Source: Deltaproteobacteria bacterium
Lineage (GTDB): Bacteria; Desulfobacterota; Deferrimicrobia; Deferrimicrobiales; Deferrimicrobiaceae
Direction: 5' to 3'
Assembly (NCBI GenBank): GCA_020346465.1
Contig: CP070783.1
Span: 1,112,448-1,152,254 of the forward strand
DNA: 39,807 nt
A program made the translations under genes and the position numbers. This document shows positions 1 to 39,807 of the stretch, piece by piece. The notes under the pieces are model-generated. The model did not search any database. It was given only the letters and a program-made list of their open reading frames with translations, and was not told the origin of the DNA. Within the stretch, counting starts at the first letter, position 1. Each line of letters starts with the position of its first letter.

Positions 1-1235
<1,235 letters not shown>

Positions 1236-1247
1236 CTGCGCCTCACC

Positions 1248-3014
1248 TCATTTCCTGGATCTTCTCTGCCGCTCCAGCGCTTCCAGCTCGTTCCGCACGT
1301 CCACCATCCTCGTGAACAGCGCATCGGCCGGTTTCCCCTGCGCGGCCTGGATCTCGTCGCGGAGACGGGCGAGCTCGCGCCGCGCCTTCCGGATCCGCAG
1401 TCCCAGGACCACCTCGGGGTAGATCCGCCTCGCCTCCCCGGCAGGCAGATCCGCCCGCAGCATCTGCTCGGAGAGGTGCCCCCGGACCTCCTTCCCGTCC
1501 GCCTCGCCCAGGACCGACAGGAGGTCGGGACTTCCCCCCGAGGCCGAAACCCCGGACAGCCTTCCCACCACCTCGCGGGCCGCCTCCCCCTCCAGCAGAC
1601 CCTCCACCCCGTCCTGCCGGACGTCCTCGATGAGGGAGGGATCCCGGGAGAGCAGCCCCAGCAGCATGTCCTCCTCCGGCCTCAACGAGGAGGGCCGCGG
1701 GGGGATCCCGGGGGATGCGGGCGGGGGAGCGGTCTTCTTCCCCCGGAGCCGTTCGAGCACCGTCTCCTCGGGAAGTCCGGCCGCCTTCGCCACCCGCTGG
1801 ACGTACATCCTCTCCTCGGCCGCGTCGGTGACCCACCCCAGATATTTCCCCATCAGCTGCAGATACGACAGCTTCCCGGCGATCTGGGAAAGATCGTATT
1901 TGCGCGCGGCCGCTCTCTCGATGTACTCCATCAGGGGGATCGCCCGGTCGATCTTTTCGGACAGCTCCCCCGGGGAGGTCTCCTTCGCCCAGTCGTCCGG
2001 GTCCATCCCCTTGGGGGGGAAGAGGACGAAGGGGCTGATCCCCGCGGCGTACAGGGGACCCCCCGCCCGGACCGCCGAGCGCTTTCCCGACACATCCCCG
2101 TCAAAGAATAGGATGACGTCTTCCGTCATACGCTTCATGGCGCGGGCATGGCTCTCCGTGAGGGAGGTGCCGCACGTCGCGACGACGTGTTTCACCCCCT
2201 TCTGCCAGATCCCGATGAGGTCCATGTACCCCTCGACCACCACGACCTTGCGCTCCCTCCGGATCGCCGGAAGCGCCTGGTGGAGCCCGTACAGGACGGA
2301 GCTCTTCCGGTACATCGGCGAGTCCGGGGAGTTGAGGTACTTCGGGACCGCGTCGTCGATCGCGCGTGCGCCGAAGCCGCAGATCCTGCCCCTGGCGTCC
2401 GCGATGGGGAAGATCACCCTCCCCCGGAACCGCTCCCGGTATCCGCCGGCCTCGCGCTGCGCGATCAGGCCCGCCGCCTCCGCACGCGGCAGGTCGACGC
2501 CCTCGCGGACCAGGGCCTCGAGGAGGTCCTGCCCCCTTCCGCCGTACCCGAGGAAGAACTCCTGCTCGGCCTCCGGGGTCATCCCCCTCCGCCGGAGGAA
2601 TTCCCGGGCGCCCTTCCCGGCGGGGGACGACCTCAGGAGCTCCCGGAACGTTTCCGATGCGACCCGGAGGATGCGGTACAGGTCTTCCTGGGGACGCTCC
2701 GGGGCCGGCCCCTTCTCGTACCGGACCGGAATTCCGTACCGATCGCCGAGATCCTCGACCGCCTCCGCGAACGACAGGCTGCGGGCTTTCATGAGAAAAT
2801 GGAACACCGACCCCCCCTCCCCGCATCCGAAGCAATGGAAGATCTGTTTGGCCGGATGGACGAAGAAGGAGGGGGTCTTCTCCCGGTGAAACGGGCAAAG
2901 GCCCCGGTAGCTTGCCCCGCTGCGCGACAGGGGAACGGTATCGGAAACCACCTCGACGATGTCCGCTCTGTCCCGTATCTCGCGCAGCGTGCTTTCGGAG
3001 ATACGACCACCCAA
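1248..3014 (-). CDS. dnaG: DNA primase DnaG
   Basis: Makes the RNA primers for DNA replication and works with DnaB helicase. 588 aa, normal length. N-terminal CHC2 zinc finger with Cys40, His43, Cys61 and Cys64; catalytic RNA-polymerase/TOPRIM core with EGYMD (Glu261) and the DxD pair FFDGDVSG (Asp305, Asp307); C-terminal helicase-binding region from about residue 440. The only credible start is TTG: the downstream protein begins like other primases (ISESTLREIRDRADIVEVV) and no ATG or GTG lies near. Its ribosome site is poor (AGG about 6 nt ahead). An intrinsic terminator sits 31 nt upstream of the start, so both transcription and translation look damped, as is known for E. coli dnaG. Confidence 0.97.
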   Translation of the reverse strand: MGGRISESTLREIRDRADIVEVVSDTVPLSRSGASYRGLCPFHREKTPSFFVHPAKQIFHCFGCGEGGSVFHFLMKARSLSFAEAVEDLGDRYGIPVRYEKGPAPERPQEDLYRILRVASETFRELLRSSPAGKGAREFLRRRGMTPEAEQEFFLGYGGRGQDLLEALVREGVDLPRAEAAGLIAQREAGGYRERFRGRVIFPIADARGRICGFGARAIDDAVPKYLNSPDSPMYRKSSVLYGLHQALPAIRRERKVVVVEGYMDLIGIWQKGVKHVVATCGTSLTESHARAMKRMTEDVILFFDGDVSGKRSAVRAGGPLYAAGISPFVLFPPKGMDPDDWAKETSPGELSEKIDRAIPLMEYIERAAARKYDLSQIAGKLSYLQLMGKYLGWVTDAAEERMYVQRVAKAAGLPEETVLERLRGKKTAPPPASPGIPPRPSSLRPEEDMLLGLLSRDPSLIEDVRQDGVEGLLEGEAAREVVGRLSGVSASGGSPDLLSVLGEADGKEVRGHLSEQMLRADLPAGEARRIYPEVVLGLRIRKARRELARLRDEIQAAQGKPADALFTRMVDVRNELEALERQRRSRK

Positions 3015-3044
3015 GTCTGGCCTGGCCTCGCTCTCCCTGGTCGG

Positions 3045-3075
3045 AAAAAATCCCCGGAGCCCCAGCCGCCGGGGA
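3045..3075 (-). terminator. Intrinsic terminator between yqeY and dnaG
   Basis: On the minus strand, a 7-bp perfect stem TCCCCGG/CCGGGGA (3075-3069 with 3057-3051) and an 11-nt loop are followed directly by six T residues (3050-3045). It lies in the 82-nt gap after yqeY and before dnaG. It matches the known design of the E. coli macromolecular synthesis operon, where a terminator between rpsU and dnaG lowers primase and sigma expression relative to S21. Confidence 0.85.
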
Positions 3076-3096
3076 ACAGCCGTCTTCCCGCTCCGG

Positions 3097-3543
3097 CTAT
3101 CCGGTAAGCAGGCGCCGTACGATCTCCTTGACGATCCTGCCGTCGGCGCGTTCCGCCACCTTCGGCATCAGCTCCTTCATGACGCGACCCATGTCCGCGG
3201 GGAGTTTCGCCCCGACCGCGGCGATGGCCTCCCGCGCCATGGCCTCGATCTCGGCGTCCGGGAGCGGCTCCGGCAGGTACGCCTCGAGGACGGCGATCTC
3301 CCCGGCCTCCTGTTCGGCGAGGTCGATCCTCCCTCCCTGCCGGAAGAGGTCGATCGACTCCTTCCGTTGCTTCACCATCGTGGCCAGCACTTTCCTGACC
3401 CCCTCGTCCCCGATCTCCCCCCGGACCTCGATCTCCCTGTTGTGGGTCGCGGCGAGGGCCATCCGCAAAGCAGAAAGGGCCAAGGAGTTCTTCTCCTTGG
3501 CCGCCTTCTTCATATCCTGCTGGATCTGTTCCTTGAGCCCCAT
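3097..3543 (-). CDS. yqeY: YqeY family (GatB/YqeY domain) protein
   Basis: 148 aa, soluble, one YqeY/GatB-tail domain; it resembles the tRNA-binding C-terminal part of the GatB amidotransferase subunit. Recognisable stretches are SALRMALAATHNREIEVRG near residue 23, the central AYLPEPLPD, and the C-terminal DMGRVMKELMPKVAERADGR. Family members commonly sit between rpsU and dnaG; the biochemical role is not established. The ATG starts 3 nt after the rpsU stop, so translation probably depends on ribosomes finishing rpsU. The gene is followed by the intrinsic terminator that precedes dnaG. Confidence 0.93.
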   Translation of the reverse strand: MGLKEQIQQDMKKAAKEKNSLALSALRMALAATHNREIEVRGEIGDEGVRKVLATMVKQRKESIDLFRQGGRIDLAEQEAGEIAVLEAYLPEPLPDAEIEAMAREAIAAVGAKLPADMGRVMKELMPKVAERADGRIVKEIVRRLLTG

Positions 3544-3546
3544 CCG

Positions 3547-3744
3547 TCACTGGCTCATCTTCTTCATCTTCTTCAAGGCACGCTTTCGGGCCGCAAGGGC
3601 CTTCTTCTTCCGCTTGACGCTCGGCTTCTCGTAATGTTCCCGCTTGCGGATTTCGGAAAGGATTCCGGCTTTCTCGCACTGCTTCTTGAACCGTTTCAGG
3701 ACGCTTTCAAAGGGCTCCTCTTCCTTCACGCGGACGCCCGGCAT
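3547..3744 (-). CDS. rpsU: 30S ribosomal protein bS21
   Basis: 65-aa highly basic protein of the small ribosomal subunit, involved in initiation. The N-terminal part carries the family pattern [19 protein letters not shown] and [14 protein letters not shown]; the tail is a Lys/Arg-rich helix. Normal family length. First gene of the rpsU-yqeY-dnaG-rpoD operon, with a sigma-70-like promoter 46 nt upstream. The internal terminator after yqeY means rpsU-yqeY transcripts should outnumber those reaching dnaG and rpoD. Confidence 0.96.
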
Positions 3745-3789
3745 ATCGCGATCACCCCTTCCCGCGCAGACGTGCTCCAGAAATAAATA

Positions 3790-3817
3790 ATGTTACCATT
3801 CTTTGTCGCCAAGTCAA
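3790..3817 (-). promoter_or_regulatory. Sigma-70-type promoter of rpsU operon
   Basis: Minus strand: -35 TTGACT (3817-3812, 5 of 6 to consensus), 16-nt spacer, -10 TAACAT (3795-3790, 4 of 6), in a locally AT-rich stretch. Transcription would start near 3783, leaving a leader of roughly 40 nt before rpsU. It is one of the best-defined promoters in the window. Confidence 0.75.
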
Positions 3818-3822
3818 GGGAA

Positions 3823-3838
3823 ACTCCCGAGAGGGAGT
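3823..3838 (-). terminator. Possible weak terminator after hinT
   Basis: Perfect 6-bp inverted repeat ACTCCC/GGGAGT with a 4-nt loop, 8 nt beyond the hinT stop. On the minus strand only TTCCCTT follows, so the U-tract is poor. It immediately precedes the rpsU promoter -35 box and may separate the his/hinT transcript from the rpsU operon. Confidence 0.45.
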
Positions 3839-3846
3839 CCCCCGGG

Positions 3847-4194
3847 TCACCCCAGCTTCTGGTCGAGGGCCTTGCCCCCGATCAGGTGCAGGTGCAGATG
3901 AGGAACGAGCTGCCCGCCTTCGTCCCCGTTGTTGATGACCACCCGGTACCCGGTCTCCGCCACGCCCATCTCGTTGGCGATCCGGGCGGCGAGCCGGAGC
4001 ATCCTGCCCAGGACCGGCACGTCCTTGACCCCCGCCTCGTTCAGGTTGACCATGTGCTCCTTGGGCACCACCAGCACGTGAACCGGCGCGATGGGACTGA
4101 TGTCCGGGAAGGCGAGCAGGTCATGGTCCTCGTGGATCGGCTGCGTCGGAACCTCCTTCCGGATGATTTTGCAGAACACACAGTCGTTCGCCAT
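3847..4194 (-). CDS. HIT family nucleotide hydrolase (HinT-like)
   Basis: 115-aa histidine-triad protein; the family hydrolyses purine nucleoside phosphoramidates and acyl-AMP species. Starts ANDCVFCKIIRKEVP with a CxxC pair, typical of the HinT/PKCI branch, and ends with the triad HLHLHLIGG. Two candidate ATGs (4200, 4194) are in frame. The second is preferred because GGAG lies 6 nt before it; the first would give an ATGA overlap with hisI but has its ribosome site too close. Last gene after the his cluster, an arrangement seen in related bacteria; no histidine-specific role can be inferred. Confidence 0.93.
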   Translation of the reverse strand: MANDCVFCKIIRKEVPTQPIHEDHDLLAFPDISPIAPVHVLVVPKEHMVNLNEAGVKDVPVLGRMLRLAARIANEMGVAETGYRVVINNGDEGGQLVPHLHLHLIGGKALDQKLG

Positions 4195-4196
4195 CG

Positions 4197-4537
4197 TCAT
4201 CTCCCTCCGCGCCGGTAGGCGCTCCGATAGAAACAGGTCCGCTCTCCCGTGTGGCAGGCCGGACCGCTTTGACGCACCCGGTACAGGACGGTGTCCACGT
4301 CGCAATCGTAGAGCACCTCCTCCACTTCCTGGACGTTGCCCGACGTCTCCCCCTTGACCCACAGGGTTTTCCGGGACCGGCTCCAGTACGACGCCCTGCC
4401 GCTGGCCAGGGTGCTCCGCAGCGCCTCCGCGTTGGCCCAGGCCACCATCAGCACCGCGTTGTCGGAAACGTCCTGCGTGACCACAGGGACGAGACCCCTC
4501 TCGTCGAACTTCACCAGGGCGAGGAACTCGTCCGCCT

Positions 4538-4541
<4 letters not shown>
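4197..4541 (-). CDS. hisI: Phosphoribosyl-AMP cyclohydrolase HisI
   Basis: Third step of histidine synthesis: opens the purine ring of phosphoribosyl-AMP. 114 aa, the monofunctional form without a fused HisE pyrophosphatase domain. Metal-binding motif [10 protein letters not shown] (Asp79, Asp81, Asp83) and zinc cysteines Cys80, Cys96 and Cys103 ([13 protein letters not shown]). GTG start with a strong GGAGGAGAG ribosome site; GTG and the hisF stop overlap as GTGA. No hisE is in the window, so the preceding pyrophosphohydrolase step must be encoded elsewhere. Confidence 0.95.
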
Positions 4542-5401
<860 letters not shown>

Positions 5402-5410
5402 CGCGCGGGG

Positions 5411-6142
5411 TCACCCCCTCTCCCGCTTCAGGACGTCGGCGAGCGAAAGGGAGCCGTCGTAGATCGCACGCCCGACCACGGCGCCGCACACCCCGTCGCC
5501 TTCCATCTCCCGCAGCGTCGCGAGATCCTCCATCGTGCTGACGCCGCCGGAGGCGATGACGGGGGTCGAGACGCCCCGCGCGAATTCGCGGATGCTCGGG
5601 AAGTTGGGCCCCGCCATCATGCCGTCCCGGGAGATGTCCGTGTAGATGAAGCAGGAGATCCCGCTCTGCTCCATCCGGCGCGCGAGGTCGACGGCGGTGA
5701 TCCCCGTGACCTCGACCCATCCCCGGATGGCGACGAACCCTTCCCGGGCGTCGATCCCGGCGGCCACCCTGCCGGGGTACGCCTTCGTGATCCGGAGCAC
5801 TTCCTCGAGGTTCTGGACGATCGAGGTGCCGAGGATGACCCGGGAGACGCCCGCCCCCAGATACTGCGCGGCGATCTTGAAGTTGCGCACGCCTCCTCCC
5901 ACCTGGACCGGACAGCGGACCGCCTTCACGATGCGGCGGATGATCCCTTCGCTGACCGGCCTGCCGGAAAACGCCCCGTCGAGATCGATCACGTGGATCC
6001 TCTCCGCCCCCGCCTCCGCGAACCGCCGCGCCACCTCCACCGGGGAGTCGTCGAAGACCGTGGAGTCCTCCTGCCGCCCCTGGCGGAGCCGGACCGCCTT
6101 CCCCCCCTGGATGTCGATCGCGGGGATCACCTGGAACCCCAT
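5411..6142 (-). CDS. hisA: ProFAR isomerase HisA
   Basis: 1-(5-phosphoribosyl)-5-[(5-phosphoribosylamino)methylideneamino]imidazole-4-carboxamide isomerase, an Amadori rearrangement in histidine synthesis. 243-aa TIM barrel of normal length. Catalytic aspartates are in IPAIDIQGG (Asp10) and AAGIDAREG (Asp131); phosphate loops are QVGGGVRNF and VIASGGVSTMEDL. The ATG shares one base with the hisH stop (TGATG) and has a GGGAGG ribosome site inside hisH, so the two are coupled. HisD-B-H-A-F-I order is collinear. Confidence 0.96.
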   Translation of the reverse strand: MGFQVIPAIDIQGGKAVRLRQGRQEDSTVFDDSPVEVARRFAEAGAERIHVIDLDGAFSGRPVSEGIIRRIVKAVRCPVQVGGGVRNFKIAAQYLGAGVSRVILGTSIVQNLEEVLRITKAYPGRVAAGIDAREGFVAIRGWVEVTGITAVDLARRMEQSGISCFIYTDISRDGMMAGPNFPSIREFARGVSTPVIASGGVSTMEDLATLREMEGDGVCGAVVGRAIYDGSLSLADVLKRERG

Positions 6143-6837
6143 CAGACCGCCTCCCGTTTCCCGGCCGGGGAGCCCCCCGCCTCGCGGCAGAGCCGGCCGA
6201 AGTTGGACAGGACGGCGAGGCCGGCCCCCTGGCTCTTCTCGGGGTGGAACTGGACCGCCATCAGGTTCCCCTTCCCCACGGCCGCGGCGAAGGAGACGCC
6301 GTACGACGTCCGGCAGGCGACGATGGACGGGTCCTCCGGCTCCACGTAGTAGGAGTGGACGAAGTAGAAGTGCGCGCCGGACGGGATCCCGCGGAAGACC
6401 GGGTGGTCCATGGCGACGTCGACGCGGTTCCACCCCATGTGCGGCACCTTGAGCGCGCACGCCTCCCCGCCCGGCGGCGCCTCCCGCAGGCCGGACGGGA
6501 ACCGGACCACCTTCCCGGGGAAGAACCCGATCCCCTCGTGGCGGCCGAACTCCTCGCTCTCGGAGAAGAGCACCTGCATCCCGAGGCAGATCCCCAGAAA
6601 CGGCCGGTTCTCGCCCAACACGTCGGCAAGGAGCGGGAGAAGCCCCTGCCGCCGAAGGTTCTTCATGCAGTCGCGGAAGGCGCCCACGCCCGGAAGGACG
6701 ATCCCGGCGCAGCGGGAAAGCGCCTCGGGACTTCCGCTGACGACGGTCGGGAACCCGAGGGACTCCAGCGCCTTGCTCACGCTGCGCAGGTTCCCCATCC
6801 CGTAGTCGACGACCCCGATGACGCCGTTGTCCGTCAT
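6142..6837 (-). CDS. hisH: Imidazole glycerol phosphate synthase glutaminase subunit HisH
   Basis: Class I glutamine amidotransferase that feeds ammonia to HisF. 231 aa. Nucleophile Cys84 in GICLGMQ, His198 and Glu200 in QFHPEKSQ, and oxyanion region LPGVGAF near residue 48. N-terminal VVDYGMGNLRS is typical. The ATG overlaps the hisB stop as ATGA. A short C-terminal extension (AGGSPAGKREAV) follows the conserved SNFGRL helix. Confidence 0.96.
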   Translation of the reverse strand: MTDNGVIGVVDYGMGNLRSVSKALESLGFPTVVSGSPEALSRCAGIVLPGVGAFRDCMKNLRRQGLLPLLADVLGENRPFLGICLGMQVLFSESEEFGRHEGIGFFPGKVVRFPSGLREAPPGGEACALKVPHMGWNRVDVAMDHPVFRGIPSGAHFYFVHSYYVEPEDPSIVACRTSYGVSFAAAVGKGNLMAVQFHPEKSQGAGLAVLSNFGRLCREAGGSPAGKREAV

Positions 6838-7424
6838 CCGAGAACGCCTTTGGACGAGTGGACCCCCTTCACCCGCGGGTCGATCCGCACCGCCTCCGCC
6901 ATCGCCCTCCCGAGACCCTTGAAGATCGCCTCCACGGTGTGGTGCGCGTTGGACCCGTACGGGACGTTGACGTGGACGCACACCCCGGACGCCTGGGAGA
7001 ACGCGCGGAGGAACTCCTCCACGAGCTCGAGATCGAACGCCCCGACCTTCTCGTGCTTCAGGGGGCAGTGGAAGACCAGGTGGGGGCGGGCCGAGACGTC
7101 GACCGTCACGTGGGCCAGCGCCTCGATCATCGGGATGCTCGCGTGGGCGTACCGCGCAATCCCCCCGAGGTTCCCGAGGCTCTTCCGGAACGCCTCCCCG
7201 AGGCATATCCCCACATCCTCCACGACGTGGTGGAAATCGACGTCGGTATCGCCTTTCGCCGCGACGGTCAGGTCGAAGAACCCGTGACGCGAGAACAGGG
7301 TGAGCATGTGGTCGAAGAACGGAACGGAGGTGGAGATGCGGCCGTGCCCCTCCCCTTCCAGCCTGAGCGTCAACCGTACGTCGGTCTCCTTCGTCGCACG
7401 AACGACCTGCGCTTCCCTCGGCAT
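6834..7424 (-). CDS. hisB: Imidazoleglycerol-phosphate dehydratase HisB
   Basis: Dehydrates imidazole glycerol phosphate; 196 aa, the monofunctional form without the N-terminal histidinol phosphatase found in enterobacteria. Manganese-binding His/Glu motifs are visible: PFFDHML, DFHHVVEDVGI, HASIPMIEAL and SNAHHTVEAIFK. Starts 5 nt after the hisD stop; ribosome site modest (AGGGAC directly ahead). The phosphatase that removes phosphate from histidinol phosphate is not encoded here. Confidence 0.96.
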   Translation of the reverse strand: MPREAQVVRATKETDVRLTLRLEGEGHGRISTSVPFFDHMLTLFSRHGFFDLTVAAKGDTDVDFHHVVEDVGICLGEAFRKSLGNLGGIARYAHASIPMIEALAHVTVDVSARPHLVFHCPLKHEKVGAFDLELVEEFLRAFSQASGVCVHVNVPYGSNAHHTVEAIFKGLGRAMAEAVRIDPRVKGVHSSKGVLG

Positions 7425-7429
7425 GTCCC

Positions 7430-8722
7430 TTATGGTGCCCCCTTTCCGGTCCGTATCCGGACGGCCTGGGCATGGGCGAACAGCCCTTCCTTCTCGGCGA
7501 GACGCACGACGTGAGGAAAATCGTCCGCAAGTGCCCGGAATTGATATGATACCACGTTCATCCGCTTGAGGAAGGTGGCAACGCCCAGGGGGGAGGCGAA
7601 TCGGGCGGCCCCGCCCGTCGGCAGCGTGTGGTTGACGCCGGCCAGGTAGTCCCCCATCGCCACCGGGCTGTCGTGCCCCACGTACACCGTCCCGGCGTTC
7701 CGGATCCGCTCGAGAGCCCCCCACGGCTCCTCGAGCATGATGGACAGGTGCTCCGGCGCCAGGCGGTTGACCACGTCGATCCCCTCGTCGATCCCCCGGA
7801 CGAGGAATCCCGCCGCCCGGGAGAGCGACCCGGCCAGGATCCCCTGCCGGGGGAGCCTCTTCCTCTGCGTCGCCAGTTCGGCGTCCACCTTCCGCGCGAG
7901 CCGCGCGGAGTCGGTCACCAGGGCGACGAAGGCATCCTCGTCGTGCTCGGCCTGGGAAAGGAGATCCGCCGCGACGAAGCCGGCCCGGGCCGTCCTGTCG
8001 GCGAGGACCACCAGCTCGCTCGGCCCGGCGAGCATGTCGAGCCCCACCACGCCGTACACCTGCCGCTTCGCCTCCGTGACGTAGGCGTTCCCCGGGCCGG
8101 CGATCACGTCCACCCGGGGGATCGAGCGGGTCCCGTAGGCGAAGGCCGCGATCGCCTGCGCGCCGCCGATGCGGAAGACCCCCTGGAGCCCCGCGACTTT
8201 TGCGGCGGCCAGGACCACGTCCGGGAGCTCCCCCCCCGGAGCCGAGCAGGCGGCGTACACTTCCCGCACGCCGGCCACCTTCGCCGGGATCGTGTTCATG
8301 AGCAGGGTGGACGGGTAGGCCGCCTTCCCGCCGGGCACGTAGACGCCGGCGCGGGCGACCGGCAGGATCCGCTGGCCGAGGAGGGCGCCCGGGAGCTCCG
8401 CGGTGAAGCCGGATTCCGCCTGGTGCCGGTGGAACGATTCGATCCGGGATGCGGCGAGCGCGAGCGACGCCCGGATCGCCTTCGGGGTGCGCCTCCACGC
8501 CGCGTCGATCTCCCGGCGGGAAACCGCCGCGCCCCGCCTCCGCAGGTCGAACCGGTCGAACCGCCGGGTGAACTCCGCCAGCGCGTCGTCGCCCTCTTCC
8601 CGGACCCGGGCCAGCACCTCGGCAACCACCGCACGGACCTTCGCCGAATCCGTCTCGCCGCGCCGCTCCCCGTCGGCCAGAGCCTTCCGGAACGCCGTCG
8701 TCCCCGATTTCACCCAGCGCAC
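7430..8722 (-). CDS. hisD: Histidinol dehydrogenase HisD
   Basis: Last two oxidations of histidine synthesis, histidinol to histidine with two NAD. 430 aa, normal. Recognisable features: AGVYVPGGKAAYPSTLLMN, RIGGAQAIAAFAYGT, IAGPGNAYV, zinc/catalytic residues in LSQAEHDEDAF and LAPEHLSI, and the C-terminal GVNHTLPTGGAARF. The GTG at 8722 is chosen as the outermost start; it lies 9 nt after the murA stop. In Geobacter-like genomes hisG usually sits between murA and hisD; here there is no room for it. Confidence 0.96.
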   Translation of the reverse strand: MRWVKSGTTAFRKALADGERRGETDSAKVRAVVAEVLARVREEGDDALAEFTRRFDRFDLRRRGAAVSRREIDAAWRRTPKAIRASLALAASRIESFHRHQAESGFTAELPGALLGQRILPVARAGVYVPGGKAAYPSTLLMNTIPAKVAGVREVYAACSAPGGELPDVVLAAAKVAGLQGVFRIGGAQAIAAFAYGTRSIPRVDVIAGPGNAYVTEAKRQVYGVVGLDMLAGPSELVVLADRTARAGFVAADLLSQAEHDEDAFVALVTDSARLARKVDAELATQRKRLPRQGILAGSLSRAAGFLVRGIDEGIDVVNRLAPEHLSIMLEEPWGALERIRNAGTVYVGHDSPVAMGDYLAGVNHTLPTGGAARFASPLGVATFLKRMNVVSYQFRALADDFPHVVRLAEKEGLFAHAQAVRIRTGKGAP

Positions 8723-8731
8723 CCGCCCCCC

Positions 8732-10003
8732 CTACTCCTGCACCCGGGCGATCTCCGCGCCCAGGGAGGACAGTTTTTTTTCCAGCATCGCGTACCCCCG
8801 GTCCAGGTGGTAGATGCGGAGAATCTCGGTGGTCCCGGACCCAGCCAGACCCGCCAGCACCAGGGAGGCCGACGCCCGCAGATCGGTCGCCATGCACGGG
8901 GCGCCGGAAAGCCCCGGGACCCCCTTGACGATGGCGGCGTTCCCGGAGATGTCGATCAGGGCCCCCATCCGGCGAAGCTCCGCCACGTGCATGAACCGGT
9001 TCTCGAAGATCGTCTCCCGGATGATGCTGGACCCGTCGCCAAGACACATGTAGGCCATGAACTGCGCCTGGACATCGGTCGGAAATCCCGGGTAGGGGGA
9101 GGTTTCGACGTTGACCGGGCGGATCGGCCCGTCCCTTCGGACCCGCACCCCCCCCGGCGGGAGGGAGACGTCGGCCCCGCTCTCGCCGATCTTCTCGAGG
9201 ACGGCGTCCATCGCCCCCGCGTCGGCCCCCTCGGCCGTCACGTCCCCGCCGGTGATCGCGCCCGCCAGCAGGAGCGTCGCGGCCTCGATCCTGTCGGCCA
9301 TCACCTCGTGCCGGACCCCGGACAGGGAGGTCACCCCCCGCACGACGATCTCGTCCGTCCCCTCCCCCTCGATGTCGGCGCCCATCCCGCGCAGCGCCCG
9401 GGCGAGGTCGCACACCTCGGGCTCCCGGGCGGCGTTTTTCAGGACCGTGGTTCCCCGGGCCGTCGCGGCGGCCATCATCAGGTTCTCGGTTCCGGTGACC
9501 GTCTTCACGTCGAAATAGATCGTGGCCCCGGTGAGGCGGCCGGCCTTCGCCTCGATGTACCCCTCCGAGAGCCTCGTCTCCGCCCCCAGGAGCGAAAGCC
9601 CCTTGAGGTGCTGGTCGATCGGGCGGGCGCCGATGGCGCACCCCCCGGGGAGGGAAATCCTCGCTCTCCCGTGCCGGGCGACCAGGGGCCCGAGCACGAG
9701 CACGGAGGCGCGCATCGTCTGGACCATGTCGTAGGGGGCTTCCGCCCGCCGGGCCTCCCGCGTGTCGATGCGCAGAACGGACGGCTCCCCCTCCCCGGCC
9801 TCCCCGCGCGCAACCGACGCCCCCATCCATCCGAGCAGCTTCCCGAAGGTGTGGATGTCCCGCAGGAGGGGGGCGTTCGCGATCTCCACGGGCCCCTCCG
9901 CGAGCAGCGACGACGCCATGATCGGGAGGACGGCGTTCTTCGCCCCCGACACCCGGACGGCGCCCGAAAGCGTCCTGCCTCCTTTGATGTGGAACGTGTC
10001 CAG
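8732..10003 (-). CDS. murA: UDP-N-acetylglucosamine 1-carboxyvinyltransferase MurA
   Basis: First committed step of peptidoglycan synthesis: transfers enolpyruvate from PEP to UDP-GlcNAc. Inside-out alpha/beta barrel with Lys22 (SGAKNAVLP) and catalytic Cys122 ([11 protein letters not shown]), so the fosfomycin-target cysteine is present. The first in-frame ATG/GTG/TTG codon is the GTG of VSGAKNA at 9952, which would delete the first strand. In-frame codons upstream encode [16 protein letters not shown], matching normal MurA N-termini, and are preceded by CTG at 10003 with GGGAGAGG just ahead. I therefore extend to CTG (423 aa, usual length). An 8-A run lies in the 3' part (8774-8781). Starts 10 nt after prmC. 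Confidence 0.93.
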
Positions 10004-10013
10004 GATCCTCTCC

Positions 10014-10889
10014 CTACCCGTCCTTGATCCCGCGCCGCCTCCCGTCCGCCGGGAGAATCCAGCGGGCCACGCGATCCCGCCCCGCCAGGTCCTTTTCGAT
10101 TCCCGCGAACCGCAGCCGTCCGCAGGGGAGCCTGCGGACGGCGTCCCCCTGGGTCTCCCCGATCTCGAGCCAGAGTCTCCCCCCCGGCTTCAGGTATTCC
10201 CCGGCACCCGCCACCAGGGGGCGGATCATCGACAACCCGTCCGGCCCGGCCAATAGTGCCTCCGCCGGTTCGAATCCCCGGATCTCCCGGGGAAGCGAAT
10301 TCCATTCCATATCGGAAACGTATGGGGGGTTCGACACCACTACATCAAAACGGTCCCCTCTTTTCAAGGCGGAATATCCATCCGCGCGGCAGAACAGGAT
10401 CCGGCCCGCAACCCCGAGGCGCTCCGCGTTTTCCCGGGCGACGGCCAGGGCTCCCCCGGACACGTCCACCGCGAGAACCTGTGCCCGCGGAAGCTCCGCC
10501 GCGAGCGTCACGGCGACGGCCCCGCACCCCGTTCCGATGTCGAGCATCCTCCCCGGCCCCCGGTTCTCCGCCCGCCACGCGTCGACGACCGCCTCGACCA
10601 GCCCTTCCGTCTCGGGCCTCGGGATGAGCGTGTCGCGCGTCAGGCGGAATTCGCGCCCGTAGAATTCCCACGAGCCGAGGATGTACTGGAGGGGCTCCCC
10701 GCCGAACCTGCGCCGGAGGAAGGACCGGAGCTTTTCTTCCGGGTCCCCGATCTCCCTTCCCGCCTCCATGAGGAAGCGGGAGCGGGGGATTCCGGTCAGG
10801 TGGGAGACGAGGATCTCCGCTTCGTGCGGGCCGCCGCCACGCCCCTCCATCTCCCGGCGGCAGAGCGCGAGGAGTTCCGAGAGAAGCAT
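10014..10889 (-). CDS. prmC: Peptide chain release factor N5-glutamine methyltransferase PrmC
   Basis: Methylates the glutamine of the GGQ motif in release factors, using SAM. 291 aa. N-terminal helical substrate-binding domain (residues 1-100), then a Rossmann methyltransferase with DIGTGCG (117-123) and the diagnostic NPPY (187-190). It lies directly downstream of its substrate gene prfA (14-nt gap), the common arrangement. A C-terminal Arg-rich tail ([11 protein letters not shown]) follows the fold. Start ATG with AGGCGG about 9 nt ahead. Confidence 0.95.
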
Positions 10890-10903
10890 CGACGGGAGCC
10901 GCC

Positions 10904-11971
10904 TCAGCCGGCCTGGTTCAGCGCAAGGGCGTGGGCGCGCTCGATCAGGGCATCCACGAACACGTCGATCGCGCCGTTCAGTACCTGGGAGAGCTGGTGG
11001 ACGGTCAGGCCGATGCGGTGGTCGGTCACCCGGCTCTGCGGGAAATTGTACGTGCGGATGCGCTCGCTCCGGTCCCCCGTTCCGACCATCGACCGGCGCA
11101 TGTCCGCCCGCTCGGAGCGCTGCCGCTCCCTCTCGAGGTCGTACAGCCTCGACCGGAGGATCTTCAGCGCCTTGGTCTTGTTCTTCAGCTGGGACTTCTC
11201 GTCCTGGCAGGAGACCACCAGCCCCGTCGGGACGTGGGTGATGCGAACCGCCGAATCCGTCGTGTTCACGCTCTGTCCGCCGGGGCCCGAAGAGCGGAAC
11301 ACGTCGATGCGCAGATCCTCCGGGCCGATCTGGACGTCGACCTCCTCGGCCTCCGGGATCACCGCCACCGTGACGGTGGAGGTGTGGATCCTTCCCCCCG
11401 CCTCCGTGGCGGGAACCCGCTGGACCCGGTGGACGCCGCTCTCGTACTTGAGCCGGCTGTATGCGCCCTTCCCCTCGATCATCGCGATGACCTCCTTGGT
11501 CCCCCCGAGGCCCGTCTCGCTGTGGGAAAGCATCTCCACCTTCCACCCCTTCATCGCGGCGTACATCGAATAGGAGCGGAAAAGCTCGGAGGCGAACAGG
11601 GCGGCCTCCTCTCCGCCGGCCCCCGCGCGGATCTCGATCAGGATGTTCTTCTCGTCGTTCGGATCCTTCGGGAGGAGAAGGATCCGGATCTCCTCCTCGA
11701 GCCGCTCCTTCTCCGCGGCGAGCCTCGCGACCTCCTCCCTGGCAAGCGTCCGCATCTCCGGGTCCTTCTCCGACTGGGCGAGCTCCCGGTTTTCCTCCAG
11801 CTCCTGTTCGATCTTCCGGAGGCGCGCGTACGCCTCGGCCAGGGGCCGAAGCTCCGAAAGCTCCCGCCCCAGCCTCTGGCGCTCCCGCGGCTGGGACGCC
11901 ACGGCGGGGTCCCCCAGGAGCCGCGTGATCTCCTCGACGCGCCCCTGGATCGTCTCGAGCTTATCCCACAA
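10904..11971 (-). CDS. prfA: Peptide chain release factor 1
   Basis: Recognises UAA and UAG and releases the finished peptide. 355 aa, standard length. The stop-codon reading tripeptide PAT (187-189) identifies RF1 rather than RF2 (SPF), and GGQ is at 231-233 ([17 protein letters not shown]). TTG start with a strong GGAGGAA ribosome site; it overlaps the upstream DUF1385 gene by 11 nt. prmC follows. Confidence 0.97.
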
Positions 11972-12920
11972 GGCGTTCCTCCGATCCCGCTCCCCGCGCC
12001 ACCCTGCGCAGGGACGCGATGGCCACCTCGATCTGGGAGAGATCCGGTTCCCGCGTGGTCAGCCGCTGGAGCAGAAGGCCGGGTGCGACCAGGGCCCGCG
12101 AGAACCCGGAATCGCCATGCTTCGCGGACAGGCGCAGGACCTCGTACGAGATCCCGGCGACCGCCGGGAGCAGCACCAGGCGCATGAGCGCCTTCGCCAG
12201 GAGCGAGCTCTCGTGCGGGATGAGGGAGAAGACGGCGATGCTGATCACCATCACGAAGAGCAGGAAGCTCGTCCCGCACCGGGGGTGCAGGCACGAATAC
12301 CTCGCGACGCTCTCCGGGACGAGCTCCGCCTTCCTCTCGTACGCATGCACCGCCTTGTGCTCGGCGCCGTGGTACTGGAAGATCCGCCGGATCTCTCCCA
12401 TCATCCCGATGCCGAGGACGTACAGGACGAAGACGAGGACCCGGATCACGCCGTCGACGATGTTGAAGGCGAGGCGGCCCGACAGCGCGGGAAGAAAAGC
12501 GGCCGAAAGGCGGGTCAGCACCAGAGGCAGCCAGAAGAAGAGCCCCAGGCCCAGCAGGAGGGCCAGGGCCATGGCCCCGGCCATGGCCAGGCTGCCGTCT
12601 CTGCCCTCCCCCTTCGCCCCGGCCGCGCGGTCCCGCCCGGTTTCCCGGGGCTCCGCGTCGTCGATCGCCTCGTCGGCCGAGAACCGGAGGGCGCGGTAGC
12701 CGATCGAAAGCATCGCCACCATGGTCACCACCCCCCGCAGGACGGGCATCCGGGCGAGGCGCTTCCCGGCCCCGCTCTGCGGCAGGGGAAAGTCCCTCAC
12801 GCGGATCTCCCCGCTCTGTTTCCGTACCGCCACGGCGTACGTTCCCGTCCCCTTCATCATCACGCCCTCGATGACGGCCTGTCCCCCGAGGACGAACTCC
12901 CCCCGTCCCGGAGCGCTCAT
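11961..12920 (-). CDS. DUF1385 family membrane protein (YqhQ-like)
   Basis: 319 aa. N-terminal soluble part contains the family signature [14 protein letters not shown] (about residues 11-24). It is followed by membrane segments near [51 protein letters not shown] and a hydrophobic hairpin around [18 protein letters not shown]. Conserved motif [15 protein letters not shown] lies between segments, with [12 protein letters not shown] after it. Family function is unknown; it is usually found next to prfA/prmC or rpmE, as here. ATG overlaps the thyX stop (ATGA); the end overlaps prfA by 11 nt. A metal-dependent role is possible given the conserved His, Glu and Cys residues, but that is only inference. 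Confidence 0.9.
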
Positions 12921-13642
12921 CGCGCGTCCCCGCGCAGCGCAGCGATCTCCTTCTTGACCCCCGCGGAATCCCCGCAGCTCATCTTCCCCTCCGGGCAGCG
13001 GCCCCGCACGCACCCCGGGCCGGCGCTCTCGAAGAGAAGCGGGGCCTTCCCGTGCGCGATCACGAGCATTCTCTTCGCCATCTCCCGGATCTCCCACTGC
13101 GCGCGGCGGCACAGCCGCAGCGCGAAGAAGTGATGGAGCTCCCGGGCGTTCATGCTGACCAGGATCTTCGTCCCGGTCGCGTTGGGCAGCACGAACCGGG
13201 CATCCTCCGCCGGAATGCCGGCCGCAAGCATCTCCTGGTAGAGCTCCGCGCACCGTTTCATGTGCCGGTCGAACCGGTTCGCCAGCCGGCCGCCCTTCCG
13301 CCGGCCGAGGGACGGCGGCGTCACGTACCCGAACGTCGCCGCGACGTACCGCTGGCTCTGCTGGGAGTAGGAGGCGATGCGGTGGCGGACCAGCTGGTGC
13401 GAGGTCGCCCGGGAGATCCCCTCGACGCCGTAGGTGAGGGTCACGTGCTCCAGCACCGAAGCGTGCCCCATCGAGAGAACGCGGCCGACGAGATCGCGCA
13501 CGTCCTTCCGGGAGATCTCCTGCTGCAGGTCCCCGATCGAGGCGGGAGAGTAGCACAGGCGCGCGGCCAGGGCCACGAGCCGCTCCGGCTCCGGGGTGCA
13601 CTGCAGGAGGATGACGTTCACGGAAGGTAGGGCGCCGGGCAC
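12917..13642 (-). CDS. thyX: Flavin-dependent thymidylate synthase ThyX
   Basis: Makes dTMP from dUMP with FAD, NADPH and methylene-tetrahydrofolate. 241 aa. ThyX motif RHRIASYSQQSQR (Arg86-His87-Arg88, then Ser96), preceded by SMGHASVLEHVTLTYG. C-terminal dUMP-side residues are in NARELHHFFALRLCRRAQWEIR. The tail has three closely spaced cysteines (CVRGRCPEGKMSCG, CX4CX6C). Starts are GTG at 13642 (3 nt after rpmE) or GTG at 13621, which would begin directly at VNVILLQ; neither has a good ribosome site. No thyA is visible in the window. Confidence 0.94.
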   Translation of the reverse strand: MPGALPSVNVILLQCTPEPERLVALAARLCYSPASIGDLQQEISRKDVRDLVGRVLSMGHASVLEHVTLTYGVEGISRATSHQLVRHRIASYSQQSQRYVAATFGYVTPPSLGRRKGGRLANRFDRHMKRCAELYQEMLAAGIPAEDARFVLPNATGTKILVSMNARELHHFFALRLCRRAQWEIREMAKRMLVIAHGKAPLLFESAGPGCVRGRCPEGKMSCGDSAGVKKEIAALRGDAR

Positions 13643-13645
13643 CCC

Positions 13646-13849
13646 TTACTGGGCCTTGTTGTACTTCTTCTGGAACTTCTCGATCCGCCCCGCGGTGTCG
13701 ACCAGCTTCTGCTTTCCGGTGTAGAACGGGTGGCAGTTGGAGCAGATCGCCACCTTGATCTCCTCCACCGTGGACTCGGTCTCGAAGGTGTTCCCGCAGG
13801 CGCATTTGACCGTCGCCTTGAGGTATTTCGGGTGGATGTCCGGCTTCAT
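13646..13849 (-). CDS. rpmE: 50S ribosomal protein bL31 (zinc-binding form)
   Basis: 67-aa large-subunit ribosomal protein. Four cysteines (KCACGN at 16 and 18, [11 protein letters not shown] at 36 and 39) make this the C+ zinc-binding paralogue; the family pattern HPFYTGKQK is clear. Lies 22 nt after rho, the standard pairing. ATG start with AGGGAG about 11 nt upstream. Confidence 0.96.
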
Positions 13850-13871
13850 CGGGTCGTCGCTCCCTCTCTCG

Positions 13872-15119
13872 TCACGTATTCATCGAGTCGAGAAATTCCT
13901 GGTTGGTCTTCGTCTTGGAGATCTTGTCGAGAAGAAACTCCATGCTCTCCGCGGGCGACAGCGGGGAAAGGAACTTCCGGAGGATCCAGATCCGCTGGAG
14001 AACGGCCTTCTCGAGCAGGAGCTCCTCTTTCCGCGTGCCGGACTTGTTGATGTCGATGGCCGGGAAGATCCGCTTCTCGGAGATCTTCCGGTCGAGGACA
14101 AGCTCCATGTTCCCCGTTCCCTTGAACTCCTCGAAGATGACCTCGTCCATCCGGCTGCCGGTCTCGATCAGCGCCGTCGCGATGATGGTCAGGGAGCCGC
14201 CCTCCTCGATGTTCCGCGCGGCGCCGAAGAACCGCTTCGGCTTCTGGAGGGCGTTCGCGTCCACCCCGCCGGAGAGCACCTTCCCCGAGGGCGGCACCAC
14301 CGCGTTGTAGGCACGCGCCAGTCGGGTGATGCTGTCGAGGAGGATCACCACGTCCTTCTTGTGCTCGACGAGGCGCTTGGCCTTCTCGAGGACCATCTCC
14401 GCCACCTGCACGTGCCGCTGCGCCGGCTCGTCGAACGTGGAGGAGATGACCTCGCCGTTCACGCTGCGCTGCATGTCGGTGACCTCCTCGGGCCGCTCGT
14501 CGATGAGCAGGACGATGAGGACGACTTCCGGGTGGTTCTTCGTGAGTCCGTTCGCGATGTTCTGGAGGATGATGGTCTTGCCGGCCCGGGGAGGGGAGGT
14601 GATCAGCGCCCGCTGCCCCTTCCCGATGGGGGCGATGAGATCGATGATGCGCGTCGAGTAGTTGTCGTGCACGTGCTCCATCTGGAACTTTTCCTGCGGG
14701 TAGAGCGGCGTCAGGTTGTCGAAGATGATCTTGTCCTTGGCGATCTCCGGGTCCTCGGTGTTGATCTTCTCCACCTTGAGGAGGGCGAAATAGCGCTCAT
14801 CCCCCTTGGGCGCCCGGATCTGGCCCGTCACCGTGTCGCCGGTGCGCAGTCCGAAACGGCGGATCTGCGAGGGGGAGACGTAGATGTCATCGGGCCCCGG
14901 CAGGTAGTTCGAATCCGGGGAGCGCAGGAACCCGTAGCCGTCCGGAAGGACCTCGAGAACGCCCTCTCCGGAGACGATGACCTCCTGGTCGGTCTGCGCC
15001 TGCAGGATGGCGAAGATGAGCTCCTGCTTCTTGAGCCCGGCCGCGCCGTCGACGTGAAGGGTCTTCGCGATCTCGGTGAGATCCCCGATCCGCATCGCTT
15101 TCAATTCTTTCAGATTCAT
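13872..15119 (-). CDS. rho: Transcription termination factor Rho
   Basis: Hexameric RNA-dependent ATPase helicase that ends transcripts. 415 aa from ATG 15119: N-terminal Rho domain (1-45), cold-shock-like RNA-binding domain with [21 protein letters not shown] (61-81), and a RecA-like ATPase with Walker A SPPRAGKT (175-182), Walker [11 protein letters not shown], and Q/R loops including [10 protein letters not shown]. No large inserted domain between helices, unlike actinobacterial Rho. An ATG 13 codons upstream is in frame, but ATG 15119 has the GGGGGAA ribosome site and the family-typical NLKELK start. It has its own promoter. Confidence 0.97.
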
Positions 15120-15223
15120 GCACGTTCCCCCGAGTTTGTGGGCTTTTTCGGTTTTCATGGTGCGCCTGGTTCTACTGATGGGTAGAAGATCTCCGGCGGG
15201 TTGCCTGTCTAGCTGTATGATTC

Positions 15224-15253
15224 ATTTTCCGCCCCGCGGTTTCGTGATGTCAA
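15224..15253 (-). promoter_or_regulatory. Sigma-70-type promoter of rho
   Basis: Minus strand -35 TTGACA (15253-15248, perfect), 18-nt spacer, -10 GAAAAT (15229-15224, 4 of 6). It gives a leader of about 100 nt ahead of rho, in a clearly AT-richer stretch than the surroundings. A long leader fits the known autoregulation of rho in other bacteria, though no attenuation structure could be confirmed by eye. Confidence 0.6.
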
Positions 15254-15265
15254 GGAAAATCGCCG

Positions 15266-15280
15266 CGCGTCCCGCACGCG
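15266..15280 (-). terminator. Possible weak terminator after the GGDEF gene
   Basis: 5-bp inverted repeat CGCGT/ACGCG with a 5-nt loop, one base after the stop codon of the GAF-GGDEF gene. The minus strand then reads CGGCGATTTTCC, a short and displaced T run. It lies just upstream of the rho promoter and may give partial separation. Confidence 0.35.
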
Positions 15281-15281
15281 A

Positions 15282-16271
15282 CTAATCCGGGTAGATGGTG
15301 AAGGCGTTTCCCCCTTTCCGCACCGACTCGTGGACCATCGCCTCGGTGTGGGGGATGAGCACCCGCTCCGTGCCGCCGTCCTTCGGGTACTGGGCCACGC
15401 CGATCGCCACCGTGATGAGGATGTCCCCCTTCCCGACCGGGGAGGCGTTCATCGAGTCGACGATCCGCTTCGCCACGCTGGCCGCTTCCGTCTTCGCCAT
15501 CTGGGACAGCACGAGGTGGATCATTCCGCCGGAGCGGGCGGCGTAGTCCACCTCCCGGAGAGTCCCCTTGATCCGCTCCGCCACCTCGGCGAGGGCGGCG
15601 TCCGCCGCCACGTGCCCGTACACCGCGTTCATCTCGCGGAGGTTCCGGACCTTCAGGTACAAAAGGCTCACCGGGTGGCCGAATTTCTCCCCCCGGGACA
15701 GCTCGCGGTGCAGGACCTCGTGGAACACCTTGAAGCTGTGGAGACCGGTGACCGGGTCCACCCCCGGGACCCGCGAGATCATGCCGCGCAGGGTCCGCAG
15801 GGCGAGAAAGAAGGTGACGAGCCGCGCGTAGACGAGAAACGACTCCTTCGTCTCCGGCGTGAGGAACCCGGGATCGTCCGAATCCGCGAGGAAGACGCCG
15901 AGCGTCTCTCCCTGGAGCCGGCAGGGGACGGCGTACAGGCTCCGGTACGCGTGCTCGAGACGGAACGAGGGGTCCCGGGCGCGTTCGTCGTCGCCGCCGA
16001 CGAAGACGGGATCCTTCCGCGCCGCCGCGATGACGGGAAGGGTCTTCCTCGCGTACATCCCCTTGATGAAATTCCCGGACAGGCCCCGGTGGGCGAAGAC
16101 GGACAGCCCCTCCCCCCCGGGATCCACCGAGACCGTCACGGCGGAGAGAAGGGGGTAGCTGTCCATGAGGAGGCTCATCAGGTAGTTCGCCAGCTCCTCC
16201 TCCGAATACTTCCTCTCCATCCGACCGAACATCTCGCTCACGATGCGCTTCCGGATGCTTTCGCCGTTCAT
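15282..16271 (-). CDS. GAF domain protein with degenerate GGDEF domain
   Basis: 329 aa, soluble. Residues about 25-160 look like a GAF sensory domain (TVSVDPGGEGLSVFAHRGL, YRSLYAVPCRLQGETLGVFL). Residues about 170-325 are a GGDEF fold: DPVTGLHSFKVFHEVL, NAVYGHVAADAALAEVAERI, VAIGVAQYPKDG. The signature is SGGMI (247-251) instead of GGDEF, and the first metal aspartate position is occupied by KVRN (YLKVRNLREMN), so cyclase activity is very unlikely. It may bind a nucleotide or act as a scaffold. ATG with AGGAGACC ribosome site, 31 nt after pgeF; a possible promoter lies inside the end of pgeF. Confidence 0.85.
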   Translation of the reverse strand: MNGESIRKRIVSEMFGRMERKYSEEELANYLMSLLMDSYPLLSAVTVSVDPGGEGLSVFAHRGLSGNFIKGMYARKTLPVIAAARKDPVFVGGDDERARDPSFRLEHAYRSLYAVPCRLQGETLGVFLADSDDPGFLTPETKESFLVYARLVTFFLALRTLRGMISRVPGVDPVTGLHSFKVFHEVLHRELSRGEKFGHPVSLLYLKVRNLREMNAVYGHVAADAALAEVAERIKGTLREVDYAARSGGMIHLVLSQMAKTEAASVAKRIVDSMNASPVGKGDILITVAIGVAQYPKDGGTERVLIPHTEAMVHESVRKGGNAFTIYPD

Positions 16272-16302
16272 GCGGTCTCCTGTGGTTTCGGGAAGGGGGG
16301 AT

Positions 16303-17037
16303 TTATGGATACGAACCAGTACTATAGATAAAGCTTAGTTGCCTGCCGGTCAAGGATTTTTCCCGTCGGTAGGAGTGGAACGCGTGCGAGCAGACCGTGC
16401 AGGGCCCCGCGGTCTCGCAATTCCCGGGGGGCACCCCCGCGGCGGCGAGCCCCTCCAGGGCCAGGGCGGCGAGGTCCGCCGTCCATTTCCCTTCCGGTCC
16501 TCCCCGGGAGAGGGACCGCTCTCCCCCGGGTAGCGGCCGGAGCAGGTCGGCCACCTCCTCCCCGATCTCGTAGCAGCAGCCGCGGGCCGACGGGCCCGCT
16601 GCGGCGACGAGCCCCCGGATCGCGTCGGGGCCGAACCGTTCGCCCAGACGGCGGACGGTCTCCCCGATGATCCCTGCGGCGAGCCCCCTCCAGCCCGCGT
16701 GGACGGCCGCGCACGCCGGCACCTCCGGGAGGACGATCAGGACCGGTACGCAGTCGGCGGTGCGGACCCCGACCCCGGTCCCGGGGATCGCGGTCCACAG
16801 TGCGTCCCCCTTCCGCCTCCCTTCGCCCCCCGGGACCGCGTCCCCCTCTTCCCACTCCAGGACGGTCGCGGTGTGCCTCTGCCTCAGCGTGCCGACGCGG
16901 GACGGGGGGACGGAAAAGACGGTCCGCAGCCTCCCTGCGTCCCCCCTTCCCGGAACGGGGTCGACGCCCAGGAAGGCGTGGTAGACCCCGGCCGCGGAGC
17001 GGAGCAGGGGGGACTGGACGAAGCGGGGGAGGATCAC
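16303..17037 (-). CDS. pgeF: Purine nucleoside phosphorylase / laccase-domain protein (YfiH, LACC1 family)
   Basis: 244 aa. Family of zinc-dependent purine nucleoside phosphorylase/adenosine deaminase-like enzymes, also linked to peptidoglycan editing (PgeF). Zinc-site motifs are RQRHTATV (His55), RTADCVPVLI (Cys96) and VHAGWRGLAAG (His113), with AGPSARGCCYEIGEEV further on and the C-terminal CTVCSHAFHSYRREK. GTG start overlaps the rluD stop (GTGA), the usual rluD-pgeF pairing. The last about 15 codons (SLTGRQLSFIYSTGSYP region) are unusually AT-rich and overlap a possible promoter for the next gene. Confidence 0.93.
   Translation of the reverse strand: MILPRFVQSPLLRSAAGVYHAFLGVDPVPGRGDAGRLRTVFSVPPSRVGTLRQRHTATVLEWEEGDAVPGGEGRRKGDALWTAIPGTGVGVRTADCVPVLIVLPEVPACAAVHAGWRGLAAGIIGETVRRLGERFGPDAIRGLVAAAGPSARGCCYEIGEEVADLLRPLPGGERSLSRGGPEGKWTADLAALALEGLAAAGVPPGNCETAGPCTVCSHAFHSYRREKSLTGRQLSFIYSTGSYP
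16325..16353 (-). promoter_or_regulatory. Possible promoter for the GAF-GGDEF gene
   Basis: Within the 3' end of pgeF, minus strand: -35 TTGACC (16353-16348, 5 of 6), 17-nt spacer, -10 TATCTA (16330-16325, 3 of 6; a TATAGT follows 4 nt later but at a poor distance). It is about 54 nt upstream of the start codon and coincides with an AT-rich island. Confidence 0.4.
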
Positions 17038-18080
17038 CGGGGCCGTCCCTCCCGTTCCGGGGAGGCCGCGGCCACGACGGCCTCCCGGAACTCGCCGAAT
17101 GCCGGCGGGTCCGGCACCGTGAACTCCATCGGCTGTCCCGTGCGGGGGTGGAGAAACCCCAGATGGAAGGCGTGGAGCAGAAAGCGGGGGACCGTCACGG
17201 TCACCACGTCCTTCCCCCGTCCCAGAGCGACCTTCCGCGGCCTTCCATACACGTCGTCCCCCACGATCGGACAGGACAGGTGGGCGCAGTGCAGCCGGAC
17301 CTGGTGCGTGCGGCCCGTCTCCAGCCGGAACTCGAGGAGGGAGAACCCCCCGAACGACTCGAGGCACCGATACCGGGTGACCGCGATCCGCCCGGCCCCT
17401 TTGCCGCCGGGCGAGCCGCCCCCGGCCCTCGTCGCGGTTCCCGCGCGGGAAGACCGCCGGGGTTCTTCCGGGAAGACCGCCATCTTCTTGCGGTGAACGG
17501 GATGCCTGCCCACCCGCGTCCGGATCTCCCCTTCCGCATCCGGTGGTCTTCCCCAGACGATCCCGTGGTAGCGGCGGGTCATCCGGCGGGCGGCCAGCTG
17601 CGAGGAGAGGCCCGCGTGGGAGGCATCGTCCTTCGCCACCACGATGAGCCCGGAGGTATCCCTGTCGAGCCGGTGGACGATCCCCGGCCGCTCGACGCCG
17701 CCGATCCCGGAAAGGCTGCCGGCGCGGGACAGAAGGGCGTGGACGAGCGTCCCGGCGCCGTGCCCGGGGGCCGGGTGCACCACCATCCCCGCCGGCTTTT
17801 CCACCACCATCAGGTGATCGTCCTCGTACAGCACGGGGAGGGGACGGTCCTCGGGGACGAGATCCAGGGGACGGGGGGGGGGGATCGATACCGTGATCTC
17901 CTCGTATCCCTTGAGCCTTGCGGACGGCCGCGCCTGCCCCCCCCCAAGCGAGATGAGGCCCCCGCTGATCAGCTGCTGGATGCGGGCGCGGGACAGCCCG
18001 GGCAGGGCGGCCGAAAGATAGCGGTCCAGCCGCTCCCCCGCACTCCCCGGGGGAACCGTGAGACGACGGGTGACCGTCAA
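17034..18080 (-). CDS. RluD-family 23S rRNA pseudouridine synthase
   Basis: 348 aa. N-terminal S4 RNA-binding domain (about 14-70), then the RluA/RluD catalytic domain with HRLDRDTSGLIVVAK (catalytic Asp139), LETGRTHQVRLH and CPIVGDDVYG. By family, it converts uridines of 23S helix 69; exact target not provable here. A Ser/Gly/Arg-rich insertion (about 206-230) interrupts the catalytic domain. Two mononucleotide tracts, 9 G (17945-17937) and 11 C (17883-17873), lie in the linker between S4 and catalytic domain. Start is TTG with a weak ribosome site, 10 nt after the preceding small gene. pgeF follows by GTGA overlap. Confidence 0.92.
   Translation of the reverse strand: MTVTRRLTVPPGSAGERLDRYLSAALPGLSRARIQQLISGGLISLGGGQARPSARLKGYEEITVSIPPPRPLDLVPEDRPLPVLYEDDHLMVVEKPAGMVVHPAPGHGAGTLVHALLSRAGSLSGIGGVERPGIVHRLDRDTSGLIVVAKDDASHAGLSSQLAARRMTRRYHGIVWGRPPDAEGEIRTRVGRHPVHRKKMAVFPEEPRRSSRAGTATRAGGGSPGGKGAGRIAVTRYRCLESFGGFSLLEFRLETGRTHQVRLHCAHLSCPIVGDDVYGRPRKVALGRGKDVVTVTVPRFLLHAFHLGFLHPRTGQPMEFTVPDPPAFGEFREAVVAAASPEREGRPR
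17873..17883. repeat. 11-bp G/C homopolymer inside rluD
   Basis: Eleven consecutive G on the plus strand, read as C11 in rluD (Ile-Pro-Pro-Pro-Arg). A second run of nine (17937-17945, Leu-Gly-Gly-Gly) lies 53 bp away. Both sit in the flexible segment between the S4 and catalytic domains. Gain or loss of one base would frameshift the gene. Confidence 0.9.
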
Positions 18081-18090
18081 GGGCCTGCGG

Positions 18091-18357
18091 CTACCAGGCT
18101 TTGGAGGGTATGCGGCCCCAGGGCTTCACCAGCAGGTCGACCAGGGCCCTGTTGTAGAAGTTCGTGCTGCTGGCGACCTCGGGGTCGACGCGGCTCAGGT
18201 AGTAGTTCCTCCCCTCCTCGATCTCGTGCTTCAGGAGATCGAACAGGGTGTCCTTCCTGATCCCGTCCTCCACTTTCCTGGCGTTGTACAGGGCGATGTC
18301 CGACACGACCGCACGGGCGATGCGCCGGGCCACGTCGGGATCCTTCACGAACCCCAT
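18091..18357 (-). CDS. Conserved-looking small protein of unknown function
   Basis: 88 aa, soluble, no signal peptide or membrane segment. I do not recognise a named domain. Features: N-terminal KDPDVARRIARAVVSDIALY, a Lys/Asp/Glu-rich middle (DLLKHEIEEGRNYYLSRVDPE), and a C-terminal part ending NRALVDLLVKPWGR. Mostly helix is predicted by composition. It has an excellent ribosome site (AAAGGAGG, 6 nt before ATG) and sits between htrA and rluD in the same direction, 34 nt after htrA. Codon use is like its neighbours, so it is very likely a real gene. I have an impression that similar proteins occur in Geobacter-like genomes, but could not check. Confidence 0.8.
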   Translation of the reverse strand: MGFVKDPDVARRIARAVVSDIALYNARKVEDGIRKDTLFDLLKHEIEEGRNYYLSRVDPEVASSTNFYNRALVDLLVKPWGRIPSKAW

Positions 18358-18391
18358 GGTTTCCTCCTTTGCCTGTGTTCGTCTCTCTTGC

Positions 18392-19789
18392 CTACCTGTT
18401 GCGGAACGCCACGTACACCTGTCCCCCGTCCCGGTCGACCAGAACGGACACCATCTGGCCGCGCGGCAGCCTGGCCAGAGCCTTCCGGTAGGACTCCGGG
18501 TCGCTCACCGGCTCCCTGTTGATCCGGAGAAGGATATCCCCTTCCCGGATTCCCCCCGCGCCGGCAGGGCCCGACGGGTCGACGCGCCGGACCTCCACCC
18601 CTCCGCGAACGCCCGGTGCGCGCGCCACGCCACCCGGAAGGGGGCCGACGGAAAGTCCCCAGGCGTCCAGCGGGGCCTTCCGGGGAACGGCGCGGGCCGT
18701 CGGACCTTCCAGCTCGGCCAGCTTCACGGTGACCGACATCCGTTTCCCGTTGCGAAGGATCTCGAGGACGACATCGCTGCCCGGGGAGACGCCCGCCACC
18801 ATCTTCTGGAACTCCTTGACCCCGGCCACCCGCGCCCCGCCGAACGAGATCACGATGTCCCCCCCGCGAAGACCCCCTGCCGCCGCCGGACTTCCGGGGA
18901 CCACGCGATTGACCAGCACCCCTTTCTCGCCCTTGACGCCGAACGACTCCGACAGGTCGGACGTCAGGGGCTGGATGCCGACCCCCAGCCACCCGCGCCG
19001 GATCGTCCCGGTGCTCGCCAGCTCCCGCTCGATCTCGAGGACCGTGTTGATGGGGATCGCGAACCCGATCCCCTGCCCCCCGCTCACCATGGCGGTGTTG
19101 ATCCCCACCACTTCGCCCCGGCTGTTCAGGAGAGGCCCTCCCGAGTTGCCGGGATTGATCGACGCGTCGGTCTGGATCAGGTCGCCCGTCGGGTCGGCCC
19201 CCAGGTCCGTCCGGCCGGTGGCGCTGATCACCCCCAGCGTCACCGTGCTCTCGAGACCGAAGGGGTTCCCCACGGCGATCGCCCACTCCCCGACCTTGAT
19301 CCGCGCGGAATCCCCGAGAAGGGCCACGGGGAGCTTCCGGGAAGGCTTGATCCTCAGGAGGGCGACATCGGAGCGCGGATCCGCCCCGACGACCTTCGCC
19401 CGGTACTCCGTGCGGTCCGAGAGCCGGATGACGATCTCGTCGGCGTCCCGGATGACGTGCTCGTTCGTAACGATGAGCCCGTCCTCGCCGACGATGACGC
19501 CGGACCCGAGGGAGTTCTCCGGGAACCCCCCGTTCTCCTCCAGCAGCTCCGCGAGATAATCCTGCATGCTCATCCCGCCCTCGGGGACGCCCATCCCCCC
19601 TCCGTGCGGCGAGCGGGTGACCGTCCGGATGTTCACCACGGCGGGAACCGCGCGTTCCACGGCGGCGACGAATCCCTGCTGCAGCCGGACGGCGTCCGGC
19701 GTCCCCGGGGACGGTTTCCCCTCGTCCCTGGCGCAGGCGGCCAGGAGGAGAGCCAGGACCACGGCTGCCGCAGCGCGCCCCGTCCTCAT
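18392..19789 (-). CDS. HtrA/Deg-type periplasmic serine protease, lipoprotein
   Basis: 465 aa. N-terminal lipoprotein signal: hydrophobic AAAAVVLALLLAAC with lipobox Cys19, so the enzyme is probably membrane-anchored rather than free in the periplasm. Trypsin-like domain with catalytic His111 (VTNEHVI), Asp141 (DPRSDVALL) and Ser216 (NPGNSGGPL). Two PDZ domains follow: the first around GVLVNRVVPGSPAAAGGLRGG, the second around GVEVRRVDPSGPAGAGGIREG. Degrades or refolds damaged envelope proteins by family analogy. ATG overlaps the ribF stop (ATGA); no strong ribosome site, so it is probably coupled to ribF. Confidence 0.95.
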   Translation of the reverse strand: MRTGRAAAAVVLALLLAACARDEGKPSPGTPDAVRLQQGFVAAVERAVPAVVNIRTVTRSPHGGGMGVPEGGMSMQDYLAELLEENGGFPENSLGSGVIVGEDGLIVTNEHVIRDADEIVIRLSDRTEYRAKVVGADPRSDVALLRIKPSRKLPVALLGDSARIKVGEWAIAVGNPFGLESTVTLGVISATGRTDLGADPTGDLIQTDASINPGNSGGPLLNSRGEVVGINTAMVSGGQGIGFAIPINTVLEIERELASTGTIRRGWLGVGIQPLTSDLSESFGVKGEKGVLVNRVVPGSPAAAGGLRGGDIVISFGGARVAGVKEFQKMVAGVSPGSDVVLEILRNGKRMSVTVKLAELEGPTARAVPRKAPLDAWGLSVGPLPGGVARAPGVRGGVEVRRVDPSGPAGAGGIREGDILLRINREPVSDPESYRKALARLPRGQMVSVLVDRDGGQVYVAFRNR

Positions 19790-20766
19790 GCCGGGGAACC
19801 GCTCGCGGCCGCGGAGTCCCGTTTCGCGACGTCCGCCTCCCGCCTCACGGGAAGCTTCGCCTCCCTCGCATACTGCACGTCCTTCCCGATCTGGCGCACC
19901 AGGTCCCGGACGCTCTTGAATTTCCTCTCGTCCCGGATGCGGTCGCGGAAGAACACGGAGATCTCCTCCCCGTAGATGTCCCGATCGAAGTCCATCACGT
20001 GGACCTCGAGGCCCAGGGAGTTCTCGCCGAACGTCGGGTTGAAGCCCACGCTCGCGACCGCCCTGTGGAGCCGCCCCCGGATCTCCGTCTCCACGACATA
20101 CACCCCGGGGAGGGGGACCAGATCCTGGGAAAACCGGATGTTCGCGGTCGGAAATCCCAGATTCTTCCCCCTTCCCGCGCCCGTCACCACGGGTCCCGAC
20201 ATCCGGTAGGGCCGACAAAGGAGCTCCTCCGCCTCCCGCACCCTCCCGGCCAGCAGGAGGTCCCGGATGCGTGTCGAGCTGACGATCAACCCGCCCCGGA
20301 CCAGGGGAGGGACCACGTCGACCTCGAATCCGAGCTCCCGCCCGACCTCGAGGAGCATCGCGGGGGAGCCGGTCCGGTTTCTCCCGAAGGTGAAGTCGTA
20401 GCCCACCGTCACCCACCGTGCCCGGAGCCGGCGCGAAAGAATCTGCCGGGCGAACTCGTCCGGCCACATGCGCCCGACGTCGCCGTCGAAGGACTCGACG
20501 ACCAGCACGTCGATCCCCGTCCGGGCGATGAGATCGGCCTTCTCGGGTTCCGCCGTGATCTCGTAGAACCGGGCTCCCGGGGAGAAGAAGCGAACGGGGT
20601 GCGGCGAGAACGTGAGGGCAACGGCGACCGCTCCCGCATCCCTCCCGCGGGAGACCGTCCGCCGCAGAAGCTCCCGGTGCCCCAGGTGCACCCCGTCGAA
20701 GTTCCCCACCGTGAGGGAGACATCCTTTTCGGAACTGAATTCGGAGGAGCCGCGGACCACGATCAT
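19786..20766 (-). CDS. ribF: Bifunctional riboflavin kinase / FAD synthetase RibF
   Basis: Phosphorylates riboflavin to FMN and adenylates FMN to FAD. 326 aa. N-terminal nucleotidyltransferase: VGNFDGVHLGHRELL (about 20-34), TFSPHP, GYDFTFGRNRTG and VSSTRIRDLL. C-terminal riboflavin kinase: GRGKNLGFPTANI, GVYVVE, VGFNPTFG, LEVHVMDFDRDIYG. A C-terminal Ala/Ser-rich tail of about 15 residues is extra. The in-frame ATG at 20766 gives the usual start (IVVRGS); an upstream in-frame extension has no family support. First gene leftward from the divergent spacer shared with lptF. Confidence 0.96.
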   Translation of the reverse strand: MIVVRGSSEFSSEKDVSLTVGNFDGVHLGHRELLRRTVSRGRDAGAVAVALTFSPHPVRFFSPGARFYEITAEPEKADLIARTGIDVLVVESFDGDVGRMWPDEFARQILSRRLRARWVTVGYDFTFGRNRTGSPAMLLEVGRELGFEVDVVPPLVRGGLIVSSTRIRDLLLAGRVREAEELLCRPYRMSGPVVTGAGRGKNLGFPTANIRFSQDLVPLPGVYVVETEIRGRLHRAVASVGFNPTFGENSLGLEVHVMDFDRDIYGEEISVFFRDRIRDERKFKSVRDLVRQIGKDVQYAREAKLPVRREADVAKRDSAAASGSPA

Positions 20767-20982
20767 CCGCGCGACCCCATGCAAGCTGGCACCCTGGCCC
20801 TCTCCCTCCTCGCCCGGCGGCAAGAAAATGTCCCAATTATTATGATACTATACATCCATTCCACCGTTTTTCCCGATTTATCAGGAAGGGGCTCCCCCGG
20901 GCCGCACCCGGCATCTGCGGGCAGTTGGTCACGAGGAAAGGGGCCGGCCGGCAAGGGGCGCGGAGGGGGCGGAATCGAAGCG
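20767..20982. promoter_or_regulatory. Divergent ribF / lptF intergenic region
   Basis: 216-bp spacer between divergently read ribF (minus) and lptF (plus), the only head-to-head junction in the window. Its core, about 20830-20880, is strikingly AT-rich and contains -10-like hexamers on both strands: TATTAT (20838) and TATGAT (20841) on plus; CATAAT (20844-20839) and TATAGT (20852-20847) on minus. I could not pair any with a convincing -35, so individual promoters are not assigned. The lptF side (20885-20982) is GC-rich with G-runs and no gene. Confidence 0.55.
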
Positions 20983-22116
20983 ATGAAAGTCATCCACAGA
21001 TACATCCTGGCCGAAATCTGGGGACCCTACCTCATCGCCCTGTTCACCTTTACGCTCCTGACGCTGCTGCAGCGTTTCTCGCGCCTGGCCGACCTTGTGA
21101 TCGCAAAGGGCGTTCCCGCCGGGCTCGTGGGGAAGCTCCTGCTCTCCCTGTTCCCCCTCTTCCTCGAAATCACGCTCCCGGCCGCCCTCCTCCTCGCCGT
21201 CCTGCTCGCCCTCGGACGCCTGGGGGCCGACTCGGAAACGACCGCCCTCTGCTCCGCCGGGGTGGGAATGCGGGGGATGGTGCTTCCCGTCCTCCTGATC
21301 AGCGTGGCGACGGCCCTCGCGAACCTCTTCATCGGGTGGTCCGGAATCCCCTGGGGCCAGCGGGTCCTCACGGACTCGATCGCCCGCATCGTCTCGGTCC
21401 GCGCAGGCGCGGGAGTGGAGGAGCACGTGTTCCGGGAGGTGGCTCCGGGCGTTCTGCTGTTTCCCGACCGGGTCTCTCCCGAAGGAACCGGCATGACCGG
21501 GGTGATGCTCTCCCAGGCCGTGGGGGGGCAGGAACCCCTGCTCGTCTTCGCGAGGGAGGGAACCTTTCTGCCGGAAAGCGTCGAGGACCCCGTCTCGCTC
21601 ATCCTCTCCGACGGAACCATCCACAGCGAGGACAAGGACGCGGAGGCCTACCGGATGGCATCGTTCCGGAAGATGGAGTTCCGCCTCCCCCGGAGGACCG
21701 TCGGAGAGAACGGCGGGAGCGGTCCCCGGAACCTCACCTTGCCGGAGCTGGCGCGGAAAATCTCCGAAACGGGGGGGACAGGACCCGCGGCGGCCTACCG
21801 GTACCACTTCCACAGGCGCCTCTCGCTCGCGGCTTCCTGCCTGGCGTTCGGCCTTCTCGCGATCCCGCTGGGCCATTCCCGGCGCACCCGCGGGAAGTCC
21901 CCCTCGCTCGCGCTTACCCTCGCCCTCATTCTCTTCTACTACCTCTTTCTCGCCGCCGCGAGGGCTCTCGAGTCGTTCTCCCCCCCGCTCATGACGGGGC
22001 TGCTCTGGTTCCCCAACGCCGCCGGGTTTGCGGCGGCGTGCTGGCTTATCTGGCGGTCCGAGACCCGCCTGAATCTCCTTCCCGACCTGTTCGGGCGGCT
22101 CGCGAAGAAACGATGA
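20983..22116 (+). CDS. lptF: LPS export permease LptF
   Basis: 377-aa inner-membrane permease of the LptB2FG ABC exporter that extracts LPS from the membrane. YjgP/YjgQ fold: N-terminal transmembrane helices (IALFTFTLLTLLQRFSRLADL, LLLSLFPLFLEITLPAALLLAVLLALGRL, VLPVLLISVATALANLFIGW), a periplasmic beta-jellyroll (about residues 130-265), then three C-terminal helices (LAASCLAFGLLAIPLG, LALTLALILFYYLFLAAARAL, FAAACWLIW). The early GRLGADSETTALCSAGV is the coupling-helix region that contacts LptB. LptF rather than LptG is assigned from gene order. Start chosen at ATG before KVIHRYILAEI. Overlaps lptG as ATGA. Confidence 0.92.
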   Translation: MKVIHRYILAEIWGPYLIALFTFTLLTLLQRFSRLADLVIAKGVPAGLVGKLLLSLFPLFLEITLPAALLLAVLLALGRLGADSETTALCSAGVGMRGMVLPVLLISVATALANLFIGWSGIPWGQRVLTDSIARIVSVRAGAGVEEHVFREVAPGVLLFPDRVSPEGTGMTGVMLSQAVGGQEPLLVFAREGTFLPESVEDPVSLILSDGTIHSEDKDAEAYRMASFRKMEFRLPRRTVGENGGSGPRNLTLPELARKISETGGTGPAAAYRYHFHRRLSLAASCLAFGLLAIPLGHSRRTRGKSPSLALTLALILFYYLFLAAARALESFSPPLMTGLLWFPNAAGFAAACWLIWRSETRLNLLPDLFGRLAKKR

Positions 22117-23189
22117 CGATCGTCACCCGCTACCTGGCCCGGGAGTTCTCCAAGATGGCCGCCCTGGCAACAACGGGGTTCCTGGTCCTGTTCATGGTGA
22201 TCGACTTCGTCGAACGGGCCGATGAATTCATGAAATACAAGACCCCTGCGGCGGAGATGGTCCGGTACTACCTGTACAGCGCGCCGAACATCTTCCTCCT
22301 GACGTCTCCCGTCGCGGTTCTTCTGGCGGTGCTGATCACCGTCTCCCTGCGGGCGAGGGCGAACGAGTTCACCGCCATCTTCTCCGGGGGGATCAGCATC
22401 TTTCGGGCATGCGCGCCGCTTCTCGCCGGGTGTGCGGTCTTTTCCGTCCTCTCCCTGGCCGTTTCGGAGACCGTCGCCCCCTGGGCGAACCGCAAGGCGA
22501 GGGAAATCGCGCGGGTCCAGGTGAAGCCCGGGAGGGTCGATGCACAGTTTTCGCTGAACCGGTACTGGATCCGCGGCGAGAACGGCATCCTCTCCGCCCA
22601 GGTGGTCCATCCCGACCGGCAGGAGCTTCTCGGCTTCCTGTACCTGGAGGTGGACGAGGAGTTCCGGCTCGTGCGGCGGATCGACGCCCGGTCGGCCACG
22701 TTCCTTTCGGGAGGGAAATGGATGCTGCGACGGGGCACGGAGCGTCGGTTCTCCGAAGGGTTCCACGTCGCCCGCTTCGCGGAGAGGGAGTTCTCCTTCC
22801 CGGAAACGCTTCTGGTGTTTCTCGAGGGGGAAACGCCGCCGGAGGAGATGACGTACGCGCGGCTTTCGGGCTACATCCGAGATTCCGTCGCCCGGGGGTA
22901 CGACGTGCACTCCCACGAGGTGGACCTGCACGCCAAGCTTTCGTACCCGCTGCTCAACGTCGTCATCAGCCTGGTCGCCATCCCCTTCGCCCTGCGCTCT
23001 CCCCGCTCGGGGGGAGTCTGGAGGAGCATCGGGGCGGGGCTGCTGATCGGCTTCGTGTGCTGGATCCTGCTTTCGACGTCCCTTTCCCTGGGGAAGAAAG
23101 GGCTTCTCCCCCCGTTCCTGGCGGCCTGGCTCCCGGACATGGCGATCGTCTTCGCGGGTGCGTATCTGTTCCGGGGAGCGATCCGGTAG
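22113..23189 (+). CDS. lptG: LPS export permease LptG
   Basis: 358-aa partner of LptF with the same fold: N-terminal helices (LATTGFLVLFMVIDFV, FLLTSPVAVLLAVLITVSL, LLAGCAVFSVLSLAVSE), a periplasmic beta-jellyroll (about 125-245), and C-terminal helices (YPLLNVVISLVAIPFAL, IGAGLLIGFVCWILLS, FLAAWLPDMAIVFAGAYLF). SLRARANEFTAIFSGGIS is the cytoplasmic coupling region. Ends only 25 bp from the convergent ahcY end, with no clear bidirectional terminator. The matching lptC-lptA-lptB genes are 12 kb away on the other strand. Confidence 0.92.
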   Translation: MTIVTRYLAREFSKMAALATTGFLVLFMVIDFVERADEFMKYKTPAAEMVRYYLYSAPNIFLLTSPVAVLLAVLITVSLRARANEFTAIFSGGISIFRACAPLLAGCAVFSVLSLAVSETVAPWANRKAREIARVQVKPGRVDAQFSLNRYWIRGENGILSAQVVHPDRQELLGFLYLEVDEEFRLVRRIDARSATFLSGGKWMLRRGTERRFSEGFHVARFAEREFSFPETLLVFLEGETPPEEMTYARLSGYIRDSVARGYDVHSHEVDLHAKLSYPLLNVVISLVAIPFALRSPRSGGVWRSIGAGLLIGFVCWILLSTSLSLGKKGLLPPFLAAWLPDMAIVFAGAYLFRGAIR

Positions 23190-23214
23190 CCGGGTTCCAC
23201 CCTGCCGGGGAGAA

Positions 23215-25676
<2,462 letters not shown>

Positions 25677-25717
25677 GCCAGCGTACTCCCCTGGAGGATG
25701 AGGTGCAAAACGGACGA

Positions 25718-25746
25718 ATTATACGTCAGAACCGTTCTTCCGGGAA
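25718..25746 (-). promoter_or_regulatory. Promoter of metK-ahcY, overlapping the end of ptsI
   Basis: Minus strand: perfect -10 TATAAT (25723-25718), 17-nt spacer, weak -35 TTCCCG (25746-25741, 3 of 6). The -35 lies in the last ptsI codons and the -10 just past its stop. It would allow metK-ahcY to be expressed independently of the PTS genes. Confidence 0.6.
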
Positions 25747-27486
25747 TAGGTCTTCCAGCTTTTTCCTCAGAGCCGAGCCGATATCGGCCGCGGTGGCGTG
25801 GGCGAGCAGCTCCCCCACGAAATCCCGCGCCTCGTACGCCACCGACTTCCGGAGGATCCGCTTCACGCGCGGGATGGACGTCGGGCTCATGCTCCATTCG
25901 TCGATTCCCAGACCGAGGAGGACGTACACATAAAAGGGCTCGCCCGCCATCTCCCCGCACATCGCCACCGGGATTCCCGCGTCGTGCCCCGCGTCGACGA
26001 CCCGGCGGATCAGCCGCAGGATCGCCGGGTGCAGCGGCTCGTAGAGGTACGAGACGTGCTCGTTCACGCGGTCGATGGCCAGGGCGTACTGGATGAGGTC
26101 GTTCGTCCCGATGCTGAAGAAGTCCACCTCCCGCGCCAGCTGGTCGGCGCAGATCGCCGCCGACGGGATCTCCACCATGATGCCGACGCGCATCTGCCGG
26201 TCGAACGAAATGCGTCTCTTCTTCAGCTCCGACCGCGCCTCCTCGACGACCGCGAGGGCGGCACGCAGCTCCCCGACCCCCGAGATCATGGGGAACATCA
26301 GCTGCACCTTGCCGTGCGAAGAGGCGCGCAGGATGGCCCGGACCTGCTGCTTGAAGATGTCCCGCTCCCGGAGGCAGAACCGGATCGCCCGCAGCCCCAT
26401 CGCGGGGTTCATCTCCTCGGCCAGCTCGAGGTGCGAGGCGAACTTGTCCCCCCCCAGGTCGATGGTGCGAATGGTGACGGGGTGGCGCCCGAACTTCTCG
26501 GCGACGCGGCGGTACGTCAGATAGTGCTCCTCCTCGGAAGGCAGATCCTTGCGGTTGAGGTACAGGAATTCGGTCCGGTACAGCCCCACCCCGTCCGCGC
26601 CGCTCCTCAGGGAGACGTCGGCCTCTTCGGGGAACTCGATGTTCGCCAGGAGCCGGAGCGTCTTTCCGTCCCTTGTCACGGCGGGAAGCTTGGCGAACTT
26701 CGCGAGATCCCGGATGCGGAGGGCGTACGCCTTCTTCTTCTCCGTGTATTCCCGGACCTTCTCCGGGGTGGGGCGGATGATCACGACGCCCTCCTCCCCG
26801 TCGAGGATCGTCTCCTCGTTCTCCGCGAATTCGCCCGTCACACGCTCCAGCCCGACCACGGCGGGGATGCCGAGGGCGCGGGCGGTGATCGCGGTGTGCG
26901 AGGTCTTGCTCCCCACGTCGGTCGCGAAGCCCAGAACCGGGCTATTCAGGATCTGTGCCGTGTCGGCCGGGGAAAGGTCGTGCGCGATCACGACCACCGG
27001 ATCCCGGATGGAGGCCACCGACTCCATGAGGCGGCCGGCCAGGTTCTCGAGCACCCGGTGGCCGATCTGCCGGAGGTCGTGGCCGCGCTCCCGCAGGTAC
27101 TTGTCCTCGATCCGGCGGAAGGTCTCGAGCAGGCCCTGCAGCACCTTGTTGAACGCCCAGTCCGCCTTGAACTGGTTCTCGCGGATGAGGCGGACCGTCT
27201 GGTCGACCAGCATCGAGTCCTCGAGAAGGGCCAGATGGACGGAAAGGATCTGGTAATGGTCCGAGGACTGGTCCTTCACTCCCTCCCGGATCGCCTGGAT
27301 CTGCTCCCGGGAGCGGGCCACGGCGTGGAGGAACGCGGCGACCTCATCCTCCGCCCGGTCCTTCGACACCGTCGAGTGCACGGACCGCGGAAGCGCCCGG
27401 TTGATGAGGAACGCCCTGCCGATGGCGATTCCGGGGGAGGCCGGAATGCCGTTCAGAACCTTCATCCGGGATCGCGGGTCGGTCAC
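25726..27486 (-). CDS. ptsI: PTS Enzyme I (PEP-protein phosphotransferase)
   Basis: Takes phosphate from PEP and passes it to HPr. 586 aa. Phospho-His197 in GSKTSHTAITARALGIPAV; PEP-binding C-terminal barrel with GLYRTEFLYL, TIDLGGDKF, FPMISGVGELR, GIMVEIPSAA, FSIGTNDLIQY and catalytic Cys in MCGEMAG. No N-terminal GAF domain, so it is the general rather than the nitrogen-type (PtsP) Enzyme I. GTG start 5 nt after HPr; a downstream ATG at 27465 lacks a ribosome site. Confidence 0.96.
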   Translation of the reverse strand: MTDPRSRMKVLNGIPASPGIAIGRAFLINRALPRSVHSTVSKDRAEDEVAAFLHAVARSREQIQAIREGVKDQSSDHYQILSVHLALLEDSMLVDQTVRLIRENQFKADWAFNKVLQGLLETFRRIEDKYLRERGHDLRQIGHRVLENLAGRLMESVASIRDPVVVIAHDLSPADTAQILNSPVLGFATDVGSKTSHTAITARALGIPAVVGLERVTGEFAENEETILDGEEGVVIIRPTPEKVREYTEKKKAYALRIRDLAKFAKLPAVTRDGKTLRLLANIEFPEEADVSLRSGADGVGLYRTEFLYLNRKDLPSEEEHYLTYRRVAEKFGRHPVTIRTIDLGGDKFASHLELAEEMNPAMGLRAIRFCLRERDIFKQQVRAILRASSHGKVQLMFPMISGVGELRAALAVVEEARSELKKRRISFDRQMRVGIMVEIPSAAICADQLAREVDFFSIGTNDLIQYALAIDRVNEHVSYLYEPLHPAILRLIRRVVDAGHDAGIPVAMCGEMAGEPFYVYVLLGLGIDEWSMSPTSIPRVKRILRKSVAYEARDFVGELLAHATAADIGSALRKKLEDLFPEERF

Positions 27487-27491
27487 GGCGT

Positions 27492-27779
27492 CTACTCCGC
27501 CTCCTCGAATTTATCGGCGATCAGTTCTCCGATCGCATCCACGGCCTCGGAGGCGTCCGGCCCCTCGGCGCGCACCGACACGAAAGACTCCCTGTGGGCG
27601 GCCAGCATCAGGACGCCCATGATGCTCTTGCCGTTCACTTCCACTCCTTCCCGCTCCAGCCGGATCTCCGAGGAAAAGCGGTGGGCGAGGCGGACGAGCT
27701 TCGCCGCGGCGCGGGCGTGGAGCCCCAGCTTGTTCATGATCTCGAACCGACGCTCCACTTTCCGGGATTCCACGCCCAT
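27492..27779 (-). CDS. ptsH: Phosphocarrier protein HPr
   Basis: Relays phosphate from Enzyme I to EIIA. 95 aa from ATG 27779. Active His21 in NKLGLHARAAAKLV and the regulatory serine Ser52 in GKSIMGVLMLAA, the site used by HPr kinase; both are intact, consistent with hprK nearby. Start chosen because GGAAGG lies at good distance before ATG 27779 and family proteins begin just there. Upstream ATG 27809 (overlapping the EIID stop as ATGA) or TTG 27815 would add 10-12 residues. Confidence 0.94.
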   Translation of the reverse strand: MGVESRKVERRFEIMNKLGLHARAAAKLVRLAHRFSSEIRLEREGVEVNGKSIMGVLMLAAHRESFVSVRAEGPDASEAVDAIGELIADKFEEAE

Positions 27780-27805
27780 TTCATCCTTCCCGTTCTGTAC
27801 CGGTT

Positions 27806-28564
27806 TCATTGCCAAAGGATCAGCATCCCGACGATGAGGAGCAGGAGGAGAACCTCGGAGGGCGACACCGCCTTCCGGAACAGGACCGTGATCAGGTGGA
27901 CAGCCAGCGCGGCAAGGAGAAAGACCCCCAGCTCCAGCCAGGCTCCGCCGAACCGGAATGCCGTGTGGCTGGCGATCACCCCCGCATAGGCACCGCCCAG
28001 AATGGCGGCGACCATCTTCCTGTTCTCCGTCTCCCTCGCGAACCCCGCCTCCTTCAGGAACCGGACAGCGCTCTCCTCGCCTCCCATGCCGGCCGCGAAC
28101 CCCCGGTACCGCACCGCGAGGTGAACCGCATTGTAGAGGATCAGCAGCGTTGCGATCCCCAGAAGCGGGTGGACGAACGCCAGGATCGCCCCCGCCACGG
28201 AGGCCATGGGCTTGAGCGCCCCCCAGAAGTACGAATCCCCGATCGCGCCGAGGGAACCCATCAGCCCCACCTTGAACGTCCCGATCGCCCGCGGATCCGC
28301 TTCGCCCCCCGCAACGCGCTCCTCGAGCCGGATCGCCGCCCCCAGGATCACCGCGGCCATCGCCGGGTGGGTGTTGAAGAACTCCAGGTGCCGCTTCAGC
28401 GCCCGGGAGAACTCCTCCGGCCGCCCTTCGTAGCGGTCGCGGAGCGCAGGCAGGATGCTGTAGGCGAATCCCACGTTCTGCATCCCCTCGTAGTTCCAGC
28501 AGCCCTGGAGGAGAAACTGGCGCAACCAGACCTTCCTGCGCACGTGCAACGGGATGCCTCCCAT
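27806..28564 (-). CDS. Mannose-family PTS component EIID
   Basis: 252-aa inner-membrane subunit that forms the sugar channel with EIIC. Opens with RKVWLRQFLLQGCWNYEGMQNVGFAYSILPAL, matching the EIID N-terminus (core RxxxxQxxxNYERMQ-like). GLMGSLGAIGDSYFWGALKP is the conserved loop. Hydrophobic C-terminal segments include AWLELGVFLLAALAVHLITVLF and VLLLLLIVGMLILW. ATG shares a base with the EIIC stop (TGATG). Substrate cannot be read from the sequence. Confidence 0.93.
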   Translation of the reverse strand: MGGIPLHVRRKVWLRQFLLQGCWNYEGMQNVGFAYSILPALRDRYEGRPEEFSRALKRHLEFFNTHPAMAAVILGAAIRLEERVAGGEADPRAIGTFKVGLMGSLGAIGDSYFWGALKPMASVAGAILAFVHPLLGIATLLILYNAVHLAVRYRGFAAGMGGEESAVRFLKEAGFARETENRKMVAAILGGAYAGVIASHTAFRFGGAWLELGVFLLAALAVHLITVLFRKAVSPSEVLLLLLIVGMLILWQ

Positions 28565-29262
28565 CAGCCCAGCCACCGGAAGAAGAAGATCGAGGCGAAG
28601 ACGCACCCCATCGTCAGGTAGAACGCGGGGGAGGTCCGCTCCGTCCTGCTGCAGGAGAAGACCGACGCCGCCCCGAGAAGGGGAAGCGCGGGCAGCAGGG
28701 CGGCGAACTGGAAGTGGCTCTCCGGGCCGAACCGGGGAAGGAGGAACCGCGCAAGGGAGACGCCGACGCCGGAAAACAGGAGTGCGAGCGCCATCCCGAA
28801 GACCCCGAAGAGGGTGATGCCGGCCATCAGGCCGTGCTCCACCGCCCGGGGATCCTCCCTCTCCGCGAGGTCGACGGCCAGGTCCGCGATCCTCCCGTTC
28901 ATCCGCCGCACGAAGCGGTCTGCGACCTTCCCGATCTCCGCGCACGGCACGGAGAGAAGGAGGATCGCGGCCAGATTCCCCGGTTCGAGGCCGATGGAGG
29001 AGGACGCCGCGGCCGCGGCCGCTCCCCCGAAGACCGCGGCGCCGGTGTCGTCGGGGGGGATGGACGCCCCGACAGGGAGGCGCACGAGGTAGAAAAGCTC
29101 GAGAACGGCCCCCACCTGGGCTCCCGCCGCGAGGTTCCCGAAGATCGCCCCCACGACCGAGGCCACGACGAGGGGACGGTGCAGCATCACCTGGAACGCG
29201 GCCGTCCGGTCGAGATAGCAGACCCCCCCGAACGCAGCGACCAGCAGGAATTGCATCGCCAT
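28564..29262 (-). CDS. Mannose-family PTS component EIIC
   Basis: 232-aa membrane subunit of the mannose-type permease. Hydrophobic throughout: QFLLVAAFGGVCYL, VVASVVGAIFGNLAAGAQVGAVLELFYL with the EIIC-type G(A/N)xxxGxQxGAxxEL pattern, LAAILLLSVPCAEI, and C-terminal FQFAALLPALPLLGAASVF. ATG at 29262 (MAM start) has AAAGG at good distance; upstream in-frame codons look non-coding. Slightly shorter than the typical 250-265 aa, which fits a small PTS permease. Confidence 0.88.
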   Translation of the reverse strand: MAMQFLLVAAFGGVCYLDRTAAFQVMLHRPLVVASVVGAIFGNLAAGAQVGAVLELFYLVRLPVGASIPPDDTGAAVFGGAAAAAASSSIGLEPGNLAAILLLSVPCAEIGKVADRFVRRMNGRIADLAVDLAEREDPRAVEHGLMAGITLFGVFGMALALLFSGVGVSLARFLLPRFGPESHFQFAALLPALPLLGAASVFSCSRTERTSPAFYLTMGCVFASIFFFRWLG

Positions 29263-29267
29263 CGCCG

Positions 29268-29741
29268 CTACCTTTCGGGGTCGAACGAAGTGCCGGCCTC
29301 GAACGGGGTCGCCCGGACGGTTACGGCAACACCTTGGTGGGACAGACAATGAACGGCCTCGAAGTCTTCCCGGGCGAAATACACCGAGGGGGTAATCTCC
29401 ACCTTGCCCGCCTCGTAATGCAGATTGCCGATGTTCAGGGCGGAGAACCGGACCCCGCGACGGAAGATGTCCAGGGCGTCGCCGAAGGTCGCGCAGAGCA
29501 GAATCGCCCTCTCCCCCTGGCGATCGACCTCGGAAAGGACGCCTCCGACCTCGTCCACGCGGCAGAAGACGGTGTGGATCCCCGGCGGAACGGCCATCTC
29601 CATGACCGACCGGAGAACCGGGTTGCCGACGAGGCCGTCGTTGGCCACGAGAAGGCAGTTGGCCCCCGTGTGGGGAACCCAGGTCTCCACGATCTGTCCG
29701 TGGATCAGCCGGCAGTCGACACGCACCAGGACGAGGGCCAT
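29268..29741 (-). CDS. Mannose-family PTS component EIIB
   Basis: 157-aa cytoplasmic domain that takes phosphate from EIIA on a histidine. Active His14 is in LVRVDCRLIHGQIVETWV, the classic (R)xDxRLIHGQ motif. C-terminal TPSVYFAREDFEAVHCL is typical of the family. ATG about 5 nt after the EIIA stop. Separate EIIA and EIIB genes, unlike the fused E. coli ManX. Confidence 0.93.
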   Translation of the reverse strand: MALVLVRVDCRLIHGQIVETWVPHTGANCLLVANDGLVGNPVLRSVMEMAVPPGIHTVFCRVDEVGGVLSEVDRQGERAILLCATFGDALDIFRRGVRFSALNIGNLHYEAGKVEITPSVYFAREDFEAVHCLSHQGVAVTVRATPFEAGTSFDPER

Positions 29742-29746
29742 CGCTT

Positions 29747-30157
29747 CTATTTCTCCGCCTTCTTCTTGAGCATGTCGCCCGGATTCGTGATGTTGCGCTG
29801 GCCGTATTCGAGGAGGTGCTTGGCCAGCTCGGGGAGGGACATCTCCTGCCGCGCCATCGGCAGCTTGACCATCATCGGCAGATTCACGCCCGTCACCACC
29901 TCCACCTGATGGGTCGCGAGAAACGACAGGCCGATGTTGGAGGGGGTGCCGCCGAACATGTCGATGAGAAGGAGGACGCCCTTCCCCGCATCGACCGTGC
30001 GGATCGCGGCCTCCACCGCCGTGTGGATCTCCTCCATCCCCGTCTTCGGGTGAATGTCCACCGTCACCGTGTTTTCGATTTTTCCGACGATGATTTCCGC
30101 GGCGCGCAGGAGCTCGTTGGCAAGCTGTCCGTGGGAAATCAGTACGACGCCGATCAT
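29747..30157 (-). CDS. Mannose-family PTS component EIIA
   Basis: 136-aa cytoplasmic domain accepting phosphate from HPr. Active His9 in VVLISHGQLANELL; DMFGGTPSNIGLSFL and EVVTGVNLPMMVKL match the mannose/fructose EIIA family. ATG overlaps the rapZ stop (ATGA) and has a strong AAGGAGG site. C-terminal tail (PGDMLKKKAEK) is charged. The first gene of the EIIA-B-C-D-HPr-EI series. Confidence 0.94.
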   Translation of the reverse strand: MIGVVLISHGQLANELLRAAEIIVGKIENTVTVDIHPKTGMEEIHTAVEAAIRTVDAGKGVLLLIDMFGGTPSNIGLSFLATHQVEVVTGVNLPMMVKLPMARQEMSLPELAKHLLEYGQRNITNPGDMLKKKAEK

Positions 30158-31053
30158 CGGGACCTCCTTGCCGGAGGAGATGCCCTGCCGATGTCGCGAT
30201 GGACCACGATCGGGACCACCGGCCCGGTGAGAGACCGCTTCACCGCCTCCGCCAGGACCACCGACCGGTGCCTCCCCCCCGTGCACCCCACGCCCAGCGT
30301 GAAATAGGCCTTTCCTTCCTTTGTATAAAGGGGGAGGAGGAATTGCAAGAACGAGGTCAGCTTCCCGAAAAACGCCCGGCTGGACGGATGCTTCATGACG
30401 TACTCGCGGACCCTGGAATCGAGACCCGTCAGGGACTTCAGACCGGGGGCGAAATTGGGGTTCGGAAGGAACCGGACATCCACCACCATGTCGGCCTCGA
30501 GGGGGATCCCGTATTTGTATCCGAAGGAGATGATCCCCACCTGAAGGGTCGACGCCGCGCTCGCGCGAAATCTCCGGATGATGACGTCCCGCAGCTGGTG
30601 AACCGTGTACTGGGAGGTGTTGAGGACCGTGTCGGCCATCTCCCGGAGGGGGGAGAGCATCTTCCGCTCCCTGCGGATCGCCTCCTTCGCCCCGCCCTTC
30701 ACGGCAAGCGGGTGCTTCCTCCTCGTCTCGCTGAACCGGAGAAGGAGAACGTCGTCCCCCGCATCGAGGAACAGGACGTGGACGTCGTGCCGCCCCCGCC
30801 GAAGCTCCTCGACGACCCGCGCGAAATCGGGCAGAAATTCCCGTCCCCGCACGTCGGCAACGAGCGCGATGCGGGCCCCGTTCTCCCTGGCCTCGGAGAC
30901 CAGGTCCACGATCTTCGGGAGAAGCACCGGCGGGAGGTTGTCGACGCAGAAATAGTCGATGTCCTCGAAGACCTTGATCACCGTGCTCTTGCCCGATCCC
31001 GACAGGCCCGTCACGACGACGATGTGGGCGTGGTCTCTCCGGGGGACCGTCAT
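30154..31053 (-). CDS. rapZ: RapZ family nucleotide-binding protein
   Basis: 299 aa. In enterobacteria RapZ binds GlmZ/GlmY RNAs and controls glucosamine-6-phosphate synthase; in other phyla (YvcJ) it is a GTP/ATP-binding protein of less clear role. N-terminal Walker A GLSGSGKST (16-24) and family motifs DIDYFCVDNLPP, SETRRKHPL, SFGYKYGIPLEADMV, DVRFLPNPNF, and the C-terminal VGCTGGRHRSV. ATG overlaps the hprK stop (ATGA); EIIA follows by ATGA. The setting among PTS genes suggests coupling to carbon or cell-wall precursor supply (inference). Confidence 0.94.
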   Translation of the reverse strand: MTVPRRDHAHIVVVTGLSGSGKSTVIKVFEDIDYFCVDNLPPVLLPKIVDLVSEARENGARIALVADVRGREFLPDFARVVEELRRGRHDVHVLFLDAGDDVLLLRFSETRRKHPLAVKGGAKEAIRRERKMLSPLREMADTVLNTSQYTVHQLRDVIIRRFRASAASTLQVGIISFGYKYGIPLEADMVVDVRFLPNPNFAPGLKSLTGLDSRVREYVMKHPSSRAFFGKLTSFLQFLLPLYTKEGKAYFTLGVGCTGGRHRSVVLAEAVKRSLTGPVVPIVVHRDIGRASPPARRSR

Positions 31054-31988
31054 TCCGGCGTCCCCCCCTCCGCCATCTTCGCCTGCCGCTCCAGGAGCTC
31101 CGCCGCGGAGAAGACCCCCTGCCTCTTCAGCAGGAAGTTCCGGACCGCCACCTCCACGATCGTCGCGAGATTGCGGCCGGGAGAGACGGGGATGAGAACC
31201 GTCGGCAGGCTCACACCGAGCAGGTCCGTGCGCATGTCCTCCACACCGAGGCGGTCGTACTCCTTTTCGGCGTTCCATTCCTCGATCCGGATGACCATTT
31301 CCACCTTCTTCTGGTCCACGATCGCCATGTGGCCGAACAGGTCCCGGATGTTGATGATCCCCAGGCCGCGGATCTCCATGTGGTACCGGGTCATGTCGGC
31401 CCCGCTCCCCAGGATGGTCGCCGAACCCCGTTTCTCCAGGAGGATGACGTCGTCCGAAACGAACCGGTGCCCGCGGAGGATGAGGTCCAGCGCGCACTCG
31501 CTTTTCCCGACCCCGCTTTTCCCGAGAAGGACGACCCCCATGCCCAGGATCTCCAACAGGACCCCGTGGATCGTGGTGGCCTCGGAGAAGACCCGCTCGA
31601 GGTGTCCCAGGATCTCGGGGATGAGTTCCGAGGTGGGCAGATCGGAGACGAGCAGGGGGATCCCCCGGCGCTCGGCCGTCTCCGCCATCAGGGGGGGAAG
31701 GGGGAGGGCCACCCCCGCGACGGCGCACGGGATCGCCCGGGAAAAGAAGAGGTCTGCGATACGGGCCTGGCGGGCGGCAGGCTGGCTCCGGAAATAGGCG
31801 ATCTCCGTCTCCCCCAGGATCTGGATCAGCCCCGGATGCGTGGAGTCGACCTCTCCCGTGATCCCGAGCCCGACCTTCTGCACCCTCCTGCTCGTGATCT
31901 CGCGGGACAGGCCGCCCGTCCCGGAGACCAGCCGCAGCCGGAGAGGTCCGGAACACGATTTCAGGAAACGGTCTACCGTAACCGGCAC
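31050..31988 (-). CDS. hprK: HPr kinase/phosphorylase
   Basis: Phosphorylates and dephosphorylates the regulatory serine of HPr (Ser52 here). 312 aa. N-terminal domain to about 130; catalytic domain with His141 (IHGVLLEI), Walker A GKSGVGKS (156-163), Asp179-Asp180, and the HprK signature EIRGLGIINIRDLFG (205-219), all intact. GTG start with strong AAGGAGG site. Found in Firmicutes and in several proteobacterial groups. Its target HPr gene is 3 kb downstream in the same run. Confidence 0.96.
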   Translation of the reverse strand: MPVTVDRFLKSCSGPLRLRLVSGTGGLSREITSRRVQKVGLGITGEVDSTHPGLIQILGETEIAYFRSQPAARQARIADLFFSRAIPCAVAGVALPLPPLMAETAERRGIPLLVSDLPTSELIPEILGHLERVFSEATTIHGVLLEILGMGVVLLGKSGVGKSECALDLILRGHRFVSDDVILLEKRGSATILGSGADMTRYHMEIRGLGIINIRDLFGHMAIVDQKKVEMVIRIEEWNAEKEYDRLGVEDMRTDLLGVSLPTVLIPVSPGRNLATIVEVAVRNFLLKRQGVFSAAELLERQAKMAEGGTPE

Positions 31989-32020
31989 GTCACACGCCTC
32001 CTTCGCCGGACCGGGCTCCT

Positions 32021-32482
32021 TTATGAACGGGCATCCTCCTCGCGGAAGATCCTCCGCAGCTCGTCGGCATCCGCCGCCTCGACCAGCGACCGCCGGAACC
32101 GTTCGTCCTTGAGCAGCCGGGAGATGCGCGCGAGCGCCTTCAAATGCATCCCGGCCGAATATTCCGGGGCCACGATCAGGAAGAACAGGTATGCCGGCTT
32201 GCCGTCCAGGGAATGGAACTGGACGCCGTTTCGACTCCTGCCGAACGCGGCGACCAGGCGCTCGATCCCGGCCACTTTCCCGTGCGGGATCGCCACCCCG
32301 TCCCCGATCCCCGTGCTGCCCAGGCTCTCCCGCTCCATCAGGATTCCGGTCAGGGAGTCCGCGGAAAGCTTCGGAACGATCTTCGCGATCACCTCGGACA
32401 GCTCGCGGAGGACGCCCTCCTTCGTCTCCGCCCGCAGGTCGTCCAGAACCGCCTCCTGGGAAACGATGTCCTGTATCTTCAT
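32021..32482 (-). CDS. ptsN: PTS EIIA-Ntr family protein PtsN
   Basis: 153-aa EIIA of the fructose/nitrogen type, commonly regulatory rather than a sugar carrier. Phospho-histidine His67 in GVAIPHGKV; LFFLIVAPEYSAGMHLKALARISRLL is the typical C-terminal core. ATG overlaps the hpf stop (ATGA). The rpoN-hpf-ptsN order is the classic one; no ptsO/NPr gene follows, so the general HPr may serve as its donor (inference). Confidence 0.94.
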   Translation of the reverse strand: MKIQDIVSQEAVLDDLRAETKEGVLRELSEVIAKIVPKLSADSLTGILMERESLGSTGIGDGVAIPHGKVAGIERLVAAFGRSRNGVQFHSLDGKPAYLFFLIVAPEYSAGMHLKALARISRLLKDERFRRSLVEAADADELRRIFREEDARS

Positions 32483-33018
32483 CGGGCCATCGGCTCCGTG
32501 AACCCGATGTTCCCGTCCTGCTGCCGGAATACCACGCTCGGCTGGTTGGTCTCCTGGTTGACGAACATGAACACGTCGACCCTCAGGATGTCGAGGTAGT
32601 GGGCGGCGTCCTCGACGCTCATCGGTTTCGGAATGAAGTTGTCGTGGCGGACGATGCGGGGACCCTCCTCCCCCTCGCTGATCGTGAGCGAGGAGCCGGA
32701 AACGATCGGCTCCGCGGGGACTCCCGGGCTCTTCTCCTTTTTCTTCTCCCGGTACTTTTTGGTCTGGCGCTCCACCTTGTCGCAGACCAGGTCGATGGCG
32801 GAATAGAGGTTGTCGGTGGACTCGAACGCCTTGATCGTGATCCCCCGCGCCGTCAGAAAGACTTCCGCGATGTGGCGGTATTTTTCCACGGAGAGCGTGA
32901 CATTCGCCTCGAAGGAATCGTCCAGGATCTTCTGGACCTTTCCCAGCTTTTCGGAAACGTAGTCCTTGAGCGGCTGGCTCGGATCGATGTGACGGAACGT
33001 CACGGAAATGTTGCTCAC
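32479..33018 (-). CDS. hpf: Ribosome hibernation promoting factor, long form
   Basis: 179 aa. N-terminal S30AE domain (about 1-100) binds the 30S decoding centre; a charged linker (TKKYREKKKEKSPG) and a C-terminal dimerisation domain (about 120-179, IVRHDNFIPKPMSVEDAAHYL, FVNQETNQPSVVFRQQDGNIG) make it the long type that can form 100S dimers. GTG start with excellent AAAGGAGG site, 37 nt after rpoN. Between sigma-54 and EIIA-Ntr as in many proteobacteria. Confidence 0.95.
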   Translation of the reverse strand: MSNISVTFRHIDPSQPLKDYVSEKLGKVQKILDDSFEANVTLSVEKYRHIAEVFLTARGITIKAFESTDNLYSAIDLVCDKVERQTKKYREKKKEKSPGVPAEPIVSGSSLTISEGEEGPRIVRHDNFIPKPMSVEDAAHYLDILRVDVFMFVNQETNQPSVVFRQQDGNIGFTEPMAR

Positions 33019-33055
33019 GCGGTTTCCTCCTTTGTTCCGAACGGATCGGTTCTTC

Positions 33056-34513
33056 CTAAAACAGCTTCTTTCTCTTGGATGAGGGGAGCACTCCCATCGC
33101 CTGGCGGTACTTGGTGACGGTGCGGCGGGCGATCCGGATCCCCTGGCCTCGGAGAATCCGGACGAGATCCTGGTCGCTCAGCGGCTTCTCCTCCCCCTCG
33201 CTCCGGATGACCTCCAGGATCTTCTCCTTCACCGACTTGGAGGCGATGTTCTCCTCCCCTCCGTCCCGGTTCAGGCCGGAATTGAAGAAGAACTTCAGCT
33301 CGAAGATCCCGTGGGGAGTGTACACGTACTTGCTGGTCGTCACCCGGGAGACGGTCGATTCGTGCATGGAGATGTCCTCCGCGACATCCCGGAGCGTGAG
33401 GGGCTTGAGGCTCTTCGGACCGGCCTCGAGAAAATCGCGCTGGAGCTTCATGATGCTTTCCACGACCTTGTAGATGGTCCGCTGGCGCTGCTGGATGCTC
33501 TTGATGAACCAGAGGGCGGAGTTGATCTTCTGCTTCAGGAACTCCTTTTCCTCCTTGCCCAGCCGCTCCCCGGCGGAGAGGAGGTCCCGGTAATAGGCGC
33601 TGAGGCGGAGGCGCGGCTGCCCGTCCTCGTTGAGCGTGATCACCCACTGGTCGTCCGTCTTGAAGACGTAGGCGTCCGGGGTGATGTAGTGCACGTCGTC
33701 CCCCAGGAACGCCCTGCCGGGCTTCGGCCACAGGGTCACCAGCTTCTGGAAGGCCTCCCGGACGACCTCTCGGGAGAGCTTGAGCCGCCTTGCGATGCCC
33801 GCCACGTCCCCCCGGGTGAAGGAGTCGAAGTGGTCGGAGAGGATCTTCAGGGGGAGGACATACTCTTCCCCCTTCTCCCGGGCCTGGATCATCAGGCACT
33901 CCCGCAGGTCGCGGGCCCCGACGCCGGCAGGATCCAGTGTCTGGATCTTCGCGATCGCCCGCTCCACCTCGCCGAGAGGCTTCCCGAGCGTCTCGGCGGT
34001 CTCCTCGGCGGATACCTTGAGATACCCGTTGTCGTCGATGTTCCCGATCAGGTAGGGGGCGATCTCCCCGACCGCCTCGTCCAAGGGGGACAGGTTGATC
34101 TGCATCTGGAGGTACTCGGCGAGGGAGGGCTTCCGGGTGAGAAGGTTCTCGTAGTAGGGGCGACCGTCCTCCTCCTCGCGGTCGCGCTCCCCCCCGGTCC
34201 CGGACGACGTTGCGCCGTCCCCGAAGTAGTAGTCCCAGTCGACGCGGTCGATCAGCTCCTTGGAGGGGGGGGTATCGGACACCTCCGGGCTCTCCGCCTC
34301 GGCCGCCGGGGGAGACGCCTCGGCCACCTCCTCCTCCCCTTCCGTCGACCCCTCCATCTCCTCCTCCAGGGCGGGGTTGACCTCGAGTTCCTCCCGGATC
34401 GCCTGCTGCAGCTCCATGCGCGACAGCTGCAAAAGCTTGATCGCCTGCTGCAACTGCGGAGTCATGACCAGCTGCTGGCTGAGCTTCAGGGACTGTCGCA
34501 GTTCTAGGGCCAT
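33056..34513 (-). CDS. rpoN: RNA polymerase sigma-54 factor RpoN
   Basis: Sigma factor for -24/-12 promoters that need enhancer-binding activators. 485 aa: Gln/Leu-rich region I (SLKLSQQLVMTPQLQQAIKL), acidic region II (about 50-95), core-binding domain, HTH region (LTLRDVAEDISMHESTVSR) and the RpoN box ARRTVTKYR (462-470). ATG with AGGAG site, 15 nt after lptB. The lptB-rpoN order is widely conserved. A TATAAT sequence in lptB may supply an extra promoter. Confidence 0.97.
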   Translation of the reverse strand: MALELRQSLKLSQQLVMTPQLQQAIKLLQLSRMELQQAIREELEVNPALEEEMEGSTEGEEEVAEASPPAAEAESPEVSDTPPSKELIDRVDWDYYFGDGATSSGTGGERDREEEDGRPYYENLLTRKPSLAEYLQMQINLSPLDEAVGEIAPYLIGNIDDNGYLKVSAEETAETLGKPLGEVERAIAKIQTLDPAGVGARDLRECLMIQAREKGEEYVLPLKILSDHFDSFTRGDVAGIARRLKLSREVVREAFQKLVTLWPKPGRAFLGDDVHYITPDAYVFKTDDQWVITLNEDGQPRLRLSAYYRDLLSAGERLGKEEKEFLKQKINSALWFIKSIQQRQRTIYKVVESIMKLQRDFLEAGPKSLKPLTLRDVAEDISMHESTVSRVTTSKYVYTPHGIFELKFFFNSGLNRDGGEENIASKSVKEKILEVIRSEGEEKPLSDQDLVRILRGQGIRIARRTVTKYRQAMGVLPSSKRKKLF

Positions 34514-34528
34514 CCGTCTCCTGACTGC

Positions 34529-35251
34529 CTACAGGGAGAACTGTTCTCCCAGGTAAATTTCCCTTACGCGCGGGGACGAGGCGATGTCCCCGGGGTTTCC
34601 TTCGAGGAGAATCTCCCCCTCGGAGATGATGTACGCCCGATCGCACACCGTGAGGGTGTCGCGGACGTTATGATCTGTTATTATAACCCCAATTCCCTTC
34701 TCCTTTAAGCGAAGGATCACCTGCTGCAGGTCCGCGATCGAGATCGGATCGATCCCGGCGAACGGCTCGTCCAGAAGCAGGAAGACCGGGGAAATCACCA
34801 GGGAACGGGCGATCTCCACGCGCCGCCGCTCCCCTCCCGACAGGGAGTACCCCATGGAATCCTCCACGTGGGATATCCGCATCTCCGCGAGGAGTTCCCG
34901 AAGCCGCTCCTCCCGCTCGCCCGAAGGCAGGCCCGTCTCTTCCAGGAAGGCGAGGATGTTCTCCCGGACCGAAAGCTTCCGGAAGACCGACGGCTCCTGG
35001 GGGAGGTAGCCCAGCCCCAACCGGGCCCGCCGGTGCATCGGCAGCCGGGTGATGTCCTGCCCGTTGAGAAGGACCGTGCCGGCGTCGGGACGGACCAGCC
35101 CCACGATCATGTAGAAGATCGTGGTCTTCCCCGCGCCGTTCGGGCCCAGCAGGCCCACGACCTCCCCCGGCGCGATCCCGAGGGAAACCCCCTTGACCGC
35201 CTCCCGGCGGCGGTATCTCTTTTTCAGGTTGCGGACCTCCAGGGATTTCAA
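34529..35251 (-). CDS. lptB: LPS export ATPase LptB
   Basis: 240-aa ABC ATPase powering LptFG. Walker A GPNGAGKT (36-43), Q-loop region [13 protein letters not shown], signature [16 protein letters not shown], Walker [15 protein letters not shown], and switch His in [12 protein letters not shown]-terminal YLGEQFSL matches the LptB tail. TTG start overlaps the lptA stop (TTGA), so it depends on translation of lptA. Works with LptF and LptG encoded at 20983-23189. Confidence 0.96.
34680..34708 (-). promoter_or_regulatory. Possible internal promoter upstream of rpoN
   Basis: Inside lptB, minus strand: perfect -10 TATAAT (34685-34680), 17-nt spacer, weak -35 TTAAAG (34708-34703, 3 of 6). About 165 nt ahead of the rpoN ATG. 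The codons here are AT-rich compared with the rest of lptB, which is notable in so GC-rich a genome. Confidence 0.35.
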
Positions 35252-35811
35252 CGGTCTTCTTTTCCCTTCCCTTCCAGAAGACCTTGCGGGTGGAGGACGG
35301 CCCGGACGCGTCCCCCCTTCCCGCCCGTGATCACGGACCGGTTCTCCCGCAGGTAGATGGTCACCGTGTCCCCCTTGAGGGTGTTCTCCCCCTGCTCCAT
35401 CTCGGCCCCCCCCGTAAGGACGATCCGCTGCTCCTGGTTGTAGAAGACGGCGCGGGCGGCACGGGCCTCCTTTCCCGCCTGGACCACCCGGACGTTTCCC
35501 TCCGCCGTGATCTGATCGACGGTGCGGGTCTCCCGGGAATATTCCGCGCGCAGCCGGTCGGCATGAAGCGTCACATCCGCCTGGATCGCGACGACATTCC
35601 CCTCGAACGTCACGGAATCCGTGGCGCTGTCGGCATTCAGGCGATCCGCCGTGATCTCGATCGGCCGGCGCCCCAGTTCGCCCGGACGGACCGCCTTCTG
35701 GTCCTCCGCGGCACCGGCCCGGAGCGCCGGGGGCAGAACGACCAGAAGGGCGGCCGCTCCCGCCACCGCCACACGCATGACGATCCGCAGACGCTTCTTC
35801 CGAGCGCTCAT
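35248..35811 (-). CDS. lptA: LPS transport periplasmic protein LptA
   Basis: 187 aa, periplasmic bridge that shuttles LPS from LptC to the outer membrane. N-terminal signal peptide ([20 protein letters not shown], cleavage near ALRAGAAE). OstA/LptA beta-jellyroll repeats: [62 protein letters not shown] and [22 protein letters not shown] starts 4 nt after lptC; lptB follows by TTGA overlap. Confidence 0.93.
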
Positions 35812-35815
35812 CGCC

Positions 35816-36391
35816 TCACCCCCGCTTTTCCGGTATCCGGACCTTCTCGGGAAGGATTCTGCTCTTCGGGGAATCGAGCACCACCGTGCCGTCCTGCCAC
35901 CGCCACCGAAGGTTGCTTCCTTCCACCGACAGGCCGGGGCCCTCGACACGGGCATCCTCCGCGGTGATGACCTCGGCGTTGAGGTCCACGCCCGCACGGG
36001 GGGAAACGGCGGTCCACCCGAACCCGTCCTTTGCGGAGGCCCCCTTCCCGAGGTCGATCCGGCCTTCGTTCATGTCCCAGGACGCCTCGGGGGCGGTCAC
36101 CACGACGTCCCCTTCCCGCTCCTTCAGCAGCAGGGTAACGTTCGATGCAAACGCGTATCCCGACCGGATCGAATAGGAGGCGTTGTCCGAGACGAGCCGG
36201 TAGACCTGCCCCTCCCGGCGCATCTCGACCATCTCGACGCCGCGCAGGATGATCTGCGGGCCCACGGCGTCCCCCGCCTGCGAATCCCCCGGTGCGGTCC
36301 GGCGCGCCTCCCTGGCCACGTTCAGGGCCATCAGGTAGGCCCCCGCGAAGAGCAGGACAACCGCCACCCCCGAAAGCAGCCTGCCGATCAC
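35816..36391 (-). CDS. lptC: LPS export periplasmic/inner-membrane protein LptC
   Basis: 191 aa. One N-terminal membrane anchor (LLSGVAVVLLFAGAYLMAL), then a periplasmic domain of beta repeats (GVEMVEMRREGQVYRLVSDN, ITAEDARVEGPGLSVEGSNL) as in LptC. Sequence conservation in this family is low; the identity rests on position between kdsC and lptA plus topology. GTG start overlaps the kdsC stop (GTGA); a run of ten G just upstream may act as its ribosome site. Confidence 0.88.
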   Translation of the reverse strand: MIGRLLSGVAVVLLFAGAYLMALNVAREARRTAPGDSQAGDAVGPQIILRGVEMVEMRREGQVYRLVSDNASYSIRSGYAFASNVTLLLKEREGDVVVTAPEASWDMNEGRIDLGKGASAKDGFGWTAVSPRAGVDLNAEVITAEDARVEGPGLSVEGSNLRWRWQDGTVVLDSPKSRILPEKVRIPEKRG

Positions 36392-36945
36392 ATCCCCCCC
36401 CCCGCGTCGAAATATTTCGCGGAGACCTTCTCCCACGCCCCGCACGACTTCAGCACGAATTCGACGATCTCCCGGACGGCACCGTGCCCTCCCCTGCGGG
36501 ACGAGATGAAGTCGGCCTCGGACAGGACGTATTCCTCGGCATCGTCCACCGCCGCCGCGAAACCGACCTGCCGCAGGAGGGGAACGTCCACGATGTCGTC
36601 CCCCACGTAGGCGCTTTCCTCCGGGGAGAGCCGTTTCTCCTCCAGGATCTCCCGCCACGCGGACACCTTGTCGTAGACCCCCTGCCGGACGACGGATATC
36701 CCCAGTTCCTCCGCGCGGATCCGCACCACCTCCGACGTTCTTCCCGTGATGACCCCGACCTCGATCCCCGCCCGCTGCATCATCTTGATGCCGTGCCCGT
36801 CGCGGACGTGGAACCGCTTCGTCTCCACCCCGTTCCCGTCGTAGACGATCCCCCCGTCGGTCAGCACCCCGTCCACGTCGATCAGGAACAGGCGCACCTT
36901 CGCCGCCTTCCCCCCGGCGCCCTGGCGCACCCGCGGCCCGCTCAT
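36388..36945 (-). CDS. kdsC: 3-deoxy-D-manno-octulosonate 8-phosphate phosphatase KdsC
   Basis: Removes phosphate from Kdo-8-phosphate. 185 aa, small HAD phosphatase without cap (tetrameric C0 type). Nucleophile motif FLIDVDGVLTDGG (Asp23, Asp25), motif II VITGRTS, Lys in the YDKVSAW stretch, and motif III YVGDDIVDVPLL. ATG overlaps kdsD stop (ATGA). The last codons (AGGGM) are read from a ten-G tract. Confidence 0.95.
   Translation of the reverse strand: MSGPRVRQGAGGKAAKVRLFLIDVDGVLTDGGIVYDGNGVETKRFHVRDGHGIKMMQRAGIEVGVITGRTSEVVRIRAEELGISVVRQGVYDKVSAWREILEEKRLSPEESAYVGDDIVDVPLLRQVGFAAAVDDAEEYVLSEADFISSRRGGHGAVREIVEFVLKSCGAWEKVSAKYFDAGGGM
36394..36403. repeat. 10-bp C/G homopolymer at the kdsC-lptC junction
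   Basis: Ten C on the plus strand, read as G10 in the last codons of kdsC, 2 nt before the GTG start of lptC. It both encodes the Gly tail of KdsC and is placed where the lptC ribosome site should be. Length changes would alter the kdsC end and the spacing to lptC. Confidence 0.85.
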
Positions 36946-37934
36946 CCGATCCCCGCCTTCAGGAGATCGTGGATGTGGATGATCCCGACCGGCTTCTCCG
37001 GATCGCCCTCGTCGAAGACGAACAGGCTCGTGATCGAGAACTCCTCCATCTTCCGCATCGCGGAGGCGGCCAACTCCGACGACACGAGCCGCTTCGGCCC
37101 CGGGGTCATGATCTCCCCCGCCTTCGTCGCGTACAGGTCGACCCCCCGGGCCATCGCCCTTCGGACGTCGCCGTCGGTGATCACCCCCACGAGGACCCCG
37201 CTGCCGTTCACGACACCCGTGACCCCGAGCCGCTTGGAGCTGATCGTGAAGAGGGCGTCCTTCAGCGGGGTCTCCTGGAGAACCAGCGGGATCTCCTCCC
37301 CGCGGTGCATGACGTCCTCCACCTTCTGGAGCCTGTGTCCCAGCTCCCCTCCGGGGTGGAGCATGGCGAAGTCCTTCTCTGAAAACCCCTTCTCCTCGAA
37401 GAGGACGACGGCCAGGGCGTCGCCGAGCGCCAGCGCGGCGGTCGTGGAGGCGGTGGGCGCGAGGCCGAGCGGGCAGGCCTCCTCGCGCACCCCGACGTCC
37501 AGCGCCGCGTCGGCGTATCGTCCCAGGGTGGAGTCCGGGTTCCCCGTCAACGCGATGATGAAGAGCCCGAGCCGCTTGAAGATGGGCAGGAGCCGGACGA
37601 TCTCGTCGGTCTCCCCCGAGTTCGAGAGGGCGATGACCACGTCCCCTTTCCGGACCATCCCGATGTCGCCGTGCATCCCCTCCGCCGGGTGAAGAAAAAA
37701 GGCGGGGGTCCCGGTGGAGGCGAACGTCGCGGCGATCTTCCGGCCGATCAGGCCGGATTTCCCCACACCCGTCAGGACCACCTTCCCCGGCGCCTGCAGG
37801 AGGATGTCGACGGCCCGGCAGAACTTCTCGTCGATCTTCTCCCGCAGCCCGGCGATCCCTTCCGCCTCGATCGAGAGGACACGGGACGCCCGCTGGACAA
37901 GCGCCGCGAACCGGCCGCGCTGGTCACGCACCAT
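36942..37934 (-). CDS. kdsD: Arabinose-5-phosphate isomerase KdsD (KpsF/GutQ family)
   Basis: Converts ribulose-5-phosphate to arabinose-5-phosphate, the sugar precursor of Kdo. 330 aa: SIS domain (about 35-175; GVGKSGLIGRKIAATFASTG, ALSNSGETDEI, HPAEGMHGDIGMV) followed by two CBS domains (about 205-330; VEDVMHRGEEIPLV, GVITDGDVRRAM, IMTPGPKRLV, GIIHIHDLLKAG). Strong GGAGGGAGG ribosome site; overlaps kdsA by 11 nt and kdsC by ATGA. Confidence 0.96.
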   Translation of the reverse strand: MVRDQRGRFAALVQRASRVLSIEAEGIAGLREKIDEKFCRAVDILLQAPGKVVLTGVGKSGLIGRKIAATFASTGTPAFFLHPAEGMHGDIGMVRKGDVVIALSNSGETDEIVRLLPIFKRLGLFIIALTGNPDSTLGRYADAALDVGVREEACPLGLAPTASTTAALALGDALAVVLFEEKGFSEKDFAMLHPGGELGHRLQKVEDVMHRGEEIPLVLQETPLKDALFTISSKRLGVTGVVNGSGVLVGVITDGDVRRAMARGVDLYATKAGEIMTPGPKRLVSSELAASAMRKMEEFSITSLFVFDEGDPEKPVGIIHIHDLLKAGIG

Positions 37935-38793
37935 CGTCCCTCCCTCCGTTCCCGCCGGTCGCGCTCCCCGCCTGCCCCACCGCCGCCCGGATCGCCAGGA
38001 GCGACCGGATTAGCGGCTCGACGTCCCCCAGGGGGAGACTGTTCGGCCCGTCGGAAAGTGCGCGTTCGGGGTCGGGGTGAATCTCCAGGAACAGGCCGTC
38101 CGCTCCCGCCGCCACCGCCGCGCGGGCCAGGGGGGCGACGAACCGCCTCTCCCCCGAGGAGGCGGTCCCCGCTCCCCCCGGAAGCTGCACGCTGTGCGTC
38201 GCATCGAAGATCGCCGGGCAGATCGTCTCCCGGATCGAGGCGATTCCCCGGAAGTCGACGACGAGATTGTTGTAGCCGAAGGAGGTGCCCCGCTCCGTGA
38301 CGAGGACGGCGCGGTTTCCCGTGGACGCGACCTTCTCGACGGCGTTCGCCATGTCCCACGGGGCCATGAACTGCCCCTTCTTGATGTTGACGGGAAGACC
38401 CGTTTCCCCCGCGGCGACGAGAAGGTCCGTCTGGCGGCAGAGGAACGCGGGGATCTGCAGGACGTCCACCACCTCCGCGACCGGCGCCACCTGCCGCGGC
38501 TCGTGGACGTCGGTGGTCACGGGCAGGCCGTACCGGCTCTTCACCTCGGCGAGGATCGAAAGCCCCTCCCGTTCCCCGGGGCCCCGGTAGGACCGCACCG
38601 AGGAGCGGTTCGCCTTGTCGAACGAACCCTTGAACAGGACGGGAACCGACAGGCGGGATCCCAGGGAGGAGAGGAACGCCGCGACGGAGAACGCCAGCTC
38701 CCCGGATTCGAGGACGCAGGGACCGGCGATGAACACCGGGGGGTTCCCGTCCCCGACGCGGAAGCGACCCGCGATGTCAACCTGCCGGATCAC
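37924..38793 (-). CDS. kdsA: Kdo-8-phosphate synthase KdsA
   Basis: Condenses PEP and arabinose-5-phosphate. 289 aa TIM barrel. [15 protein letters not shown] carries Cys26, the metal ligand of the metal-dependent KdsA class (E. coli-type enzymes have Asn there). Further motifs: [83 protein letters not shown] start overlaps the pyrG stop (GTGA). Ends with a Gly/Ala-rich tail. Confidence 0.96.
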
Positions 38794-39807
38794 ACCCCGA
38801 CCTGGCTCGAGAACGCGAGGGCCGCCCCGATGAAGTCCCGGAAGAGCGGGTGTGGCGAAAGCGGACCCGACTGGAATTCGGGGTGGAACTGGCATCCGAG
38901 GAACCACGGGTGGTCGGAAATCTCCACGATCTCCACGAGGCGCCCGTCGGGCGACAGGCCGGAAATACGCATCCCCCGGGCGGAGAGCTCTTCCCGGAAC
39001 TCGTTGTTGAACTCGTACCGGTGGCGATGCCGCTCCGAGATCTCGGTCGCCCCGTACGCCCTGCCGGCGAACGAATCGGGGACGAGACGGCAGGGGTACG
39101 CCCCCAGCCGCATCGTCGCCCCCTTTTCCTGGATCTCCCGCTGATCGGGCATCAGGTCGATGACCGGCCACTCGCACGCGGGATCGAGCTCCCGGCTCGT
39201 GGCCTTCGGCAGCCCGCAGACGTTGCGGGCGAACTCGAGCACCGCCACCTGCATCCCGAGGCAGATCCCGAAATAGGGGACGCGGTTCTCCCGGGCGTAC
39301 CGGACCGCCGCGACCTTCCCCTCGACGCCGCGCACCCCGAACCCTCCCGGGACCAGGATGCCGTCCGCCCCCTTGAGAAGCGCCTCCGCTCCCTGCCGCT
39401 CCACCTCCTCGGAATCCACGTAGCGGTGGAGGACCCGCGCCGAGTGGGCGATCCCCCCGTGCGTCAGGGCCTCGTTGAGGCTCTTGTACGACTCCTTCAG
39501 GTTGACGTATTTGCCCACGATGGCGATGGTCACCTCGTGCCGGGGATTCTTCCATTTCTCCACGACGTCGGTCCACGGCTCGAGCCGGGGCTCGCCGGCC
39601 CAGATATTCAAAAGCTCCATGATCTTGTCGTCGAGCCCCTCCTGATGGAAGACGAGCGGCACCTCGTAGATCAGGTCGACGTCCCGGGCCGTGATGACCG
39701 CATCCTCGGTGACGTTGCAGAACAGGGCGATTTTCCCCTTGATCTCCTTCGGAAGCGCCCGGTCCGTGCGGCACAGGAGGATGTCGGGCTGGATGCCGAT
39801 CGAGCGG
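38790..39807 (-). CDS. pyrG: CTP synthase PyrG (5' end cut by window edge)
   Basis: Makes CTP from UTP with ATP and glutamine; CTP feeds CMP-Kdo as well as nucleic acids and lipids. 338 residues visible: the end of the synthetase domain ([42 protein letters not shown]) and the C-terminal glutaminase domain with [27 protein letters not shown], nucleophile GICLGMQ and FHPEF. The N-terminal part lies beyond the right edge. Normal upstream partner of kdsA in delta-type proteobacteria. Confidence 0.97.

Follow-up and report, generated by a model that had tools for sequence, protein, structure and literature searches.

What does a GGDEF protein do once its active site is gone, and does its conserved place beside rho say anything about that role? 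The question is raised by a gene on the minus strand of a 39,807-nucleotide stretch of DNA (hereafter the window), which lies on a single contig of 2.32 Mb. The original prediction described the product as a GAF-GGDEF protein with a destroyed active site, proposed that its retained fold reflected selection for a binding or scaffolding role, and left it as a question whether rho or c-di-GMP was involved.

Domains and predicted structure

The gene occupies 15282–16271 (minus strand; ATG at 16271, stop codon at 15284–15282), as indicated by the open reading frame (ORF) call and by orthologues, and encodes a putative pseudo-diguanylate cyclase of 329 amino acids. The motifs picked out in the original prediction – SGGMI, DPVTGL, NAVYGH and VAIGVAQ – are all present in the translation of this minus-strand ORF. 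A GAF domain at approximately residues 23–152 (15816–16205, minus strand) was delimited from Pfam GAF/GAF_2 matches, alignment and the structure model, and a degenerate GGDEF domain at residues 171–322 (15306–15761, minus strand) from Pfam and structural matches. The Pfam match to GGDEF has an E-value of 7e-23, while that to GAF is marginal (1.5e-4, 22.7 bits against a cut-off of 22.4). No output domain was found in the 329 residues, and inspection of the translation by eye found no long hydrophobic stretch.

A first AlphaFold2 model, from 12 aligned rows, was poor (pLDDT 60.7), and a second was used, built from 50 rows: 12 from the family and 38 of 80 GGDEF loci. Mean pLDDT reaches 87.6, and values around 90 or higher prevail in the GGDEF half; with a pTM of 0.51, how the two domains sit relative to each other is uncertain. 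Structures on which the GGDEF half can be superposed include PleD (PDB 2wb4; Z 23.6, rmsd 1.8 Å over 162 residues) and a Geobacter GGDEF domain (PDB 6d9m; Z 24.2, 2.0 Å over 163 residues). The claim that the fold is well kept thus holds for the GGDEF half, which is confidently predicted even though the active-site residues are missing. The best Foldseek match over both domains was the GAF-GGDEF cyclase Dcsbis (PA2771, PDB 4zmu, E-value 2.4e-18). PelD was absent among the 50 structural matches listed, which excludes nothing.

Residues lost and retained

As comparators for the GGDEF domain we used 20 domains of the phylum in which the GGDEF motifs are intact; three rows from the window's own genome were excluded, namely L005 (partial), L007 (itself degenerate) and L003. 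Roles in metal binding, catalysis, phosphate binding and the I-site were assigned by analogy with PleD, with K317 equivalent to K442, R193 to R313, R269 to R390, and the DxD aspartate to D327. This numbering is consistent with the structural alignment, in which residue 166 falls on PleD 286 and residue 329 on 454.

Destruction of the active site is borne out by this comparison. At the DxD metal site, K207-V-R209 (codons 207–209, 15645–15653, minus strand) replaces both aspartates, D207 by K and D209 by R. The GGEEF column has become GG-MI, a hairpin (G248-G249-M250-I251; 15519–15530, minus strand; alignments and model) from which one residue is deleted and the acidic residues are gone. The phosphate-binding lysine column, K317, is V in the window protein and V, M, T, A or S across the family. 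The replacements at the metal site are themselves nearly fixed – K207 is found in all 15 family rows aligned, R209 in 14 and R212, at the position of a lysine conserved in motif-intact domains, in all 15. The features of an active diguanylate cyclase are absent throughout: GG(D/E)EF is degenerate in all 16 family members and all three of the distant homologues described below, which have S where the family has K207. Judged from these residues, the protein has lost what a diguanylate cyclase needs for metal binding, catalysis and phosphate binding, and is enzymatically dead.

Other ligand-binding positions have been kept. The I-site RxxD motif, R239-E-V-D242 (codons 239–242, 15546–15557, minus strand), has R239 and D242 unchanged in all rows of an 18-row homologue alignment, at identities down to 28%. 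N215 and D224, which correspond to guanine contacts, are also kept in 18 of 18 rows; this N and D act as guanine contacts in DgcR (PMC8041772), and D344 is described as such a contact in PMC7288161. R193, at the secondary I-site position, is retained, and R269, the third I-site arginine, is present in the window protein and varies in the family (R in 6 rows, K in 7 and N in 2, n = 15).

From residue 172 onward, 45 GGDEF columns are at least 90% conserved in the 20 motif-intact domains, and 18 of these show no substitution in the 15 family rows. None of the five metal, catalysis and phosphate columns is among the unchanged (chance 0.07), as against both guanine contacts and three of four I-site columns, the one lost being R269. 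The chance that at least five of the six I-site and guanine columns would be unchanged is 0.03, with the groups set after the columns were seen. RxxD is common in any case – 29 of 38 generic GGDEF domains taken from viral contigs have it, as do all 20 comparators – so its retention is measured against a high baseline, and the statistic is correspondingly mild. Having RxxD is in itself nothing out of the ordinary; what counts is that it has outlasted the predicted loss of activity, down to 28% identity.

Orthologues and age of the loss

Clear full-length orthologues were found in 16 of 59 genomes searched, the window's own included, all within one family. The other 15 are 46–98% identical to the window protein. 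The site is lost in all 16; since 15 other orthologues have the same loss, it is not a sequencing slip. On the checks that the original prediction had suggested, none of the 16 orthologues has an intact GGDEF, and all 16 share the place beside rho. A scan of GTDB contigs found 11 named records with orthologues, all of them metagenome-assembled genomes, titled Deltaproteobacteria bacterium (8), bacterium (2) and Actinomycetota (1).

A search of 395 genomes of the phylum found three full-length homologues outside the family (G041, G047 and G084), with scores of 395–450 bits; G041 and G047 were in the search profile, which raises their own scores, and G084 was not. Other out-of-family matches scored at most 190 bits, among the matches listed (up to five candidates scored per genome). 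All three distant homologues lack DxD and GG(D/E)EF and have the same one-residue deletion as the family; in the DxD aspartate columns they carry S and G in place of the family's K and R. In a maximum-likelihood tree of 40 rows, which took 15 of the 16 family members, the 18 degenerate rows (15 family and 3 distant) fall on one branch with support 100/99; the tree comes with warnings of long branches and, for two of the distant homologues, of unusual composition. In G084 the homologue contains an internal stop codon.

No match to rho, rluD or pgeF was found in the available flanks of the three distant homologues. The loss of the GGDEF site therefore probably predates the gene's place next to rho. 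By eye, the G047 and G084 homologues are beside CxxCH-motif and thioredoxin-like ORFs, and the G041 homologue is beside other genes. Specifically, L093 (G084) and L204 (G047) are each between thioredoxin-like ORFs and downstream of a CxxCH-rich ORF, an arrangement that hints at a redox connection within this lineage.

Selection and loss

Eight chosen orthologue pairs had whole-gene dN/dS of 0.10–0.43 (Nei-Gojobori) and per-domain values of about 0.09–0.58, the highest being that of the GGDEF half in the pair G011/G022. The window gene compared with that of G002 had a dN/dS of 0.32, based on few changes.

The gene is not universal in the family. Across 24 genomes (G000–G023) it is intact in 16, absent in six and broken in one. 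The six (G001, G005, G009, G015, G019 and G020) have rho without the GAF-GGDEF gene beside it, and no match to the gene was found elsewhere in them at E ≤ 1e-40; in G020 a 991-aa ORF of another kind is upstream of rho instead (L067, 835–3810). The broken copy, in G004 (L026/L077), is a 116-aa remnant, in frame despite two internal deletions, and keeps its place between pgeF and rho; G004 and most of the other genomes are draft assemblies in which errors are possible. The remaining genome, G003 (78% complete), yielded neither an orthologue nor a rho match at E ≤ 1e-150 and is not judgeable. All seven family genomes without an intact gene have other GGDEF-type matches. Nor is the gene present in G024 or G025, the two sister-family genomes.

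A nucleotide tree of rho covered 22 genomes of the family (all but G002 and G003) and two of the sister family, 24 in total. Across its weakly supported backbone the genomes lacking the gene are scattered, which suggests several losses. Given the G004 remnant and the absence in six family genomes, the role must be dispensable. The gene is under purifying selection yet dispensable; the proposal of selection on the retained fold stands for the lineages that keep the gene (dN/dS below 1 in all eight pairs), and is qualified by decay and absence in their relatives.

Genomic context

On the minus strand the genes are ordered rluD, pgeF, the GAF-GGDEF gene, rho and thyX, followed by more housekeeping genes; rluD, pgeF, rho, thyX and the others were named by recognising their translations, and presumably are what these names say. 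As predicted, the GAF-GGDEF gene immediately precedes rho; both run in the same direction, and 162 nt separate the stop codon of the GAF-GGDEF gene from the conserved rho ATG. That ATG is at 15119 (rho, 13872–15119, minus strand), where the protein begins MNLKELK, and not at 15158, from which the ORF would be 13 residues longer; most matches in relatives' rho start at residues 9–14 of the longer ORF.

In each of the 16 genomes that carry it, the gene lies next to rho, upstream and on the same strand, and an in-frame search placed pgeF directly upstream of it on the same strand in all 16 as well. In the window the pgeF-like gene (16303–17037, minus strand, start approximate) stops 31 nt before the GAF-GGDEF ATG. 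The two overlap in nine of the 16 genomes, by 4 bases in eight and by 32 in one, and are separated by 25–56 nt in the other seven. This tight packing suggests a single transcript, and coupled translation where the genes overlap.

Rho, on the other side, is probably transcribed from a promoter of its own, to judge by the sequence between the two genes. A sigma-70-type promoter-like site, TTGACA-18-GAAAAT, is at 15224–15253 (minus strand), the only one in the region 13.7–17.2 kb, where shuffling gave a mean of 0.1 (3.5 kb). TTGACA-18-GANAAT is found at the equivalent place in 10 of the 16 carriers. In the other six, TTGAC(G/T) overlaps the stop codon of the GAF-GGDEF gene, with a weaker -10 element at 17–18 nt that matches at 3–4 of 6 positions; the shuffle control covers the window site. 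All nine genomes with rho and no intact GAF-GGDEF gene have a promoter-like site too (six with TTGACA, two with TTGACT and one with TTGACG), and pgeF is upstream of rho in seven of these nine, not having been found there in G005 and G020.

Two other features of the intergenic region were considered. A hairpin overlapping the stop codon of the GAF-GGDEF gene was rejected as an intrinsic terminator, with three sites found against a shuffle mean of 1.7, and Rfam gave no match in 15050–15320 at E-values up to 1. The 5' leader of rho (about 15119–15217, minus strand) has a CCTGCCGGAGTCTTT-like stretch in many of the compared genomes, and GGAGTGCCTTCCGGA in a subclade; this stretch is possibly autoregulatory.

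That the protein regulates Rho or termination, with the adjacency reflecting that role, is highly improbable. The invariant adjacency in 16 of 16 carriers speaks for it. However, at its opposite end the gene sits tightly against pgeF, rho has a separate promoter-like site that in six genomes overlaps the GAF-GGDEF stop codon, rho remains where the gene is missing, and the distant homologues are beside other genes. A link with rho is therefore not supported; the place next to rho looks incidental, and its conservation in these genomes gives no indication of a role in termination. In the literature searched, c-di-GMP, GGDEF and 'transcription termination factor Rho' reportedly occur together in one study, by its title on Csr.

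Predicted function

We place moderate confidence, evenly balanced against doubt, in the reading that the protein is a dead diguanylate cyclase acting as a c-di-GMP receptor, of the same kind as PelD, PopA and SgmT. The protein would probably be made from the same transcript as pgeF. C-di-GMP from the cell's other cyclases would bind at R239 and D242 of the I-site, and would probably tie the GGDEF domains of a dimer together through R193, altering the shape of the protein or its contacts with a partner. The GAF domain may provide a second small-molecule input through K70, R104 and H107. With no output domain found, the protein would have to act through a partner. C-di-GMP is likely to be present in this cell, whose genome encodes both cyclase-type and HD-GYP-type proteins: there are seven GGDEF places, with DxD and GG(D/E)EF intact in L001, L002 and L004, ten PF13487 (HD-GYP-type) matches over cut-off and one PilZ match; no EAL match was found in this genome. 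Another of its GGDEF places, L007 (G000:C1:957011-960271), is a second degenerate domain, with no recognisable DxD region and with RIGEWKF at the signature.

Two observations weigh against a receptor: R269 varies in the family, its counterpart being important in PelD, and the gene is absent or broken in seven of the 24 family genomes. The kept guanine contacts, moreover, could instead serve the fold or another ligand. One alternative is that the GGDEF half is a ligand-free dimer scaffold and the GAF domain, with K70, R104 and H107, is the working sensor. Seven GAF residues (G63, S65, K70, R104, H107, P116 and G125) are indeed invariant in the 18-row alignment, and the two halves are similarly constrained in most of the eight pairs; this alternative is nevertheless unlikely, as a protein serving only as scaffold would have no need to preserve RxxD, N215 and D224 while other ligand residues go. 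Of the two roles originally proposed, binding or scaffolding, both accord with a kept fold, lost chemistry and selection, and it is binding that is favoured by the retained RxxD and guanine contacts, on the evidence of the alignments. That the gene is nearly functionless and on its way out of the family would explain the 116-aa remnant with its two deletions, the six genomes with no copy, and their scatter on the weakly resolved rho tree. Such a history is improbable given an intact frame in 16 genomes, dN/dS below 1 for both domains in eight of eight pairs and many residues invariant down to 46% identity, and G004 and most of the others are drafts in which errors may mimic decay.

A further alternative concerns the old active site itself, where the switch from acidic to basic residues is the least ordinary feature of the protein. 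The switch could allow guanine nucleotides to bind without metal: K207, R209 and R212 would supply the charge of the lost Mg2+ and N215 and D224 would hold the base, so that the pseudo-active site might hold GTP or (p)ppGpp and make the protein a purine or alarmone sensor, with or without c-di-GMP at the I-site. The near-fixation of the three basic residues (15, 14 and 15 of 15 family rows) and of the two base contacts (18 of 18) is consistent with this, as are the PDB entries 9g85 and 9g86, titled PleD with c-di-GMP and ppGpp or pppGpp, and the degenerate GGDEF domain of CC3396 that binds GTP (PMC7288161). The reading is rather unlikely, with the K317 column variable (V/M/T/A/S), the hairpin shortened, and the distant homologues having S and G instead of K and R. 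Its fullest version, a pocket turned metal-free sensor that takes (p)ppGpp or GTP at the old site, c-di-GMP at the I-site and a further ligand in GAF, is improbable as a whole. If true, the charge-swapped site would offer a handle on metal-free nucleotide sensing by dead GGDEF domains.

The c-di-GMP receptor is the preferred reading. If it is correct, the family represents soluble GAF-type c-di-GMP receptors with testable residues, in a group represented here mostly by draft genomes. Among the papers searched, none paired Deferrimicrobium with GGDEF.

Comparison with known systems

Receptors made from dead GGDEF domains are an already known kind, and the window protein shares features with several characterized proteins. 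Dcsbis, its best structural match over both domains, is reportedly a highly active cyclase, by the title of its study (PMC4937426). The whole-chain rmsd between 4zmu and the window model is 16.8 Å, so either the domain arrangement differs or it is badly predicted.

CC3396 of Caulobacter is likened by description: a dead GGDEF domain reported as a guanine-nucleotide sensor (PMC7288161). Unlike the window protein, it has a neighbouring EAL phosphodiesterase domain. PopA, also of Caulobacter, is a receptor with a dead GGDEF domain and RxxD, according to PMC10333796; it has a REC-REC-GGDEF architecture without GAF, whereas the window protein has a GAF domain. SgmT of Myxococcus xanthus shares with the window protein a GAF domain, a dead A-site (GGGVF in SgmT) and an intact RxxD, through which it binds c-di-GMP (PMC3509222). 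SgmT is a hybrid histidine kinase, and the window protein has no output domain.

PelD, the receptor of Pel polysaccharide export, is alike in having a GAF domain followed by a dead GGDEF domain with RxxD. For PelD from B. cereus, whose GGDEF domain is degenerate, c-di-GMP binding was measured at 103 nM, and no signal came from variants in which the R, the D or the third R was changed to alanine (PMC7112168). PelD differs in being membrane-integrated and encoded in pel loci (PMC7112168 and PMC10333796), while the window gene adjoins pgeF and rho. The third I-site arginine (R402 in PelD, R390 in PleD) is present in the window protein itself and variable in its family.
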